Part shown: piece by piece, positions 1-64,000 of the stretch
How positions within the stretch are numbered: the stretch's first letter is position 1
Layout: each line of letters starts with the position of its first letter
NCBI RefSeq assembly: GCF_001927245.1
Contig: NZ_MJUX01000001.1
Coordinates: forward strand, 558,001-622,000
Length of the DNA: 64,000 bases
DNA from: Acuticoccus yangtzensis
Lineage (GTDB): Bacteria; Pseudomonadota; Alphaproteobacteria; Rhizobiales; Amorphaceae
Direction: 5' to 3'
The notes under the pieces: model-generated
Database searches by the model: none
What the model was told of the DNA's origin: nothing
Seen by the model: the letters and a program-made list of their open reading frames with translations, nothing else
Program-made: the position numbers and the translations under genes

Positions 1-874
1 GCGTGAGAAGCTCGGACGTCGTCACCTCGGCCACGAGGCGGTCCCCCGCCTCCAGCACGCGCTCGGCCACGTTGCCGCGGGTGACGTTCGCGCCCTCCAG
101 CACGCCGAGAATGCGGATCCCCTCGCGCTGGAACGCGCCGACCTCGCCGATCGGCCGGCCGAGGGAGTCGAAGTCGGCCCCGGCACGGATTTCGGTGAGG
201 TAGGCGGGCTCGGCTTTTTCTTCGGCCTGGCCCCTCTCGTGCCGGTCCGGCAGCAGGCGCGGGCCGAGGAGCAGCAGCGTCGCGATGCCGACGGCTGCGG
301 CGACGATGCCCACAGGCGCGATCTCGAAGATGCCGAAGGGTGCGAGGCCGTTCGACTGGGCCACACCGTCGACAAGGAGGTTGGTGGAGGTGCCGATCAG
401 CGTCCACGTCCCGCCAAGCACGGCGACATAGGACAGCGGGATCAGGAATTTGGTGGCCGCGAGCCCAAGCCTGCCGGCCAGCCGGACGACGACCGGGATG
501 AGGATGATGACGACGGGCGTATTGTTCATCAACCCCGACGCGGTGACCGTCGCGAGGAGGAAGGCGCCGGTGGTGAGGAGCGGCCGCCTTTCCGCGCCCT
601 TGATGACGAGTTGGGCGAAGGCGTCGAGCAGGCCGGTGCGCACCAGCGCGCCGCTGATGACGAACATCGCCGCGATGGTGATCGGCGCCGGGTTGGAGAA
701 GACCCCCAGCGCCTTGTCCGCGGGGACGAGGCCGAGGACGACGAAGAGCGCCGCACCGGCGGCGGCGATGACGTCCGGTGGCCACCGCTCGGAGATGAAG
801 GCGGCGAAGAGAAGAACCAGCAGCGCGAGGGCGATGAGGGCCTGATGGTCGGCGATGAAGGCGGGAACGTCCAT
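1..874 (-). CDS. SLC13/DASS-type anion permease with RCK_C domain (3' end cut by window edge)
   Basis: The reading frame starts at ATG 874 and runs off position 1, so about 291 N-terminal residues are visible and the C-terminus is missing. Hydrophobic segments alternate from residue 10 onward. Two signatures of the divalent anion:sodium symporter / arsenite-permease-like fold are visible: MNNTP near 116-120 and GTSTN near 161-165, both in re-entrant hairpins that normally form the ion and substrate site. From about residue 225 the protein turns hydrophilic and resembles a TrkA-C/RCK_C regulatory domain, as in bacterial SLC13-family permeases with a cytosolic insert and a second membrane half. 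Substrate (sulfate, dicarboxylate or other) cannot be told. The next gene is divergent. Confidence 0.85.
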   Translation of the reverse strand, partial: MDVPAFIADHQALIALALLVLLFAAFISERWPPDVIAAAGAALFVVLGLVPADKALGVFSNPAPITIAAMFVISGALVRTGLLDAFAQLVIKGAERRPLLTTGAFLLATVTASGLMNNTPVVIILIPVVVRLAGRLGLAATKFLIPLSYVAVLGGTWTLIGTSTNLLVDGVAQSNGLAPFGIFEIAPVGIVAAAVGIATLLLLGPRLLPDRHERGQAEEKAEPAYLTEIRAGADFDSLGRPIGEVGAFQREGIRILGVLEGANVTRGNVAERVLEAGDRLVAEVTTSELLT

Positions 875-1214
875 GAAGACGCCTTGAAGAGAACGCGAAG
901 GGCGTGACGGGCCGGACGCATGAGCCGCCCCGGCCTGTGACGGTCTCGTGCGATGTAGAGCGCGGCGGCCCGCTGTCACCGGCCGACCGCCCTGGACCGA
1001 CGATCGAGCCGAGCCTCACGGCCGGCCAGCGGGACGCGGCTACGGTCTCACCGCCGGCCCGCGGGCGCAATCGTGCGCGGCCCGCTTGCCGGTTGGCGCG
1101 GCGCCGAAGACGTTTTCCGTCGCGGGTCAGGCATCCCTCGGTGGCGCTTATGCGGGCTTTCGGCCTGTCCTAAAGAGGCCGCACAGTCCGGCCCCACGCG
1201 CAGGAGAGACCCCT
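875..1214. other. Intergenic gap between divergent permease and glyoxalase genes
   Basis: About 340 bases lie between two divergent genes. I see no convincing reading frame, hairpin or repeat. It must hold the promoters of both genes, but no clear -35/-10 pair stands out in this GC-rich stretch. The glyoxalase ribosome-binding site (AGGAGAG, 1202-1208) is at its right end. Confidence 0.5.
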
Positions 1215-1610
1215 TTGGCCAAAGCCATCCACTCCATGATCCGCGTCCTCGACGAGGCGCGTTCGGTTTCATTCTACGACGAGGCCTTCGGCCTGAAGAT
1301 CGCCGACCGCCTCGACTTCGACACCTTCACCCTGGTCTACCTCTCCAACCCGGAAGCCGATTTCGAGCTGGAATTGACGATCAACAAAGGCCGGACCGAG
1401 CCCTACGACCTCGGCGACGGCTACGGCCACCTCGCCTTCGCGGTGGACGACCTCACCGCGGAGCATGAACGGTTCGCCGCCGCCGGGTTCGCCCCGCGTC
1501 CGATGGTCGACTTCGCGCCGGGCGGCGAGGTGATCGCGCGCTTCTTCTTCGTGGCCGATCCGGACGGCTACCAGATCGAAGTGCTGCAACGCGGCGGCCG
1601 CTACAGGTAA
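1215..1610 (+). CDS. gloA: Lactoylglutathione lyase (glyoxalase I)
   Basis: A 131-residue protein of normal glyoxalase I length. It converts the methylglyoxal-glutathione hemithioacetal to S-lactoylglutathione in the cytoplasm. The TTG at 1215 is chosen because it follows an AGGAGAG ribosome-binding site by 6 bases and gives the family N-terminus (AKAIHSMIRVLD). The frame continues upstream without homology. Candidate metal ligands are His6, the Glu of ELTINKG, the His of GYGHLAF and the Glu of GYQIEVLQ, matching the E. coli H-E-H-E set. GRTEPYDLGDGYGH and the C-terminal VLQRGGRYR are typical. Glutathione supply fits with gshA about 8 kb away. Confidence 0.92.
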   Translation: MAKAIHSMIRVLDEARSVSFYDEAFGLKIADRLDFDTFTLVYLSNPEADFELELTINKGRTEPYDLGDGYGHLAFAVDDLTAEHERFAAAGFAPRPMVDFAPGGEVIARFFFVADPDGYQIEVLQRGGRYR

Positions 1611-1732
1611 GGCGGCGGGCGGTTGAGGACGGACGCGCGAGGGCAGTGGTGCCCCCTGGAATCGTGTGTCACTACACCTATACTTTAGCGGCCCCCTGAC
1701 CGGGGGCCCCTGCCTGCCACCACGGAGCCACC

Positions 1733-2854
1733 ATGCCGCCAGCCTTGTTCACCCCCGGCCAGATGGGGGCGCTGACCCTCGCCAACCGCATCGTCATCGC
1801 CCCCATGTGCCAATATTCGGCCGTCGACGGGCAGTTGACCGACTGGCACCTGATGCACCTCGGCCAGCTCGCCATGTCGGGAGCCGGGCTCCTCATCATC
1901 GAGGCGTCGGCGGTGGAGCCTGAGGGGCGCATCACCTACGCCGATGCCGGGTTGTGGGACGACGCCACCGAGGCCGCCATGGGCCGCGTCCTCGAAGGCG
2001 TGCGCCGCTGGTCCGACATGCCGCTGATGATCCAGCTCGGCCACGCCGGGCGCAAGGCGTCGACCGACGTGCCGTGGAAGGGACGCAGCCAATTCGGCCC
2101 GGACCACGCGAACGGGTGGCAGACCGTCGCCCCGTCGCCCACCCCGCACGGCGCCGCCGAAATTCCCCCCGCTGCGCTGGATGCGGCCGGGCTCGCCCGC
2201 GTGCGGGACGCCTTCGCCGCCGCAGCCCGCCGCGCGGTGCGCCTCGGCTTCGACGGGGTGCAGGTGCACGCCGCCCACGGCTACCTGCTGCATCAATTCC
2301 TCTCGCCGCTGTCCAACACCCGGACCGACGCCTATGGCGGCAGCCTCGAGAACCGGATGCGCTTCCCGTTGGAGGTGTTCGACGCGGTGCGCGAGGCGGT
2401 TCCGGCCGGCATCCCCGTCAGCGTGCGCATCTCCGGCTCGGACTTCGTGGAAGGCGGCTGGGACATTGCGGGCTCGGTGGAGTTCTCCAAGGCGCTCCAG
2501 GCGCGCGGCTGCGATGTGATGGACGTGTCGGGCGGCGGCAACAGCCCTCACCAGGTGATCCCGCTGGGGCCGAGCTACCAGGTGCCGTTCGCAAGGGCGG
2601 TGCGCCAGGCGGTCGACATCCCGGTGATCACCGCGGGACTGATCACCGACTATGAGCAGGCCGACGCCATTGTCGGCACAGGGGACGCCGACTACGTGGC
2701 GCTCGCCCGGGCGATGCTCTACGACCCGCGGTGGCCCTGGCATGCGGCCGCCCATCTCGGCGCGACGGTGACGGCGCCGAAGCAATATCTGCGCTCGCAG
2801 CCCCGCCGTTACAAAGACCTGTTGCAAGCACCCGGCGCCACCTCCGGCGCGTGA
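1733..2854 (+). CDS. NADH:flavin oxidoreductase, Old Yellow Enzyme family (YqjM-like)
   Basis: A 373-residue FMN-dependent ene-reductase with one TIM barrel and no C-terminal Fe-S/FAD domain, so of the short OYE class. Cys26 in PMCQYSA sits exactly where YqjM has its redox-modulating Cys. HAGRKAS (about residue 103) and VHAAHGYLLHQF (about 181) carry the His residues that bind the substrate carbonyl. ITAGLITDYEQA and DYVALARAMLYDP near the C-terminus form the FMN phosphate site and end with the usual WPWHAA. The start is the ATG directly after GAGCCACC. Physiological substrate unknown, probably an enone or other electrophile. It stands as a single gene. Confidence 0.93.
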   Translation: MPPALFTPGQMGALTLANRIVIAPMCQYSAVDGQLTDWHLMHLGQLAMSGAGLLIIEASAVEPEGRITYADAGLWDDATEAAMGRVLEGVRRWSDMPLMIQLGHAGRKASTDVPWKGRSQFGPDHANGWQTVAPSPTPHGAAEIPPAALDAAGLARVRDAFAAAARRAVRLGFDGVQVHAAHGYLLHQFLSPLSNTRTDAYGGSLENRMRFPLEVFDAVREAVPAGIPVSVRISGSDFVEGGWDIAGSVEFSKALQARGCDVMDVSGGGNSPHQVIPLGPSYQVPFARAVRQAVDIPVITAGLITDYEQADAIVGTGDADYVALARAMLYDPRWPWHAAAHLGATVTAPKQYLRSQPRRYKDLLQAPGATSGA

Positions 2855-2972
2855 CAGCCGACGATCGCGCGGGCTTTCGACGTCCGCGCGGTTTTGGACG
2901 CGGCGCCGGGGTGATCACCCCGAGGCACCGTCGCGCGGGCGGCCGGGCTCCACGCCGCCTGACGCGGTTTTT

Positions 2973-3815
2973 TCAACCGAAGGCTTGTGCGGCGAGCGCG
3001 AAGGTCTGCGCGCCGCGCCCCTGCCCGACGACCCGGTTATGCAGCACCGCGCCGGGACGGATCATCGCAATTCCGCCCGCACCTTCGACGAGGCCGCACG
3101 ACGACAGCCAGTCGGCCAAGGCCTCGTCGCGCGTGTCGATGCGCACGAATGCGCGCGGGGTGCGTGCGACGTGGGCGGCGATCAGGCGCTTGGCGGCCTG
3201 GAGATGAGGTGCGACCACCGGGCCGATCACCACCCCATCCCCGAAGGGACGCCGAATGGCGAAGCCGGTGACGAAGGGATCGCGCAGCAGCATCGCCTCC
3301 CCGTTCGCCACGAGCGCCTGCAGCAGCCGGGTGCGATCAGCCCCGAAGGCCGCCTTGTCGAGGCCGAGGATGGCGGGCGTCTCACCCTCCATCGCCAGCA
3401 CGACACCGTTGCGCGGGCCCAAGCCGCCGGCGTCCGGCCAGCCTTCCATCTGGTAGACCCTGCCGGCCGGCTCGAAGCCGAGGCTCTGGTAGAGGGGCAC
3501 GGCGGACGCGGTGGAGACCAGCCGCAACTGGCGCTCGGGCGCCTGGGCGAGGACCTCGGTCATCAGTGAGCGGCCGAGCCCGTGGCGCCGCGCGTCCTTG
3601 GCGACCAGGACCATGGCGACGGCCCCGTCCACCTCGCCATAGGGGATGAAGACCGCCGTGCCGCGCAGATCGTCACCCTCGCGCAGGGCGACGCCGCGGC
3701 CGATGCGAAGCATCAGCGCCCAGTCCGCGATGGTGTGGGGCCATCCCTCGGCCTGCGACAATGATACGGCCGCGCCGAGTTGAGGTTCGTCCAAGAACGC
3801 CAAGGTCGCCGTCAT
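2973..3815 (-). CDS. GNAT N-acetyltransferase with two tandem GNAT domains
   Basis: A 280-residue protein read from ATG 3815 (MTATLAFLDEPQ); an upstream in-frame extension to 3863 lacks family features. The N-terminal half has a clear acetyl-CoA site, VLVAKDARRHGLGRSLM (about 76-92), matching the R/Q-x-x-G-x-G/A pyrophosphate loop, followed by the typical YQSLGFEPAGRVYQMEG. The C-terminal half (about 140-280) looks like the second, degenerate GNAT domain found in this two-domain family. It should transfer an acetyl group from acetyl-CoA to an amine; the acceptor is unknown. The stop is convergent with the OYE gene, with about 118 bases between. Confidence 0.85.
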   Translation of the reverse strand: MTATLAFLDEPQLGAAVSLSQAEGWPHTIADWALMLRIGRGVALREGDDLRGTAVFIPYGEVDGAVAMVLVAKDARRHGLGRSLMTEVLAQAPERQLRLVSTASAVPLYQSLGFEPAGRVYQMEGWPDAGGLGPRNGVVLAMEGETPAILGLDKAAFGADRTRLLQALVANGEAMLLRDPFVTGFAIRRPFGDGVVIGPVVAPHLQAAKRLIAAHVARTPRAFVRIDTRDEALADWLSSCGLVEGAGGIAMIRPGAVLHNRVVGQGRGAQTFALAAQAFG

Positions 3816-3927
3816 GAGCTGGACCCGAAATGGTTGGACAATCAATTTATTACGAGTATGCAACCGCCATGCAACTCTCCCGCGAAGCGGCGGGCCGGGT
3901 CAAGCCTCGCCGCGGTGATGATCGTCC

Positions 3928-4269
3928 TCAATCCGCCTGCGGCACGACGGTCGGGGCGGGTGCAAAGGGGACCGGAGTCATCAGCGCATTGCGCTGCGAG
4001 ACGAGATAGCCCGCCTCGCGGCTCAGTTTGAGGTAGGCCTGCCACTCCGGATCGGCCGCGAGCGCATTGCGCTTGGCCTCGCGGTCCCCCGCGTTCTCGT
4101 ACACCCAAATGTGAACGTAGGAATTGGGGTCGCCAGTTTCCGTCGCCGCGTAGAGCAAGGGCAAGCCGAGATGGCGCGACTGCGCCGTGTAGCCGTGCTC
4201 CTCATAAAGCTTCAGATGCAGCTTGATGGTGCCGGGGCGGCAGACATAGGTGCGGTGGTCGATCAGCAT
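3928..4269 (-). CDS. NIPSNAP family protein
   Basis: A 113-residue protein starting at ATG 4269. The sequence MLIDHRTYVCRPG, then YEEHGYTAQSRHLG, YVHIWVYEN and the repeated polar/aromatic pattern ending WQAYLKLSREAGYLVSQ are typical of the NIPSNAP fold, a dimeric ferredoxin-like alpha+beta barrel. In bacteria these small proteins often lie beside oxidoreductases. Here the next gene on the same strand, 133 bases upstream, is a molybdenum hydroxylase subunit, but co-transcription is only a guess. No catalytic function is established for the family. Confidence 0.85.
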   Translation of the reverse strand: MLIDHRTYVCRPGTIKLHLKLYEEHGYTAQSRHLGLPLLYAATETGDPNSYVHIWVYENAGDREAKRNALAADPEWQAYLKLSREAGYLVSQRNALMTPVPFAPAPTVVPQAD

Positions 4270-4401
4270 GCGAAACCTTCGGCGGCTCGAGGAAAAGCCG
4301 GGGACCGCGATGCCCCCGGATGTCGTTGCGGAAGGATTAGACCAACATCAGCGCCGCGGACACGAAAATGAGGGCGCGGCCCCGGCCGGGCGGCGGGGCG
4401 G

Positions 4402-6726
4402 TCAGCCCTTGCGCGCCTCCGCGTCGCGGATGATGCGCCACACGCGTTCGGCCGTGGCCGGCATCGGCACGTTGCGCACGCCGAGCGGCGACAGCGCGTC
4501 CACCACCGCGTTGATGATCGTCGGCGGGGCGGAGATGCAGCCCGCCTGCCCCACGCCCTTGGCGCCGAGGAGGTTCGCCTCCGTCGGCACCCCGCGGAAG
4601 GCGACCTCGAAGGCGGGCAGGTCCTCCGCGCGCGGCAGCCAATAATCCATCAGGCTGCCGGACAGGAGCTGCCCGCCCGCATCATAGACCACGTCTTCGC
4701 CGAGCGCCTGGCCGATGCCCTGGGCGACACCGCCGTGAACCTGACCCTCGACCAGCACCGGGTTCTGCAACCGCCCATAATCGTCCACCGCGACATAGCG
4801 CAGGAGGGAGACGCGGCCCGTCGCCGGGTCCACCTCCACCTCGGCCATGTGGCAGCCGCCGGGGAAGGTGATCGGCGCATTCTCCCGGCGCACCAGCGTG
4901 TCGAGGCCGCCCTTCGGGCCGATGTCCTTGCCGCGCGCCGCTGCCGCCACCTCGACGAGGGGGATCGACCGGCCGGGATCGCCGCCGACCATGAAGCGAC
5001 CGTCCGCATAGGTGACGTCGGCCGCCTCCGCCTGCAGCAGTTGGGCGGCGACGGGGGTCGCGGTGTCGATGAGCTTCTCGATGGCCAAAGCGAGGGTGCC
5101 GCCGCCCATGTGCAGCGAGCGGGCGCCGCCGTGGCCGTTGCCCATCGCCGTCACCCGCGTGTCGGCCTGGCGGTAGCGGAAGGCGTCCATCGGCAGGCCC
5201 AGGCGCCGGGCGGCGATCTGGGTGAAGACGGTCTCGTGCCCCTGGCCGTTGCTCTCGGTGCCGGTGATGATCTCGATCTTGCCGTCGGCGGCGAAGCGCA
5301 GGCCCGCCTCCTCCGTCGGCGCCCCGCGCGCGCTTTCGATGAAGCAGGCGACGCCGAGCCCGCGCATCATCCCCGCCTCCGCGGAGGCCGCGCGCCGCTC
5401 GGCGAACCCCGCATAGTCGGCGGCGGTGGCGGCCACGTCGATCGCTGCGCGGAAGGCGCCGCAGTCGACCACCGCCCCCAGCGCCTTCTTGTAGGGGAAG
5501 ACCTCGACGACGTTGCGCCGCCTCAGATCTACGGGGTCGAAGCCGCACGCGCGCGCCGCCGCGTCCACCAGGCGCTCGATGATGAAGTTCGCTTCCGGCT
5601 TGCCCGCACCGCGATAAGCGTCGATCGGCGCCGTGTTGGTGAAGGCGCCGCGCGTTTTCATGGCGATGAAGGGAATGTCGTAGACGCCGCCCATCGTGGT
5701 CGACGGCGAGGTCGTCGACGAGCCGGGCCCGAGCGTCGACACATAGGCGCCCATGTCGGCGACGATGTCGACGTCGAGGGCGAGGAAGTTGCCCGCCTCG
5801 TCGAGCGCCAGACGGGCGGTGACCTCCTGCGCCCTGGCGTGGACCGCCCCGGCCAGATCGTCGGCCATGGTGGAGACCCAGCGAACGGGGCGGTGGGTGA
5901 GCTTGGCCGCCCACAGCACCATCGCGTGCTCGGGGAACGGGAAGTTCTTCAGCCCGAAACCGCCGCCGACATCGAGCGCGTAGACGTCGAGCTTCTCGGG
6001 CGCGATCTTCAGCACCGACGTCGCCAGCGTGTTGCGGATGCCGTGGACGCCCTGCCCGGTCACCTCCAGGCTGAGGTGGCCGGTGACCGGGTCCGTCTCG
6101 GCGATCGCCGCGCGCGGCTCCATCGGCACGGCGGCGACGCGGTTGTTGGTGAGGTCGAGGCTGACCGTGTGGGCCGCCCGCTCGAAGGCATTCTCCACCG
6201 GGCCGCGCTCGCCCTTCTCGAAGGTGAAGGCGAGGTTGCCGGGCGCCTCGTCCCAGATCTGCGGTGCGCCAGGTGCCAACGCCGCCTTGGGGCCGGTGAT
6301 GGCGGGAAGGTCCTCATAGTCGACCTCGACCGCCTCGGCTCCGTCCACCGCCGCCTGATGCGTCTCGGCCACCACGAAGGCCACCGCCTCGCCCACATGG
6401 CGCACCCTGTGGCGGGCGAGGATGTAGCGCGGCGGGTCGATCAGCGGCGTCGTCGTCGGAAGCGCCGTCATCTCGCACGGGATGGGGCCGAGCCGCTCGA
6501 TGCCGAGATCGGCCGCGGTATAGACGGCGACGACGCCCGGAACCTCGGCCGCGGCCCACGTGGAGATCGAGCGGATCTGCGCGTGGGCGTGGGGCGAACG
6601 CACGATGACCATGTGAAGCTCGCCCGGCCGGTGATGATCGGCGGTGTAGCGCCCCTCGCCGCGCACGAAACGCTCGTCCTCGAGCCGCGGCATCACCTCG
6701 CCGCTCGTGCCGTCATAGAGTGCCAT
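4402..6726 (-). CDS. Molybdopterin-binding large subunit, xanthine dehydrogenase / CO dehydrogenase (CoxL form II-like) family
   Basis: A 774-residue protein read from ATG 6726 (MALYDGTSGEVMPRLEDERFVRG); the upstream extension is unconserved. It has the a/b hammerhead domain then the two Moco-binding domains: VGGGFGLKNFPFPEHA (about 255), AYRGAGKPEANF (about 367; AYRGAG is the form II active-site loop), GTESNGQGHETVFTQIA (about 500) and GARSLHMGGG. Such subunits hydroxylate carbon next to N or C=O, with an FAD and a 2Fe-2S subunit as partners. Neither partner gene is in the flanks visible here. The C-terminal active-site segment reads GAKGVGQAGC, with Gln where the catalytic Glu usually lies (codon CAG). 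Substrate unknown. The start is divergent from the flavoenzyme gene. Confidence 0.88.
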   Translation of the reverse strand: MALYDGTSGEVMPRLEDERFVRGEGRYTADHHRPGELHMVIVRSPHAHAQIRSISTWAAAEVPGVVAVYTAADLGIERLGPIPCEMTALPTTTPLIDPPRYILARHRVRHVGEAVAFVVAETHQAAVDGAEAVEVDYEDLPAITGPKAALAPGAPQIWDEAPGNLAFTFEKGERGPVENAFERAAHTVSLDLTNNRVAAVPMEPRAAIAETDPVTGHLSLEVTGQGVHGIRNTLATSVLKIAPEKLDVYALDVGGGFGLKNFPFPEHAMVLWAAKLTHRPVRWVSTMADDLAGAVHARAQEVTARLALDEAGNFLALDVDIVADMGAYVSTLGPGSSTTSPSTTMGGVYDIPFIAMKTRGAFTNTAPIDAYRGAGKPEANFIIERLVDAAARACGFDPVDLRRRNVVEVFPYKKALGAVVDCGAFRAAIDVAATAADYAGFAERRAASAEAGMMRGLGVACFIESARGAPTEEAGLRFAADGKIEIITGTESNGQGHETVFTQIAARRLGLPMDAFRYRQADTRVTAMGNGHGGARSLHMGGGTLALAIEKLIDTATPVAAQLLQAEAADVTYADGRFMVGGDPGRSIPLVEVAAAARGKDIGPKGGLDTLVRRENAPITFPGGCHMAEVEVDPATGRVSLLRYVAVDDYGRLQNPVLVEGQVHGGVAQGIGQALGEDVVYDAGGQLLSGSLMDYWLPRAEDLPAFEVAFRGVPTEANLLGAKGVGQAGCISAPPTIINAVVDALSPLGVRNVPMPATAERVWRIIRDAEARKG

Positions 6727-6893
6727 GGGGGTCGCTCCGTCATCATCCGTTTCGCGCGGGGGGCCGTGTCCGAGCTTCGCCGGACAGGCCCGCCCGTGCG
6801 TTGCATCACCGCGGCCATGCGGCAAGACCCATGCCTAGCATGGCCCAAGTCTGGCAGGATGGACCATCGGAAAAGACCTCGCGAGGATCTGCC

Positions 6894-8117
6894 ATGCTGC
6901 CCACCGGATTCACGGACCGGCCGTCCCGCCCGTCCTACGATGTCGTCATCGTCGGCGGGGCGATGCACGGCTCGGCGGCCGCGTGGTTCCTGACCGAGCA
7001 TCCGGGCTTTTCCGGCAGCGTCCTCGTCGTCGAGCGCGACCCGAGCTACGCGAAGGCGGCCACCGCGCTCTCCAACAGCTGCATCCGCCAGCAATATTCG
7101 GATGCGATCAATGTCCGCTGCTCGCAGTTCGGCGCGGAGTTCGTGCGCAATTTCCGCGCCCGGCTCGGCGGCGGGGACGAGGTGCCGGAGCTGCGGCTGG
7201 ACGAAATCGGCTACCTCTATTTGGCTGACAATCCCGCTTTCGCCGCCGCGCTGCAGGCCAACCAGGCCATGCAGGCGGCCGAGGGAGCGGGCACCACCAT
7301 CCTCACGCCGGACGAGATCGCCGCGCGCTTCCCCTTCTACGTGCTTGACGACATCCTCTGCGGCAGCTTCAACGCGCGCGACGAAGGCTATTTCGACGGG
7401 TACGACCTGTTCGCCGGCCTCGCCCGCTCGGCCCGTTCGCGCGGCGTGCAATACGTTGCCGATATGGTGGTGGGGATGCGCCTGTCGCCGGAGGGCCGCC
7501 GGGTCGAGGCGGTGCGCCTCGCGTCGGGCGAGGAGATCGCGTGCGGCATCGTCGTCAACGCGTCCGGCACGCGGGGCGGCGCAACGGCGGCGATGGCCGG
7601 GATCGCCGCGCCGATCGAGGCGCGCAAGCGGCTGAGCTACATCTTCACCGCCGAGCGGCCGCTGGACCGGCCCTTGCCGCTCACCATCGACCCGTCGGGC
7701 ATCCACGTGCGCCAGAATGGGCCGGGGAGCTACCTCGCAGGCGGGCATCCGGCCGAGGATCCCGCCGTCGATCCCGACGATTTCACCATGGATCACGACT
7801 TCTGGGAGGAGAGCGTGTGGCCGACCCTGGCCGGGCGCATCCCTCAGTTCGAGGCGATCAAGCTGACCCACTCCTGGCCGGGCCACTACGAATATAACGC
7901 CTTCGACCATAACGGCATTCTGGGGCCGCACGACGAGGTGACGAACTTCTTCTTCCAGTGCGGATTTTCCGGCCACGGCCTGCAGCATGGCCCGGCCATG
8001 GGACGCGGCACGGCCGAGCTGATCGCCACCGGCCGGTTCGAGACGCTGGACCTCTCGCCCTTCTCCCATGCCCGCATCGCCAAGGGCGAGCCCTTCGTCG
8101 AGCGCGCGATCATCTGA
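6894..8117 (+). CDS. FAD-dependent oxidoreductase, DAO / sarcosine oxidase-like family
   Basis: A 407-residue flavoprotein. The ATG at 6894 follows GAGGAT and gives a compact N-terminus before the Rossmann segment YDVVIVGGAMHGSAAAWFL (about 14-32), which deviates slightly from GxGxxG (G-G-A-M-H-G). The C-terminal FAD-binding motif is FFFQCGFSGHGLQHGPAMGRGTAELI (shown in parts: GFSGHGLQ and GPAMGRG). Overall resembles the dimethylglycine/sarcosine oxidase-like branch that oxidises secondary or tertiary amines. It is divergent from the molybdenum enzyme, and its stop lies 12 bases from that of the convergent FkbM gene. Substrate unknown. Confidence 0.88.
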   Translation: MLPTGFTDRPSRPSYDVVIVGGAMHGSAAAWFLTEHPGFSGSVLVVERDPSYAKAATALSNSCIRQQYSDAINVRCSQFGAEFVRNFRARLGGGDEVPELRLDEIGYLYLADNPAFAAALQANQAMQAAEGAGTTILTPDEIAARFPFYVLDDILCGSFNARDEGYFDGYDLFAGLARSARSRGVQYVADMVVGMRLSPEGRRVEAVRLASGEEIACGIVVNASGTRGGATAAMAGIAAPIEARKRLSYIFTAERPLDRPLPLTIDPSGIHVRQNGPGSYLAGGHPAEDPAVDPDDFTMDHDFWEESVWPTLAGRIPQFEAIKLTHSWPGHYEYNAFDHNGILGPHDEVTNFFFQCGFSGHGLQHGPAMGRGTAELIATGRFETLDLSPFSHARIAKGEPFVERAII

Positions 8118-8129
8118 CGCCGCGCCGGC

Positions 8130-8999
8130 TCAGGCGAAGCCGGCGAGGACCCGCTCGGTGAACGGCGCATCCTTCGGGACGAGAACGAGGTCGGTCATGC
8201 GGGACTTGCGCGTGTCGATCTCTTCGATCAGCGCGTCCATGGCCGCCGTGTCCGGCAGGATCTTTCCATCCTCGATGCAGTGGAATTCCTTCATGAGGAA
8301 AGTGGCGAAGTCGGCATCGTCGAAAGCGGCGCGTGCGGACCACTTCAGATATTCGATGCGCCAGCAGGCGCGCTTCGCCGCCACGATGCCCCGCGCACCT
8401 TTGAAGATGCGCGGCTCATGCCCTTGCGTGTCCAGCTTGATGAAGAGCGGATCGCCGAGGTCTTTCACCACGGTATCGAGGGTCCGGGCGGGAACGACGC
8501 GCTCGAGGCTCGTCTCGCTCGGCTTCTCGAACAGGTTGCCGCCGATCGCCCCGCCCTGCTTGAAGGTGTAGAGGGTGTAGCCGTCAAAATCGGTCACCGC
8601 CTCGGTGTGGACGATGATCCGATCGGCGAGCGCGTTGAGGTCGATGTTGATCGCCAGCACCTCGCCGGTGGGGCCGGGCTCGAAGGAGTGGATCGCAACG
8701 TCGATCCCCTCCTGAGCGGCGCACAGGGCCGCGGGCAGGCAGAAGGTGCCGATATAGGCGCCGACGTCGAGGATCGTCGTGCCTGACCCGAGCGGGCGGA
8801 CGATCTGGCTGATTTCGGCCCAAATGAGGTTCTTCGCCGGGTCGATGGCGGGACGTGGCGTGTTGAAGAATGTGTTGATCTGCGAGGTCGGCTTACCGTG
8901 GTTGTTCGGCTGCCAGCGTTCGTCGACGGGCGAGAACATCCCGAACGCGCCGCAGTCGTAAAATTTGAACTTCCCGAAATGGGACGTGGTGATGCTCAC
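8130..8999 (-). CDS. FkbM family SAM-dependent methyltransferase
   Basis: A 289-residue protein starting at GTG 8999 (MSITTSHFGKFKFYD). The SAM site is TILDVGAYIGTFCLPAA (about 74-90), followed by the acidic strand SFEPGP and by FIKLDTQGHEPRIFKGA, the most characteristic FkbM motif (K-x-D-x-x-G-x-E). FkbM-type enzymes O-methylate sugars or polyketide hydroxyls, often in surface glycan biosynthesis. The acceptor here is unknown, since no glycosyltransferases flank it. It stands alone, and the 120-base gap beyond its start contains nothing I can name. Confidence 0.88.
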   Translation of the reverse strand: MSITTSHFGKFKFYDCGAFGMFSPVDERWQPNNHGKPTSQINTFFNTPRPAIDPAKNLIWAEISQIVRPLGSGTTILDVGAYIGTFCLPAALCAAQEGIDVAIHSFEPGPTGEVLAINIDLNALADRIIVHTEAVTDFDGYTLYTFKQGGAIGGNLFEKPSETSLERVVPARTLDTVVKDLGDPLFIKLDTQGHEPRIFKGARGIVAAKRACWRIEYLKWSARAAFDDADFATFLMKEFHCIEDGKILPDTAAMDALIEEIDTRKSRMTDLVLVPKDAPFTERVLAGFA

Positions 9000-9123
9000 G
9001 CAATGAATTCCTCGGCCTGTGATGCCCTCGCGGGGGGCGCAATAGGCCGAGTTTATGCGGTGACGGCGCGCGATGCATCAGGCGCCGCGAATGTTGACCG
9101 CGGCGCCCGCCGGCGCTTTCGTC

Positions 9124-10494
9124 TCAGAAGGCGTTGGTCTCGAACACCTTGCGGATGTCGCGGTTCCAGGCGCCATAATAAGCGTCGACCAGCTCGTCGG
9201 CGGGCGAGCGGCTGGAGTGGGCGGCGTCTTCCAGAAGCGTGAGGAAGGTGCGCTCGTCGGCGAGATCGCCCATGGAGCGCGCGCGGCGGCGCAGTCCCTC
9301 GGAGGCCAGCGCCAGCGCCTCGCGCGCGATGGCGGCGACGGTGCGGCCTTTGACGTGGGTCAGCAGCCCGTCCGTCGGCACACGGTTCCACATGTGGACG
9401 CGGTCCGCGGCCGTCAGCTCGTCCGCCATGGCGAGGGCCTGATCGAGGATGCCGTCGTCATAAAGGAGGCCCACCCAGAAGGCGGGGAGCGCGCAGATGC
9501 GGCCCCAGGGCCCGCCGTCCGCGCCGCGCATCTCCAGGAACTTCTTCAGCCGCACTTCGGGGAATAGGGTCGACAGGTGGTTGATCCAGTCACCCATCGT
9601 CGGGAGTTCGCCGGGCAGCTTGTCGAACTTGCCGTCCATGAATTGGCGGAAGGTGGCGTTCGTCGCCTCGATGTAGGTGTCGCCGCGCTTGACGAAATAC
9701 ATCGGCACGTCGAGCGCCCAGTCGACGTAACGCTCGTAGCCGAACCCGTCCTCGAAGGCGAAGGGGATCGGGCCGGAGCGGGCGAGGTCGACGTCGCGCC
9801 ACACTTCGGCGCGGTTGGAGCGCATGCCGTTGGGGACCCCTTCCACGAAGGGGGAGTTGGCGAACAGCGCCGTCGCCACCGGCTGCAGCGCCAAGCCGAC
9901 ACGCATCTTCTTCACCATGTCCGCCTCGGACGAGAAGTCGAGGTTGACCTGAATGGTGCAGGTCCGGTGCATCATGTCGAGGCCGCGGGTGCCGACCTTC
10001 GGCATGTAGGCGCGCATGATGTCGTAGCGCTGCTTGGGCATGCGGGCGACCTCGTCGATCGTCCAGGTCGGACAGAAGCCGAGGCCGAGGAAGCCGACGC
10101 CGAGACGCTCGGCGATCTCGCGCACTTCGACCAGGTGGCCGTTCGCCTCGCGGCAGGTCTCGTGCAGATTGTCGAGCGGGGCGCCCGACAGCTCGAACTG
10201 GCCGCCCGGCTCGATGGAGATGGCGCCGCCGCCCTCGGTTCCCGCAAGGCCGATGATCTTGCCCTGATCGGTGATCGGCTCCCACCCGGTCGCCTCGCCG
10301 AGCTGGGTGAGGATGGCGCCGATGCCGCTCGGCCCCTCATAGGGGACCGGCGACAGGTCGCTGAGGTGGAAGGCGAATTTCTCATGCTCGGTGCCGATGC
10401 GGAAATCGGCCGCCGGCTTCTCGCCGCCTGCAATGTATGCGACGAGCGCGTCGCGACCCTCGATCGGGGTTTCGTCCAAAGTATCGCGCGCCAT
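9124..10494 (-). CDS. gshA: Glutamate-cysteine ligase (plant/alphaproteobacterial GCS2 type)
   Basis: A 456-residue enzyme that joins glutamate and cysteine using ATP, the first step of glutathione synthesis. ATG 10494 is used; a longer in-frame extension reaches past a likely promoter and lacks similarity. Signatures are RIGTEHEKFAFH (about 36), GGAISIEPGGQFELSGAPL (glutamate/ATP site, about 94-112), LGLGFCPTW, MMHRTCTIQVNLDF and the C-terminal RGADGGPWGRICALPAFWVGLLYD. This is the redox-regulated GshA class typical of alphaproteobacteria and plants, unlike the E. coli type. gshB is not in the window. Divergent from the next gene across about 300 bases. Confidence 0.95.
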   Translation of the reverse strand: MARDTLDETPIEGRDALVAYIAGGEKPAADFRIGTEHEKFAFHLSDLSPVPYEGPSGIGAILTQLGEATGWEPITDQGKIIGLAGTEGGGAISIEPGGQFELSGAPLDNLHETCREANGHLVEVREIAERLGVGFLGLGFCPTWTIDEVARMPKQRYDIMRAYMPKVGTRGLDMMHRTCTIQVNLDFSSEADMVKKMRVGLALQPVATALFANSPFVEGVPNGMRSNRAEVWRDVDLARSGPIPFAFEDGFGYERYVDWALDVPMYFVKRGDTYIEATNATFRQFMDGKFDKLPGELPTMGDWINHLSTLFPEVRLKKFLEMRGADGGPWGRICALPAFWVGLLYDDGILDQALAMADELTAADRVHMWNRVPTDGLLTHVKGRTVAAIAREALALASEGLRRRARSMGDLADERTFLTLLEDAAHSSRSPADELVDAYYGAWNRDIRKVFETNAF

Positions 10495-10793
10495 CGTCCC
10501 CTCGCCTTCGGCGGGGCGGACCTTACGGTTCCCGTCCCGTCCACGCAACTGCGTGCCATGCCACTTAAGTCGCGCATGACGCCGATTCTAGCAACCCATG
10601 GCGCTTTAAATGGGAAATGGGTGAAGGACCAAGGGGAAATGTGACTGCAAGAGCACGCCGCCGGGGCGGAGCCCGCCGCCTTGCCCGCATCCAAGGTTGA
10701 GACTAGCCTCTCCCCGGCTGCAAGATGCGGGACGCCCCATGCGTTTCACCCGCCCGCTGCGCGCCCGAGGACAGTTTCACCCCCCATGGACCG

Positions 10794-11903
10794 ATGATCG
10801 ACCTGCCGACCGACGTTGCCGCCCTGCGTGCCATTCCCGCGCTCACCCGCGCCGCCGCCTTCTGCGAGGCCTATTCCCTGACCCGGCCGATCGTGATGGC
10901 GCCGATGGCCGGGGCCTGTCCGCCCGCCCTCGCCGCAGCGGTGGCAAGCGCCGGCGGCATGGGCGCGGGGGGAATGGTCGGCGACGGTCCAGACGGGATC
11001 AGCGCGTGGGCCGGCAAGGTGCGGGCCGCCACCAACGGCGCCTTCATGATGAACCTGTGGGCGCCCGACCCGCTGCCGGAGCGCGACCCCGCCCATGAGG
11101 CGGCGCTGCGTGACGTGCTGGCCGGGTTCGGCCCGCCGCCGCAGGAGATCGCCCTTGCTGCGCCGGAGGATGCGTTTGCCGCGCAGTGCGCCGCCGTCGT
11201 CGAGGCCGGTCCCACCGTCGCCTCGTCCATCATGGGCCTCTACCCGCCGGACGTGGTGGCTCGGTTCAAGGAACGGGGCATCCGCTGGTGGGCGACCGTC
11301 ACCACCGTGAGCGAGGCGCTGATGGCGGCCGAGGCGGGCGCCGATGCGATCATCGCGCAGGGCATGGAGGCGGGCGGCCACCGCGGCGCGTTCGACGCGG
11401 CGCGGGGCGAGGCGCAGCTCGTGGGCCTCGCGGCGCTTGTGCCGGCGGTGGCGGAGGCGGTCACGGTGCCGGTGATCGCGGCCGGCGGCATCGCGACGGG
11501 GCGCGGCGTCGCGGCGGCGCTGGTGCTGGGCGCGTCCGCGGCGATCGTCGGCACGGCGCTCCTGCGTGCGCCCGAGGCGGGGATCGCCTCCACCTGGGCC
11601 GACGCCATCGGCGCCGCGCGGCCCGAGGACACGGTGACGACGCGCGCCTTCTCCGGGCGCCTCGGCCGCAGCCTGCCGACCGGCTATCTGGAAGCGATGG
11701 CGGCGCCCGGCGCGCCCGCCCCGGCCCCCTTCCCCGTCCAGCGCTCCCTCACCGCGCCGATGCGCGCCGCCGCGGTCAAGGCGGACGACCTCGCCGGCAT
11801 CTCCGCCTGGGCCGGCCAATCCGCCGGCGCCTCCCGCGCCGAGCCCGCCGGCGCCATCGTCGAGCGGCTGTGGGCTGAGGCGCTGGCGGAGTTCGGGGGG
11901 TGA
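10794..11903 (+). CDS. Nitronate monooxygenase / NPD-family FMN oxidoreductase
   Basis: A 369-residue TIM-barrel flavoprotein read from ATG 10794. Family signatures: PIVMAPMAGACPPALAAAV (about 35-53), the loop AIIAQGMEAGGHRGAF with the conserved GGHRG (about 195), VIAAGGIATGRGVAAALVLGASAAIVGTALL (FMN phosphate loop; key parts AAGGIATG and GAS..IVGTALL) and a C-terminal YLEAMAAPG. The family oxidises alkyl nitronates or reduces quinones/enoyl substrates with FMN. The catalytic His of class I enzymes appears to be the one in GGHRG. The C-terminus is Ala/Pro rich. Its stop is 25 bases from the convergent rsmE gene. Confidence 0.88.
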   Translation: MIDLPTDVAALRAIPALTRAAAFCEAYSLTRPIVMAPMAGACPPALAAAVASAGGMGAGGMVGDGPDGISAWAGKVRAATNGAFMMNLWAPDPLPERDPAHEAALRDVLAGFGPPPQEIALAAPEDAFAAQCAAVVEAGPTVASSIMGLYPPDVVARFKERGIRWWATVTTVSEALMAAEAGADAIIAQGMEAGGHRGAFDAARGEAQLVGLAALVPAVAEAVTVPVIAAGGIATGRGVAAALVLGASAAIVGTALLRAPEAGIASTWADAIGAARPEDTVTTRAFSGRLGRSLPTGYLEAMAAPGAPAPAPFPVQRSLTAPMRAAAVKADDLAGISAWAGQSAGASRAEPAGAIVERLWAEALAEFGG

Positions 11904-11928
11904 CGGGCGCCCGGCGCCTCAGCGCAGG

Positions 11929-12642
11929 TCAGCTCGGTAACGCCGCCTCCACCAGCGCCAGAAGCGCCACCGCCGCGGTGTCCGCGCGCAGGATGCGCGG
12001 GCCGAGCGAGACGCGCACCGAGCGCGGCAGGAACAGCGCCCGCTCCTCCTCCGAGAAGCCGCCCTCGGGGCCGACGAGCACCGTCAAAGGCTGCCCCGCC
12101 GCGCGGATCGCCGCCACCGTGTCGCCCTCCTCGCCCGCGAGCGCCTCGTCGGCCACCACGAGAGGACGGTCCAGGCGGCCGAGGAAGTCGGCGAGCGCGA
12201 CCGGCTCCTCGATGACGGGCACCGAGAGGATGCCGCACTGCTCGCACGCCTCGACGATGTTGGCGGTCAGCCGCTCGCGGTTGATCTTCCTCACCTGGCC
12301 GTGCTGGGTCAGCACCGGGACGAGGCGACCTGCGCCCATCTCCGCCGCCTTCTCCACCATGTAGTCGAGCCGGGCCTGCTTCAGCGGGGCGAAGGCGTAG
12401 GTGAGCGTCGGCCGCTTCGTCTGGGGGCGCGTCTTCTCCACCGTCTCCGCGGCACCCACCTTCTTGCCGAGTTCGGCGATCTCGGCGCGCCACTCGCCGT
12501 CGCGCCCGTTGAAGACGAGGATGGACGCGCCCGGCGACAGGCGCAGGACGTTGCGCAGATAATTGGTCTGCCCCTGGTCGAAGGGCACGGGGCCGGGAAG
12601 ATCGGCGTGGACGAACAGGCGGGGAGCGTTGAAGTCGCGCAA
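11929..12642 (-). CDS. rsmE: 16S rRNA (uracil-1498-N3)-methyltransferase RsmE
   Basis: A 237-residue SPOUT-fold methyltransferase of normal length that methylates U1498 in helix 44 of 16S rRNA. It probably begins at the TTG at 12642, which yields the usual [15 protein letters not shown]; no upstream ATG is in frame and no strong ribosome-binding site is visible. The N-terminal PUA-like domain contains NYLRNVLRL, and the SPOUT knot contains [11 protein letters not shown] (about 193) and [16 protein letters not shown] (about 215-230), which form the SAM site. It is divergent from xseA with only about 44 bases between the starts, so the two promoters must overlap. Confidence 0.95.
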
Positions 12643-12686
12643 GGGGGTGGTTCCGGTCGGGTCGTGAAGGGCCTATCATAGGGCCA

Positions 12687-14444
12687 ATGTCAGGCGCCTT
12701 CACCCTCCTCGACGATGACGAGCCGCGCAAAAGCTCCGGCACGAACGCGGCCGAATTCTCGGTGTCGGAGCTGTCGCGCGCGGTCAAGCGCGCGGTGGAG
12801 GACGGTTTCGGCTACGTCCGCGTGCGGGGCGAGATTTCGGGATTTCGCGGCCGGCACGGCTCCGGCCATTGCTACTTCTCGCTGAAGGACGCGGACGCGG
12901 CGATCGACGCCGTGGTGTGGAAGGGCGCGTGGGGCAAGCTCGCCACCAAGCCGGAGGAAGGGCTGGAGGTCATCGCCACAGGGCGTCTGACCACCTTCGC
13001 CCGCTCGTCCAAATATCAGATCGTCGTCGACAATCTGGAGCCCGCCGGCCTCGGCGCGCTGATGAAGCAGCTCGAGGAGCGGCGCAAGACGCTCGCCGCC
13101 GAAGGGCTGTTCGACGAGGCGCGAAAGCGGCCTCTGCCGCTGATGCCGCGCGTGATCGGCGTCGTCACCTCGCCCACCGGCGCCGTGATCCGCGATATTC
13201 TGCACCGCATCTCCGACCGTTTCCCCGCCCACGTGGTCGTCTGGCCCGTGCGCGTGCAGGGCGAGACGTCGGGCGCGGAGGTGACCGCCGCCGTGAAGGG
13301 CTTCGCGGGCGACTATGGCGGGCCGCGGCCGGACGTGATCATCGTCGCGCGCGGCGGCGGCTCGGTCGAGGACCTGTGGGGCTACAACGACGAGGCTCTG
13401 GTGCGCGCGGTCGCCGCCTCGCCGATCCCGGTCGTCTCAGCCGTGGGGCACGAGACGGACTGGACGCTCGTCGACCACGCCGCCGACCACCGGGCGCCGA
13501 CGCCGACCGGGGCGGCCGAGCGCGTCGTCCCTGTACGGTCCGAATGCCTCGCCACCTTGAGCGACCGGGCGCGGCGGCTGGAACTTGCGATCAGCGCCCT
13601 CGTGCGCCAGCGGGGCGAGCACTTGCGCTTCCTGTCGCGCGGCCTGCCCGCCGGGGCGGCGCTGGTGGAACCGCAGCGCCAGCGGCTCGACATCGCCGCC
13701 GACCGGCTCACCTCGGCGCTCTACAAGCGCACCGCCGACGCGCGGCACCGCTGGTTGATCGCGACGCGGCACCTTTCGCCGGCCATCGCGAGCCGGCCGG
13801 TGGAGCGGGCACGGGACCGTCTGACCATGGCGGACGGACGGCTCGGCCGTGCCGCCGATGCGCTGCTGTCCGACCGCAGTGCCGCCGCCCTGCGCAGCGC
13901 CGCCCGCCTGTCGCCCCGCCTGCTGGAACGCCCGGTCCGTGAGGCAGGCGACCGCCTCGCCCGCACCGTCGACCGGCGCGACCGGGCGATGGTGCAGCGT
14001 CTGGGCGCCGTGCGCCAGCGGCTGACCGGGGCGGAGAGGATGCTGTCGGCGCGGCTTCTCGAGCAGCCGGCCGCCTTCGCGCGGGAACGCCTCTCGCGCA
14101 CCGCGGAGCGCCATGATCGCGCCTTCGCCCACCGCGTTGCTCAATTGCGCCAGCATCTGTCGGTGACGGACAAGTTGCTGTCCGCGGTGTCCTATCAGGG
14201 CGTGCTCGGTCGTGGGTTTGCGCTCGTCCGCCGCGCCGATGCGGGTCTCACCGTGCGCAGTGCAGCCGCCGTGGCCGCCGGCGAACGGCTGGAGCTGCAA
14301 TTCGCCGACGGGCGCGTGACGGTGACCGAGGGTTCGGCCCCCGGCGCCCCGGCCCCCGCCACAGGCGGAGCCAAGAAGGCCGCGGCCGTCCCAGCCCGGC
14401 GCCGCTCCAAGAAGACCGACGACCGCCAGGGCATCCTGCTTTAG
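12687..14444 (+). CDS. xseA: Exodeoxyribonuclease VII large subunit, with extended repeat-bearing C-terminus
   Basis: A 585-residue protein, against about 450 in E. coli. With XseB it degrades single-stranded DNA from both ends. The N-terminal OB fold (about 25-120: [26 protein letters not shown]) binds ssDNA. The catalytic domain contains [19 protein letters not shown] (about 150) and [20 protein letters not shown] (about 214), then SAVGHETD with the conserved His/Asp. From about residue 316 to 480 a roughly 45-residue unit repeats four times (RGLP, RHLSP, ARLSP, RMLSA as anchors), lengthening the coiled-coil stalk on which XseB subunits dock. The end [13 protein letters not shown] is conserved, followed by an Ala/Lys-rich tail. 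xseB lies 32 kb away. Confidence 0.95.
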
Positions 14445-14582
14445 CCTCCGCCCGCAGTGACACGCCGCCTCCCTCAACCCGCACCGACGACCGCGCAGGC
14501 GCCGAAAGGACGCACGACGCGCTGAAACGGGGCGGCCGCCCGAGCGCGCAGATATTGCAGATCGACCGATGCGGACGCACGG

Positions 14583-14600
14583 TCAGTGATCGATCACTGA
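14583..14600. repeat. 18-bp perfect palindrome after xseA
   Basis: TCAGTGATCGATCACTGA reads the same on both strands. It lies 139 bases after the xseA stop, just before the tandem repeat block. A symmetric 18-mer without loop or T-tract suits a dimeric DNA-binding protein better than a terminator. No start codon lies close by on either strand, so its role is unclear. Confidence 0.7.
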
Positions 14601-14622
14601 GGCACCGAGGGACGTAAGCGGC

Positions 14623-14745
14623 GGTCACGTCGCCTGGGGTCAGGTCGCCCGGGGGTCACGTAGCCGGCTGTCACGTCGCCGCGGTCACGTCGCCGCGGTC
14701 ACGTCGCCGGGGGGTCAGGTCGCCGGGGTCACGTCGCCGGGGTCA
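14623..14745. repeat. Degenerate tandem repeat, unit about GGTCACGTCGCCGG
   Basis: Eight units of 13-16 bases follow one another between xseA and the stop of the lytic transglycosylase gene. The core GTCACGTCGCC or a one-base variant (GTCAGGTCGCC, GTCACGTAGCC) recurs throughout, and the last partial unit supplies the TGA of the transglycosylase gene on the minus strand. There are no spacers, so it is not CRISPR. It may be a slippage-prone mini-satellite or clustered binding sites. The central ACGT of each unit is self-complementary. Confidence 0.85.
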
Positions 14746-16695
14746 GCGGTTGCGCACCACGACGCACGGAACGCGCGCGGCGGAGACGCGGCGGCAGGTG
14801 GCCTCCGCCTCGCCGCGGCTGGCGGCGGCGAACATCACCGCGTGGATCGGCCGGCGCCCGCGCGCGGCGAAACGGCGCACCACCACCTGCGGCCCCTGCG
14901 CGGCGAGATCGCCCGGTAGCTGCCCCTTCACGCGGCCATATTGGCGCATCGCCACATCACGGCGGATGTGACCGGCGACCTGCGCGCCCCAAGGCGTCCA
15001 CCCGTTCGCACCGCCGCTCGGCGGGGCGACACGCACCGAGCGGCCCAGCCGCGCGACGAGCTGCGGGCAGTCCACCTTGCGCGGCGCACGGTAGGCGCGC
15101 GCGCGCGGCGCTGGGGGCAACGCGGACTGGTGCTCAGCGGGCTCGGCCTCGTCGGGACGGGCCTCGGCCGCGAACGGATCGGCCCCGACTGCCCCTGCGC
15201 CGGGGTCCGCCGCGGCCGGGACATAAGCGGCCGGCTCCAGCGTGCCGGTGTCCTCCAGAAGCTCCAGACCCAGCGGCATCGGCCCCGCGGCCGACCGCGG
15301 TGCCTGGCGCGTCCCCCACAGAACGCCGGGCGGCGGCGCGTCGGTGATCCGCCCCTCCGCGGCCCGCTGACGCAGCGCCCAATGCTGTGCCGAGCGGCCG
15401 GTGATGTCGAACACGTAGTCGATCGTCTCGTAAGGCAGGCCCCCCTCGCCGGCGACGAACGGGGGAACGCGGTTCGGCCCGCCATTGTACCCCGCCGCGG
15501 CGAGGCCCCACGAGCCGAGCCGCCGCTTCAGGTCGGACAGGAAGTGCGCGGAGGCGAAAAGCGCCTCCTCCCGGTCGAACGGGTTCTTGAGGCCCCTGAT
15601 GCGAGCCGTTCCGGGCATGAACTGGGCGATGCCCTGGGCACCGACGGGGCTGACCGCATTCGGATTGAAGCGGCTCTCCTTCCAGATCAGGCGAATGAAG
15701 AAGTCCTGCGGCACGCCGTAGCGGTCGGCGGCCCCCGTCATCAATGTGCACAACTCGGCGACGGCCGCGGTGTCTGCGCGGGCCTCCTCGTCCTCATCCG
15801 CGTCCGCGTCGGCGGCGTCGCCGGTGCTGGCCTCGTCCATGGCCTCCTCGTCGGTGCCCCCGGCGTCTGCGCTCTCCTGGTCGGTGTCGTCAGCGTCTTC
15901 GCTACCGGCGGCGGGCTCGGCGTCCGGGTTATCGGCGGCCGTGTTCCCGGCATTGTCGTCGGCAAGGGCGCTGTCGTCCTGCGGGGGCACCCGGTCCTCG
16001 TCGCCCTCGTCCTTCAAGCCGTGTTTCTTGGCGTTCGCGTCTTCCGTGGTCAGAGGTTCGTCGGCCGCGGGATCGGCAGCAGGCCGGGTTTCGGCCACGC
16101 TCTCGGCGATGCGGGAGGGGGCCGCGCTGTCGGGGGTCGCGCTTTCAGGAGCCGCGCTGTCGGGGGCGCTCCGCACATCAGCCGCTTGCGCGGGGTCGCC
16201 ACCGTCCGTTGCCGTGTCCTGCGGCGGGGCCGCATCGGCCGCCGGGCCGGGCACCACGTCCATGGCATCAGCCGGATCAACAACGGGCGCATCAGCGACG
16301 GGCGCATCGGGCGCGACCGTGTCCCCAGCGGTCCGGTCCGTGCCGGTCGGGCCAGCCGACGGATCAGCCTGAGCGGTCAGCCACGGCCGACCCTCGACCG
16401 GCCCATCCCGCGCAGACCCCCCCTCCACCGAACCGCTCCGCGCAGGCCCGCCCTGCGCAGCCTCGCCCTCCACTGCGCCGCCCACCGGGCCGCCGCGGTC
16501 ATCACATTCGCGCGCCTTCATGCATGACGGCCATTCATTGGCCTCGCCAGAAACCGCACCTATGTGTACGCAAACGACAAGCGCCGCGGCGCCCAGAGCG
16601 AGACGGCCCGGCCCCTTCCGCCAGGCCTCGACGCGCCGGGTGGCAAGGCCAGATTTATGGATCCCGCGCAACAAACGGCCTCCAATATTTACCAT
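14743..16695 (-). CDS. Lytic transglycosylase (SLT domain) with signal anchor, long acidic linker and SPOR-like C-terminus
   Basis: A 650-residue envelope protein read from ATG 16695. A basic N-terminus and hydrophobic segment (about 30-50) target it to the inner membrane or periplasm. Residues about 60-310 are low-complexity, rich in Ala, Asp, Glu, Pro and Gly with short repeats (PDSAAPESATPDSAAPS), and probably disordered. The SLT domain follows: WKESRFNPNAVSPVGAQG (catalytic Glu in KES), IAQFMPGTA and AAAGYNGGPNRV. It should cleave the MurNAc-GlcNAc bond of peptidoglycan, giving 1,6-anhydro products. The C-terminal about 80 residues (VVVRRFAARG...AVMFAAASRGEAEATCRRV) look like a divergent SPOR domain for binding denuded glycan. 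Two alternative starts lie within 9 bases. Confidence 0.9.
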   Translation of the reverse strand: MVNIGGRLLRGIHKSGLATRRVEAWRKGPGRLALGAAALVVCVHIGAVSGEANEWPSCMKARECDDRGGPVGGAVEGEAAQGGPARSGSVEGGSARDGPVEGRPWLTAQADPSAGPTGTDRTAGDTVAPDAPVADAPVVDPADAMDVVPGPAADAAPPQDTATDGGDPAQAADVRSAPDSAAPESATPDSAAPSRIAESVAETRPAADPAADEPLTTEDANAKKHGLKDEGDEDRVPPQDDSALADDNAGNTAADNPDAEPAAGSEDADDTDQESADAGGTDEEAMDEASTGDAADADADEDEEARADTAAVAELCTLMTGAADRYGVPQDFFIRLIWKESRFNPNAVSPVGAQGIAQFMPGTARIRGLKNPFDREEALFASAHFLSDLKRRLGSWGLAAAGYNGGPNRVPPFVAGEGGLPYETIDYVFDITGRSAQHWALRQRAAEGRITDAPPPGVLWGTRQAPRSAAGPMPLGLELLEDTGTLEPAAYVPAAADPGAGAVGADPFAAEARPDEAEPAEHQSALPPAPRARAYRAPRKVDCPQLVARLGRSVRVAPPSGGANGWTPWGAQVAGHIRRDVAMRQYGRVKGQLPGDLAAQGPQVVVRRFAARGRRPIHAVMFAAASRGEAEATCRRVSAARVPCVVVRNR

Positions 16696-16781
16696 GTGAG
16701 GCACGTCATTATCACCAAAGCATTGTCAATCTTTGCCGCAACCACCATCAATCTCCGGACGAGACCGGAACGGACCACGCC

Positions 16782-17396
16782 TTGACCATCACCCTTCACC
16801 ACGGCGACCTGCCCGAATACCCGCACGATGCCACCTCGATCGCCATCGATACCGAGGCGATGGGGCTCCAGCATCCGCGTGACAGGCTCTGCCTCGTCCA
16901 GTTGTCGCGCGGCGATGGCAACGTGGATCTGGTCAAAATCGCGAGAGGGCAAACCGCCGCACCGAACCTCACGCGCCTGCTCGCCGATCCGGCGATCGAA
17001 AAGCTGTTCCACTATGGACGCTTCGACATGGGCATCCTCGCCGCCACATTTGGGGTGATGGCGGCGCCTGTCTACTGCACCAAGATCGCGTCCCGCCTCG
17101 TGCGCACCTATACGGACCGGCACGGCCTGCGCGAGCTCGCCCGCGAGGTGGCGGGCGAGGACATCTCCAAGCAGCAGCAGTCGTCCGACTGGGGCGCCGA
17201 CACGCTGACCGACGCGCAAATGGCCTACGCCGCGTCCGACGTCCTGCATTTGCACAAGATCCGCATCGGCCTCGATGCCATGCTGGAACGCGAGGGCCGC
17301 ACCGAACTGGCGCAGCAATGCTTCGCCTTCCTGCCCACCCGTGTGGCCCTCGACCTTGCAGGCTGGCCCGACATCGACATCTTCGCACACTCATGA
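16782..17396 (+). CDS. rnd: Ribonuclease D, single 3'-5' exonuclease domain
   Basis: A 204-residue protein starting at TTG 16782 (LTITLHHGDLPEYP). It has the DEDD-type exonuclease motifs: IAIDTEAMGL (Exo I, Asp-x-Glu, about 23), HYGRFDMGIL (Exo II, about 80) and YAASDVLHLHKI (Exo III, Tyr-x3-Asp, about 150). It lacks the two HRDC domains of E. coli RNase D; this short form is normal in alphaproteobacteria. It trims 3' ends of stable RNA precursors. The stop TGA overlaps the ATG of lptC (ATGA), indicating translational coupling and one operon rnd-lptC-lptA. Confidence 0.93.
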   Translation: MTITLHHGDLPEYPHDATSIAIDTEAMGLQHPRDRLCLVQLSRGDGNVDLVKIARGQTAAPNLTRLLADPAIEKLFHYGRFDMGILAATFGVMAAPVYCTKIASRLVRTYTDRHGLRELAREVAGEDISKQQQSSDWGADTLTDAQMAYAASDVLHLHKIRIGLDAMLEREGRTELAQQCFAFLPTRVALDLAGWPDIDIFAHS

Positions 17397-18046
17397 CCGA
17401 CGCAGCGATCGCCACCGACACCTCGTTTTTCGCCACGCCGCAGGATGCGCGTGCGCTCGAGGAGCAGCGCGCCATCCGCAACACGCGGCGTGTGAAACGG
17501 CTGCGCGTCCTGGTGCCCACCATGGGCATGGCGATCGCGCTGATGTTGACGGTCGGCGCGGTGCTGCCGAAGCTCTTCCCCCTCGCCGCCTTCGCCGGTC
17601 TCTCCCTCACCGCGGACGGTCTCGTGATGAACGAGCCGCGCCTCGCCGGCCATCTCGGCGCCGGGCGGCGCTACGAGGTGGTGGCTCAGCGCGCGGTGCA
17701 GAGCCTCCTCACACCGTCCCATCTGTCGCTCGAAGCGCTGGATGCGCGCCTGGCGCTGAGCGACGGCGAAGAGGTTGCCCTGCATTCGGCCGAGGCCACC
17801 TACAACACCAGCACCGAGATCATGACGCTGGCCAAAGGCATCGACATCGCCTCGACGGACGGCAGCACCGCCACCATGGAGAAGGCCACCGTCTTCTTCC
17901 AGGAAGGGCGGATGGAGTCCGAGGCCGGCGTGAAGATCCGCTCGCCCCGCGGCGACATCAGCGCCGGACGGATCGACGTGCTGGACGGCGGCGCGCTGAT
18001 CCGCTTCTCCGGCGGCGTCGCCATCACCATTCACCCGGAGACGTGA
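17393..18046 (+). CDS. lptC: LPS export ABC transporter periplasmic protein LptC
   Basis: A 217-residue bitopic protein. The start ATG overlaps the rnd stop by four bases. A basic stretch (RNTRRVKRLRVLV) and one membrane helix at about 40-60 anchor it; the rest is a periplasmic beta-jellyroll of the OstA/LptA fold. LptC passes lipopolysaccharide from the LptB2FG ATPase to LptA. Motifs include LTADGLVMNEPRLAG and the repeated strand pattern through VKIRSPRGDISAG. The gene is followed by lptA after about 70 bases. Confidence 0.93.
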   Translation: MTDAAIATDTSFFATPQDARALEEQRAIRNTRRVKRLRVLVPTMGMAIALMLTVGAVLPKLFPLAAFAGLSLTADGLVMNEPRLAGHLGAGRRYEVVAQRAVQSLLTPSHLSLEALDARLALSDGEEVALHSAEATYNTSTEIMTLAKGIDIASTDGSTATMEKATVFFQEGRMESEAGVKIRSPRGDISAGRIDVLDGGALIRFSGGVAITIHPET

Positions 18047-18117
18047 GCACCGTGCCCGTCTTTCCTTCGCCACCCCCCGCCCGCGTGACAGATCCGCGAT
18101 CAAGACCCGGAGCCGCC

Positions 18118-18723
18118 ATGGTCCCCCACTTCGCCCGCGCACGGACACTCCGCGCGCCTGTCCTGTTTTTGATGGTCGCGCTTCTGGCGGCGCCGTTGCC
18201 TGCTGCGGCCCAACAACTGCAGACGGGCTTCGCCGACTTCGGGCAGGACCAGTCGACGCCGATCGAGATCGAGGCCGACGCGCTGGAGGTTCAGGACAAG
18301 CAATCCACCGCGACCTTCACCGGCAACGTGACGGTGCGCCAGGGCAACGCCTCGCTCCAGACCTCGCGGCTGACGGTGGTCTATTCGCAGAGCGCGCTGC
18401 CCACGCCCGATGCGGCCACCGGGGCGGCCGCCAGCGGGCGCGCCCCCTCCACGCCCGGTGACCAACGGATCTCGCGTCTGGAGGCGAGCGGCGAAGTGTT
18501 GCTGGAGGCGGACGGTCAGACCGCGACAGGCAACAACGGCACGATCGACTTCGACACCAACACCCTCGCCCTCAACGGCAACGTGACGCTGACGCAGGGC
18601 GAGAACGTCGTCACCGGCGACACGCTCACCGTGGACCTCAACACCGGCGTGGCGCGCGTGCAGTCGACCGGCAGGGTTCGCGTTCTGTTGAACCCCGGCA
18701 GCGGCGGCAACAACGGCAACTGA
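18118..18723 (+). CDS. lptA: LPS transport periplasmic protein LptA (OstA-like)
   Basis: A 201-residue protein with a cleavable signal peptide (about 1-31, ending AAPLPAAAQQ). The OstA domain starts at TPIEIEADALEVQDKQSTATF and carries the repeated NG-x-V-T-V / G-x-V-x-L strands of the LptA filament that bridges the periplasm. ATG 18118 is chosen for its signal peptide; a GTG at 18049 is an alternative. In most alphaproteobacteria lptB and rpoN follow directly. Here a strong terminator follows instead and the next gene (der) is convergent, so the ATPase gene lies elsewhere. Confidence 0.93.
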   Translation: MVPHFARARTLRAPVLFLMVALLAAPLPAAAQQLQTGFADFGQDQSTPIEIEADALEVQDKQSTATFTGNVTVRQGNASLQTSRLTVVYSQSALPTPDAATGAAASGRAPSTPGDQRISRLEASGEVLLEADGQTATGNNGTIDFDTNTLALNGNVTLTQGENVVTGDTLTVDLNTGVARVQSTGRVRVLLNPGSGGNNGN

Positions 18724-18725
18724 CG

Positions 18726-18754
18726 AAAAAGCCCCGCTCAGCGGGGCTTTTTTT
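18726..18754 (+). terminator. Rho-independent terminator after lptA
   Basis: GCCCCGC-TCA-GCGGGGC forms a perfect 7-bp stem with a 3-base loop, flanked by five As upstream and seven Ts downstream. It ends the rnd-lptC-lptA transcript. The A-tract means it can also serve der from the opposite side. Confidence 0.93.
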
Positions 18755-18783
18755 ATGGGCGGAGACGGCCATCCGGCGCCGGT

Positions 18784-20124
18784 TCAGTCCTTCGCATAAG
18801 GGTTGTCGCCCTTGCGCAAGAGCAGGCGGATGGGGATGCCCGGCATGTCGAACTGCTCGCGCAGACCGTTGATGAGGTAGCGCTTGTAGCTGTCCGGCAG
18901 CGCATCGGGCCGGGAGCAGAAGGCGATGAACGTCGGCGGGCGGGACTTTGCCTGTGTCATGTAGCGGATCTTGATGCGCCGGCCGCCGACCGACGGCGGG
19001 GCGTGGCGCTGGGTGGCCATCTCCAGCCAGCGGTTGAGGCGGCCGGTGGAGATGCGCGTGTCCCACCGCTCGACGGCGTCCTTCACCGTCTGCATCAGCT
19101 TGTCCACCCCGCGGCCGGACAGGGCCGACACGGGGATCACCCGCACCCCCGCCGCCTGCGGGATCAGCCGCGAGGCCGCCTCGCGCGCGGCGCGGATCGA
19201 TTCGTCCGGCGTCGGCACCAGGTCCCATTTGTTGAAGGCGATCACCAATGCGCGCCCCTCGCGGGCGACGAGGTCGAGGATGGTGAGGTCCTGCTTCTCG
19301 AACGGCATCGTCGCATCGAGCACGACGATGGCCGCGTCCGCGTACTTCATCGCCCGGATGGTGTCGCCGGTGGAGGCCTTCTCCAGCGCCTCGGTGACGC
19401 GGGCGCGGCGCCTCAGCCCAGCGGTATCGACGAGGCGGTAGTTCTGCCCGCCGTGGGCGAATTCCACGGTGATGGAATCGCGCGTCAGCCCCGCCTCGGG
19501 GCCGGTCAGCATGCGCTCTTCGCCGATGATCTGGTTGAGAAGCGTCGACTTGCCGACGTTCGGGCGGCCGAGGATGGCGACGCTGACCGGACGGCCCTCA
19601 GCGCTCTCCTCCTCGTCCTGCACCGTCTCCACCACTTCGCCGAAGGCCTCGACGAGCGCGTCGCGCAGGTCGGACAGCCCCTCGCCGTGCTCGGCCGAAA
19701 AGGCAATGGGGTCGCCGAGGCCGAGGCTGTAGGCTTCGAGGCTGGCGAGGTCGCCGAGCCGCCCCTCGGCCTTGTTGGCGATGAGGACGATCGGCTTGCC
19801 GCGCCGGCGAACGTCGGCGGCCAGCGTCTCGTCGAGCGGCGTGACACCGGCGCGCGCGTCCATGACGAAGAGGTAGACGTCCGCTTCGTCCATGGCGCGG
19901 TCCATCTGCGACCACATGCGGTGTTCGAGGGTGCCGTCGTCGGCCCCCTCGAATCCGGCCGTGTCGACCACGGTGAAGGAGAGGTCCTGCAGACGCGCCT
20001 CGGCCTCGCGCCGGTCGCGGGTGACGCCCGGCGTATCGTCGACGATGGCGAGACGCTTGCCGACCAGGCGGTTGAAGAGCGTCGATTTTCCGACATTCGC
20101 CCGGCCGGCGATGGCGACTTTCAT
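18784..20124 (-). CDS. der: Ribosome biogenesis GTPase Der (EngA)
   Basis: A 446-residue protein with two G domains in tandem and a C-terminal KH-like domain, needed for 50S subunit assembly. ATG 20124 gives the canonical MKVAIAGRANVGKST. The first G domain has GRANVGKST (7-15), DTAG and NKAEG; the second has GRPNVGKST (about 192), DTAG (about 240) and FNKWDL (about 305). The C-terminal domain has RIKIRYMTQAKSRPPTF and a basic end. In the first domain the G4 element is NKAE rather than NKxD, a substitution often seen in Der. bamB lies on the same strand beyond an inserted chemoreceptor gene. Confidence 0.96.
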   Translation of the reverse strand: MKVAIAGRANVGKSTLFNRLVGKRLAIVDDTPGVTRDRREAEARLQDLSFTVVDTAGFEGADDGTLEHRMWSQMDRAMDEADVYLFVMDARAGVTPLDETLAADVRRRGKPIVLIANKAEGRLGDLASLEAYSLGLGDPIAFSAEHGEGLSDLRDALVEAFGEVVETVQDEEESAEGRPVSVAILGRPNVGKSTLLNQIIGEERMLTGPEAGLTRDSITVEFAHGGQNYRLVDTAGLRRRARVTEALEKASTGDTIRAMKYADAAIVVLDATMPFEKQDLTILDLVAREGRALVIAFNKWDLVPTPDESIRAAREAASRLIPQAAGVRVIPVSALSGRGVDKLMQTVKDAVERWDTRISTGRLNRWLEMATQRHAPPSVGGRRIKIRYMTQAKSRPPTFIAFCSRPDALPDSYKRYLINGLREQFDMPGIPIRLLLRKGDNPYAKD

Positions 20125-20358
20125 GGTCCGTCTTTCTCCTGCCGCGACCGGCATCCTGTTGCCGCGGGAACTTCATGGCGTCTGCCGCTGGGCGGCGGGT
20201 CGATGCCGCAAGGCGGCTTGAATGAGCGCCGCACGCGGCTTGAACGGGTGCCGCAGGCGGCGGGGCGGACGTGGCGGCGGGAGCCTATCGGCATCCAGCG
20301 CGGCGCAAGGCCACCGCCGTAGCATACGCCCGCGGCATTTCCGACCACGGAGAGATTC

Positions 20359-21870
20359 ATGCAGTACGGACGGCGGCCCGGCATCGTCAATGACCTGGGC
20401 TTCGGCGTCAGGCTGATGGCCTTCGCAGCATTTGCCGCCTCGGCACCGCTGGCCCTGACCCTGACCGGCCAAAGCACGGTCTATATGGGCATCGGCCTCG
20501 CCCTGGTCACGCTCCTTCTGGGCGGTGCTCTCACCTTTTTTCACGGCCGCGCCCTCAGGGCCCTCGCCGCCGGGCTGCAGACGCTGGCGGACGGCGGCAA
20601 GGTCGACATCCCGGCCGACAATTCCAAAGATCCGCTCGGCGCCGCGTGGAGCGCACTCCACACGGTCGGCGCGCTCAGCACCACTGCGATGACGATGAAG
20701 TCCATCATCGACAAGCTGCCCATTCCGGTGATGATCGCCGACCCGAACGACGAGTTCAAAATCACCTACATGAACAAGGAGACCTTGTCCGAGCTCGGGC
20801 CGCTGGAATCCTATCTGCCGGTCAGTCTGAACGACATCAAGGGCCAGTCCATCGACGTCTTCCATCAGGGTCCGGCGCGCATCCGTCAGGCGCTCAGCGA
20901 TCCCAAGCGCCTGCCCTTCCGCTCCAAGATCGTCCTCGGCGGCAAGGAGAATCTCGACCTCCACTGCACCGCCATCACCGATCAGAGCGGGCGCTATAGC
21001 CACTGCGTCCTGACCTGGAAGGTGGTCACCGACCGGGTGCGCTCGGCGAACGACTTCGAGGTGAACGTCAAGTCGGCGCTGGAGCAGATCAAGTCGTCGT
21101 TCGTGGACATGCGCCAGCAGGTGAGCGGGATCGCGAACGCCACCGCCTCGACACGCTCCATGCTGTCAAGCGGCGCCACCGCGGTCAGCGAGGCGACGGC
21201 GAACGTGCAGATGGTGGCGAGCGCGGCAGAGGAGCTGACCGCGACCATCGCCGAGATCAACGACCGCATCCAGTTCGCCACCAAGAGGACCGCGAAGGCG
21301 GAGGTGGAGACGCGCTCGGTCGCCTCGCGCGCGGAAGCCCTCCTGTCGGCCAGTGATCGCATCGTGGAGGTGATGGGGTCGATCTCCGGGATCGCCTACA
21401 AGACCAACCTTCTGGCGCTGAACGCCACCATCGAGGCCGCCAGCGCGGGGCCCGCGGGCAAGGGCTTCGCCGTCGTCGCCCACGAGGTGAAGATGCTTGC
21501 CGATCAGACCGCGAAGGCGACGGATCAGGTGTCGGAGGAGACCGAGGCGGTGCGCAAGCTCATCGTCGAGGTGGCGAGCGGGGTGAGCGAGGTGACGCGC
21601 GTCATCACCGACATCCGCGAGACCTTCGACCAGGTGGCCGCGGCGGTGCACGAGCAGCAGTCCGCGACGCGCTCCATCTCGTCCAGCGCGCAAGATGCTG
21701 CGAACGGCGTCAGCAACGCGGCGACCACGCTGAACGAGGTGGAGACGCTGGCGAGCTCCAACCTCGACGCGACGCGGGTGCTGGACGGCCGTGCCGAGGA
21801 GATCGCGCTCGCCAACGACAACCTGTCGCGTAACTCCGACGACCTGTTGAAGATGATGCGCTCGATCTGA
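20359..21870 (+). CDS. Methyl-accepting chemotaxis protein with PAS domain and no periplasmic sensor
   Basis: A 503-residue chemoreceptor. Two close hydrophobic helices (about 20-36 and 42-62) with hardly any loop anchor it, so sensing must be cytoplasmic. A PAS domain follows (about 105-230: IDKLPIPVMIADPNDEFKITYMN ... KSIDVFHQ), of the type that holds haem or flavin or a small ligand. The signalling domain (about 240-500) has the hairpin tip SGIAYKTNLLALNATIEAA, slightly divergent from the usual AYQTNLLALNAAIEAA, followed by GKGFAVVAHEVKMLADQ. It signals to CheA/CheW, which are not in this window. It is transcribed against der and bamB and lies between them. Confidence 0.93.
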   Translation: MQYGRRPGIVNDLGFGVRLMAFAAFAASAPLALTLTGQSTVYMGIGLALVTLLLGGALTFFHGRALRALAAGLQTLADGGKVDIPADNSKDPLGAAWSALHTVGALSTTAMTMKSIIDKLPIPVMIADPNDEFKITYMNKETLSELGPLESYLPVSLNDIKGQSIDVFHQGPARIRQALSDPKRLPFRSKIVLGGKENLDLHCTAITDQSGRYSHCVLTWKVVTDRVRSANDFEVNVKSALEQIKSSFVDMRQQVSGIANATASTRSMLSSGATAVSEATANVQMVASAAEELTATIAEINDRIQFATKRTAKAEVETRSVASRAEALLSASDRIVEVMGSISGIAYKTNLLALNATIEAASAGPAGKGFAVVAHEVKMLADQTAKATDQVSEETEAVRKLIVEVASGVSEVTRVITDIRETFDQVAAAVHEQQSATRSISSSAQDAANGVSNAATTLNEVETLASSNLDATRVLDGRAEEIALANDNLSRNSDDLLKMMRSI

Positions 21871-21898
21871 CCGCGGCCCCCCGCGGCACCGAACGACG

Positions 21899-21929
21899 AA
21901 GGCCGCTCCTGATGCGGGAGCGGCCTTTT
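21899..21929 (+). terminator. Rho-independent terminator after the chemoreceptor gene
   Basis: GGCCGCTCC and GGAGCGGCC pair as a 9-bp stem with a 7-base loop, followed by TTTT. It ends the chemoreceptor transcript. Confidence 0.88.
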
Positions 21930-21935
21930 GAACGG

Positions 21936-21963
21936 GAAAGGCCGCCCCTTGGGGGAGCGGCCT
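21936..21963 (-). terminator. Probable terminator of the YfgM-like/bamB operon
   Basis: On the minus strand a hairpin GGCCGCTCCCCC/GGGGCGGCC with a short AA loop and one mismatch is followed by TTTCCC. It lies 16 bases beyond the bamB stop. The stem shares its GGCCGC core with the neighbouring plus-strand terminator. Confidence 0.65.
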
Positions 21964-21978
21964 CATGTGCGCCGGACG

Positions 21979-23292
21979 TCAGCGCAGCGCGGTGATTTCG
22001 CCCGCGCCGGAGACGTAGATCATTTGCCCGCCCGCCACGATCGGCGCCGTGAAGGCTTTGCTGCCGAGGCTGCGGTCGGCGATGATCTCGCCGGTCTGCG
22101 GATTGGCGGTGATCAGCCGCCCGTCGTTGGAGATGGCATAGAGCGCGCCGCCCGCAAGAACGGGGCCGACATAGGCCGCGTCCCGCCGGCGCTCCGAAGG
22201 CAGCGTGCGCGCCCACAGAACCTCGCCATTGGACTTGTTCAGCGCCACCAGACGCCCGCCGATGTCGAGCAGGAAGATCGACGAGCCCGAGACGACCGGC
22301 GTATGAGCCGAGCCGATGTCCGCGCTCCATTTCGGATCGCCGGACGACAGGCTTACGGCGATCGTCTTGCCCGCGACGCCCGTGGCGTAGACGGTGTCAC
22401 CGTCGATCACGGGGCTGCCCGTCACGTCGTTGAGGCCGGCGATGGCGAGCGAGCGGCTGGGGCGGGTGACGAAATTCTGCCAGACCGGCTCGCCGGACGC
22501 GATCGAGAAGGCCATCACTTCGCCCGACGAATAGGGGATCACCACCTTGTCGCCCGAGACCGCGGGCGAGGCGGAGGCGAGAAGCCCGGCCTGCTCGGGG
22601 ATGCCGTCATACTCGAACGCCTTGGTGCCGTCCTCTTCGTTGACGGCGAAGACCTGGTTCTTCTGCGACACGACGAAGATCTTGCCGCCGCCCGCCGTGG
22701 GAGCGCCGCGCAGAGGGGCGTCGAGGTCGGAGCGCCAGATCTCCGCGCCGCTGCCGGCGTCGAGGGCGACGACTTCGCCGTAGCCGGTCGCGGCATAGAT
22801 GCGCCCGCCGCTCGCCGTGACGCCGCCGCCGACCGCCGAGTCGCGCTCGCCCTCAGGCCGCAGCGAGGTGGACCAGACGCGCCCGCCGCCGGACAGCGAC
22901 AGCGCCGTCACCGTGCCGTCGGGCGCGTAGATGTAGACGCGGTCGCCGGAGACGATGGGCCGCGCGGTGATGCGCAAGGTGCCGCGCGTCGCCGACTTCT
23001 GCACGCCGGAGACGGAGGTGCGCCAGGCCCGCGCCCCCCCGCCGGCGAAGGCGACGTGGCCGGGATCGTTCTGGGCGTTGCCGCCGGGCTGCGGCCAGTC
23101 GGCATTGGCCCGGGCGGGGCCGAAGGAGGCGGCCCGCGCTTCGCCGCCGATGACATCCGGCCCGGCGCTGGAGAAGACGGTTTCGCGCTCGCCCAGAAGG
23201 TGCTCGTCCTTCGTGCCGAACACGTTGCTGAGGCCATCCATTCCACCGCAGCCGCCGAGGGCTGCCACCAAGACGAACGCGACCCAACGCAT
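21979..23292 (-). CDS. bamB: Outer-membrane protein assembly factor BamB
   Basis: A 437-residue lipoprotein with an eight-bladed PQQ-like beta-propeller. The signal peptide ends in the lipobox LGGC with Cys15 as lipid attachment site. Blades are seen as repeated G-x-V-x-A-L-[DN]-x-x-[ST]-G-x-x-x-W units, for example VVALDAGSGAEIWRSDL (about 200), AFSIASGEPVWQ (about 270), VSLSSGDPKWSADIG (about 320) and VALNKSNGEVLWAR (about 353). BamB helps the BamA complex fold beta-barrel proteins. Its start overlaps the stop of the upstream YfgM-like gene by one base (TGATG), so the two form an operon. Confidence 0.93.
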   Translation of the reverse strand: MRWVAFVLVAALGGCGGMDGLSNVFGTKDEHLLGERETVFSSAGPDVIGGEARAASFGPARANADWPQPGGNAQNDPGHVAFAGGGARAWRTSVSGVQKSATRGTLRITARPIVSGDRVYIYAPDGTVTALSLSGGGRVWSTSLRPEGERDSAVGGGVTASGGRIYAATGYGEVVALDAGSGAEIWRSDLDAPLRGAPTAGGGKIFVVSQKNQVFAVNEEDGTKAFEYDGIPEQAGLLASASPAVSGDKVVIPYSSGEVMAFSIASGEPVWQNFVTRPSRSLAIAGLNDVTGSPVIDGDTVYATGVAGKTIAVSLSSGDPKWSADIGSAHTPVVSGSSIFLLDIGGRLVALNKSNGEVLWARTLPSERRRDAAYVGPVLAGGALYAISNDGRLITANPQTGEIIADRSLGSKAFTAPIVAGGQMIYVSGAGEITALR

Positions 23293-24248
23293 CAGTTGTT
23301 ACCTTCTGTGGTGTCTTCGCTCTCCGCAGGAACGCCGGCCTCGGACGGCGCGGACTCCGCCGGTGACGGAACGAGTGCGGGCTGCGCATCGCCGATCCCG
23401 TCGCTGGCCTCCCCTTCCGGCATCGGGAAGGAGAAGGCGCCGGAGGAGGTGCCGAGGGACGGCGAAACATCGCCGCTCGGCATCGGGAAGGACAGGCCGG
23501 ATCCGGGCGTGGCATCGGCCGGCGCGCTCTCGGCGGGCATGGTGTCCGAGGGCGTGGTGTCGGCGGCGGGAGCATTCGCCGCGGCCTCGGCCTGGGCCTT
23601 CAGGCGGGTGATGAGGGCCAGCATCGTATCGGCACGCTGGCGCATGCCCTGGCTCACCGTCGCATCGCTTGAGACGTTGGTGAACCAGCGTTCGGCATCG
23701 TCCAGATCGTCATCGGCGTAGGCGGCAAGGCCCATCACCTCGCTCGCCGAGCGGTGGAAGGCGTTGCCCGCATCGTCGGCCATCGGCGCGACGGCTTCGC
23801 GCGCGCCGGAAACGTCGTCCGCGTCGAGCAGGACGTAGCCGAGCCGCATGCGGGCGAGGTCCTGGTAGAGACGCGGCGCCGCGCTGTCGGACGCGATGCC
23901 GCGAAGGGTCTCGGCCGCAGCCTCCGTCTCCCCCGTCGCCGCCTGCAGCGAGGCGGCACGGAAGCGGGCCAACAGCGCGAAGCCTTCGGGCGCATCGTCG
24001 GCGAATGCGGTGAGCGTCGCCGGATCGGCACCGGCGCCCTCAGCGTCGACCTCGGCCACCAGCGCGGCATAGGCCTCGCCCGCGTTACGCTCGGTCCGTG
24101 TCACCCACCATTCATAACCGCGCCAGCCAGCCGTCACCACGACGATCAGAACGGCGATGAGGATAACGTAGATGCCGTAGCGCGACCAAACGCGCGAGAG
24201 CCGCTCGCGTCTGAGGTCCTGATCAATTTCGTCGAAGATATCGGTCAT
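23292..24248 (-). CDS. YfgM-like TPR membrane protein
   Basis: A 318-residue protein: a cytoplasmic N-terminus (MTDIFDEIDQDLRRERLSRVW), one membrane helix (about 24-45, YVILIAVLIVVVTAGWRGYEWW), then a periplasmic helical domain of tetratricopeptide type (about 50-215). The family (YfgM, DUF2133-like) associates with SecYEG and chaperones and usually lies before bamB and der, as here. From about residue 220 the tail is Pro/Ser/Ala-rich and contains the phrase SFPMPxG twice (LSFPMPSGD and FSFPMPEGE). This tail is longer than in E. coli and probably disordered. Co-transcribed with bamB. Confidence 0.88.
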   Translation of the reverse strand: MTDIFDEIDQDLRRERLSRVWSRYGIYVILIAVLIVVVTAGWRGYEWWVTRTERNAGEAYAALVAEVDAEGAGADPATLTAFADDAPEGFALLARFRAASLQAATGETEAAAETLRGIASDSAAPRLYQDLARMRLGYVLLDADDVSGAREAVAPMADDAGNAFHRSASEVMGLAAYADDDLDDAERWFTNVSSDATVSQGMRQRADTMLALITRLKAQAEAAANAPAADTTPSDTMPAESAPADATPGSGLSFPMPSGDVSPSLGTSSGAFSFPMPEGEASDGIGDAQPALVPSPAESAPSEAGVPAESEDTTEGNN

Positions 24249-24270
24249 TGTCGTCCCGGCCGGGGTTCAC

Positions 24271-24867
24271 TCACACGGCTGGCACCACGGCCAGCGGCGA
24301 CACCCCTATCAGCCACAAATGGAGCTTCCAAACAAACAATGCGTAAACGACGAATCCGACCACGACGGCGACAGCGTCCGCCTGCCACCGCGGCGTGAAG
24401 GCGGCCGGGGCGATCTCGCCCGCCCGCTGCCGCCGCTTGACCGAGATGCGGTCCGCCACCGCCCAGGCGAGAAAGGCGCCGAACAGCACGACGGACGCGA
24501 GGTCCCCGTTCGCCAACAGATGGGCCAGCGCCCAGATCTTCACCGCCACCAGCATCGGATGCTTCAGCGCGTGCTTGATGTGGCCGGGCAGATAGGCCGC
24601 GACGAGGAAGACGAAGGCGAACACCATCAACAGCATAGACAGGTGCGACAGGCCCGCCGGCGGTGTGTAGAGGATCGGCGGTCCCTCGGCCCGCCACGCC
24701 CCGTAGCCCCGCGCTGCGAGCACGATGCCGGCCAGCGACAGAAGCGCATAAGCGGCTTTGTAGCCCGTCGCGCCGAGGGCGGCGGACAGCCGGTCGTGCG
24801 CCGGTCGCAGGATTTTGAGGGAGTGGACCCCCAGGAAGAGCGCCAGCCCCACGAGCATCGTCACCAT
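24271..24867 (-). CDS. NnrU family membrane protein
   Basis: A 198-residue protein read from ATG 24867 (MVTMLVGLALFLGVHSLKIL). Five or six hydrophobic helices are evident. HSLKILRPAHDRL near the start, GHIKHALKHPMLVAVKIWALAHLLANGD in the middle (basic/His-rich) and FLAWAVADRISVKRR are diagnostic of NnrU. NnrU was named from a nitric-oxide reductase gene cluster and resembles a methyltransferase-type integral membrane fold (MddA-like); its reaction is not established. No denitrification genes are near. It lies 22 bases upstream of the YfgM-like gene on the same strand and may share the operon. Confidence 0.85.
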   Translation of the reverse strand: MVTMLVGLALFLGVHSLKILRPAHDRLSAALGATGYKAAYALLSLAGIVLAARGYGAWRAEGPPILYTPPAGLSHLSMLLMVFAFVFLVAAYLPGHIKHALKHPMLVAVKIWALAHLLANGDLASVVLFGAFLAWAVADRISVKRRQRAGEIAPAAFTPRWQADAVAVVVGFVVYALFVWKLHLWLIGVSPLAVVPAV

Positions 24868-25011
24868 GTCGCCGCCTCGCTGCACAACGCCGCAGGTGCG
24901 CCGCGTTGAGATGTTGTTTGCGAAAATCGTGGATGATTTTCTGAATTGCTCCGAGTTGAAATAAACGACGCGGCGCGCCCGATCCAGACCGCCACCGGGG
25001 AGACCCTTGCG

Positions 25012-25431
25012 ATGATTCGTCCGGCCCTTGTTCTCGCGATGCTTTTGACCGCCGCCGTACCCGCCGCCGCCAAGACGCTGGTGGCACAGGTGGACCTGTC
25101 GTCGCAGCAGCTCACCGTCATCTACAAGGGCAAGGCGCTTGCGACGTGGAAGGTGTCGACCGGGCGCGCCGGGTTCCGCACCCCCACCGGCACATGGCGG
25201 CCGATGCGCATGTACCGCGACTATTATTCGCGCCAATATGACGATGCGCCGATGCCCAACGCGATCTTCTATCACGAAGGGTACGCGATCCACGGCTCTT
25301 ACGAGACGCGCAGCCTGGGCCGTCCCGCCTCGCACGGGTGCGTGCGCCTCAGCCCCGAAAACGCGGCCAAGCTGTTCGAGCTGGTGACGACGGTGGGGCC
25401 GGAAAACGTCGCCATCACCGTTCAGAACTGA
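25012..25431 (+). CDS. L,D-transpeptidase (YkuD domain), secreted
   Basis: A 139-residue protein with a signal peptide (about 1-20, ending AVPAAAK). The YkuD domain shows AIHGSYETRSLGRPASHGCVRLSPENA at its C-terminus; the catalytic motif is SHGCVR with Cys as nucleophile and the His of IHG as partner. Such enzymes form 3-3 cross-links in peptidoglycan or attach lipoproteins to it. It is small, consisting of the catalytic domain only, with no LysM. ATG 25012 is chosen for its signal peptide. Divergent from NnrU with about 144 bases between. Confidence 0.92.
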   Translation: MIRPALVLAMLLTAAVPAAAKTLVAQVDLSSQQLTVIYKGKALATWKVSTGRAGFRTPTGTWRPMRMYRDYYSRQYDDAPMPNAIFYHEGYAIHGSYETRSLGRPASHGCVRLSPENAAKLFELVTTVGPENVAITVQN

Positions 25432-25461
25432 GGCTGCGCCGGACCGGCCGCAGCGGTCGGT

Positions 25462-28110
25462 TCAGCTTGCGAGGCGCTGGCGGGCGGCGGCCGCGGCGAG
25501 AGGCAGTCGGGCGGCGAACTGCGTCCCCGTCGGCCCGGTCATCTCCAGCGTCAGCGAGCCGCCGAGGCCTTGCATGATCTGCCGCGAGATGGCGAGGCCG
25601 AGCCCCGCCCCGGCGAGCCCGTGCGGCGCCGCGCCGCTGACGAACTTGCCGAACAGCCGCGGCTGTAGCTCGGCCGGGATGCCCGGCCCGCGGTCGCGCA
25701 CCCTCAGAATCGCCACGCCATAGTCCACCTCGGCGCTGATCGTCACCGGCGCGCCGCCGGAGAATTTGATCGCGTTGGAGAGGAGGTTGACGAGCACCTG
25801 CTTCAGCCGGTCCGCGTCCGCCTTGACGAACACCGGGCCGTTGGTGCGCACCTCCACCGAGGCGCCGAGCCGCTCGGCAAACCCGTCCATCACCGCGGCC
25901 GCCTCGGCGATCGCCTCCGCCGCGTCGATGCGCTCGACGCGGATCGGCGCCACCCCCGCCTCGAGCCGCGAGAGATCGAGGATATCGTCGAGCAGGCGGC
26001 TGAGGCGCTGGCTCTCGTCGAGGATGATGTCGACGAAGCGGGCGGCGCGGGCGGGGTCGAGCTCGCCCTCGCGCAGGAGCTCGGCGAAGGAGCGCACGGC
26101 GGTGACGGGGGTGCGCATCTCGTGACTGACGCGGCTTAGGAAGTCGTCCTTCTCGGCCAGCAGCGCCTTCAGCGCGGCGTTGGTGCCGGCGAGCTGCGCG
26201 GTGGTACGCTCCAGCTCCACGGAGCGGATGCCGAGCTGGCGCGCCGCCTCGATGGCCTCCTGCGTTTCGCGCAGCAGCGAGATGGCCGCGTCCACCGCCA
26301 GCGGCTCGCCGGTGGCGATCTGGGTGACGAGGGTGTGGGCCGACGAGGTGCCGACCGCGAAGGCGAGTTCGCGCTCCACCTGGGCGATCAGTGCGCTGTC
26401 GGCCTCCTCCGAGCCGCTGGTGCGCATGGCGGCGAACACCTCGTCCGCCCGCTGCGGCCCCAGGATGCGGCGGGCGAGGCGCATCAGCTCGCGCCGGCTG
26501 GCCGAGCGGCGCAGCATCGGCTCCGACCCGCCCCGCCGCATCGCGTCGACGAAGACGGTCGCCTGAAGCTCGTCGACGATTCCGCCCGAGGTGGCGAGCG
26601 AGACGAGGATGAAGGTGAGGACGTTGGCGCCCAGTGAGATGGCCGTACCGAACACGAGCGCGTCCGCCCTGTCCGGGCCGTAGTGCCAGTCCGGCGGCAG
26701 GATGAAGGTGCGCAGCGCCTCCAGCATGCCCGTGGCGACGCCGAAGCTCGGCAGCATCAGGAGAAGCACCCATAGGAGCGCGCCCGCCGCGAGCCCCGCC
26801 GTGGCGCCGTATTGGTTGGCGCGGCGCCAGAACAGGCCGACGAAGAGCGCCGGGGCGAACTGGGCCACACCGGCGAAGGCGATGAGGCCGATGGAGGCGA
26901 GGCCGCCGCCGGTGCCGTGCGCCTCGGCATAGAGCGTGCCGAGGCCGATGACCCCGGCGATGGCGATGCGGCGCGTCAGGATAACCGCGGCGCCGATGCC
27001 GCCGGGCGTGTTGAGGCGCCCCACCAGAAGCGGCGCCACGAGGTGGTTGGAGATCATCACCGCCAGCGCCAGCGAGGCGACGATGACCATCGACGTCGCC
27101 GCCGAAAGGCCGCCGACGAAGGCCGCCAGCGCCAGCCACGCGGACCCTTGGGCGAGCGGCAGGGTGAGGACGTAGAGGTCCGGCTCGGACCCCGCGGGGA
27201 GCGCCAGGAGGCCCGCCGCGGCGATCGGCACCGCCGCCAGGGTGAGGAGGAAGAGGTAGAGGGGGAAGAGCCAGGAGGCGATGTGGATGTGGCCCTCCTC
27301 CCGGTTCTCCACCACCGCCACCTGGAACTGGCGCGGCAGGCAGATGATGGCGACCGCCGACAACAGGATGAGCGTCGTCCAGCGCGCCCCGTCGCCCTGG
27401 TCCAGCGCCGAGATGGCGTTGAGCGCGGTGGCGGAGGTGGCGAAGAGGGCACCGGGCGCCGGATCGTCCGCCAGCACCAGGGCGCCCAGCGCCGCCACGG
27501 CGAGCAGCGCCGCCAGCTTGACGATGGACTCGAAGGCGATGGCGGCGACGATGCCGGGCTGGCTCTCGTCCGCGTTCACCCGGCGGGTGCCGAAGACGAT
27601 GACGAAGAAGACCATCACCGCCGCCACCCAGAGCGCCGTGCCCGCCCCGTCCGCCGTGCCGCCGGACAGCACCACGAAGGAGCGCCGCACCGCGATGAGC
27701 TGCAGCGCGATGTAGGGCGTGATGGAGGCGAGCGCGATTACGGTGACGAGGATTGCCACCGCCCGGCTCTTGCCGTAGCGGGCGGACAGGAAGTCGGCGA
27801 TGGAGGTGATGCGCTGGGCTTTGGCGATGCGCACCATCTTGGGCAGGAACAGCCACCCCGTCATGAGGGCGAGCGTGGGGCCGATATAGATCGTAACGAA
27901 CTCCAGCCCCGAGCGCGATGCGGTGCCGACCGCACCGAAGAAGGTCCACGAGGTGCAATAGACCGCCAGCGACAGGGTGTAGACGATCGGCGAGCCGAGG
28001 AAGCGCGCCCGCCCCTGCTCGGCGAGCCGGTCGGTGAGGAAGGCGACGAGGAAGAGAATGGCGAGGTAGACCCCGCCGACGGTGATGACGAGAGGCGCGG
28101 ACAGGGTCAT
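25462..28110 (-). CDS. Sensor histidine kinase fused to an SSS-family sodium/solute symporter
   Basis: An 882-residue protein. About the first 500 residues are a sodium:solute symporter domain with some 13 helices; motifs include YCTSWTFFGAVGTASRSGLEF (split here as YCTSWTFFG and GTASRSG) and LTALMTGWLFLP-like helix 3. The C-terminal part is a kinase: DHp H-box FLSRVSHEMRTPVTAVRSF with His near 662, N-box QVLVNLLSNAIKFSGG, G1 VRDRGPGIP and G2 GLGLAI. There is no receiver at the end. The architecture resembles CbrA/CrbS (histidine, acetate sensing) but lacks their STAC/PAS insert as far as I see. The ATG overlaps the stop of the upstream small membrane protein gene (ATGA). It probably phosphorylates the lone receiver encoded two genes upstream. 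Confidence 0.93.
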   Translation of the reverse strand: MTLSAPLVITVGGVYLAILFLVAFLTDRLAEQGRARFLGSPIVYTLSLAVYCTSWTFFGAVGTASRSGLEFVTIYIGPTLALMTGWLFLPKMVRIAKAQRITSIADFLSARYGKSRAVAILVTVIALASITPYIALQLIAVRRSFVVLSGGTADGAGTALWVAAVMVFFVIVFGTRRVNADESQPGIVAAIAFESIVKLAALLAVAALGALVLADDPAPGALFATSATALNAISALDQGDGARWTTLILLSAVAIICLPRQFQVAVVENREEGHIHIASWLFPLYLFLLTLAAVPIAAAGLLALPAGSEPDLYVLTLPLAQGSAWLALAAFVGGLSAATSMVIVASLALAVMISNHLVAPLLVGRLNTPGGIGAAVILTRRIAIAGVIGLGTLYAEAHGTGGGLASIGLIAFAGVAQFAPALFVGLFWRRANQYGATAGLAAGALLWVLLLMLPSFGVATGMLEALRTFILPPDWHYGPDRADALVFGTAISLGANVLTFILVSLATSGGIVDELQATVFVDAMRRGGSEPMLRRSASRRELMRLARRILGPQRADEVFAAMRTSGSEEADSALIAQVERELAFAVGTSSAHTLVTQIATGEPLAVDAAISLLRETQEAIEAARQLGIRSVELERTTAQLAGTNAALKALLAEKDDFLSRVSHEMRTPVTAVRSFAELLREGELDPARAARFVDIILDESQRLSRLLDDILDLSRLEAGVAPIRVERIDAAEAIAEAAAVMDGFAERLGASVEVRTNGPVFVKADADRLKQVLVNLLSNAIKFSGGAPVTISAEVDYGVAILRVRDRGPGIPAELQPRLFGKFVSGAAPHGLAGAGLGLAISRQIMQGLGGSLTLEMTGPTGTQFAARLPLAAAAARQRLAS

Positions 28111-28679
28111 CGCGCGCGCCGGGCGAGAATGAAGGTGAGAGCGATCCCCGCCAGCCAGACGGCGAAGATGTAGACGAGCAGGAAGGGCACGCCGAGGACA
28201 TCGGCCGGACGGTCGACGAGGAAGAGCGCGGCCGGTGTGAAGAGGATCGGTCCGGCGAGGGCGACGATGGTGCGCGCGTCGGTGCGGCGGCTGAGGTGCG
28301 GCCGGTCGAACAGGAAGGGTTGTGAAGGGGCGCCCTGCTCCGACGGCTCGCCGGTCTGTCCGGCGATGAGTGCCTCATCCGCCTCGGCAGACGCCGCCGC
28401 TCCGGTGGTGAGGCCGTCCGCCGCGGTGGCGGGCGCCTCGGCCCCGGTGGCGTTCGGATGCGCCACCATGGCGGGCGCCTCCGGCCCTGTGGCGGGAATG
28501 TCCCCCACGTATCCCTGAACCCTGCCCGCCGGCGCCGATGCGAAGGCGTGTGCCGATCCGCCCGCCCCGGCAGGGATGGCGGCCTCCCGCCGGGCGGCAG
28601 CGCGCGGAGATGTGGCGGCCGCATCGCCGGCTGGGCCACGCGCGGAGGCGTCGCGGGGGCCGCCCGGTTCGTCGCTCAC
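28107..28679 (-). CDS. Small two-helix membrane protein with long Ala/Pro-rich N-terminus
   Basis: A 190-residue protein starting at GTG 28679, which overlaps the stop of the response regulator (GTGA), and ending in ATGA overlap with the SSS-kinase gene. Residues 1-115 are low-complexity (Ala, Gly, Pro, Thr) and probably cytosolic and disordered. Residues about 120-190 hold RPHLSRRTDARTIVALAG, then two helices (PILFTPAALFLVD and VLGVPFLLVYIFAVWLAGI). Small two-helix proteins (DUF4212/YhdT type) often precede SSS symporters as their small subunit. By position and topology this one may do the same for the symporter domain. I do not recognise the sequence family with certainty. Confidence 0.7.
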   Translation of the reverse strand: MSDEPGGPRDASARGPAGDAAATSPRAAARREAAIPAGAGGSAHAFASAPAGRVQGYVGDIPATGPEAPAMVAHPNATGAEAPATAADGLTTGAAASAEADEALIAGQTGEPSEQGAPSQPFLFDRPHLSRRTDARTIVALAGPILFTPAALFLVDRPADVLGVPFLLVYIFAVWLAGIALTFILARRAR

Positions 28680-29026
28680 CTGGCGGCGAGTCCGCGCACG
28701 GTCTCCATCAGCTCGCTGTTGGAGAAGGGTTTCGACACGAAAGCGTCCACGCCCATGCTCATCATCCGGTCGCGGTCCCCCTTCTGGCCCTTGGCGGTGA
28801 GGACGCAGATCTTCGGGCGCTCGGCCAGCGCCATGGCATCGCGCGCGATGTCGAACCCTGAACGGCCCGGCAGCATGATGTCGAGCACCAGGAGATCGTA
28901 GCCGCGCATCGCATCGCCAGGCTCGGGCGCCGTCGCCGACACCGTCACCTCGTGCCCTTCACGCTCCAGCAGGAAGGTCACCGCCTCGGCGATGTGCGGC
29001 TCGTCCTCGACCACCAGAACCCGCAT
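28676..29026 (-). CDS. Single-domain response regulator (receiver only)
   Basis: A 116-residue CheY-like protein read from ATG 29026 (MRVLVVEDEPHIAEA). The acidic pocket is E7/D8/E9, the phosphorylation site Asp49 in LLVLDIMLPG, the switch Thr in VLTAKG and the conserved Lys in FVSKPFSN. There is no output domain, so it must relay phosphate or act by binding. Only one base separates its start from the stop of the ScfR-like gene upstream, and its own stop overlaps the next start. Likely phospho-donor: the SSS-kinase in the same operon. Likely acceptor: the DHp-like segment of the regulator. Confidence 0.93.
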   Translation of the reverse strand: MRVLVVEDEPHIAEAVTFLLEREGHEVTVSATAPEPGDAMRGYDLLVLDIMLPGRSGFDIARDAMALAERPKICVLTAKGQKGDRDRMMSMGVDAFVSKPFSNSELMETVRGLAAR

Positions 29027-29027
29027 C

Positions 29028-30425
29028 TCAACCTCCCTCGGTCCCATGCGCGCGCTGGTGACAGCCCTCGCGCTTGCAGGACAGACATTCATAGCCTGCG
29101 AATGTGATCACGCTGTCGCGCTGCGAGGTGAAGGCGTCGCCATAGACGACGGCCCCCGCGTGCTCGGCGGCGACGCCCAGCATCACGGCGAAGCGCGTCG
29201 GCGGCTGGGCCTGGCGGCGCGCCGTCTTCTCCACTGTGCGGGCGACGAGCAGGAAGCGCTCCCCGTCGAGGTCGACCATCTGGGCGAGGGTGCGCCCCGG
29301 CTGGGCGAAGGTCTCGTAGACCACCCAGAGCGGGCACGCCCCGAACAGAGGCAGCCGCAGCTCCGTCGTCGACAGGCGCTTGGATACGGTGCCGGCCGGG
29401 TCGACGCGCAGGAATGCGAAGGGCACCCCCTCCTCACCCGGCCGGCGCAGGGTGGCGAGGCGGTGCGCCACCTGCTCGAAGCTCGTCTCGAACCGGGCGC
29501 AGAGGTCGTCGATGTCGTAGCGCGTCTCGAGCGCGGCGGCGCGAAACGGCCGGTAGGGCATCAAGGCAGCGCCCGCGGCATAACGCCAGATCGCGCCGCG
29601 CGCCCGCCTCTCGGCCCCTTCGGTGCGGAACTCGTGGCCGGCGATGACATCGTCCACCAGGGTGGGGGCGCGCATCTCGATGATCGCGCGGGCGGCGGCG
29701 AACCGCTCGGACGGGGCGCCGGCGATGGCGGGCAGCGGGTCCGCCTCCAGCCGCCGCTCGATGGTGTCGAAGTAGTTGTTGTTGTCGTGCAGGAAGGCGT
29801 CGACCTCGCGCACGTCCGCCCCGGCGGCGTCGGCGGCGGTGCCTGTCTGAAGCGCGGCGATCATGTCGCGCGCCACATCGGTCAGCCGCGCGCTTTCGGT
29901 CACCACGGTGTCGGTGAAGCGGGCGCGCTGGGCTTCGTCCAGCGGCACGTCGTCGGACAGGATCTCGGCGGCGGAGCGGATGGAGGTGATGCGCGACAGG
30001 ATGTCGTGGGCGAACGAGGTCCACTGCGGGTCGCGCGCGAATCGGTCGGCGAGACGGAAGGCGCGCGCCTCGGCGGTGATGGCGCGGGTGTGCAGCTCCA
30101 GGATGACGCGCGCCCACTCGGGCGAGAAGGCGACGAGCGGGGCGGCCATACCCGGCGGCGCGTTCTCCAGCCGCTGGGCGACCTCGTGGAGGTCGGCGGC
30201 GAGCCGGTCGTCGCTGACGGCGGTGAAGGCGTCGGTCGGAACGCCCAGGCGCTCGGCGATCCGCTTCAGAAGGCGGCCGCCGATCTGCCTCTTGTCGCTC
30301 TCGATCAAAGACAAATAAGCAGGCGACACGCCGACCGACGACGCGAGGTCCCGCTGTGTCACCCCGCGCGTGCGCCGCTGCGACCGGATGCGATCGCCGA
30401 TCGGTACGCGCTGCACATTTGCCAT
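29028..30425 (-). CDS. XRE-type ScfR-like transcriptional regulator with a histidine-kinase dimerisation-like segment
   Basis: A 465-residue protein read from ATG 30425 (MANVQRVPIGDRIRSQ). The helix-turn-helix is at about 10-65 (RGVTQRDLASSVGVSPAYLSLIE). Residues about 133-190 resemble a DHp domain: SFAHDILSRITSIRSAAEIL with His140 in the H-box position, then TDTVVTESARLTDVARDMIA as second helix. No ATPase domain follows. The C-terminal part matches the short-chain fatty-acid regulator domain (DUF2083): WVVYETFAQPGRTL, RTVEKTARRQAQPPTRFAV and the cysteine cluster ECLSCKREGC (C-x2-C-x4-C), a possible metal site. The HExxH of the IrrE-type peptidase usual in the middle of such proteins is absent. 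First gene of the signalling operon; divergent from the ABC importer. Confidence 0.85.
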   Translation of the reverse strand: MANVQRVPIGDRIRSQRRTRGVTQRDLASSVGVSPAYLSLIESDKRQIGGRLLKRIAERLGVPTDAFTAVSDDRLAADLHEVAQRLENAPPGMAAPLVAFSPEWARVILELHTRAITAEARAFRLADRFARDPQWTSFAHDILSRITSIRSAAEILSDDVPLDEAQRARFTDTVVTESARLTDVARDMIAALQTGTAADAAGADVREVDAFLHDNNNYFDTIERRLEADPLPAIAGAPSERFAAARAIIEMRAPTLVDDVIAGHEFRTEGAERRARGAIWRYAAGAALMPYRPFRAAALETRYDIDDLCARFETSFEQVAHRLATLRRPGEEGVPFAFLRVDPAGTVSKRLSTTELRLPLFGACPLWVVYETFAQPGRTLAQMVDLDGERFLLVARTVEKTARRQAQPPTRFAVMLGVAAEHAGAVVYGDAFTSQRDSVITFAGYECLSCKREGCHQRAHGTEGG

Positions 30426-30568
30426 GGCGCGCTTCACTCCCCCGGCCGCGGCCGCCCGGCTTTCCTGCCGGGTCATGTGCTGCGGCGTCGTCCTTATCGC
30501 CGGGTCGATCCTGCCGTGATACGGACCGAAACGGCGTCTTGTTAAGTCATTTAATGGATCTAGCGCAG

Positions 30569-30588
30569 ATTTACAGACAGTTTGCAAG
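30569..30588 (+). promoter_or_regulatory. Putative operator copy 1 (ATTTACAGACAGTTTGCAAG)
   Basis: This 20-mer shares 13 of 20 positions with the element at 30679-30698, in the same orientation and 110 bases apart (about 10.5 helical turns). The shared pattern is TTTACAGA, then TTT and a C-A end. It includes AGTTTGCAAG. The likely ligand is the ScfR-like protein encoded to the left; that is inference from position and from the motif of related regulators. Confidence 0.4.
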
Positions 30589-30678
30589 CGGAGCGGCCTC
30601 GGCGCGTGTGGCCGTGGTGTGGAGCCTTCGCCATCCCGCGGTCACAAATTAACAGCTTGGGCCTCTCCTGAGCCACAA

Positions 30679-30698
30679 CTTTACAGATGTTTTACCAC
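30679..30698 (+). promoter_or_regulatory. Putative operator copy 2 (CTTTACAGATGTTTTACCAC)
   Basis: Second copy of the element at 30569-30588, located 94 bases before the start codon of the ABC importer's binding protein. It could lie over or just upstream of that gene's promoter. The evidence is only the sequence match and the location. Confidence 0.4.
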
Positions 30699-30791
30699 CT
30701 CCAAAGGTCAGGTTGTCGCACGCTTCGATTGCGGCGATACAAAGAGACGTGGAAATGGGGCGGCAACAGCCCCGTCCCTTGGAGGAACACT

Positions 30792-32144
30792 ATGACGAAG
30801 CTTATCCGCCCGTCTCGCCGTCGTTTCCTACACGGTACGGCCCTCGCCGGCGCGGCGCTCGCCACGCCGACCTTCTTCACTCGCGGGGCCTGGGCGCAGG
30901 ATTTTTGCAACAACCCGACCGGGTCGACGGTCACCCTCGGCTTCAACGTGCCGCAGACCGGACCCTATGCCGAAGAGGGCAAGGACGAGCTGCGCGCCTT
31001 CGAGCTCGCCGTCCAGCACCTCAACGGCGAAGGTGACGGCGGCATGATGGCCACCTTCAAGCCGTCCAACCTCACCGGCAACGGCGTGCTGGGCAAAAAA
31101 GTCGAGTTCGTCACCGGCGACACGCAGACCAAGTCCGACGCCGCGCGCGCCTCCGCCCGCCGGATGATCGAGAAGGACAAGGTGATCATGGTGTCCGGCG
31201 GCTCGTCGTCGGGCGTCGCGGTGGCGGTGCAGTCGCTCTGCCAGGAGATGGGCGTCGTCTTCATGGCCGGCCTCACCCACTCCAACGACACCACCGGCAA
31301 GGACAAGCGCCGCTACGGTTTCCGCCACTTCTTCAACGCCTACCAGTCCGGTGTGGCGCTGGGCTCGGTGCTCGCCGAAGCCTACGGCAAGGATCGCCGC
31401 GCCTATCACCTCACCGCCGACTATACCTGGGGCTGGACGCAGGAAGAGTCGATCAAGAACGCCACCGAGGCTCAGGGTTGGGAGACCGCACAGGCCGTGC
31501 GCACGCCGCTCGGCGCGGGCGACTTCTCGCAGTACCTCACCCCGGTGCTGAACTCGGGTGCCGACGTCCTCATCCTGAACCACTACGGCGGCGACATGGT
31601 GAACTCGCTCACCCAGGCGGTTCAGTTCGGCATGCGCGACAAGCAGGTGAACGGCAAACAGTTCGAGATCGTCGTTCCCCTCTATTCGGAGCTGATGGCC
31701 GAGGGCGCGGGCGAGAACGTGAAGGGCATCTTCGGCACCTCCAACTGGTCCTGGCAGCTCGACAACGACGGCTCCAAGGCCTTCGCCAAGTCGTTCGGTC
31801 AGGCCTACGGGCGTCCGCCCTCGCAGGCCGCCCACACCTGCTACGTGCAGACCCTCCTCTATGCCAACGCGGTGGAGACCGCCGGCACCTTCGCGCCGCC
31901 GGAAGTCATCAAGGCGCTGGAAGGCTTCGAGTTCGACGGTATGGGCAACGGGCCGACCCTCTACCGCGCCGAAGATCACCAGTGCTTCAAGGACGTTCTG
32001 GTGGTGAAGGGCAACGACAACCCGACCAGCCAGTTCGACCTTCTCAGCGTCTACAAGGTCGTCGGCCGTGACGAGGTGACCTACGACCCGTCGATCTTCG
32101 GCGGTGAGCTCGGCCCCTACGACGGCGGCACCTGCGCGGGCTGA
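30792..32144 (+). CDS. ABC transporter substrate-binding protein (Liv/Urt type), Tat-exported
   Basis: A 450-residue periplasmic binding protein. ATG 30792 is preceded by GGAGG. The N-terminus has a twin-arginine signal (PSRRRFLHGTALAG, cleavage after about residue 35, RGAWAQ). The mature part is a type I periplasmic-binding fold: VTLGFNVPQTGPYAEEGKDEL, VSGGSSSGVAVAVQSLCQE, AGLTHSNDTTGKDKRRYGFRHF (in parts) and HLTADYTWGWTQEE. Family members bind branched-chain amino acids, urea, amides or aromatic acids; the ligand here is unknown. Tat export suggests it folds in the cytoplasm. First gene of a five-gene importer operon facing the ScfR-like/SSS-kinase operon, so the ligand may be the signal of that system. 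Confidence 0.9.
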   Translation: MTKLIRPSRRRFLHGTALAGAALATPTFFTRGAWAQDFCNNPTGSTVTLGFNVPQTGPYAEEGKDELRAFELAVQHLNGEGDGGMMATFKPSNLTGNGVLGKKVEFVTGDTQTKSDAARASARRMIEKDKVIMVSGGSSSGVAVAVQSLCQEMGVVFMAGLTHSNDTTGKDKRRYGFRHFFNAYQSGVALGSVLAEAYGKDRRAYHLTADYTWGWTQEESIKNATEAQGWETAQAVRTPLGAGDFSQYLTPVLNSGADVLILNHYGGDMVNSLTQAVQFGMRDKQVNGKQFEIVVPLYSELMAEGAGENVKGIFGTSNWSWQLDNDGSKAFAKSFGQAYGRPPSQAAHTCYVQTLLYANAVETAGTFAPPEVIKALEGFEFDGMGNGPTLYRAEDHQCFKDVLVVKGNDNPTSQFDLLSVYKVVGRDEVTYDPSIFGGELGPYDGGTCAG

Positions 32145-32174
32145 CCCCGGCCGCGCAGACAGTTCAGCCGTCTA

Positions 32175-32202
32175 GGAGGACGCCGTCCACGCGGCGTCCT
32201 CC
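32175..32202 (+). promoter_or_regulatory. Strong intercistronic hairpin after the binding-protein gene
   Basis: GGAGGACGCCG and CGGCGTCCTCC are perfect 11-bp complements around a 6-base loop, 31 bases after the stop codon. There is no T-tract. Such hairpins commonly stabilise the highly expressed binding-protein mRNA and reduce transcription into the permease genes. Confidence 0.75.
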
Positions 32203-32248
32203 GCCTCGAACACCGCAGCGCGCGGGGGCGCCGCATCAATCGACCACT

Positions 32249-32303
32249 GCGGCCTGCCAGCCGCGGCCATGATGCCCGAGAGCCGCGGCCCGCCAGCCGC
32301 GGC
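32249..32303 (+). repeat. Direct repeat GCGGCCYGCCAGCCGCGGC (two copies)
   Basis: Copies at 32249-32267 and 32285-32303 match at 18 of 19 bases. Each contains GCGGC...GCCGC and can fold on itself. They lie in the 203-base space between the binding-protein gene and livH, 45 bases before the livH start. Possible roles are RNA structure limiting downstream expression or a protein site. Confidence 0.7.
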
Positions 32304-32347
32304 ACGGCTTGTTGCGCTTGCATGACCTCACCGGCGGGGAGACGTCC

Positions 32348-33364
32348 ATGGACGCCATACTGCTTCAGATCCTCAACGGGCTCGACAAAGGTGGCGCCTA
32401 TGCGCTCATCGCCCTCGGCCTGACCCTCACCTTCGGCACCCTCGGTGTCGTCAACTTCGCCCACGGTGCGCTCTTCATGCTCGGCGCCTTCTGCGTCGTC
32501 GGCGTCCAGCAACTGCTGACGCTGGCCGAACGCGTGCGCGACCCCTCGATCACTTTCTTCGAGGCCTATATCGAGCAGCCCTACCTCGTCTCCTGGTTCG
32601 GCGACACCGGCGCCATGATCATCGACTGGGTGATCCCGATCTCGCTGCTTCTGGCGATCCCCATCATGCTCCTCGTCGGCATCGTCATGGAGCGCGGCCT
32701 CATCCGCTTCTTCTACAAGCGCCCCCATGCCGAGCAGATCCTCGTCACCTTCGGCCTCGCCATCGTTCTGGCGGAGATCATCAAGGGCTGGTTCGGCGCC
32801 AACCCGATCCCGGTGCAGCCGCCTGAAATCGTGCGCGGATCGGCCGACATCGCCGCCTGGTTCGGGCTCGACGCGAACCTGTCTTATCCATGGTGGCGGC
32901 TCATCTACCTCGCCGCGTCGCTCCTCATCATCGCCAGCGTCTTCGCCTTCCTCAACCTGACCACCTACGGCATGGTCGTGCGCGCCGGCATGGCCGACCG
33001 CGAGACGGTGCAGCTCCTCGGCATCAACATCCAGCGGCGCTTCACCATCGTCTTCGGCCTCGCCGCCGTCGTCGCGGGGCTGGCGGGCGCGCTCTATACC
33101 GGCATCCAGCCCCCCAACTACAACATCGGCATGGAATTCCTGGTCCTGTCCTTCGTCGTCGTGGTCGTCGGCGGCATGGGGTCGCTGCCGGGCGCGGTCG
33201 CCGCGGGCTTCCTCCTCGGCATGCTGCAATCCTTCGCATCGCTGAACGAGGTGAAGAGCCTGCTGCCGGGCATCGACCAGGTCATCATCTATCTCGTCGC
33301 CGTCGTCGTGCTCCTCACCCGTCCGCGGGGATTGATGGGCCGCAAGGGCGTGATGGAGGCATAA
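32348..33364 (+). CDS. livH: Branched-chain amino acid-type ABC permease (LivH family)
   Basis: A 337-residue inner-membrane protein with about eight helices, read from ATG 32348 (MDAILLQILNGLDKGGAYALIALGLTLTFG). Family signatures are GTLGVVNFAHGALFMLGAF (about 32-50), VRAGMADRETVQLLGIN (the cytoplasmic EAA-like coupling loop, about 218) and the C-terminal VVVGGMGSLPGAVAAGFLLG. With LivM it forms the channel of the importer. A long extracytoplasmic insert (about 62-95) is present. Stop and livM start are directly adjacent (TAAATG). Confidence 0.92.
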   Translation: MDAILLQILNGLDKGGAYALIALGLTLTFGTLGVVNFAHGALFMLGAFCVVGVQQLLTLAERVRDPSITFFEAYIEQPYLVSWFGDTGAMIIDWVIPISLLLAIPIMLLVGIVMERGLIRFFYKRPHAEQILVTFGLAIVLAEIIKGWFGANPIPVQPPEIVRGSADIAAWFGLDANLSYPWWRLIYLAASLLIIASVFAFLNLTTYGMVVRAGMADRETVQLLGINIQRRFTIVFGLAAVVAGLAGALYTGIQPPNYNIGMEFLVLSFVVVVVGGMGSLPGAVAAGFLLGMLQSFASLNEVKSLLPGIDQVIIYLVAVVVLLTRPRGLMGRKGVMEA

Positions 33365-34588
33365 ATGGACCGCGCACACACCTCCTCCGAACCGGATACC
33401 GCAACGGACACCGGCAAGCCGCAATCGGTCTTCCACCGCACCAGCGGCGACGTGCCGACCCAGCTCCCCCCGCTCGGCCCCGAAATGGCGCCGATGTGGC
33501 CGCCCAAACGCGACCTCGCGATGACGCTCCTCTTCGGCATCGTCGTCTATACGATGCCGCTGTGGCTGCAGCCCTTCGGCGCCGCCTACCCGGACCTGAT
33601 GCAGCGCTTCGCGATCTACGGGATCTTCGCGATCGGCTTCAACATCCTGTTCGGGCTGACGGGCTACCTCTCGTTCGGCCATGCCGCCTTCCTCGGCGTC
33701 GGCTCCTACACCGCCGTATGGTCGTTCAAGCTCCTGTCGCTCAACGTCATCCCGGCGATCGTCTGCTCGACGCTGATGGCAGGCGTCTTCGCCGTCCTCA
33801 TCGGCTACGTGTCGCTCCGGCGCTCGGGCATCTACTTCTCGATCCTCACGCTCGCCTTCGCGCAGATGTGCTACAACCTCGCCTATTCGGTGCTGACGCC
33901 GATCACCAATGGCGAGACGGGCCTGCGCGTCCTCAGCGACGATCCGCGCGTCGTCGACAGCCTGTTCGGCACCGCGGACATGGCCGTGCCGCGGGCATCC
34001 ATCTTCGGCATCGAGATGGCCGGGATGGCGGGCTTCTGGACCTGCGCCACGTGTCTGATGATCGCCTTCATCGTCGCGCTGCGCATTACCCGTTCGCCCT
34101 TCGGCATGATGCTGCGCGGCATCAAATCGAACCAGACGCGCATGTCCTATATCGGCTTCAACACGCGCCCTTACATGCTGACGGCGTTCGTCATCTCGGG
34201 CATGTATGCGGGGCTTGCCGGCGGACTGCTCGCGGTGGTCGACCCGCTCGCCGGGGCGGAGCGCATGCAGTGGACCGCCTCGGGCGAGGTGGTGCTGATG
34301 ACCATCCTCGGCGGCGCGGGCACGCTGATCGGTCCCTTCATCGGCGCCGTCATCATCAAATATTTCGAGAACATCTTCTCCTCGCTGGGCGATTCGGCGC
34401 TGATGGACGCCTTCTCCTTCATCCCCCCGGCGATCGAGAAATGGGTCGTCTTCGCCGTCTCGCCCTTCGTCGGCGAGGGCTGGCACCTGACGCTCGGCGT
34501 CCTCTTCATGATCGTCGTCATCTTCCTGCCGGGCGGGCTCATCGAGGGCTTCCGCCGCATCGGCCGCCTGTTCCGAAAGGGCCGCTGA
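33365..34588 (+). CDS. livM: Branched-chain amino acid-type ABC permease (LivM family)
   Basis: A 407-residue inner-membrane protein, second half of the importer channel. The first 60 residues are hydrophilic (Ser/Thr/Pro-rich, then [11 protein letters not shown]), longer than in E. coli LivM. Conserved segments are [32 protein letters not shown] (in parts: [13 protein letters not shown]), [19 protein letters not shown] and the coupling loop [17 protein letters not shown], then [15 protein letters not shown]. The gene starts at the base after the livH stop and is followed by livG after one base. Confidence 0.92.
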
Positions 34589-34589
34589 G

Positions 34590-35351
34590 ATGGTCGAAAA
34601 TACCGTCCTCCACGTCGCCGACGTGCAGAAGAACTTCGCCGGTCTGAAGGCGCTGTCCGACATCGACCTCGCCATCACCGAGGGGAAGACCCACGCCATC
34701 ATCGGCCCGAACGGTGCGGGCAAGTCGACGCTCCTCAACGTCGTCGTCGGCCGCATCGTCCCCGACGAGGGCGCGGTGGTGTTCGACGGCACCGTGATCA
34801 CCGGGAAGAAGCCGCACGAGATCAACCAGCTCGGCATCGCCCGCGTGTTCCAGACTCCGGAGATCTTCGGCGACCTGACGCTGCTTCAGAACGTGATGGT
34901 TCCCGCCTTCTCCAAGCGTGACGGGCCGACCCGCATGACCGTTCTGCGCGGGCTGGACGGCGACACCGACATCCGCATCCTCGCCGAGGAGATCTTGGAG
35001 GACGTGGGCCTCGCCGGGAAGCGGCACGACGACGCAAACGCCCTCTCGCGCGGCGACAAGCGGCGGCTGGAGCTTGCGATGTGCCTCGTCCAGCGGCCGA
35101 AGCTGCTGCTGCTCGACGAGCCGACCGCGGGCATGAGCCGGCTCGACACCAACCGCACCATCGACCTTCTGAAGAAGATCAAGGCGAGCGGGATGACCAA
35201 GGTGATCATCGAGCACGACATGCACGTGGTCTTTTCGCTGGCCGACACGGTGACGGTGCTGGCGGGCGGGCGGATCATCGCGCAGGGGACGCCCGAAGAG
35301 GTCCGCCGTGACCCGAGGGTGCAGGAAGCCTATCTCGGAGGAGCACACTGA
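34590..35351 (+). CDS. livG: ABC importer ATP-binding protein (LivG family)
   Basis: A 253-residue ATPase. Walker A GPNGAGKST (about 35-43), Q-loop GIARVFQTPEIF, a signature segment altered to LSRGDKRRLELAM (the family norm is LSYGxQRRLEIA; here Ser-Arg-Gly-Asp), Walker B KLLLLDEPTAGMS and the H-loop VIIEHDMHVVF are all present. It pairs with LivF to power the permease. One base after the livM stop; its own TGA overlaps the livF ATG by one base. Confidence 0.93.
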   Translation: MVENTVLHVADVQKNFAGLKALSDIDLAITEGKTHAIIGPNGAGKSTLLNVVVGRIVPDEGAVVFDGTVITGKKPHEINQLGIARVFQTPEIFGDLTLLQNVMVPAFSKRDGPTRMTVLRGLDGDTDIRILAEEILEDVGLAGKRHDDANALSRGDKRRLELAMCLVQRPKLLLLDEPTAGMSRLDTNRTIDLLKKIKASGMTKVIIEHDMHVVFSLADTVTVLAGGRIIAQGTPEEVRRDPRVQEAYLGGAH

Positions 35352-36103
35352 TGGCCGACGCCGCGACCCTCGCCCGGCCGGGCACCGCCACCGGCACCGC
35401 GCCCTTCTTCTCCTGCCGCGATGTCCACGCCTATTATGGCGAAAGCTACATCGTGCAGGGGGTCTCGTTCGAGGTGATGGAGGGCGAGGTGATCGCCCTT
35501 CTCGGCCGCAACGGGGCGGGCAAGACGTCCACCCTGCGCACCATCGCCCGGACCGACACGCCGCAGATGCGCTCCGGCGAGATCTGGCTCGGCGGCACCG
35601 CGCTGCACAAGACCAACGCCGTCGGCGCCGCGCAGGCAGGGCTGCAACTCGTTCCGGAGGACCGGCGCATCATCGCCGGGCTGACGGTCGAGGAGAACCT
35701 GAAGCTCGCTCAGATCGCCGAGCCCATCGGCTGGCCGATCGAGAAGGTGTACGAGCGTTTTCCCCGCCTTGCCGAGCGGCGCCGCCAGGAGGCGGTCACC
35801 ATGTCGGGCGGCGAACAGCAGATGCTGGCCGTCGCCCGCGCCCTCTGCCGCGAATTGAAGCTCCTGTTGCTGGACGAACCCTACGAGGGCCTCGCCCCGG
35901 TGATCGTGCAGGAGATCGAGCGGTGCGTGGCCGAGATCAAGGCGGCCGGCATCACCACCATCATGGTGGAGCAGAACGCCATCGCCGCGCTCCACCTCGC
36001 CGACCGCGCGATCATCATGGACATGGGCGAGATCGTCTACACCGGCACCGCCGCCGACGTGCTGGCCGACAAGGCGCTGCGGGAAGAGTATCTCGCCGTG
36101 TGA
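35351..36103 (+). CDS. livF: ABC importer ATP-binding protein (LivF family)
   Basis: A 250-residue ATPase, the partner of LivG. Walker A GRNGAGKTST (about 50), Q-loop AGLQLVPEDRRI, signature MSGGEQQMLAVARAL, Walker B LKLLLLDEPYEGLAP and H-loop TIMVEQNAIAA. The N-terminus is about 15 residues longer than usual (MADAATLARPGTATGTAPFF). Last gene of the importer operon; the next gene is convergent after 52 bases. Confidence 0.93.
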   Translation: MADAATLARPGTATGTAPFFSCRDVHAYYGESYIVQGVSFEVMEGEVIALLGRNGAGKTSTLRTIARTDTPQMRSGEIWLGGTALHKTNAVGAAQAGLQLVPEDRRIIAGLTVEENLKLAQIAEPIGWPIEKVYERFPRLAERRRQEAVTMSGGEQQMLAVARALCRELKLLLLDEPYEGLAPVIVQEIERCVAEIKAAGITTIMVEQNAIAALHLADRAIIMDMGEIVYTGTAADVLADKALREEYLAV

Positions 36104-36155
36104 CGGCGCGCCGCCTCACGAGGTCGGCGGTCGGCATAGACCGCCGGTCGGCGCG

Positions 36156-37103
36156 TCAGGTGGGCGCCGCCACCCGGCGCGCGATCTCCGCGATGTGCCG
36201 CAGGTCCGTGCCGCAGCAGCCGCCGAACACGGTGAAGTGCGGGTGGCGGCGCGCGATGGCGCCGAGCTGACCGCCGAGCTCCTCCGGATCGCCATCGTCG
36301 AGCGCCACCGCCGCGTCGAGCTCGGCGTGGCTGCAGCGGGACGCATTGGCGACGAAGCCCTTGAGGCGCTCCATCCACGGCCCCTCGCCCTGCCCCTCCG
36401 TCTGCCTCCACGTCCCTTCGACGTGGTCCGGGTGGGCGCAGTTGACGAGGTAATAGGCCGGGGCGCAGCCGGTCGCAGCGTCCACCGCGGCAATGGCGGC
36501 GCCGAGGGGCGCTCCGGTCGGCAAGCGCCCGTCGGTCTCCACGGTGAAGGAGATGGCGACCGGCAATCCCGCCTCGGCCGCCGTGCGGGCGATGCCGATC
36601 GCCTCCTCCGCATAGCAGAGCGTGAAGGCGTTGATCATCTCCGCGCCCCCTTCGGCGAAGATCGCGATCTGATCCCGGTGATAGTCGGCGGCTTCGTCCG
36701 CGGTCATCAGCGCGGCGGGCGCATAGCCGTCCGCACGCGGGCCGATCATGCCCGACACCACGGTCGGCACCGACCCGGCGCGCGCCTTGGCCTGCTGCGC
36801 GAAGACAACCGCACGGCGATTGGCCTCGGCGAGCCGGGCGCCGGTGTAGCCTATCGCCGCCGCGCGGTCCGGATTGGCGGTCCAGGTGTAGGTGTCGAGG
36901 ATCACCCCCGCCCCGGTTTCGGCGCCGATAGAGATCAGCGCGTCATAATACTGCGCCAGGACGGTTTGCCCGGCAGCCTCCTCCAGCAGCGGATAGGCCG
37001 AGAAGTTCGGCAGATCGATCCCCTTGTTGAAGATCAGATCGGTTTCATTGCCCGTATATTGCAGGAACGGGCGGTCCATTTGTGGCAGTCTCTTCGTCAT
37101 CAT
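36156..37103 (-). CDS. Homocysteine S-methyltransferase family protein
   Basis: A 315-residue (beta/alpha)8 protein of the homocysteine methyltransferase fold, read from ATG 37103 (MMTKRLPQMDRPFLQYTG). The zinc ligands are the Cys in YLVNCAHPDH (about 220) and the paired Cys in FGGCCGTDLRHI (about 296). Such enzymes move a methyl group from S-methylmethionine, SAM or betaine to homocysteine to make methionine. The usual N-terminal DGGxGTxL is replaced by GNETDLIFNKGIDLP, so this belongs to a divergent branch and its donor is uncertain. Divergent from the cupin gene. Confidence 0.85.
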   Translation of the reverse strand: MMTKRLPQMDRPFLQYTGNETDLIFNKGIDLPNFSAYPLLEEAAGQTVLAQYYDALISIGAETGAGVILDTYTWTANPDRAAAIGYTGARLAEANRRAVVFAQQAKARAGSVPTVVSGMIGPRADGYAPAALMTADEAADYHRDQIAIFAEGGAEMINAFTLCYAEEAIGIARTAAEAGLPVAISFTVETDGRLPTGAPLGAAIAAVDAATGCAPAYYLVNCAHPDHVEGTWRQTEGQGEGPWMERLKGFVANASRCSHAELDAAVALDDGDPEELGGQLGAIARRHPHFTVFGGCCGTDLRHIAEIARRVAAPT

Positions 37104-37244
37104 CGTCGGTTCCTTGGCACCTCGCCGATGCGGGCGGTGCGTGATGAGGGTGCAGACGGCGCGGGTTCGACGCAGCCGGCGAGAAGTGCGATATGGACGA
37201 GGCATCGCGCGGTGGCTGTGCCGGGCAGCACATGACCTTAAGAG

Positions 37245-37718
37245 ATGGACGACGAGATGAGCGAGATGGATTGGCGCCTGAACGGTGTGCGCATCGTGAA
37301 ATCGGGCGAGCTTGACCCCAACACGGCGTCGACGCCGGGGATGGACCGTGCGGCGGCGATCAACTTCGCCAAGGCCGGCGCCAACAAGCTCTGGGCCGGG
37401 ACGGTGAAGATCCACCCCGACGCCAAGACCGGCGCGCACCATCACGGCCACCTGGAATCGGTGATCTATGTCGTGAAGGGTCGCGCGCGGATGAGGTGGG
37501 GCGACAAGCTGCAGTTCGTGGCCGAGGCGGATCCGGGCGATTTCATCTATGTGCCGCCCTACGTGCCGCACCAGGAAATCAACGCCATGACCGATGAGAC
37601 GCTGGAGTGCGTGCTCGTTCGCTCGGATCAGGAGCCGGTGGTGGTCAACCTCGACATCGATCCGGTGGAGTCCCCCGAGCCCGTGCGCTGGACGGACCCG
37701 AACCACCCGGCGGAATAA
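37245..37718 (+). CDS. Cupin domain protein
   Basis: A 157-residue single-cupin protein. Motif 1 is GAHHHGHLESVIYVVKGRA (about 64-82), giving His, His and Glu metal ligands, and motif 2 is DFIYVPPYVPHQEINAM (about 103-119) with the third His. It probably binds Fe or Mn. The end PEPVRWTDPNHPAE is typical of a widespread small cupin family of unknown reaction. It is divergent from the homocysteine methyltransferase gene with 141 bases between, and followed by a long gap. Confidence 0.85.
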   Translation: MDDEMSEMDWRLNGVRIVKSGELDPNTASTPGMDRAAAINFAKAGANKLWAGTVKIHPDAKTGAHHHGHLESVIYVVKGRARMRWGDKLQFVAEADPGDFIYVPPYVPHQEINAMTDETLECVLVRSDQEPVVVNLDIDPVESPEPVRWTDPNHPAE

Positions 37719-38083
37719 GCCGCAGGCGCGTCGACCGCGGCGCTCGGCCGCGTCCCGCGTCACCAACAGGGGCCGCAAGTCCGGTGGCGCCCGCGTGGTT
37801 CTCGCGCCGGGCGGCAGTCGCAGTGTTCCGGTGCGCGGCGGAGCCGACACGGCGCCGCGCCCGATGGTGGGTGCAGGGTTAGCGCGGAGGGGATCGGCTT
37901 GCGCAGGCATCGCGTGGGACCCCGATGTGCGCGAGGCAGAAAAAAGGCGGGCCGGAGCCCGCCTTTTTTCATGTGCGTTGGACGCCGGCCGGTTCCGCAC
38001 AGGTGCGTGCGGAACCTCTCAGCTCGGTGCCGCGCCGGTGCGTGCGGCGGGAGCCAGTGCGGCAGAGGTCAGCGCGGAAGCGC
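37719..38083. other. Intergenic gap between convergent cupin and ctpA genes
   Basis: About 365 bases. A bidirectional terminator is at 37939-37969. The rest is GC-rich without a convincing reading frame. Near 38000-38095 the phrases GTGCGTGCGG and CTCAG(C/T)TCGG each occur twice, a short imperfect repetition of no clear meaning. Confidence 0.5.
37939..37969. terminator. Bidirectional rho-independent terminator between cupin gene and ctpA
   Basis: GGCGGGC-CGGA-GCCCGCC is a perfect 7-bp stem with a tetraloop, flanked by six As and six Ts, so it functions on either strand. It lies 220 bases from the cupin stop and about 115 from the ctpA stop. Confidence 0.9.
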
Positions 38084-39418
38084 TCAGTTCGGCACGCCGG
38101 CATTGGGGTCCGGCGGGAAGGCCTCGGACACCTCTTCGCCGTGCAGCAGGGAGATGGCGAACTTCAGCTGCTCGTCGTCGGCCCGTTCGGTCGGCACGTA
38201 GGTGAGCGAGCCGGCGCGCTCCTCCTCCTCGCCGTCCTCGGCGACGAGGTGGCCGCGCAGGGACGCTTCGCCGCGCGCCTCCAGCTTGCCCTGCAGTTCT
38301 TCCGGCAGCGGCTGAATGACCTGAATGTCGGGGTCGATGCCGCGCGCCTGGATCGACCGGCCGGACGGCGTGTAATAGCGCGCCGTGGTCAAGCGGATGG
38401 CGCCGTTCGGGCCGAGCGGGATGATCGTCTGCACCGAACCCTTGCCGAAGGACTGGGTGCCGACGATGGTCGCCCGCTTGTGGTCCTGCAGCGCGCCGGC
38501 CACGATCTCGGACGCCGAGGCAGAGCCGCCGTTGATGAGGACGATCAGCGGCAGGCCGTCGACGAGGTCGCCGAGCTCGGCCGAGTAGCGCTGCGCCTTG
38601 TCTTCCTCACGGCCGCGGGTGGAGACGATCTCGCCCTGGTCGAGGAAGGAGTCCGACACGTCCACCGCCTCGGTCAGAAGGCCACCGGGGTTGTTGCGCA
38701 GGTCGAGGATGAAGCCCTTCAGTCCGCCGTCGCCGGCCTCGGCCTTCAGGCGCTTGATGCCTTCGGTGATGCCGGACGTCGTGCGCTCGGTGAACGAGGA
38801 GATGCGCAGGTAGCCGAGATCGTCGCCCATGATCTCCCACTTCACCGACTGGATCTGGATCCTGGCGCGGGTGATCGGGATCTCGATCGGATCCGCCACG
38901 CCTTCGCGGCGCACGGTGATGACGATCTTGGAATCGACGGGGCCGCGCATGCGGTCGACCGCTTCGTTGAGGGACAGGCCCATCACGTCCTCACCGTCGA
39001 GGTGGGTGATGAGGTCACCGGCCAGGACGCCGGCCTTGAAGGCGGGCGTATCGTCGATCGGCGAGACGACCTTGATGAACTCGTTCTCCATCGTGACCTC
39101 GATGCCGAGGCCGCCGAACTCACCCGACGTCTGGACCTGCATGTCCTGGAAATCGTCGGGCGGCATGTAGTTGGAGTGGGGATCGAGAGAGGTCAGCATG
39201 CCGTTGACGGCGGCGGCGATCAGGGCCTTTTCGTCCGGCGCTTCGACGTACTGGGCGCGCACGCGCTCGAACACGTCACCGAACAGGTTGAGTTGCCGGT
39301 AGGTGTCGGCGGAGGCGGCGTTCGCATTGCCGAGCAGCGCGCCCGGATCCGCCACTGCCACGGCGCCGGCCGCCCCGAAGGCTGCACCCGTCATCAACAA
39401 ACCAATACGACGGATCAT
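38084..39418 (-). CDS. ctpA: Carboxyl-terminal processing protease CtpA (S41)
   Basis: A 444-residue periplasmic serine protease read from ATG 39418 (MIRRIGLLMTGAAFG). A signal peptide or anchor covers about 1-25. The PDZ domain (about 80-165) has GGLGIEVTMENEFIKVVSPID and AGVLAGDLITHLDGEDV. The S41 protease core has LRNNPGGLL, the nucleophile Ser in INGGSASASEIVAG and the general-base Lys in TQSFGKGSVQT. It cuts non-polar C-termini of envelope proteins, often peptidoglycan hydrolases. Its ATG overlaps the stop of the EnvC-like gene, which supports a joint role in cell-wall turnover. Confidence 0.95.
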   Translation of the reverse strand: MIRRIGLLMTGAAFGAAGAVAVADPGALLGNANAASADTYRQLNLFGDVFERVRAQYVEAPDEKALIAAAVNGMLTSLDPHSNYMPPDDFQDMQVQTSGEFGGLGIEVTMENEFIKVVSPIDDTPAFKAGVLAGDLITHLDGEDVMGLSLNEAVDRMRGPVDSKIVITVRREGVADPIEIPITRARIQIQSVKWEIMGDDLGYLRISSFTERTTSGITEGIKRLKAEAGDGGLKGFILDLRNNPGGLLTEAVDVSDSFLDQGEIVSTRGREEDKAQRYSAELGDLVDGLPLIVLINGGSASASEIVAGALQDHKRATIVGTQSFGKGSVQTIIPLGPNGAIRLTTARYYTPSGRSIQARGIDPDIQVIQPLPEELQGKLEARGEASLRGHLVAEDGEEEERAGSLTYVPTERADDEQLKFAISLLHGEEVSEAFPPDPNAGVPN

Positions 39419-40686
39419 CCACGTGTCCTTCCTGCATCGGCCGTGGCCTCGCGCCACCAGCCCTGACTATCGATTGCAACGCGATCCTTACGGAGCTCAA
39501 TATAAAGCGCCGGCCTTGATCCAAGGAGATCCGACCCTTCCGCACTGGCGGAGACGGCCGCGGACCGGCTCGCCATCCGCCCCATACGCCCCAGCGGCGC
39601 GCCGGGCTCAACCCTGTCTCCGGTGACGACCGAGGTCTCTTCCAAACCTGCCAGGACCATATGGTAACCCTCGCCCGCGTCTAGGATCAAGACTTGGCCA
39701 TAATCGCTGAACGGCGCCGAAAACAGCACCGTCGCCGCCATGGGCGCAAAAACCGTGGCCTCGGGCAATGCCGCGATCGTGCGGCCGTTCGACACGTCGC
39801 CCGTCCCGGTGGCGTCACCGAAGGTCGAGACGACGCTTCCGGCCACAGGTAGAGCCAGCGTACCGCGCTGCGCCTCGAAGGAGCGGCCGGCGGGCGGAGC
39901 GACGTTCACGCCTTCACGCGACAGGCGGTCGAGGAGGCCAGAAACGGTGCGTTCCTCTTCGGCCAGACGGGCGAGATCGGCGTTCGCGCGCTCACGCTCG
40001 TAAAGCGACAGCGCGCGGCGGCGCTGCAGTTCCGCGCTCAATTCGTCCAGCCGGCGGCGCTCGCCGTTCAGCGTCTCGAGGTCGCCGCGCAGGCTTGCCC
40101 AGCGGGCTCTTTCGTCGGCCTCGAGCCGCGCGGCTTCGGCCAGTGTGGCCGACAGGGTGCGGGCGCTGCGGTCGAGCTGGGGAAGCGCGGCGTTGAGGAG
40201 GATCGCCCCGCGCACGGCACTGGTGGCATCGCCGCTGTCGCCGAAGAGGGCGGGCGGCGGGCGGCGGCCGATGCGTTGCAGCGCCATCAAAATGGTGGAG
40301 AGGTCGCCACGCTTCTCGGCGAGGTCGCGGCGGATGGCGGCCTGATCGTCGGTCAGCCGCTCCAGCGCCACCTCTTCGCCGGCGATGCGTTGCTCCAGTT
40401 CGGCGACGGAGGCGGCGGCGGCCTCGGCGCGTTCGCGCAGCCGCGCCTCGTCGCTCGCAAGGTCGATCAGCTCGTCGCCGAGGTCGCTGGCGCGGGCCTC
40501 GGCGGCGGCGGTGCTTTCGCGCAGCCGTTCAAGACGTTGCAGCAGTTGCTGCCGCTCGCTCGGCGCGGCGACCGTCGCGCCAGGCTGAGCCTGAGCCAAC
40601 GCCGGGAGAGGCACCGCCGGGCCGAGCAGAACGGCCGCGGCGAGAGCCAGCGGTGCGCCGCGTCGGGTTCCGGCGCGCACCGTCAC
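39415..40686 (-). CDS. EnvC-like murein hydrolase activator (degenerate M23 domain)
   Basis: A 423-residue secreted protein. It starts at GTG 40686, which overlaps the rlmH stop (GTGA) and gives a signal peptide ending ALPALAQAQ. Residues about 35-280 are a long coiled coil rich in Leu, Glu, Arg and Ala (SDLGDELIDLASDEARLRERAEAAAASVAELEQ, in part). The C-terminal M23/LytM domain (about 295-420) has LPVAGSVVSTFGDATGTG and YHMVLAGLEE, but the H-x3-D and HxH zinc ligands of active peptidases are missing, as in EnvC. It should activate an amidase at division. Operon rsfS-rlmH-envC-ctpA. Confidence 0.9.
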   Translation of the reverse strand: MTVRAGTRRGAPLALAAAVLLGPAVPLPALAQAQPGATVAAPSERQQLLQRLERLRESTAAAEARASDLGDELIDLASDEARLRERAEAAAASVAELEQRIAGEEVALERLTDDQAAIRRDLAEKRGDLSTILMALQRIGRRPPPALFGDSGDATSAVRGAILLNAALPQLDRSARTLSATLAEAARLEADERARWASLRGDLETLNGERRRLDELSAELQRRRALSLYERERANADLARLAEEERTVSGLLDRLSREGVNVAPPAGRSFEAQRGTLALPVAGSVVSTFGDATGTGDVSNGRTIAALPEATVFAPMAATVLFSAPFSDYGQVLILDAGEGYHMVLAGLEETSVVTGDRVEPGAPLGRMGRMASRSAAVSASAEGSDLLGSRPALYIELRKDRVAIDSQGWWREATADAGRTRG

Positions 40687-41192
40687 GCGCGATGATAGGG
40701 GTGGCCAAGACGTATCGTCACCGCTCGATAGAGTTGTTCCAGGAGGATCGCCCGCGCCAGAAGGTGCGGGAGCGTCATCGCGCTCAGCGACATCGTATGG
40801 TCGGCCGCGGCTTTGATCGCCTCGCCATGGCCGTCCGCCCCGCCGATGGCGAAGCACACGTTGGGGTGTCCCGCGTCGAGCCAGCTCTGCAGGCGCGCCG
40901 CGAACTCGGCGCTCGACCAGGGGGCGCCGTTTTCGTCCAGCACGACGAGCGGTCCGGGCTTTTTGGCCTGGAGCAACTTGTCGCCTTCGAGGGCAGCCTT
41001 GGTCGGCCCCGTCGCCTCCGCGAATTCGCGCACGGTGACGGCCGAGAGCCCCAACGAGCGGCCGATCCGCTCGGCCCGCTCCATATAGCGGCCGCACAGT
41101 TCGGCTTCGGGACTCTGCCCAGCCTTACCGACGGCGAGAACGAAGAGGTTCAGACGACGAGCTCCACCTGTGCCGCCGGATCCATCTGCCAC
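40683..41192 (-). CDS. rlmH: 23S rRNA (pseudouridine-1915-N3)-methyltransferase RlmH
   Basis: A SPOUT-fold enzyme of up to 169 residues. The C-terminal knot shows FAIGGADGHGEAI and LEQLYRAVTIRLGHPYHRA, the diagnostic end. Start is ambiguous. GTG 41192 adds 14 unusual residues (ADGSGGTGGARR) and overlaps rsfS by 43 bases. Homologues begin at the segment matching LNLFVLAVG, where the codon is CTG and overlaps the rsfS TGA. If that CTG is the start, the protein has about 155 residues. The gene is translationally linked to both neighbours. Confidence 0.92.
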   Translation of the reverse strand: MADGSGGTGGARRLNLFVLAVGKAGQSPEAELCGRYMERAERIGRSLGLSAVTVREFAEATGPTKAALEGDKLLQAKKPGPLVVLDENGAPWSSAEFAARLQSWLDAGHPNVCFAIGGADGHGEAIKAAADHTMSLSAMTLPHLLARAILLEQLYRAVTIRLGHPYHRA

Positions 41193-41548
41193 ATCTTCTC
41201 GAGGTTGTAGAAGGTCCGAACCTCGGGACGAAACACGTGGATAATGACATCACCCGTATCGATGAGGACCCAATCGCAGCTATTGAGTCCCTCCACCTTC
41301 ACGGCTTTGGCACCGTTGTCCTTCAGATCGCGAAGGAGACGGTCGGCGACAGCACCGACGTGGCGGTGAGATCGGCCCGATGCCACGACCATGTGGTCGG
41401 CGATCGGCGTTTTGCCGGTCACATCGATGGCGACGATGTCCTCAGCCTTGGAGTCCTCCAGACTGTCCAGGACGACGGCGAGGGGCACGGCAATTTCACC
41501 GATTTCCTCACGATGAGACGGGATCGCCTCATTTGACGTCAATGCCAT
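41150..41548 (-). CDS. rsfS: Ribosomal silencing factor RsfS
   Basis: A 132-residue protein read from ATG 41548 (MALTSNEAIPSHREEIG), which has a good ribosome-binding site (AGGAAAGGAA); a longer form from 41608 is less likely. RsfS binds ribosomal protein uL14 and prevents subunit joining during starvation. Typical parts are SLEDSKAEDIVAIDVTGKT, IADHMVVASGRSHRHVGAVAD, CDWVLIDTGDVIIHVF and RTFYNLEKMW. First visible gene of the operon that runs through rlmH and the EnvC-like gene to ctpA. nadD, which commonly precedes it, is not found upstream. Confidence 0.94.
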   Translation of the reverse strand: MALTSNEAIPSHREEIGEIAVPLAVVLDSLEDSKAEDIVAIDVTGKTPIADHMVVASGRSHRHVGAVADRLLRDLKDNGAKAVKVEGLNSCDWVLIDTGDVIIHVFRPEVRTFYNLEKMWQMDPAAQVELVV

Positions 41549-41850
41549 GTGTGCGCGGGTTCCTTTCCTAGAACGTCGCTTAAGTAAGGCTTCGAAACCG
41601 AGGCCCATGCCGCAAAGATAGGTTTTTGTCCATCACCTTTTCAAGTGTACCGGCATCACATGGCCCCAGTTAGTCCCCAATATGAGGAGGGTTGCGCAGG
41701 CGGCTTTCTCCGGACTGGCGCGACGATCTGCAAACCTCGTTGTCCGTCCGCGTCTTAGGCGGGGCGAAGCGCGGCCCGATACACGCCGCGGCGAACCGGC
41801 GGCGGCCTTGAGCATTGTCCCTCCAAACCGATCGCGAGAGGAGACGAGAC
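41549..41850. other. Divergent intergenic region between rsfS and the PRC-barrel gene
   Basis: About 300 bases, slightly lower in GC near 41620-41680 (AGGTTTTTGTCCATCACCTT). It must carry promoters for both genes. A GAGAGGAGACGAG ribosome-binding segment lies just before the right-hand gene. No reading frame, repeat or strong hairpin is seen. Confidence 0.5.
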
Positions 41851-42330
41851 ATGCACGACCCGATTCGCATGACCGCGCTGACCGCCGCCCTTCTGACGAC
41901 GGCCGCCTTCGCCGCCCCCGGTGCCAGCGCCCAGCAGACGACGGGCCCCGCCGGACAGGCCGAAATCACCACCGAGGCGCAGATGACGCCCGCCGCCACC
42001 GGCGAGGCGCCCGTGGTCAACGCCGCGCGCCTCGTGGAGATCGACGACGACTTCGTGTTGCCGACCCTCAACATGCCAGTCGACGCCATCGACGACTGGG
42101 ACGTGGTGGACATCAACGGCAACGAGCTCGGCGAGCTCGAAGAGGTGCTGGGGCCGGACCGCAACACCGCCACCGCCGCCGCCATCGAGTTCGACGGGCC
42201 GGGCTGGTTCTTCAACGACAACGACGTCACCCGCGTCGTCGACATCTCCGCCCTGACGATCCAGGACGGGCGCCTGGTGCTCGACATGACCGAGGAAGAG
42301 GTGCGCTCGCTGCCGGTCTACGACGACTGA
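41851..42330 (+). CDS. Secreted PRC-barrel domain protein
   Basis: A 159-residue protein with a signal peptide (about 1-29, AAFAAPGASAQQ). After a short linker the PRC-barrel fold occupies about 70-159: WDVVDINGNELGELEEVLG, then strands through VTRVVDISALTIQDGRLVLDM. PRC-barrels occur in RimM, photosynthetic reaction-centre H subunit and many small envelope proteins of alphaproteobacteria, where the function is not known. Strongly acidic. ATG 41851 is used because of its ribosome-binding site and signal peptide. Confidence 0.85.
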   Translation: MHDPIRMTALTAALLTTAAFAAPGASAQQTTGPAGQAEITTEAQMTPAATGEAPVVNAARLVEIDDDFVLPTLNMPVDAIDDWDVVDINGNELGELEEVLGPDRNTATAAAIEFDGPGWFFNDNDVTRVVDISALTIQDGRLVLDMTEEEVRSLPVYDD

Positions 42331-42373
42331 GCAAGCGCCCGAGACGACGCAGCGCGGGCCGATCCCCGCCGCG

Positions 42374-42404
42374 AAAGGCCGCGCCCGATGGCGCGGCCTT
42401 TTTT
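42374..42404. terminator. Rho-independent terminator after the PRC-barrel gene
   Basis: GGCCGCGCC-CGAT-GGCGCGGCC is a perfect 9-bp stem with a tetraloop, followed by six Ts and preceded by three As. It stops the PRC-barrel transcript and lies 67 bases before the convergent acyl-CoA dehydrogenase stop. Confidence 0.92.
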
Positions 42405-42470
42405 CGTCGCGCGGCCCCCGCGGAACAGGCGCCGCGCCCGGCCCCCGCGCCGGGGGTTCAGTTCGGCCGA

Positions 42471-44237
42471 TCAGGCGGCCAGGATGTCCGGCGTCGCCGC
42501 GAGTACGTCGGCGGAGCCCTCCACCGCGTTGGTGGTGAGGGCCGGAACCGTGATGACCAGCGAATCGGCGAAGAAGCGGGCGAGGCCGGCGCGCGCGGCG
42601 GCGGCTTCGTTCTCCGACGCCAGCGCCGCCTTGACGAGATAGGCGCCGCCCGCCGTCAGCCCCATGGCGCGCAGGAACGGCGTCGCACCGGCGAGCGCCT
42701 TGTCCACCTCGCCGGCCGCGAGCGCGCCGCGCAGCGCCTCCGCCGCGCCCTCCACGGCGCCGATCGCCGTGTCGAGATGGCGCGCCGCACCGGCCAGGGA
42801 GAGGTCGTTGGCCCCGCGCGCCGCCTCGGCGATCTGCCGCAGCTCGCCGAGATAGGCCGCCAGCACCGCCCCGTCCTCGAGCGTGATCTTGCGCCGCACG
42901 AGGTCGATCGCCTGGATGCCGTTGGTGCCCTCGTAGATGGTGAAGATGCGCGCGTCGCGGAAATGCTGCGCCGCGCCGGTCTCCTCCACGTAACCCATGC
43001 CGCCGTGCACCTGAACGCCCAGCGATGAGACTTCGCAGCCGATGTCCGACGCGAAGGCCTTGGCGATCGGCGTCAGAAGGTCGGCGCGGGACTTCCAGAA
43101 GGCGGCGTCCGGCTTGCCGGGGCGACCGCGGTCGATGGCGACGGCGCAGGCATAGCAGATCGCCCGCGCCGCCCGCGTCAGGCCGCGCATGGTGAGGAGC
43201 ATACGCTTCACGTCCGGGTGGTAGGCGATCGGAGCGGCGCCCTCCCCGGTCCACGTCTCGGCTTTGGCCTGGCGCCGCTCGGCGGCGAAGGCGATGGCGC
43301 GCTGCGTCGCCATCTCGGCCACCGCGGCCCCCTGCATGCCGACCGACACGCGCGCGTTGTTCATCATCGTGAACATCGCATTGAGGCCGCGCCCCGGCTG
43401 GCCGACGAGGTAGCCGACCGCGCCCTCACCTTTGGCACCATAGGCCATGGTGCATGTGGGCGAGGCGTGGATCCCGAGCTTCTCCTCCACGCCGACGCAC
43501 TCGACATCGTTGCGCGGGCCCAGCGAGCCGTCCGCGTTCACGAGGAATTTCGGCACCAGGAAGAGCGAGATGCCGCGCGTCCCCTCCGGCGCGTCCGGCA
43601 GGCGGGCGAGAACGAGGTGGATGATGTTCTCGGTCAGGTCATGCTCGCCGTAGGAGATGAAGATCTTCTGGCCGAAGATGCGGTAGTGGTCATCCTCCGG
43701 CACCGCCTTCGACTTCAGCGTGCCGAGGTCGGACCCCGCCTGCGGCTCGGTGAGGTTCATCGTGCCGGTCCAGGTGCCGGCGATCATCTTGGGCAGGTAG
43801 GTGGCCTTCAGCGCGTCCGAGGCGTGGGCCTGCAACGCTTCCACTGCGCCCACGGTCAACAGCGGGTTGAGCGCGAAGGCGGGGTTGGCCTGGTTCAGAA
43901 TGTCGGTCAGGACGATCTGCAGCGCCATCGGAAGACCCTGGCCGCCATACTCCTCCTCGCCCGTCAGCGAGCCCCAGCCGGCCTCGACCCACGCATCATA
44001 GGCCTTCTCCCAACCGGCGGGGGTGTGCACCTCGGCGCCGTCGCGGCGGGAATGCTCGCGGTCGCCCACCGCATTCAGCGGGGCGAGGTGGTCTTCGGCG
44101 AAGCGGCCCGCCTCGGTCAGGATGGCGAGCGCGTCGTCCTCGCCGAGGTCGATCGCCCCGGCATCGCGCGCTTCGGCCAGACCCGCCACCTTTTCAAGCG
44201 CAAACAGCATCTCCTCGACGGCAGCAGTGTACGTCAT
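42471..44237 (-). CDS. Acyl-CoA dehydrogenase with C-terminal extension (DmdC-like subfamily)
   Basis: A 588-residue flavoenzyme read from ATG 44237 (MTYTAAVEEMLFALEKV). It has the FAD-binding N-terminal and middle domains (GTMNLTEPQAGSDLGTLKSKA, about 160) and a third helical domain with the catalytic Glu in FTIYEGTNGIQAIDL (about 420), then about 150 extra residues of the AcylCoA_dehydro_C type. This long subfamily includes methylmercaptopropionyl-CoA dehydrogenase DmdC and medium/long-chain enzymes, so the substrate is open. It passes electrons to ETF. It is divergent from tsaC with only 26 bases between the start codons. Confidence 0.92.
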   Translation of the reverse strand: MTYTAAVEEMLFALEKVAGLAEARDAGAIDLGEDDALAILTEAGRFAEDHLAPLNAVGDREHSRRDGAEVHTPAGWEKAYDAWVEAGWGSLTGEEEYGGQGLPMALQIVLTDILNQANPAFALNPLLTVGAVEALQAHASDALKATYLPKMIAGTWTGTMNLTEPQAGSDLGTLKSKAVPEDDHYRIFGQKIFISYGEHDLTENIIHLVLARLPDAPEGTRGISLFLVPKFLVNADGSLGPRNDVECVGVEEKLGIHASPTCTMAYGAKGEGAVGYLVGQPGRGLNAMFTMMNNARVSVGMQGAAVAEMATQRAIAFAAERRQAKAETWTGEGAAPIAYHPDVKRMLLTMRGLTRAARAICYACAVAIDRGRPGKPDAAFWKSRADLLTPIAKAFASDIGCEVSSLGVQVHGGMGYVEETGAAQHFRDARIFTIYEGTNGIQAIDLVRRKITLEDGAVLAAYLGELRQIAEAARGANDLSLAGAARHLDTAIGAVEGAAEALRGALAAGEVDKALAGATPFLRAMGLTAGGAYLVKAALASENEAAAARAGLARFFADSLVITVPALTTNAVEGSADVLAATPDILAA

Positions 44238-44263
44238 CGTGTCTCCCCCCGTATAACTCGCCC

Positions 44264-45334
44264 ATGACAATAGGCGCTCCGATCGCAGGTGGCACCCTTT
44301 GCGGTGCGCAAAGAGTTGATTCGTCAGCGGACGAGGCGGCCGCGGCCGCGCGTGCGGCGGACGTCCTTCGCGCCGGCGGGCTCGCCGCGCTGCCGACGGA
44401 GACGGTCTATGGCCTCGCCGCGCTGGCCGCGTCGCCGGGGGCCGTGGCGCGGATCTACGCGGCGAAGGGCCGCCCCTCCTCCAACCCCTTGATCGTCCAC
44501 GTCGCGAGCCTCGAGCAGGCGGCGACCTTTGCGGACACGTCGGCCGCCGCGGCCCTCGCGGACCTGTGGCCTGGCCCCCTCACCGCGGTTCTGCCGCTGA
44601 CCGACGCCGCCGCCATCGCCCCCGCCGCGCTCGCCGGCGGCACCACGGTGGCGGTGCGCATCCCCGCCTCTCCCCTCTTTCGCGCCGTGTGCGCCGCGGC
44701 GGGGCCGCTGGTCGCGCCGAGCGCCAACCGCTCCGGCCGCGTGTCCCCCACCACGGCGGCCGCGGTCGCCGAGGAGCTGGGCGCGGTGATCGACCTCATC
44801 GTCGACGCGGGGCCATGCCCGGTGGGGTTGGAATCGACGGTGGTCGACCTCACGGCGACGCCGCCGCGCCTGCTGCGGCCCGGCGCGACGAGCCTTGCCG
44901 CGCTCGCCGCCCGGCTCGGCACCGTCGCCACCGGGCCCGCGGCGGACGGCGGTGCGCCGCTCCGCTCGCCGGGCCTTCTCGCGTCTCATTATGCGCCGGA
45001 CGCCAAGGTGCGGCTCGACGTCGCCGCGGCCGACGTCGGCGCGGACGAGGCGTGGCTCGCCTTCGGGGCGGAGACGTCCGCCGCCGCGCCGGAGCGCACG
45101 TTCCGCCTCTCGCTCAACTGCGACCTCGACGAAGCGGCCCGCGGCCTCTACGAAGGATTGCGGCGCCTCGACGCCACGGGGGCGGCCTCCATCGCCGTCT
45201 CGCCGATCCCCGCCGAAGGGATCGGCCTTGCCATCCGCGACCGGCTGATGCGCGCCGCAGCCCCGCGCCCGGACAGTCCAGCGAGCGGCGGCCCGACAAC
45301 GGGCGCACCCGCGAGCGGCGGCCCGGACGCCTAA
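44264..45334 (+). CDS. tsaC: L-threonylcarbamoyladenylate synthase (TsaC/Sua5, two-domain)
   Basis: A 356-residue enzyme that makes threonylcarbamoyl-AMP for the t6A modification of ANN-decoding tRNAs. The YrdC domain has LPTETVYGLAALA (about 43), KGRPSSNPLIVHV (about 68, the KxR...SxN nucleotide site), PSANRSGRVSPT and VGLESTVVDL. The C-terminal Sua5 domain (about 235-330) is joined by the linker with GLLASHYAPDAKVRL. The last 25 residues are Pro/Gly-rich, encoded by two exact 15-base repeats (45281-45295 and 45311-45325). The start is 26 bases from that of the divergent acyl-CoA dehydrogenase. Confidence 0.93.
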   Translation: MTIGAPIAGGTLCGAQRVDSSADEAAAAARAADVLRAGGLAALPTETVYGLAALAASPGAVARIYAAKGRPSSNPLIVHVASLEQAATFADTSAAAALADLWPGPLTAVLPLTDAAAIAPAALAGGTTVAVRIPASPLFRAVCAAAGPLVAPSANRSGRVSPTTAAAVAEELGAVIDLIVDAGPCPVGLESTVVDLTATPPRLLRPGATSLAALAARLGTVATGPAADGGAPLRSPGLLASHYAPDAKVRLDVAAADVGADEAWLAFGAETSAAAPERTFRLSLNCDLDEAARGLYEGLRRLDATGAASIAVSPIPAEGIGLAIRDRLMRAAAPRPDSPASGGPTTGAPASGGPDA

Positions 45335-45397
45335 CGAGACGCCCGCCGGCGATCCGGCCCCTCGATCACGTCTCCCATCAGAAGGTGACGGAGCCTG

Positions 45398-46321
45398 ATG
45401 ACGATCATCTACACCGACCCCGTGTTCGGCCGCCACAAGACGCCCTCCGGCCATCCGGAATGCGCCGAGCGTTTCGCCGCCGCCGAGCGCGCCCTTGCCC
45501 ACCCCAAGTTCGAGCCGCTGGAGCGCCGCACCGCGGGTCCGGTGCCGGCCGATGCCGTCTTCGCCGTCCACCCCGAGGCGCACATCGCCGACCTCGATTC
45601 CATGGTGCCAGATGAAGGCCTCGTCGCTGTCGACGCGGACACCGCGATCGGCCCCTTCACCATGCGGGCCGCGCGCACCGCGTCGGGCTGCGCCATGGCG
45701 GCGGTCGATGCCGTGTTCGCGGGGGAGACGAAGAACGCTTTCGTCATCGGCCGTCCGCCCGGCCACCATGCCGAGAAGACGCGGGCGATGGGCTTCTGCT
45801 TCCTCAACCACGTCGCCATCGCCGCGCGCCATGCCCAGCGCGTCCACGGCATCAAGCGCGTCGCCATCGTCGACTACGACGTGCACCACGGCAACGGCAC
45901 GCAAGATATCTTCTGGGACGATCCGACGGTGTTCTACGCCTCCACCCACCAGGTGCCGCTTTATCCCGGCACCGGCGAGGCGAACGAGCGCGGCCGCGGC
46001 AACATTCTCAACGTACCGCTGCCGCCCGGAACGCCGGGCTCGCTCTACCGCACGCTGTTCGACGGAGCGGTGATGCCGGCCCTCTCGGCGTTCAAGCCGG
46101 AGCTTCTCATCCTCTCCTCCGGGTTCGACGCTCACGACGACGATCCGCTCGCCAACATTCGCCTGTCGGACGCCGATTTCGTGTGGATCACCGAGCGAAT
46201 GATGGACCTCGCGGACCGCACTTGCGAGGGTCGGCTCGTCTCCTCGCTCGAAGGGGGCTATGACCTTGCCGCGCTCGGCCGCTGTGTTGCCGGCCATGTC
46301 GGCGCGCTGATGACCGCCTGA
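45398..46321 (+). CDS. Histone deacetylase-like amidohydrolase (class II HDAC family)
   Basis: A 307-residue zinc amidohydrolase. FGRHKTPSGHPECAERF starts the family pattern; RPPGHHAEKTRAMGFCFLNHVAI carries the paired catalytic His, and VAIVDYDVHHGNGTQDIF the zinc ligands Asp and His; SSGFDAHDDDPLAN has the third Asp; LEGGYDLAALG holds the glycine-rich end. Bacterial members deacetylate polyamines or proteins; the substrate is not known. It precedes xseB by 10 bases and may be co-transcribed, an arrangement common in alphaproteobacteria. Confidence 0.92.
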   Translation: MTIIYTDPVFGRHKTPSGHPECAERFAAAERALAHPKFEPLERRTAGPVPADAVFAVHPEAHIADLDSMVPDEGLVAVDADTAIGPFTMRAARTASGCAMAAVDAVFAGETKNAFVIGRPPGHHAEKTRAMGFCFLNHVAIAARHAQRVHGIKRVAIVDYDVHHGNGTQDIFWDDPTVFYASTHQVPLYPGTGEANERGRGNILNVPLPPGTPGSLYRTLFDGAVMPALSAFKPELLILSSGFDAHDDDPLANIRLSDADFVWITERMMDLADRTCEGRLVSSLEGGYDLAALGRCVAGHVGALMTA

Positions 46322-46331
46322 GGAGCCCGCC

Positions 46332-46679
46332 ATGATGGACCGCCCCGACGTTGCGACCATGACCTTCGAGGCCGCCATGGGCGAGCTGGAAGAGATCGTC
46401 GACATGCTGGAGAAGGGCAACGTTCCGCTGGAGGAATCCATCGCCTTCTACGAGCGCGGGGAGGCGCTGAAGGGGCGCTGCGACAGCCTCCTCAAGAATG
46501 CCGAGATGCGGGTCGAGAAGGTCCGCATGAAGGCGACGGGCGAGCCGTCCGGCACCGAACCTCTCGACAAGAAGGAGCCGGCCGCGCCCGCCGCCCGCTC
46601 CGCCGCGCGCCGTCCCGCCCCGGCGGCCCCGGCCTCCCCCCGGCCCGCAGCGCTCGACGACGACGACATTCCGTTCTGA
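46332..46679 (+). CDS. xseB: Exodeoxyribonuclease VII small subunit, ending in an SSB-like acidic tail
   Basis: A 115-residue protein. Residues 10-70 form the conserved helical hairpin (MTFEAAMGELEEIVDMLEKGNVPLEESIAFYERGEAL, in part), which docks in several copies on the XseA stalk. A linker of about 35 residues rich in Ala and Pro follows, and the protein ends with ALDDDDIPF. This end is nearly the same as the C-terminal tip of single-stranded-DNA-binding protein (DDDIPF), the docking site for many repair proteins. E. coli XseB is about 80 residues and lacks it. Good AGGAG ribosome-binding site. xseA is 32 kb upstream. Confidence 0.94.
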   Translation: MMDRPDVATMTFEAAMGELEEIVDMLEKGNVPLEESIAFYERGEALKGRCDSLLKNAEMRVEKVRMKATGEPSGTEPLDKKEPAAPAARSAARRPAPAAPASPRPAALDDDDIPF

Positions 46680-46894
46680 CCCGGCCCCTGCCGGCGGTCG
46701 CCTTCCGCCGGACCCTCCGCAGCCGTCGCGCTGCCTGCTCCCGGCACCCGTCGCGAGAGCGTGCCCCGCGCCGGGGCTGAACCGGGGCTTGGGGCGCCGG
46801 GTCACGATTGGGGCAAAGGGGAATTTTACCTCTCGACATCGCCTCTCCGGCCACGATATCGCCGGGCATTGGCTCAGTCCCAAGAGAGTGGCGT

Positions 46895-48331
46895 ATGTCG
46901 AGCGGAACTGTCATTCAGAGCGAGGAGCGCGTCAGCGTCGGCGCCGCGCTCGCTCCGGTCGCGGCGCTGCTGCTCGGCACGGCGCTGCTCTATCTCGGCT
47001 ACGGACTGCAGGCGACCCTCATCCCGCTGCGCGCGGACCTCGAGGGATTTTCGCGCGTCGCCATCGGCCTTCTCAGCTCCACCTATTATCTCGGCTTCGT
47101 CGCGGGCTGCATCTTCGCGCCCTATCTCATCCTGCGCGCGGGCCACATCCGCGCCTTCGCGGCCATGGTGTCGCTTGTGTCGGCCGCCGCCCTCTCCTTC
47201 CCGCTGGTGACGGACGAGGTGTCGTGGATGGTCTTCCGCTGCGCCACTGGCTTCTGCATCGCGGGCGTCCTCGTCATCATCGAGAGCTGGCTGAACGACA
47301 AGGCGACGAACGCCACCCGCGGCGTGGTGATGAGCGCCTACATCGTCATCACCTATGCGATGATCTCGATCGGCCAGATGGGCGTGGCGGTGCAGCCCAT
47401 CTCGTCCTTCGCCCTCTTCGCGCTGTGCTCGATCATGCTGTCCGTCGCCGCCGTTCCGGTGGCGTTGACGCGGGCGAGCCAGCCGGCGCCAATCCCGGTG
47501 GTGAAGTTCGATCCGGGACTTCTCTGGTCGGTCGCCCCCGCGGCCTTCGTCGGCTCGTTCATGTCCGGGATGATGGTCGGCTCGTTCAACGGCCTCGGCT
47601 CCATCTTCGCGGTCGATTCCGGCTTCCGCACCGACGAGGCGGCGATCTTCGTCTCCGCCTGCGTGCTCGGCGGGGCGATCGGTCAATATCCTCTCGGCCG
47701 CCTGTCGGACTTCTTCGACCGCCGTCTGGTGCTCCTCGGCGCCTCCGCGGCGACGGCCGCCATCGCCTTCCTGCTCGCCTTTGCGAGCTTCCTGCCCGGC
47801 ATCGTCATCCTCGGCCTCGGCTTCGTCGTCGGCCTCGCCATGCTGCCGATCTATTCCGTCGCCGCGGCCCACGCTTATGACTGGACGCCGCAGGAGAACA
47901 TCGTCCCGACCTCGGCCGCGCTCCTCATCGTGTTCGGCGTCGGGTCGATCATCGGCCCGCTTGTCGGCTCCACCTTGATGGCGTTCATGGGTCCGGGCGG
48001 GCTCTTCCTCACCATCGCCGGCAGCGCCATATTCCTCGCCCTCTTCGTCTCGGCCCGCATCACCATGCGCAGCCGCCCGGAAGAAGAGATGCGCACCGAC
48101 TTCGACTATGCCGCGACCGCGGTGGTCGGCGGCGCGATCACGCCGGAGCTGATCGACGAGGACGATCCGTCGATGGAGGTGCCGGTCGGCTTCTCGGCAT
48201 TGGAGATCGACGAGGCGGAGCGGATCGAGAACGCCGACGACACGATCGAGGCGCCCCAATCGTCGCAGCCCCCCGGCGAGCCCCTTTCCGCCGACACCGT
48301 GACGGGCGATAGCAGCGACACGAAGCACTGA
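46895..48331 (+). CDS. Major facilitator superfamily transporter (YcaD-like)
   Basis: A 478-residue membrane protein read from ATG 46895 (MSSGTVIQSEERVS). Twelve hydrophobic helices fill about 20-400. ATLIPLRADLEGFSRVAIGLLSSTYYLGFVAGC (in part) in the first helices, RCATGFCIAGVLVIIESWLNDKA (about 112) and ILGLGFVVGLAMLPIYSVAAAHA (about 320) resemble the YcaD/YbfB type of putative efflux or sugar-like transporters. The cytosolic C-terminus is about 80 residues long and strongly acidic (EDDPSMEVP..., EIDEAERIENADDTIEA), unusual for the family. Substrate unknown. Followed after 13 bases by the SCO gene. Confidence 0.88.
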   Translation: MSSGTVIQSEERVSVGAALAPVAALLLGTALLYLGYGLQATLIPLRADLEGFSRVAIGLLSSTYYLGFVAGCIFAPYLILRAGHIRAFAAMVSLVSAAALSFPLVTDEVSWMVFRCATGFCIAGVLVIIESWLNDKATNATRGVVMSAYIVITYAMISIGQMGVAVQPISSFALFALCSIMLSVAAVPVALTRASQPAPIPVVKFDPGLLWSVAPAAFVGSFMSGMMVGSFNGLGSIFAVDSGFRTDEAAIFVSACVLGGAIGQYPLGRLSDFFDRRLVLLGASAATAAIAFLLAFASFLPGIVILGLGFVVGLAMLPIYSVAAAHAYDWTPQENIVPTSAALLIVFGVGSIIGPLVGSTLMAFMGPGGLFLTIAGSAIFLALFVSARITMRSRPEEEMRTDFDYAATAVVGGAITPELIDEDDPSMEVPVGFSALEIDEAERIENADDTIEAPQSSQPPGEPLSADTVTGDSSDTKH

Positions 48332-48344
48332 GGGAAGCCCTGCC

Positions 48345-49010
48345 ATGAGAACCATCCGCCTCGTCCTTTGGGGACTCGTCCTCGTTCTCGGCGCGGTGGT
48401 GGCCGGTGTCACCGTCGGGCGGCTTCTCACCAACGAGCCGATGGTGGCGTCGAGCCCGCTCGGCGCGGCCCAGCACCGCGCCAAGTACGAGAACGCGGGC
48501 GGCCCCTTCACCGCCCTCACCACCCAGGGCGCCACCGTCACCGAGGCGGATTTCCGCGGCAAGCCGATGGCGGTCTTCTTCGGCTTCACCCACTGCCCGG
48601 ACGTGTGCCCGACCGCGCTCCTGGAGGCGCAGCAATGGCTCGACGCGCTGGGTGACGAGGCGGACGAGATCGCCGTCGTGTTCGTCACCGTCGACCCCGA
48701 GCGCGACACGCCGGAGGTGCTGGGGCGCTATATCGAGGCGTTCGACGACCGCGTCGTGGGGCTGGTTCCGACGTCGCTGGAGGCGCTGGAGCAGATGGCG
48801 GAGAATTACGGCATCATCTATGGTAAGGTTCCCCTCGGCGAAGGCGACTATACGATGAACCACACCGCCGACACGCTGCTGTTCGACGAAGACGGCGCGT
48901 TCGCGGGCTTCATCCCGTTCACCCCGTTCTCCACGCGGCAGAACGAGGAGCTGACCGCGCGGGCGACGAACCAGGCGGTCGACCAGTTGAAGGCGCTGAT
49001 CGAGGGATGA
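48345..49010 (+). CDS. SCO1/SenC family copper chaperone / thiol reductase
   Basis: A 221-residue protein with an N-terminal membrane anchor (about 1-25) and a periplasmic thioredoxin fold. The metal/redox motif is GFTHCPDVCPTALLEAQ (C-x3-C) and the third copper ligand is the His of YTMNHTADTLLFD (about 170). The family delivers copper to the CuA centre of cytochrome c oxidase. ctaA, for haem A, lies 5 kb away and supports an aa3-type oxidase in this organism, but the oxidase genes are not here. Likely co-transcribed with the MFS gene and followed by a 43-residue reading frame. Confidence 0.93.
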   Translation: MRTIRLVLWGLVLVLGAVVAGVTVGRLLTNEPMVASSPLGAAQHRAKYENAGGPFTALTTQGATVTEADFRGKPMAVFFGFTHCPDVCPTALLEAQQWLDALGDEADEIAVVFVTVDPERDTPEVLGRYIEAFDDRVVGLVPTSLEALEQMAENYGIIYGKVPLGEGDYTMNHTADTLLFDEDGAFAGFIPFTPFSTRQNEELTARATNQAVDQLKALIEG

Positions 49011-49076
49011 GGCGGGTGGGACGAGGACAGTCCGGCACTGCGAGCAGGATGAGGTGAACGGAATGAGGCGAACGGG

Positions 49077-49208
49077 ATGAACACGGCGGCGGCAGTCTCC
49101 ATCACCGCGGCGGTCTTCCTCCTCGCCCTCGGGGTGACGATGTGGCTGACCATGGGCGCCACGATCTTCGCCGTGATGACGGAGTTCGGCCAACTCATCT
49201 GCGGCTGA
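49077..49208 (+). CDS. Very small single-helix membrane protein
   Basis: A 43-residue reading frame starting at ATG 49077 after GGAATGAGG/GAACGGG purine-rich sequence. It begins MNTAAAVSITAAVFLLALG, with one membrane helix across about 7-33 (...VTMWLTMGATIFAVM), and ends TEFGQLICG. Its composition and clean helix suggest a real protein rather than chance, and it lies 66 bases after the SCO gene on the same strand. Short membrane subunits occur in respiratory complexes, but this sequence matches none I recognise. Confidence 0.5.
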   Translation: MNTAAAVSITAAVFLLALGVTMWLTMGATIFAVMTEFGQLICG

Positions 49209-49440
49209 CCCCCGCCTGCGCCGCTCTTTGGCGCCCCGGACTCCCCGCGCCGCACTCATCGGCATGACGGTCTCCCTGCGGCGCCGCCATCGGCGCGCCG
49301 ACCAGCCCGGCCGCCAGCGCCGAACCGCGGCAGCACCATTCACCCCTTCGATTGCACGGAACGAGGCGCTATAGAGGCGCCATGATGCGCCTCGCTGTCC
49401 TCCCCATCCTGCCGCCCTTCCGCGCCCGGAGCACGCTGTG

Positions 49441-50184
49441 ATGCGTCTCGACCAGGCCCTTGTGGCGCGCGGCCTCAGCCGCACCCGCAGCCAGGCGCGC
49501 GAGGCGATCCTGCGCGGCGCCGTCACCGTGGACGGCACCGTCGTCACCAAAGCCGCCCTGCGCGTCGCCGAGGACGCGCGACTTCAGACGGCGGGCGAGG
49601 CATGGGTGAGCCGCGCCGCCCACAAGCTCGTCGCCGCGCTCGACCATTACGGGATCGACCCGGAAGGCGCCCGGGCGCTCGACATCGGCGCCTCCACCGG
49701 CGGCTTCACCGAGGTGCTCCTGGCGCGCGGCGCGGCGGAGGTGATCGCGCTCGACGTCGGCCACGACCAGCTCGCCGCGAAGCTGCGCGCCGACCCGCGC
49801 GTCCACGTCATCGAGGGGCTCAACGCGCGCCATCTCATGGCCGACGATCTCCCCTTCGCGCCGGACCTCGTCGTGTCGGACGTGAGCTTCATCTCGCTGA
49901 AGCTGGCGCTGCCGCCGGCACTCGGCCTCGCGGTGCCGGGCGCGCGTCTCGTCGCCCTCGTCAAGCCGCAGTTCGAGGTGGGGCGCGAGGCGATCGGCAA
50001 AGGCGGCATCGTGCGGGACGCGGCGGCTGCCGATGCGGCGCTGGCGGACGTCACCGCCACCATCGCCGCGCTCGGCTGGCGCCTGGAGGCGGCGATCTAC
50101 TCGCCCATCGAAGGCGGCGACGGCAACCGCGAATTCCTCGTCGCCGGGGTGAAGACCGGCGCGGCGGCGGGGGTGACCGCGTGA
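49441..50184 (+). CDS. tlyA: TlyA-family rRNA 2'-O-methyltransferase
   Basis: A 247-residue protein: an S4 RNA-binding domain (about 1-60, MRLDQALVARGLSRTRSQAREAI) and a FtsJ-type methyltransferase domain. The SAM site is ALDIGASTGGFTEVLLARGA (about 78-97), followed by VIALDVGHDQLA, LVVSDVSFISLK, LVKPQFEVGREAIGKGG and EGGDGNREFLV. TlyA methylates 16S and/or 23S rRNA ribose. A GTG directly before the ATG is an alternative start. Its stop overlaps the next start (GTGA), so the two RNA methyltransferases are coupled. Confidence 0.92.
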   Translation: MRLDQALVARGLSRTRSQAREAILRGAVTVDGTVVTKAALRVAEDARLQTAGEAWVSRAAHKLVAALDHYGIDPEGARALDIGASTGGFTEVLLARGAAEVIALDVGHDQLAAKLRADPRVHVIEGLNARHLMADDLPFAPDLVVSDVSFISLKLALPPALGLAVPGARLVALVKPQFEVGREAIGKGGIVRDAAAADAALADVTATIAALGWRLEAAIYSPIEGGDGNREFLVAGVKTGAAAGVTA

Positions 50185-51314
50185 ACGCGGCCGCCGCCGA
50201 GGCGCCCGTCGGCACCTGCCCGCTGTTCGGCCGCTGCGGCGGGTGCAGCCATCTGGACCGCCCCGCCGACCTCTACGCGGCCGAGAAGGAGCGCCACGTG
50301 GCCGCGGCGCTCGCCGGGCGCGGTGTCACGGCGGCGGTGTCGCCGCTCCTGCGCCTGCCTTTCGCCAGCCGCCGCCGCGCCACGTTCACGGCCGTGCACG
50401 ACAAGGGCGGCGTGAAGATCGGCTACCAGGCCGCCCGCTCGCACGAGGTGGTGGACGTCGCCTTCTGTCCGGCGCTGGACCCGGACCTTGCCGCCGCCCT
50501 GCCGCGCATCCGCGCCATCGGCACCGCGGCGGCCGCGGGAGGGCGCGCTCGCATGACCGCGACGCTGACGGCGAACGGCGTCGACCTCACCATCACCCGC
50601 GAGACGAAGACCCCCGCGCGCCGCAAGCCGCCGCGCGGCGCCAAGGGCAAGCGGCGCGATGGGCCCGGCCCGCTGCTCATCGAACCGCCGACCGAGACCG
50701 GCCCCGGCGCGCTCGTGCGCGTGATGGTGGACGGTGACCTCTCCTTTATGACCGAGCCGCCGGTGGTGGTGTTCGCCGGTGTCGCCGTCCCCTTCCCGTC
50801 CGGCGCCTTCCTGCAGGCGAGCCGCGCCGGCGAGGCGGCGATGATCCGCCTCGTCACGGAGGCGATGGCGGGCGCTGAGAACGTGGCCGACCTCTTCTGC
50901 GGCCTCGGCACCTTCGCCGTGCCGCTGACCGCCTCGGCGAAGGTGCTGGCGGCAGAGATCGACGGTCCCGCCCTCGAAGCGCTGCGGGCCGGGATGGCCC
51001 ACACCACCGGCCGCAGAGCCCTAACCGCCGTCAGCCGCAACCTGATGCACCATCCCCTGTCGCCGCAGGAGCTGAAGGGGATCGACGGCGTCGTCTTCGA
51101 CCCGCCCCGCGCCGGGGCCGAGGCGGTGGCGCGCGAGCTCGCCCGCTCCGATGTGCCGCGCCTCGCCGCCGTCTCCTGCGAGCCCGCGACGCTCGCCCGC
51201 GACCTCGCGATGCTGACCGAAGGCGGGTACAAAATCACGCAGGTGGTGCCCGTCGACCAGTTCGTCGGCACGGCCCATATCGAGGTGGTGGCAACCCTCG
51301 AGCGCGAGCGTTGA
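50181..51314 (+). CDS. Class I RNA (uracil-C5)-methyltransferase, RlmD/RumA family with Fe-S cluster
   Basis: A 377-residue enzyme starting at GTG 50181, overlapping the tlyA stop. The N-terminus has CPLFGRCGGCSHL (C-x5-C-x2-C) and a fourth Cys in VAFCPALD, the 4Fe-4S site of RlmD. There is no TRAM domain in front. The SAM domain has ENVADLFCGLGTFAVPL (about 232), and the catalytic region FDPPRAGAEAV followed by AAVSCEPATLARDLAML with the nucleophilic Cys (about 332). It should form m5U in 23S rRNA or tRNA; which uracil is uncertain. A basic linker (RRKPPRGAKGKRR) at about 140-155 is unusual. Confidence 0.9.
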   Translation: MNAAAAEAPVGTCPLFGRCGGCSHLDRPADLYAAEKERHVAAALAGRGVTAAVSPLLRLPFASRRRATFTAVHDKGGVKIGYQAARSHEVVDVAFCPALDPDLAAALPRIRAIGTAAAAGGRARMTATLTANGVDLTITRETKTPARRKPPRGAKGKRRDGPGPLLIEPPTETGPGALVRVMVDGDLSFMTEPPVVVFAGVAVPFPSGAFLQASRAGEAAMIRLVTEAMAGAENVADLFCGLGTFAVPLTASAKVLAAEIDGPALEALRAGMAHTTGRRALTAVSRNLMHHPLSPQELKGIDGVVFDPPRAGAEAVARELARSDVPRLAAVSCEPATLARDLAMLTEGGYKITQVVPVDQFVGTAHIEVVATLERER

Positions 51315-51350
51315 CGCCGACCGGGCGTAAGCGCTGACGCCAACGGAGCG

Positions 51351-52430
51351 ATGACGATGACGCCAGTGGAGCGGCTCGCCCTTCGGACGCGGTTCGGATT
51401 GACCCAGGCGGCGCGCGTCGGCTGGTACGCGGCGCAGAACCGTGCGGGTGTGCGCGCCGGACGGGAGGCCGGCGAGGGTCTGCCGCCGCCGCCCAAACCG
51501 GTCATCGAGGCGCCGGCGGGCGTCCCGGAGCGGGCCACGCTGCTGAAGCAGGTTCGCCAGCTTCTCGCCCGCGATCTCGCCAACATCGAAGCCGGGCTCT
51601 ACCCGATGCCGAAGGACGAGCCGGACGGGCTGCGCGGCATGTTCGCCCGGCGCGACCTCTACCTGAAGGACATTCCGGCGATCGTGCGCCGCCGCGCCAC
51701 GGGATCGCACCAGGAGCTGGACCGCAGCGGCGCCACGCGCCCGCGTTATTACATGCAGAACTTCCACTTCCAGACCGACGGGTGGATGAGCGAGGAGTCT
51801 GCAAAGCTCTACGACACGCAGGTCGAAACGCTGTTCTTCGGCGCGGCCGCCGCGATGCGCCGCCAGGGCCTGGTGCCGATCGCCGAGATGGTGCGCGCTC
51901 GCGACCAGCGCCGCCTCAAGATGCTCGACGTCGCGTCCGGCTCCGGCGCCTTCCTGGCCGATGTTCGCCACGCCTTCCCGCGCCTTCCGGTGATCGCCAG
52001 CGACCTGTCGGAGCCTTATCTGGGGCTGGCGCGGCAGCGGGTGCGGCGCGCGGGCGGTGCGGCGCTGAGCGGTGCGGTCGTCGGCGCGGCGGAAGCGCTG
52101 CCCTTCGCGGCGGATACGTTCGACCTCGTGTCCAACATCTACCTTTTCCACGAATTGCCGCCGAAGGTGCGGCCGCTGGTGGCGGGTGAACTGGCGCGTG
52201 TCTTGTCACCCGGCGGTCGTCTGATTGTCATTGATAGTTTACAGACAGGCGATAACTTGGAGCTGGATGGCCTGCTCGAACTCTTCCCTCAGCTTTTTCA
52301 CGAGCCCTACTACCGGTCCTATGTGACGGAGGACATGATCGGGCTGTTCGAAGGGCGAGGCCTCACGCTTGTGGCCAGTTGGGCAGCATTCGTCTCGAAA
52401 GTGATGGTGTTCGAAAAAGCACCACGCTGA
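51351..52430 (+). CDS. Class I SAM-dependent methyltransferase (UbiE-like)
   Basis: A 359-residue protein. About 150 residues of helical N-terminal domain precede the methyltransferase fold. Motif I is LKMLDVASGSGAFLADVRHAFP (about 188), motif II VIASDLSEPYLGLARQRV, and FDLVSNIYLFHELPPKVRP plus LSPGGRLIVIDSL complete the UbiE-like core. Substrate unknown; the DNA gives no help beyond proximity to RNA methyltransferases. A second ATG 6 bases downstream is possible. The tail has lower GC content (52215-52260) than its surroundings. Confidence 0.85.
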   Translation: MTMTPVERLALRTRFGLTQAARVGWYAAQNRAGVRAGREAGEGLPPPPKPVIEAPAGVPERATLLKQVRQLLARDLANIEAGLYPMPKDEPDGLRGMFARRDLYLKDIPAIVRRRATGSHQELDRSGATRPRYYMQNFHFQTDGWMSEESAKLYDTQVETLFFGAAAAMRRQGLVPIAEMVRARDQRRLKMLDVASGSGAFLADVRHAFPRLPVIASDLSEPYLGLARQRVRRAGGAALSGAVVGAAEALPFAADTFDLVSNIYLFHELPPKVRPLVAGELARVLSPGGRLIVIDSLQTGDNLELDGLLELFPQLFHEPYYRSYVTEDMIGLFEGRGLTLVASWAAFVSKVMVFEKAPR

Positions 52431-52504
52431 AGACGGCTCCAGCTGCTAGGGTGAAGTCGTCGTTGGCTTAAGACAACACGCCCGCTTCGGGCGGCAGAGC
52501 TGAT

Positions 52505-52900
52505 ATGAAACGTGTGCCCAACAGTTTTCGCAAAACGATGCTGATTGCGCTCGGCATCGTCTGCCTCATCGTGGGGGCGATCACCGCCCCCACACCACTG
52601 CCGACCGGCGTGCCTTTGCTCGCCATCGGCATCGTGCTGCTGGTGACCCTGTCGCAGACGGCACGGCTTTATGTGCGCCGCCTGCGCGCGCTGTCCGGCC
52701 CGGTCGACCGGGGCTTTGCCTTCGTGGAGACGCGCACCGGCCGGCAGATGTCCACCGTGCTGCGCCGCACCCGCCCGCTCGCCCGGAAGATCGAGGCGAA
52801 AGCGGCGATGAAGGCGGCCACCGCCGCCATCGCCTCCGTGCGCGCCCGCCACCAGAGCACGGCCCCATCCGGTTCGGCCCCCGCCCCCGGCGCCGACTGA
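52505..52900 (+). CDS. Small membrane protein with PGPGW-like segment
   Basis: A 131-residue protein. Two hydrophobic stretches (about 13-28 IALGIVCLIVGAITA and 34-52 TGVPLLAIGIVLLVTLS) flank TPLPTGVP, like the putative PGPGW transmembrane family, in which two helices are joined by a Pro/Gly turn. The remaining 75 residues are basic (RRLRALSGPVDRGF, RRTRPLARKIEAK) and probably cytosolic. The function is not known. Confidence 0.7.
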   Translation: MKRVPNSFRKTMLIALGIVCLIVGAITAPTPLPTGVPLLAIGIVLLVTLSQTARLYVRRLRALSGPVDRGFAFVETRTGRQMSTVLRRTRPLARKIEAKAAMKAATAAIASVRARHQSTAPSGSAPAPGAD

Positions 52901-53006
52901 CACCGGAGCGCCCGGCAGACCTGATCGAACGCGCCGGACAGGCCCGACAGCGTGCAGGACTGGCCCGGTGAAGGCCCGTCGGAGCCCCGTCGGCACGACA
53001 TTAACA

Positions 53007-53062
53007 CAACCGTTTGACGCCGCCGCTGGGTTGCCCGAGAAGAGGGCCAAACTCACGGAGGA
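53007..53062 (+). promoter_or_regulatory. Possible structured leader (pseudoknot) before metY
   Basis: In the metY leader, CAACC (53007-53011) can pair with GGTTG (53029-53033), and GTTTG in the loop (53012-53016) can pair with CAAAC (53048-53052) just before the GGAGG ribosome-binding site (53057-53061). This is the arrangement of small SAM-sensing pseudoknot riboswitches that guard methionine genes in alphaproteobacteria. The consensus nucleotides of the SAM-II class are not clearly met and the first loop would be zero bases long, so this is a hypothesis only. Confidence 0.3.
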
Positions 53063-53068
53063 AACGTC

Positions 53069-54349
53069 ATGGCCGCTCACGAGCCCGGCTTCAACACCCT
53101 CTCGATCCACGCCGGGGCCCAGCCGGACCCGACGACGGGCGCCCGCGCCACGCCGATCTACCAGACGACCTCGTTCGTGTTCGACGATGTCGACCACGCG
53201 GCGTCGCTGTTCGGCCTGCAGGCCTTCGGCAACATCTATACCCGCATCACCAACCCCACCAACGCGGTGCTGGAAGCGCGCGTCGCCGCGCTTGAAGGCG
53301 GCACGGCCGCGCTCGCCGTCGCCTCAGGCCACGCCGCGCAGCTCAACGTCCTCCACACGCTGATGACGCCGGGCGACGAACTCGTCGCCTCCAACAAGCT
53401 GTACGGCGGGTCGATCAACCAGTTCACCCACTCGTTCAAGAACTTCGGCTGGAATGTGAAGTGGGCGAACGCGGACGATCCCGCCTCCTTCGCCGCCGCC
53501 ATCACCGACAAGACGAAGGCCATCTTCATCGAGTCCATCGCCAACCCCGGCGGCGTGATCATGGACATCGAGGCGATCGCCAAGGTGGCGAAGGCCGCCA
53601 ACGTCCCGCTGATCGTCGATTCCACGATGGCGACGCCCTATCTGATCCGCCCGTTCGAGCACGGCGCCGACATCGTCGTCCACTCGGCGACGAAGTTCCT
53701 CGGCGGTCACGGCAACTCCATCGCCGGCGTGATCGTCGACGGCGGCACGTTCAACTGGGCCGGCGACGCGCGCTACCCGATGCTGTCGGCACCGCGTCCG
53801 GAATATGACGGGATGGTGGTGGCCGAGACCTTCGGCAACTTCGCCTTCGCCATCGCCGCGCGCGTGCTCGGCCTGCGCGACCTGGGCGCCGCGCTGTCGC
53901 CGATGAACGCCTTCCTGGTGCTGACCGGTATCGAGACGCTGGCGCTTCGCATGCAGCGCCACTGCGAGAACGCGCAGAAGGTCGCCGAATTCCTGTCGAC
54001 GCACCCGAAGGTGTCGTGGGTCAGCTATCCGGGCCTTCCGGGCGACAAGTATCACGAGCTGGCCAAGAAATATTGCCCGAACGGCTCGGGCGCGGTGTTC
54101 ACCTTCGGCCTCGCCGGCGGTTACGACGCGGGCGTGTCGCTGGTCTCCAACCTGGAGCTGTTCTCGCACCTCGCCAACATCGGCGATACGCGCTCGCTGG
54201 TGATCCACCCGGCGTCGACCACCCATCGCCAGCTTTCCACCGAGGCGAAGGTCGCCGCGGGCGCGGGACCGGACGTGGTGCGCGTGTCGATCGGGCTGGA
54301 GACGGTCGAGGACATCATCGCCGACCTCGACAAGGCGCTGAACGCCTGA
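53069..54349 (+). CDS. metY: O-acetylhomoserine aminocarboxypropyltransferase (PLP enzyme)
   Basis: A 426-residue PLP-dependent enzyme of the Cys/Met metabolism family that joins sulfide (or methanethiol) to O-acetylhomoserine, giving homocysteine. The PLP lysine is in VHSATKFLGGHGNSIAG (about 208); upstream YGGSINQFTHSFKNFG and PLIVDSTMATPYLIRP are typical of the longer MetY branch, and NIGDTRSLVIHPASTTHRQL closes the site. GGAGG before ATG 53069. The homocysteine methyltransferase 16 kb upstream could use its product. A terminator follows. Confidence 0.94.
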   Translation: MAAHEPGFNTLSIHAGAQPDPTTGARATPIYQTTSFVFDDVDHAASLFGLQAFGNIYTRITNPTNAVLEARVAALEGGTAALAVASGHAAQLNVLHTLMTPGDELVASNKLYGGSINQFTHSFKNFGWNVKWANADDPASFAAAITDKTKAIFIESIANPGGVIMDIEAIAKVAKAANVPLIVDSTMATPYLIRPFEHGADIVVHSATKFLGGHGNSIAGVIVDGGTFNWAGDARYPMLSAPRPEYDGMVVAETFGNFAFAIAARVLGLRDLGAALSPMNAFLVLTGIETLALRMQRHCENAQKVAEFLSTHPKVSWVSYPGLPGDKYHELAKKYCPNGSGAVFTFGLAGGYDAGVSLVSNLELFSHLANIGDTRSLVIHPASTTHRQLSTEAKVAAGAGPDVVRVSIGLETVEDIIADLDKALNA

Positions 54350-54372
54350 CGGCGCTCGGCCGCTGACGCAAA

Positions 54373-54400
54373 GAAGGCGGCCTTTCGGGGCCGCCTTTTT
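54373..54400 (+). terminator. Rho-independent terminator after metY
   Basis: GGCGGCC and GGCCGCC form a 7-bp stem around TTTCGG, followed by five Ts. It lies 24 bases after the metY stop and just before the convergent ctaA stop, and the upstream AA tract gives weak bidirectional potential. Confidence 0.9.
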
Positions 54401-54423
54401 CGTTCGCGTGGTGGAATGCCGCC

Positions 54424-55488
54424 TCAGGCTTTGCGGCGGGTCAGGCGGGTCGACGTGTCGACCGTGACCCACAGGATGACGGCCGCCACGAACTGATGCG
54501 TCAGCGCCAGATGCAGCGGGACCCGCATGACGACGACCGCGACGCCGATGGCGACCTGCAGGGTGACTAGGGCGGCGAGCGCCACGGAGGCCCCCCGCAC
54601 GGCGCCCGCCCGCCACGCCGCCAGCGCGAACGCGACGACGGCGAGGAAGACGACATAGCCGAGGATGCGGTGGTCGAACTGCACGGTCAGCGGATTTTCG
54701 AGCATGTTCATCCACCAGGGCGAAAGGTTGCCGAGGCCTTCGGGGATCAGCGCGCCGGCCATGGTGGGCCACTCGTCGGAGGCGAGTCCGGCGTCCATCC
54801 CGGCGACGAGGGCGCCGAGGAAGATCTGCCCCAGCACCAGGAAGGGCAGCACCTTGCCGAGCGCGGTCACCGCGCCGGGTGCCGCCGCCGTCGCCCGTCG
54901 TCCCGCGGCCCGCGCGGAAAGCCACACCGCCAGGGAGAGGATGATACATGCCAGCGTCAGATGCACCGCGAGGCGGTAGTGGCTCACGTCCACCCGCTCG
55001 GTGAGGCCCGAGGTGACCATCCACCAGCCGACCGCGCCCTGAAGGCCGCCGAGCGCCAAAAGGCCGAGCGCCCACGGCTTCAGCCACCCCGGAAGCATGC
55101 CGCGCAGCCAGAAGAAGGCGAGAGGCAGCGCGAAGACGAGGCCGATGGAGCGCGCCACCAGCCGGTGCGCCCATTCCCAGTAGAAGATGGCCTTGAACTC
55201 GTCGAGCGACATGCCGCGGTTGACGAGCTGATATTCGGGGATCTGCCGGTAGAGGGCGAGCGCGTCCTGCCAGGCCGCCTCGCTGAGCGGTGGGATCACG
55301 CCGACGATCGGCTCCCACTCGGTGATCGAGAGGCCCGAATCGGTGAGCCGCGTGCCGCCGCCGACCACCAGCGTGGCGATGACGAAGGCGGCCACGACGC
55401 GCAGCCACCATACGACAGCGCGGTGTGCGCGTTCGGTTCGGGCGGGCCGGGTTCTGGCAATGTCGGAGTGCAGGCTTTGCGTATCCAT
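54424..55488 (-). CDS. ctaA: Haem A synthase (COX15/CtaA family)
   Basis: A 354-residue inner-membrane enzyme with eight helices that oxidises haem O to haem A for aa3-type cytochrome oxidase. ATG 55488 is used (MDTQSLHS). Characteristic parts are GGGTRLTDSGLSITEWEPIVGVIPPL (in part, about 45-65), YWEWAHRLVARSIG (haem-binding His), VSHYRLAVHLTLA, VQFDHRILGYVVF and LHLALTHQFVAAVIL with the remaining His ligands. It belongs to the alphaproteobacterial/mitochondrial type without the cysteine pairs of Gram-positive CtaA. Confidence 0.95.
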   Translation of the reverse strand: MDTQSLHSDIARTRPARTERAHRAVVWWLRVVAAFVIATLVVGGGTRLTDSGLSITEWEPIVGVIPPLSEAAWQDALALYRQIPEYQLVNRGMSLDEFKAIFYWEWAHRLVARSIGLVFALPLAFFWLRGMLPGWLKPWALGLLALGGLQGAVGWWMVTSGLTERVDVSHYRLAVHLTLACIILSLAVWLSARAAGRRATAAAPGAVTALGKVLPFLVLGQIFLGALVAGMDAGLASDEWPTMAGALIPEGLGNLSPWWMNMLENPLTVQFDHRILGYVVFLAVVAFALAAWRAGAVRGASVALAALVTLQVAIGVAVVVMRVPLHLALTHQFVAAVILWVTVDTSTRLTRRKA

Positions 55489-55709
55489 GGGGCGAGATCT
55501 ATCGCCGCCCGCCGCCCTTGCCAAAGCCTTTGTTCGCCGGCGCCATCATGCCGCGCCCGTGCCGCGGCACGATCGTGCGGCGCGGGCTTGCCGGCGCCGG
55601 CGCGATCCGTGAGAAGGCATCGGCGGGCGGGTGGTCGCGCTGCGCCCAGCGGGCGGTACGCACCGCTCAGGATCCGGCACGCGGCACGGGAAGGAGACGC
55701 GCTTTGAGC

Positions 55710-55904
55710 ATGAGGCTTCGCAAGTTCATCGGAACGATCATCACGGTGAGCTTCCTTCTGATTTACTGCCTCATGGCGATGGTGTTGGCCGCGCGGCTGC
55801 TGCCGGGCACCAGCGGCGTCGTGCAGCTCGGCTACTACGCCGTGGCGGGGCTTCTCTGGGTGATTCCGGTCGGCCTCCTCATCAAATGGATGCAGCGCGA
55901 GTGA
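55710..55904 (+). CDS. DUF2842 small membrane protein
   Basis: A 64-residue protein from ATG 55710 (MRLRKFIGTIITVSF), or 66 residues if a TTG 6 bases upstream is used; AAGGAGAC lies at 55690-55697, closer to the TTG. Two helices: about 8-27 and 38-58 (YYAVAGLLWVIPVGLLIKWM), ending MQRE. This matches DUF2842, a small protein found in most alphaproteobacteria, often near ctaA, of unknown function. Its stop is directly followed by the convergent stop of the next gene. Confidence 0.85.
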   Translation: MRLRKFIGTIITVSFLLIYCLMAMVLAARLLPGTSGVVQLGYYAVAGLLWVIPVGLLIKWMQRE

Positions 55905-56474
55905 TCACGACGCGCGGCGCGCCTTGTTTCGGCGCTTGCCGAGGCTGGTGATGGCTTTGATCAGAAGGATGGCGAGGCTGGCGGCCAGGGTGACGTAGGC
56001 GACGGCGAGGCCCCATTGGCCCTCGGTCGTGTGAGTGAGGCGATAATGCTGGCTGCTGGCGCTGGCGGCGAGACGGTCGCGCACCCCGCTGGCGATGGTG
56101 TGCCCTGCGAGCATCTGGCCCGACGAGACGCGGATCCGCACGGTTCCCGGCGCCTCCTGCTCGACCTCCACCGCGCGCACCATGCGTTCGACATCGGCCA
56201 TGCGCGCATCCTGTCCCGCCGTTGCGGCGTCTGCGAGACTGCGGCCGTCGTCCGCGAACGCCGCTCCCGGATGAGCCGGCTGGATCGCGGCGAGCATGGC
56301 GGGGGTGAACGTGTCGAGCGCGTCGACGATGGCGCCGTCGCGCGCGGCGCGGACGTGGGCGGGGTCGACCGGGCCATCGAAGGTCATCGTGATTTCGATG
56401 GTCGAACGCGGGCTGAACGGGTGGGCGAGCACGGCGGCGAGGCTCATGACCGCCAGGACCACCAATCGGCGCAT
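55905..56474 (-). CDS. Secreted/membrane-anchored protein of unknown function
   Basis: A 189-residue protein with an N-terminal signal peptide (about 1-17, ending VLAHPFS) and one C-terminal membrane helix (about 155-175, LAVAYVTLAASLAILLIKAI), followed by a basic cytoplasmic tail (GKRRNKARRAS). The domain between is about 130 residues of mixed strand/helix character starting RSTIEITMTFDGPVDPAHV. I do not recognise the family. Its stop abuts that of DUF2842. Confidence 0.65.
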   Translation of the reverse strand: MRRLVVLAVMSLAAVLAHPFSPRSTIEITMTFDGPVDPAHVRAARDGAIVDALDTFTPAMLAAIQPAHPGAAFADDGRSLADAATAGQDARMADVERMVRAVEVEQEAPGTVRIRVSSGQMLAGHTIASGVRDRLAASASSQHYRLTHTTEGQWGLAVAYVTLAASLAILLIKAITSLGKRRNKARRAS

Positions 56475-56603
56475 GGGGCTCTCCTGTCTGAGACCGGATC
56501 AGCCTAGCGGACGGCCCTGTCACGAAGCTTCGTGGAATTCGGATAGGTTCGTGTCGCAAATGCTTGCACCCGCGCCGTGAACCCGTTAGATGCTGGCCTT
56601 GCT

Positions 56604-56680
<77 letters not shown>

Positions 56681-57133
56681 TTTTCCTCACCCGTTTCAAT
56701 CTGATGATTTTCTTGCGAGGCCAGCTCATGTTGGCCTCCGCGCAATGCTGTGACGGTTGTCGCTGATGGGTGAGGAATCCGCCCGGAGCAGCTACCGGCT
56801 TCACGCGTCGGTGGTTTTGCAATCATTTCGCGCCGCGCGGGAAGCTTGAGGGCGCCTCAACCCTCAAGGCGACTGCTCGGGCCGCCGCTGACATTCCTGC
56901 ACCCTTTGCGATGATGAGCCTCGGTCCCGGCCGCCGCCTCGATGCCCAGCGCGCCCGCATCGCCGACAGCCTTAGATGCTTCCAATGCAGCGCAATTTAA
57001 GATAATATTGAGTGGCAGGTTCACGTTGAACCTGCATGTTTTAAGTCTTTTCGATACCCCGCGGCCCTGCCCGCATCACGATTATCGCGACACTGCCGCG
57101 TGGGACCGGCATTGGTCGGAACGGATTTCAACC
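56681..57133. other. Long gap between tRNA-Pro and the DyP/P450 operon; holds the operon promoter
   Basis: About 450 bases. 56690-56750 and 56985-57060 have visibly less G+C than the neighbourhood. GATAAT (57001-57006) could act as a -10 element, though no good -35 is seen. A perfect inverted repeat lies at 57015-57035, just downstream. The frame of the first operon gene is open across 56942-57133, so a longer product is possible, but ATG 57134 gives the natural start. Confidence 0.5.
57015..57035. promoter_or_regulatory. Inverted repeat GCAGGTTCA-CGT-TGAACCTGC, probable operator
   Basis: Nine-base arms are perfect reverse complements with a 3-base centre. It lies 99 bases before the first gene of the DyP/P450 operon and directly after a GATAAT box, the usual place for repressor binding by a TetR/GntR/MarR-type dimer. 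There is no regulator gene in the operon. A weak hairpin terminator is the alternative (few Ts follow). Confidence 0.55.
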
Positions 57134-58786
57134 ATGCGCCAGACGACCCTTTGCGTTCCGCTCGACGTTCGGCCCGAAAGCACGGAACGCCTCTCCGCGC
57201 TGATCGAGCTTTTGCGGCGCCGCGAAGATCGCCCGCACATCGGCGCCGCCGACAACTTCGCGCTTCTCAGCCGGGCCGTCCCCACGCTGCACTTCATGTC
57301 GCTCAGCGTCTTCGAGCATCAATCATTCGACCCGATCTTTATCATCGAGGCCAATTTCGACGGGCGACCGGGACCGTTCTGGGCCCAGCTGGAAGCGCAG
57401 ATGGGCGAGGATCTGCGCGAAATGCTGCGGTGCTGCAAAGAGCCCTTCGACCGAACCCGCAACCTCTACTGCGCGATCACCGCGGAGGGATCACGGGTGC
57501 CCGTCGCACCCTATCTCGAAGCGTCCACCCAGCGGCCGAGCGTTTTTCACCACGGCAACCGCGGCCTGACGCGCGACCGCATCATCGCCGAAGCCAAGCT
57601 GTTCAGGGCCCTGCGCGAGGAACTCGACAAGCCACAGAACCAGGGAGCGCAGCCCTACCGCGGCGCCGAACCGGAAGACGTTCGGGACCGTCTCTACCAA
57701 AAGATGCTGCCCGAGCACCCCTGGCTCGGCACGCCTGGCCCCCCGCGCGTGAGCGGGACCGAGCGCTTCTTGGACATCAGCCGACTGTTCTTGTTCGCCA
57801 CGATGGTCGTCGGAGCCCTCGCCATCCCCGGCATCCTCATGGCGGCGATCCTTCAGACACCCATCTACCTCGCCGGCGTGGCGCTCTTCGCCCTCGTCGG
57901 GATCTACCTCATCGCCCGAGACCGCGCCCCGCTGCCCGGAACGGAGGTGAAGACGACCTTCAGCCTCCTCGGCTACCTGTTGAAGCATGCGCCGCTGGTT
58001 CTGTCGGTGCTGCTGCTGCCGGCCGCCATCTTGACCGTGGTGCTGACGGCAGTCGCGCTCAGCCTCGTCGGCCTCTACGGCGCGATCACCGGGCTCACGG
58101 GCGAGATGGAGGCTTTCCTCTGGCCGGTCTCGCGTGCGGTCATCCTCGGCGTCCTCGGTATCGTGTCGACCACGCCGTACCTCGTGTGGTGGCTCCGCCG
58201 GCTCGAGATGCGCGACCACTCGCAGGACTCGCCGCACGTGGACGACGACATCGCCACGCAGATGGCGCGTTACGAGGACTGGGTCTCGCAAAACCATATG
58301 GGCTCGATCGTCCTGATCCGTCCGGGCGTTTTGCGCAGCATCATCATCCGCTACGGCCACATGGGCCTTGGCCTTCTTCTGAGGGTGACCGCGACGAACG
58401 GCTACCTCGGAAGCATGCGCACGGTGCATTTCGCGCATTGGGCTTTCCTGAACAACGGCAGCCGTCTGCTCTTCCTCTCCAACTTCGACCAGAGCTGGGG
58501 CTCCTATCTCGACGACTTCATCGAGAAAGCCCATGTCGGCCTGACGCTCGCCTGGGGCTGCGGGGTCGGTTTCCCGCCGACACGCTTCCTTATCTTCGAC
58601 GGCGCCAGCCATGGGCGGCGTTTCAAGGCGTGGGCCCTCGCCTCCCGCGCGGTGAGCCGCTTCTGGTACTCGGCTTATCCCGATCTTTCGGTCGATCAGA
58701 TCGAGCGCAATCACCGGCTCGCCGAAGGTCTGCGCAACGGCCCGCTGAACCGCGCCGACAGCCGCACCTGGATGAAGGATCTCTGA
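57134..58786 (+). CDS. Membrane protein with duplicated alpha/beta module, linked to DyP and P450 (unknown function)
   Basis: A 550-residue protein from ATG 57134 (MRQTTLCVPLDVRPEST). N-terminal soluble half (about 1-160) and C-terminal soluble half (about 400-550) appear to be copies of one module: LHFMSLSVFEH...FIIEANFDGRPGPFWAQLE near 52-90 and VHFAHWAFLNNGSRLLFLSNFDQSWGSYLDDF near 430-465 (in part) share the H-F, [EN]-x-NFD, then acidic-helix pattern. Between them are about five or six helices (about 215-260, 282-325, 327-350). Similar proteins of unknown role accompany DyP-type peroxidases in other bacteria, from memory. The peroxidase start is 3 bases after its stop, so it belongs to the same operon. 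Confidence 0.8.
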   Translation: MRQTTLCVPLDVRPESTERLSALIELLRRREDRPHIGAADNFALLSRAVPTLHFMSLSVFEHQSFDPIFIIEANFDGRPGPFWAQLEAQMGEDLREMLRCCKEPFDRTRNLYCAITAEGSRVPVAPYLEASTQRPSVFHHGNRGLTRDRIIAEAKLFRALREELDKPQNQGAQPYRGAEPEDVRDRLYQKMLPEHPWLGTPGPPRVSGTERFLDISRLFLFATMVVGALAIPGILMAAILQTPIYLAGVALFALVGIYLIARDRAPLPGTEVKTTFSLLGYLLKHAPLVLSVLLLPAAILTVVLTAVALSLVGLYGAITGLTGEMEAFLWPVSRAVILGVLGIVSTTPYLVWWLRRLEMRDHSQDSPHVDDDIATQMARYEDWVSQNHMGSIVLIRPGVLRSIIIRYGHMGLGLLLRVTATNGYLGSMRTVHFAHWAFLNNGSRLLFLSNFDQSWGSYLDDFIEKAHVGLTLAWGCGVGFPPTRFLIFDGASHGRRFKAWALASRAVSRFWYSAYPDLSVDQIERNHRLAEGLRNGPLNRADSRTWMKDL

Positions 58787-58789
58787 CCC

Positions 58790-60391
58790 GTGTCAGCCGC
58801 ACATCCGAGCTGGAAACTTGCCCCTGACGTCGCCGCGGCGACACAGGCGCTGGTGGCGACGGGGTTCGGTCGTCTGCCGACCGGGCGCGCCCTGTTCCTG
58901 CGCCTGCCGAGCGATTGCGGCGGCGCATGGCTGAAGGCGTTGCGGGGCGTGGTCCCCATCACCGTCGCCAGCGATCTCGCCGAGAAGGCCCTCCCCCAAG
59001 CCGCCGCGATCGCATTCACCTGGACCGGTCTTCAACGCATGGGCCTCGCCCCCAACGCGCTCGCCTCCTTCTCGGCCCCGTTTCGCGAAGGGATGCTGGA
59101 GGAGAACAGGCTGAGACGCCTCGGCGACCGGCGCGGCGACGTCTGGCTCGACACGGTCGTCGAAGGCGGCCCGCGCTGGAGCGGCAACACCCCGCCGCGT
59201 CAAGCCGAGAAGAACGTGCGCGCCTACAGCGTGGATCTGTCGGAAGGGAAGCCGGAAACCGGCACGGCGGTGACCGGCGGCGTCGTCCATGCGCTGCTCT
59301 TGATCTACTCGCGCAACGACGAGGAGGCCGATGCGACGTGTGCCGCCGCCGTGGCGGTGCTGGAAGAGCATCATGTCCGCGTGGTCCACACCCAGCCCCT
59401 CCTCCTCGACGTGGAGCAGAGGAGCGGGATCAGCCGCGAGCATTTCGGCTTTGCGGACGGGCTGTCCCAGCCCCAGCCCTACGACCGCAACGGCCACGTC
59501 TTGAAGGACGGCGCGCCCGCCACGGAGCCGCATCCGGTCCAGGGCGTTCCCCTCGGCGAATTTCTGATGGGCTATGAGAACGGCCACCAGGAGATCGCTC
59601 CGGCACCCGTCGTCCCCGGCGATGTTGCCGGCACGGAGGATCAACGCCCGATCAAGGCCGGCCTCCCACGGCACCCCGAGGCGCGCGGCTTCTTCGATTT
59701 CGGCCGCAATGGCAGCTACCTCGTGGTGCGGGAGCTGGCGCAGAACGTCGCCGCCTTCTGGCGCGCGATGGATACCGCCGCCGCCCTCATCCGCGAGAAC
59801 GAGCCGGAGGCGCGCGAGGTCACGTCAGACTGGGTCGCCGAGCGCGTCGTCGGCCGCGACCGCGAAGGGCATCTCATCCGCCCCGGCAACCGCCGTCAGC
59901 TCACCCGCGACGCGCGGCCGGACAACGATTATCTCTTCTTCGACGAGGATCGGCACGGGTTCGGCTGTCCGCTCGGAAGCCATGTGCGGCGTGCCCACCC
60001 GCGCGATTCTCTGGCCCCGACACAGAGCACCAAGGCCACGCTGCTGAAGGCCGCCAACAACCACCGGATTTTGCGGCGCGGACGCAAATACGGCCCCAAC
60101 TGCGCCGACCTGAGGGTCGATGATGGGGCCTCACGCGGCCTCCTCTTCATGTGCCTGAACACGGACATCGCGCGCCAGTTCGAGTTCATCCAGCAGACGT
60201 GGCTGCTGAACAGCGACTTCCACACCATGTTCGAGGAGACCGATCCGCTCATCGGGCCGGACGGCTGGATGACCATTCCGGAGGACCCGCTGCGCCGGCG
60301 CATCCATGTCGAGACGTTCGTGCAGTTTTCGGGCGGCGAATATTTCTTCTTGCCGAGCATCCCTGCCCTCAACTATCTCGGCCAATTGTGA
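58790..60391 (+). CDS. DyP-type haem peroxidase
   Basis: A 533-residue dye-decolourising peroxidase family protein starting at GTG 58790, three bases after the previous stop. The distal motif GxxDG is HFGFADGLSQPQPYD (about 220), with Asp as acid-base catalyst. The proximal haem ligand is probably the His in CPLGSHVRRAHPRDSL (about 402), and the distal Arg lies in LNTDIARQFEFIQQTW (about 450). The length and spacing fit the long (class V, former C/D) type. No signal or Tat peptide is seen, so it acts in the cytoplasm or with the membrane partner. It ends with a GTGA overlap to the P450 gene. Substrate unknown. Confidence 0.92.
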   Translation: MSAAHPSWKLAPDVAAATQALVATGFGRLPTGRALFLRLPSDCGGAWLKALRGVVPITVASDLAEKALPQAAAIAFTWTGLQRMGLAPNALASFSAPFREGMLEENRLRRLGDRRGDVWLDTVVEGGPRWSGNTPPRQAEKNVRAYSVDLSEGKPETGTAVTGGVVHALLLIYSRNDEEADATCAAAVAVLEEHHVRVVHTQPLLLDVEQRSGISREHFGFADGLSQPQPYDRNGHVLKDGAPATEPHPVQGVPLGEFLMGYENGHQEIAPAPVVPGDVAGTEDQRPIKAGLPRHPEARGFFDFGRNGSYLVVRELAQNVAAFWRAMDTAAALIRENEPEAREVTSDWVAERVVGRDREGHLIRPGNRRQLTRDARPDNDYLFFDEDRHGFGCPLGSHVRRAHPRDSLAPTQSTKATLLKAANNHRILRRGRKYGPNCADLRVDDGASRGLLFMCLNTDIARQFEFIQQTWLLNSDFHTMFEETDPLIGPDGWMTIPEDPLRRRIHVETFVQFSGGEYFFLPSIPALNYLGQL

Positions 60392-61629
60392 GCGCGCTGA
60401 ATTCTCCTCACGTCTTGCGTCCGGCGCGCGGCATGAAGGCGTGGCTGGCGGCCCGTCTCTTGGGCCAGGCCCCGCGCGCCATGGCCGTGCTGAGGCGCGT
60501 CCGACCTGTCCTCAAGGTCGGTTCGACCGTCATCGTCACCCGGTACGATGATGTGCTCGAGGTATTCCGCCGCGACGACGTGTTCGATACGCCGTACAAG
60601 GCGCAGATCGACGTCCTGACCGGCGGCGAGCCCTTCTTCCTTGGCATGCGGGCCGGCCCGGACTATGACGCGGGCGTCAAGGCGATGCGCACGGTCATGC
60701 ATGCCGGCGATCTGGCACGGCTGGGCGAGCGAGCGGAGACACTGGCGGCCACCGCCGTCGCCGCACACGAAGGCGGCTTGGACGTGGTCGACGATCTCGC
60801 CCGCCGCGTGACCTTCGAGCTTTATGCGGATTATCTCGGCATCCCGCGACCTCCGGAGGGACGCATCGAGGTGTGGGCGACCCGGCTCTTCGAGTTTCAA
60901 TTCGCCGGTTCCCCCGACGACCACGCGCTGCGGGCCGAGGTGGACGAGATCGCCCCCGCCTTTCGCGCCCACATCGACGGCGAGATCGCCCGTCGCAAGG
61001 CCGCCGGATTGAACGGTGCCGACGACGTGATGTCCCGCTGTCTCGCGCTGCAGGCCGCGGGCGAGACGCAGTTCACCGACGCCTTCATCCGCACGCACCT
61101 GCTTTGCATGATGGTCGGCGGGCCGCCGCAGCCGCCGATGGTGATCCCTCACGCCATGGAGCAGCTTCTGCGCAGACCGACCGCTCTGTCGGCCGCCGTC
61201 GCCGCCGCGCGCGCCGACGACGACGAACGGCTATGGAGGATCGTGCGCGAGGCGCTGCGGTTCGATCCGCTGGCACCGGCTCTGCCGCGCGTCGCCACCG
61301 CCGACCTCACCATTGCCTGCGGCACATCGCGGGAGACTCCCCTGGCGGCCGGCACGAAGGTCTTCGCCGCGTTCGCCTCCGCGATGCGTGATCCGCGCCG
61401 CCTCCCCTCTCCCGAGACGTTCGACCCCGACCGGCTCGATCACGAGTACATCCACTTCGGCCACGGCCTGCACGAATGCTTCGGGCGGATGATGAACGAA
61501 GCCACGTTGCACCGGATCCTGAAACCACTGTTGAAACAGCCTCGTCTGCGGCGCGCTTCCGGTCCTTCGGGCCGCCTCTCCAAGAACGGCGTCTTCGCCG
61601 ACCGCCTCACCGTGCGATACGGACCCTGA
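60388..61629 (+). CDS. Cytochrome P450 lacking the I-helix acid-alcohol pair
   Basis: A 413-residue P450 starting at GTG 60388 inside the peroxidase stop. The haem Cys is in YIHFGHGLHECFGRMMNE (about 355-372; F-G-x-G-x-H-x-C-x-G and the ERR-triad partner), and ExxR is in WRIVREALRFDP (about 288). At the I-helix, where oxygen-activating P450s have [AG]-G-x-[DE]-T, it reads MMVGGPPQPPMVI (about 248). Loss of this pair is typical of P450s that rearrange or use peroxides without redox partners. No ferredoxin or reductase gene is near. Co-expressed with the DyP peroxidase. Confidence 0.92.
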   Translation: MSALNSPHVLRPARGMKAWLAARLLGQAPRAMAVLRRVRPVLKVGSTVIVTRYDDVLEVFRRDDVFDTPYKAQIDVLTGGEPFFLGMRAGPDYDAGVKAMRTVMHAGDLARLGERAETLAATAVAAHEGGLDVVDDLARRVTFELYADYLGIPRPPEGRIEVWATRLFEFQFAGSPDDHALRAEVDEIAPAFRAHIDGEIARRKAAGLNGADDVMSRCLALQAAGETQFTDAFIRTHLLCMMVGGPPQPPMVIPHAMEQLLRRPTALSAAVAAARADDDERLWRIVREALRFDPLAPALPRVATADLTIACGTSRETPLAAGTKVFAAFASAMRDPRRLPSPETFDPDRLDHEYIHFGHGLHECFGRMMNEATLHRILKPLLKQPRLRRASGPSGRLSKNGVFADRLTVRYGP

Positions 61630-61802
61630 ACGTCATGCCGCCTTGCAGTTTTCCCGTCCGACCCGCCCCTGTGAACGGCCTGCCCAAGCCGCGAACTCAT
61701 CCAGCGCAACTTGCTGCTCTCGGCCCCTCGTGCTCAACTCGCGATGATATTCTTCGCTCCGCCCATACGGCGGATGGGCCCCAATTCATTGGGAGGTCAT
61801 GA

Positions 61803-62381
61803 GTGCAACTCTTGTCGCTCGCGGCAGCAGGTGCGGTGGTTGGCCTCCTTGTGGGTCTTTCGGCAAGTGCCGTCGTCTCGTCTCTGATCGGTGCCGTACT
61901 GACACTCGCTGCTGCCGTCATCGGCGGAAAACTGGCGACCCCAGCAGATGAGAAGCAGCGTAATCTCTCCCTTCTGGCCTTTACTTTGTCGCTTCTACCG
62001 GGACTCGGAGGAGGGTTGATGCTGCGGACCCATGACATCTTGAGCCCCACGCTCGAGTCGTCCGTCGCACGTTGGACCGCGGCCGGCTACACCCCAGCCG
62101 AAGCGCGAACGATCGTGGCATTCGAGCGGGCCCGGATCGCGCCGGCCGGAGCAACAAAAAGCGACGCACCATCCACGGCCGCCACGCTCCTGTTCGACAT
62201 GCCGGGCGGGAGCCTGTGCGGCGTGCTGGACGCCGGCCTCTTTCCGGATGCCGAGACGCGGCTTCAGGAAATGGCCCGGTCGGAGCCGCCTTGGAGCCGG
62301 GTCAAGCCTCTCGCAGAAGACGCGTCCCACAATCCCGAGACCGTGGCTGAGACTGCGTGGCAAGTCTTATGCGCACCATGA
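61803..62381 (+). CDS. Membrane-anchored protein of unknown function
   Basis: A 192-residue protein starting at GTG 61803, 6 bases after GGGAGG. Three hydrophobic segments (about 2-22, 23-42 and 54-74) rich in Ala, Gly, Leu and Val are followed by a soluble region (about 75-192) that begins RTHDILSPTLESSVARWTAAG. GYTPAEARTIVAF and a Cys in GGSLCGVLD and WQVLCAP are visible. No family recognised. Its last 13 bases overlap the next reading frame, the serine protease, so they likely work together. Confidence 0.65.
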   Translation: MQLLSLAAAGAVVGLLVGLSASAVVSSLIGAVLTLAAAVIGGKLATPADEKQRNLSLLAFTLSLLPGLGGGLMLRTHDILSPTLESSVARWTAAGYTPAEARTIVAFERARIAPAGATKSDAPSTAATLLFDMPGGSLCGVLDAGLFPDAETRLQEMARSEPPWSRVKPLAEDASHNPETVAETAWQVLCAP

Positions 62382-63895
62382 ACCTCAACCCTATCTCGCG
62401 GACGGCCCAGCGGCGCTTGGGTCGGATGATCGTCATCCTTGCCGCCTGGCTCAGCGTCGGGCCGGTCGACGCCGCGCCGTCTGCGGATGTCGTGAATGCC
62501 GCGAAGCGTTCTGTCGGGCGCATCGAAGCGTCTGGATGCAGCGGCGATACACCAGCGCGCATCGGGACCGGGTTCGTCTGGCTCGACGGCAAAACGGTCC
62601 TGACGGCTCGCCACGTCGTTGCAGGATGCAATCGCATCAAGGTCAGGTTCGAGGCGCTGAATCGCTCCTTTGACGCACAGCCCCTGCGCCAACTTGCCGA
62701 GCAAGACCTCATCTCACTCCAGCTGCCAGTGCAAACGGGCCTTCCACCCCTTCCGGTGCAGGAAAGCGTCCCCTCGACCGACGATATTCTCGCTGCCATC
62801 GGCTATGCACTCGGCGCCCCCACGCTCGACGACAAGCATCTTCGTGTGACCAGCGCCAATGACCGGGACGGGGCACGCCTGCGCGATCTCTTGAACGACT
62901 CCGCCCGGAGGGAGCTGGCTCGCTCCGGCGAGCTCGATCCCGACACCCGCATCATCCGCCTCGACGGGAACCTTCTTCCGGGACACTCGGGCGGTCCGCT
63001 GATCGACAGTCGCGGGTCTGTGCGAGCGATCGGCTCCGGCGGTCTTCGGTCCGGTGCGGGCGGTGTTGTCTGGGCTGTCCTGGCTCGCTACGCGAAAGAT
63101 CTCGCCACCGCACCCATCGTTACGCATCCCCTCGCCCACCAAGCGACATCACTTGCCTTCGCCTACCAGACCGAGTTGCCGGACAGCCGCAACGCGCGGG
63201 TCGAATGCGGAGACGCAGTGCTCACGCCCGCCGGCCGCTTCACCCTGGCCGATGGCGGCTTGCTGACCGACGATGTGGCGGGCCTGCAGCAAATATTGAT
63301 GATGTGGCAAATCGGGCCGGACGAACTCGGGACCTACGCCTTCCAACGCTACGTCGATCAGGAGAGTGGCGCCTCCGTTGCCATCCCGGTCCGTGCGGGC
63401 GCGCTGCGCTCAAGCGGCGACACTTGCGTTGCGGACGGCATGGACCCGCTCACCTTCGTGATCCAGGGACGGCAATTGGATCAGGCCGCGTCGTTCCAGA
63501 GGACGCTCGATGTTCAGCAGAAGTCGGCCGAGTTCGAGGGCGCCATCAATTCACGCTTGCCGAACCGGCCCTTCATGATCGACCCGTCACTAACCTACGG
63601 AGCGCCACAAAATCGATGGGACGGGTTCGTCGTGCGGAGGAAGGGTTACGCCAACCAACGGCCGACCTTCAGTGGTGATCCGGAAGCGGACGTCGTCTTC
63701 CTCACGCACATGGCGCGGGGTGATCAGTATTTTGGCGTGGCGGCGATCATGCTGGATCTCGAGGTCCCGTACGCAGCCGCGCAGTCTTGCCACTTCGCGC
63801 CGCTGAGTGCGCAATGCCGTTCGGTCAAGGACCGCATGGCGCCGCGGCTGTCCTCCATCGTCGCGGTTCATCTCGCCACGTATCCGCCGCTTTGA
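62369..63895 (+). CDS. Secreted trypsin-like serine protease (S1 fold) with C-terminal domain of unknown function
   Basis: A 508-residue protein. ATG 62369 (MRTMNLNPISRTAQRR) precedes a signal peptide (about 20-37, IVILAAWLSVGPVDA). The protease domain has the triad His in VLTARHVVAGCNR (about 90), Asp in AEQDLISLQLP (about 112) and Ser in LLPGHSGGPLIDS (about 210; the usual G[ND]SGGP is G-H-S-G-G-P). About 250 C-terminal residues with six Cys follow and match nothing I know. Its start overlaps the gene for the small membrane protein. Effector-like or envelope quality-control role possible. Confidence 0.8.
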   Translation: MRTMNLNPISRTAQRRLGRMIVILAAWLSVGPVDAAPSADVVNAAKRSVGRIEASGCSGDTPARIGTGFVWLDGKTVLTARHVVAGCNRIKVRFEALNRSFDAQPLRQLAEQDLISLQLPVQTGLPPLPVQESVPSTDDILAAIGYALGAPTLDDKHLRVTSANDRDGARLRDLLNDSARRELARSGELDPDTRIIRLDGNLLPGHSGGPLIDSRGSVRAIGSGGLRSGAGGVVWAVLARYAKDLATAPIVTHPLAHQATSLAFAYQTELPDSRNARVECGDAVLTPAGRFTLADGGLLTDDVAGLQQILMMWQIGPDELGTYAFQRYVDQESGASVAIPVRAGALRSSGDTCVADGMDPLTFVIQGRQLDQAASFQRTLDVQQKSAEFEGAINSRLPNRPFMIDPSLTYGAPQNRWDGFVVRRKGYANQRPTFSGDPEADVVFLTHMARGDQYFGVAAIMLDLEVPYAAAQSCHFAPLSAQCRSVKDRMAPRLSSIVAVHLATYPPL

Positions 63896-64000
63896 GCCGC
63901 ACGAGTTCAGACGGCCGCCGTGAGAAGAGCGTGCGGCGAGAGCGTCGGCGCCGTCGCGTCACATTGGCGCTCCTGCCGCCTCGGCGGGTGGGATGAAATG

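Follow-up and report, generated by a model that had tools for sequence, protein, structure and literature searches.

A two-haem membrane enzyme unit of Alphaproteobacteria that may parallel fungal peroxidase–P450 lipid synthases

The operon and its conservation

In Acuticoccus yangtzensis, genes for a membrane protein, a dye-decolorizing peroxidase (DyP) and a cytochrome P450 stand side by side, which raises the question of what reaction two haem enzymes and a membrane protein might carry out together. We analyzed a 64,000-nucleotide stretch of contig NZ_MJUX01000001.1 (the window), and all features given here lie on its forward (+) strand. The membrane protein, called M here (550 aa), occupies 57134..58786. 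Its reading frame is open from 56942, and a Skermanella homologue favors the ATG at 57134; the start at 57015 given by a sequence-only reading of this DNA was wrong, being out of frame with the M ORF. The DyP-type peroxidase (533 aa, 58790..60391) and the P450 (413 aa, 60388..61629) both begin with GTG. Inspection of the ORFs revealed a 3-base gap between the M stop at 58786 and the DyP start at 58790, and a GTGA at 60388-60391 in which the DyP stop overlaps the P450 start, so the coupling of the three genes is borne out. A tRNA-Pro lies upstream of M (56604-56680). The genomic island at which it hinted was rejected, as a second copy of the tRNA 3' end is absent from the window. Trypsin-like proteases are encoded in the vicinity of the operon; a conflict-system reading drawn from them was also set aside, the word "peroxidase" having no use in the two listed papers on such systems.

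The C-terminal module of M was used to scan a database, and partner counts cover 80 of the 281 module loci. The DyP adjoins or is fused to M in 78 of the 80, a P450 accompanies both in 68 (three of these P450s being weak), and 41 loci encode a single P450-M-DyP polypeptide. The P450 thus comes first in most fusions, while the DyP is first in L139. In the L141 fusion, the C-terminal 460 aa look P450-like by eye around a Cys, but they reached a weak 3.2 bits against the profile (E 0.0018; one sequence, unfiltered) and matched none of the solved P450 structures, so they are not taken for a P450. Nine of the 80 loci have M-DyP with neither a P450 nor a catalase-like gene in the stretch covered, although in one of them (L064) that stretch ends soon after the DyP. 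Of 240 evenly sampled alphaproteobacterial genomes, six carry the module, the window included; all five of the other modules lie with a DyP and four also with a P450. By comparison, a DyP or M was found within about 1.5 kb in none of 26 other P450 loci. Co-occurrence of the three families across genomes, the absence of which would have refuted the sequence-only reading, is therefore very strong, and M, DyP and P450 are one conserved unit, beyond chance.

In database records these proteins carry no more specific name than "cytochrome P450", "Dyp-type peroxidase domain-containing protein" or "hypothetical protein". No description of a P450-DyP fusion or operon was found in the open literature, as judged by titles and abstract openings, a scope that leaves most subscription papers outside. 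The findings point to a two-haem membrane enzyme system that is widespread in Alphaproteobacteria, many rhizobia included, and has gone unnoticed.

The membrane protein and the peroxidase

The AlphaFold model of M has two ABM-like modules around transmembrane helices. The N-terminal module (aa 1-98, 57134..57427) is followed by a transmembrane region with four hydrophobic helices (aa 208-360, 57755..58213) and the C-terminal module (aa 366-550, 58229..58783). The two module profiles align with each other (hhalign probability 59.7, E 8.9e-5), and the order beta-alpha-beta-beta-alpha occurs in both, supporting the duplicated module that had been proposed from the sequence. H53 and D76 of the N-terminal module are invariant in 46 aligned sequences; the M alignment (A4) leaves out one of 26 listed M proteins and takes in 20 middle segments cut by hand from fusions. 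Window M had no Pfam match, and across the 46 members no Pfam family appeared in more than one at E 0.05. Foldseek matched M to ABM-type proteins with probability up to 0.99, but with E of at least 0.09 and none at 0.001. M had earlier been imagined to supply or hold a lipid; what the model suggests instead is a weak resemblance to ABM-type modules rather than to a known lipid carrier.

DyPs are marked by GxxDG, a distal Arg and a proximal His. The window protein carries GFADG (D223, 59456..59458), GSHVRR (R400, R401) and HRILRRG (H425, 60062..60064), and we take D223 to be the distal Asp and H425 the proximal His. In an alignment of 89 DyPs, all adjoining or fused with M except the second DyP of L035, D223 is kept in 88, R400 and R401 in 89 each, and H425 in 86; D223 and H425 belong to the GFADG and proximal-His motifs noticed earlier. 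The window DyP matches PDB 8re3 (E 1.9e-32) and TIGR01413 (E 5.5e-25), the latter at 88.3 bits, below the cut-off of 100.5, which the Pararhizobium fusion exceeds with 106.6 bits. By its sequence, the protein belongs to the dye-decolorizing peroxidase superfamily. DyPs consume H2O2. To our knowledge, they have no settled natural substrate, and we know of no DyP that makes lipid hydroperoxides.

The P450 and its I-helix

The third protein is a cytochrome P450 by its Pfam score (PF00067, E 1.7e-12), its ExxR and haem Cys, and the P450 fold of its AlphaFold model (pLDDT 95.7). In 80 aligned P450 rows, E288 is conserved in 78, R291 in 79 and the haem-ligand C364 (61477..61479) in 79. The I-helix carries GGPPQPP, and the alignment places P247-Q248 (61126..61131) where the acid-alcohol pair would be expected. 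As the sequence-only reading had claimed, the pair is replaced. A search for it elsewhere along the I-helix, where its presence would have refuted that reading, found none: Asp, Glu and Thr are all absent from residues 238-257, and the helix in the model is broken at 245-248.

Of 74 readable DyP-linked P450s (near-copies counted), 66 have Pro in place of the acid, as Pro-Gln in 17 and Pro-Thr in 49. The idea that Pro substitutes for the alcohol was discarded, since Pro aligns with the acid instead and 49 of the 74 still have the Thr. Asp-Thr is retained in five of the 74 and also in L138, and Glu-Thr is kept in all five rows of P450s linked to cyclooxygenase (COX) or RoxA homologues, two of these rows being one protein. 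The pair has not been lost throughout the system P450s.

In a tree, 57 of 60 system and cousin P450s separate from 13 other P450s (SH-aLRT 86); the divergent system P450s of L087, L096 and L112 fall outside the main group. A P450 alignment (A5) leaves out 22 of 64 usable P450s. Nineteen named rows, comprising near-copies, the partial L071 and L089, and the COX-linked L048, were excluded from the tree, as was L050, the same protein as L039; the 13 outgroup rows come from 15 loci, of which L006 and L011 gave none. A search for relatives in phages gave no match. When genome contigs were scanned with just the window P450, no relative turned up; a scan with the module alignment then succeeded.

These features bear on whether the operon is an ordinary tailoring pair, with the P450 an O2/ferredoxin monooxygenase and the DyP a second oxidative enzyme that helps to make or degrade a small molecule. 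The nearest structures to the window P450 in Foldseek are ordinary bacterial P450s, Asp-Thr persists in some system P450s, and some P450s without the I-helix Thr still use O2. However, the acid has become Pro in most DyP-linked P450s, and neither ferredoxin nor reductase is among the families found in at least 3 of 118 and of 108 neighbor ORFs (rarer families being partly covered). The first of these sets holds 118 of 131 listed ORFs; the second holds 108 from 125 listed at 18 loci, some swapped for annotated frames in the same places. We consider this explanation quite unlikely.

Slightly better placed, but still unlikely, is an H2O2-driven pair, in which the P450 would be a peroxygenase, CYP152-like in use, hydroxylating a hydrophobic substrate brought from the membrane by M, while the DyP uses excess H2O2 or performs a second peroxidation. 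Use of H2O2 by DyPs would suit it. CYP152 enzymes have likewise replaced the acid-alcohol pair, with Arg-Pro according to the available part of PMC5818669, whereas system P450s have Pro-Gln or Pro-Thr; by that mark the window P450, with Pro247-Gln248, was rejected as a CYP152 member, and its lack of the carboxylate-binding Arg of CYP152 speaks against the H2O2-driven pair. Nor does it belong to the CYP74 clan, for which the accessible text of PMC8124189 gives an I-helix groove Asn and a nine-residue insertion in the haem-binding domain: the window P450 has GGPPQPP, and FGHGLHECFG without an insertion.

Partner swaps and comparison with known systems

Cousins of the window P450 have other partners. 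In Sinorhizobium medicae and Rhizobium etli they stand beside a cyclooxygenase homologue with YRWH (PF03098, E 1.5e-44 and 9.3e-44; COX-2, E 4.6e-53), which a profile also placed beside a cousin in R. gallicum. Such An_peroxidase proteins were seen only beside the cousins, not beside the window P450. A RoxA-like protein adjoins a cousin P450 in Bradyrhizobium (PF21419, E 1.7e-19) and in genome G052, the latter by a profile built from one sequence (L050). The RoxA family includes the Pseudomonas 10S-dioxygenase PA2077, according to the part of PMC4496055 available. The H2O2-driven explanation leaves these pairings unexplained. Conversely, M-DyP lies with a catalase-like protein at four loci (L035, L036, L047 and L126). 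A profile from three of the four had as its first match the coral allene oxide synthase 1u5u, a weak one (E 0.0035). The profile by which catalase-like proteins were recognized was built from L036 and L047, and these two match it by construction. Single-sequence and Pfam searches with the protein gave nothing at 0.01. Neither a lipoxygenase nor an An_peroxidase turned up in searches of the window's genome; the controls of both searches were silent too, so this absence says little.

The unit, its fusions, the I-helix substitution and the partner swaps are established in this analysis, and the swaps would fit a two-step, Ppo-like hydroperoxide pathway. We propose that M anchors the unit in the membrane, M, DyP and P450 forming one membrane-anchored haem-enzyme unit. 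In most members the count of transmembrane helices in M is even, which would place the two modules on the same membrane side, together with the two haem domains where these are fused to M. M and the DyP would perform a first oxidation, giving an organic hydroperoxide, most likely from a fatty acid or other membrane lipid. The P450, its I-helix acid replaced by Pro, would take the hydroperoxide directly and rearrange or split it without a reductase, and the unit would therefore work like the Ppo and linoleate diol synthase fusions. The lipid substrate and the reductase-free chemistry are what we infer, and we judge the proposal as a whole to be evenly balanced between right and wrong. The analogy with Ppo, first drawn from the sequence, gains from the pairing of cousin P450s with COX and RoxA homologues and loses from the Asp-Thr kept in a minority of system P450s. 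No lipid-metabolism neighbor recurred among the 118 and 108 neighbor ORFs, which speaks against the proposal, as do the nine M-DyP loci without a second enzyme, the three P450s outside the main group in the tree and the Foldseek placement near ordinary bacterial P450s.

The same partners might instead serve to detoxify membrane peroxides, M-DyP with a P450 or catalase-like protein removing stress-formed lipid hydroperoxides rather than making a signal. The P450 and the catalase-like protein alike recall folds whose substrates are fatty-acid hydroperoxides, and the cyclase-TPR and Crp regulators that adjoin fused forms suggest conditional expression. Such a role seems improbable, as a dedicated reaction is suggested both by the sparse distribution (6 of the 240 genomes) and by the stable joining of two haem enzymes in one protein.

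Returning to the two-step pathway, a bolder form of it can be put forward tentatively: M-DyP might be a lipid dioxygenase of the membrane of a class not seen before, the DyP haem activating the neighboring barrel protein. Together with the P450 or the catalase-like protein it would make a bacterial oxylipin synthase of a fold unrelated to cyclooxygenase or lipoxygenase, and the pairing of dioxygenase and isomerase would have been invented independently once again. If the unit does make oxylipins, peroxidase-P450 lipid synthases would have more than one origin, and plant-associated bacteria would have a possible source of lipid signals. Physical fusion of a DyP to a P450 whose oxygen-activation site is altered also offers a direct route to a natural DyP substrate.

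Among known systems, the 10S-DOX and catalase-related hydroperoxide lyase of Nostoc (PMC13049297, in the part available) recall the loci with M-DyP and a catalase-like gene, although the first oxygenase of Nostoc is COX-like, not a DyP. The 10S-DOX and 7,10-diol synthase of Pseudomonas aeruginosa form a two-gene bacterial oxylipin pathway, and the 10S-DOX is RoxA-related, like the P450 partner in Bradyrhizobium and G052; both enzymes are of the di-haem cytochrome c type, with no P450 or DyP, in the available text of PMC4496055. Similar in architecture are the fungal DOX-CYP fusions (Ppo, linoleate diol and allene oxide synthases), in which a haem peroxidase-type domain is likewise fused to a P450. 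The accessible portion of PMC13049297 has these P450s acting without a reductase and gives (V/A)PxT in the I-helix region (SRS4) of the 9S-AOS, a likeness to the window Pro at the level of the motif. Unlike in the fungi, the first enzyme here is a DyP, from an unrelated family, with a membrane protein, and the P450 leads most bacterial fusions. Membership in the Ppo family itself was rejected, as this needs a COX-like (An_peroxidase) domain with YRWH first, and the window partner is a DyP. By analogy, then, the unit looks like a bacterial counterpart, so far overlooked, to the fungal enzymes that turn fatty-acid peroxides into lipid hormones.

A conserved three-gene unit

The operon is made up of genes for a two-module membrane protein (M; 57134–58786), a DyP peroxidase (58790–60391) and a P450 (60388–61629), all on the forward strand. 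The sequence-only reading described three open reading frames with a 3-base gap and a GTGA overlap, all of which was borne out when the window was re-read; its start for the first gene, 57015, is better replaced by the ATG at 57134, judging from Skermanella. The P450 matched PF00067 (E 1.7e-12), the DyP stayed below the family cut-off in both Pfam (PF20628, E 0.0028) and NCBIfam (TIGR01413, E 5.5e-25), and a Pfam search with the window's M returned no family (best E 0.18). M and the P450 both have matches on plasmids from two Skermanella species, S. mucosa and S. rosea; closer reading of the former showed overlapping genes in the window's order of M, DyP, P450.

The M–DyP–P450 unit is real. 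Using the C-terminal module of M to scan one genome per species, we found at least 281 relatives, a lower bound because one peptide pattern was used, and kept the best 80 for partner counts. These counts are not independent, because loci were chosen by M similarity and include near-copies (many from Mesorhizobium), but DyP adjoined or was fused to M at 78 of the 80, with the other two stretches ending near M, and a P450 was present at 68, three of them (L087, L096, L112) weakly P450-like. Among the same 80 loci, 41 encode a single P450–M–DyP polypeptide, 13 keep the window's order, nine have a P450 and then a fused M–DyP, one has a catalase-like gene, M and DyP, and nine have M–DyP without a P450 in the stretch examined. 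A fairer test drew 240 genomes evenly from the Alphaproteobacteria, including the window's own. Five others carried the module; DyP accompanied it in all five, fused or adjoining (with a gap of about 1.1 kb in L140), and a P450 in four, on the opposite strand in L137 and fused to DyP in L139. The family P450s that scored high in the draw all share a contig with the module: four above 390 bits, one of them the window's, and the fused P450 at 155 bits. Neither M nor DyP lay within about 1.5 kb of other P450s at 26 control loci. Co-occurrence of the three families, which the earlier reading had put forward as a check, thus holds in both samples.

Several variants were also seen. In L139:713-3757 the DyP–P450 fusion runs in reverse, DyP first, and in L141:8905-12531 an M–DyP fusion carries a further 460-residue C-terminal part that is faintly P450-like around a Cys. 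The copy at L046:7164-10228, on a Rhizobium ruizarguesonis plasmid, looks broken because its DyP part is spread over two reading frames.

DyP and M were absent from the seven other genomes of the genus, where the best P450 match had 27% identity (E 1.1e-16); the operon is therefore patchy in the genus and was probably acquired. It comes after a tRNA-Pro (ggg; 56604–56680), and no second copy of the tRNA 3' end was found within the window. Downstream lies a trypsin-like protease gene (62357–63895; PF13365, E 3e-17), and in Mesorhizobium L097 one protein combining trypsin-like and non-specific endonuclease parts lies near the fused unit. Split operons had no recurrent neighbor, with no Pfam family in more than three of 118 neighbor ORFs. 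An adenylate/guanylate cyclase domain occurs in 11 of the 108 neighbor ORFs taken from 18 fused loci, and a Crp-type regulator is encoded by nine; in Pararhizobium a cyclase-TPR gene is directly upstream of the fused unit and a Crp gene downstream. The families present in at least three members of either neighbor set did not include a ferredoxin.

The membrane protein and the P450 oxygen-activation site

The earlier description of M as a duplicated-module protein is supported. In its AlphaFold model (pLDDT 90.9, pTM 0.88, 46 sequences), two beta-alpha-beta-beta-alpha modules flank transmembrane helices, and the profiles of the N- and C-modules match each other (E 8.9e-5). Plausible Foldseek matches were ABM-type proteins, including a cofactor-independent oxygenase (probability up to 0.99, E at least 0.09); no match reached E 0.001, and the first rows were long, low-probability matches. 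A simple hydropathy count gave two or four helices in 37 of 46 M proteins, a number that would place both modules, and in fusions also the P450 and DyP, on the same side of the membrane. All 46 share H53 and D76 without exception.

Loss of the acid–alcohol pair from the P450 I-helix, where the window's protein has Pro247-Gln248 instead, was confirmed for most of the system, but not for all of it. The pair was readable in 74 of 75 DyP-linked rows, and the acid position is Pro in 66 (Pro-Gln in 17, Pro-Thr in 49, mainly fused P450s); Asp-Thr is retained in five, and three have neither pair. Replacement of the acid by Pro is thus usual in the system but has exceptions. Of the four further P450s from the even draw, three could be read clearly at the pair: L137 has Pro-Gln, L140 Pro-Thr and L138 Asp-Thr; the fourth is L139. 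All five COX- or RoxA-linked rows, two of them one protein, have Glu-Thr, as does the P450 of genome G052 (GSIETTS). Across 80 aligned P450s, the heme Cys and the ExxR Arg are each kept in 79 and the ExxR Glu in 78, and the model of the window P450 breaks the I-helix exactly at GPPQ.

In a quick tree of 73 rows, 57 of the 60 P450s that belong to the system or are cousins of its P450s lie apart from 13 others (SH-aLRT 86), a separation partly due to choice, as the outgroup was drawn from weaker matches; three very divergent system P450s fell outside. Canonical-pair P450s (COX-, RoxA- and five DyP-linked) cluster together (97), and the window's clade is distinct (99). Pfam finds two further P450s in the window's genome.

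Exchange of partner enzymes

The unit is conserved and often fused, its DyP catalytic residues are conserved, and its oxygen-activation site is altered. We propose that M–DyP would make an organic hydroperoxide at the membrane, that the P450 would isomerize it without a reductase, and that the substrate may be a lipid. The chances that this whole proposal is right seem to us about even; the stronger claim, that M–DyP is a new dioxygenase class, is one we would sooner doubt than accept.

The P450 family has three kinds of first-enzyme partner: M–DyP, a cyclooxygenase (COX) homologue and a RoxA-like di-heme protein. The COX homologue lies beside a cousin P450 on plasmids of Sinorhizobium medicae (L042:7899-10816) and Rhizobium etli (L049:6893-9795), and in R. 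gallicum was found by profile only. Both of the former translations keep YRWH, a motif tied to the tyrosyl radical (PMC4496055), with catalytic Tyr385 and proximal His388 named in PMC13049297; by sequence, the P450 and COX homologue on each of these two species' plasmids form a bacterial Ppo-like pair. The RoxA-like protein is found beside the P450 in Bradyrhizobium and G052 (L050:3853-7212, L039, L158), and its family includes rubber oxygenase and the fatty acid 10S-dioxygenase PA2077 (PMC4496055). One control locus of the 26, L006, also has a RoxA-like neighbor.

M–DyP in turn has two kinds of second-enzyme partner, the P450 or a catalase-like protein. The latter is in line in L047, L126 and, with a weaker score, L035, and on the opposite strand in L036; the first solved relative of its profile is coral allene oxide synthase, a weak match (E 0.0035). 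On a Rhodococcus koreensis plasmid (L047:5818-9100), a single module, DyP and catalase-like gene in a row form an actinobacterial version. This interchange of partners is, by analogy, the best support for a hydroperoxide intermediate, because it matches known oxylipin pathways. There, according to PMC13049297, the lipid hydroperoxide formed by a LOX- or COX-like enzyme serves as substrate for either a P450 or a catalase-related second enzyme, and, as in the M–DyP/P450 system, these second enzymes interchange.
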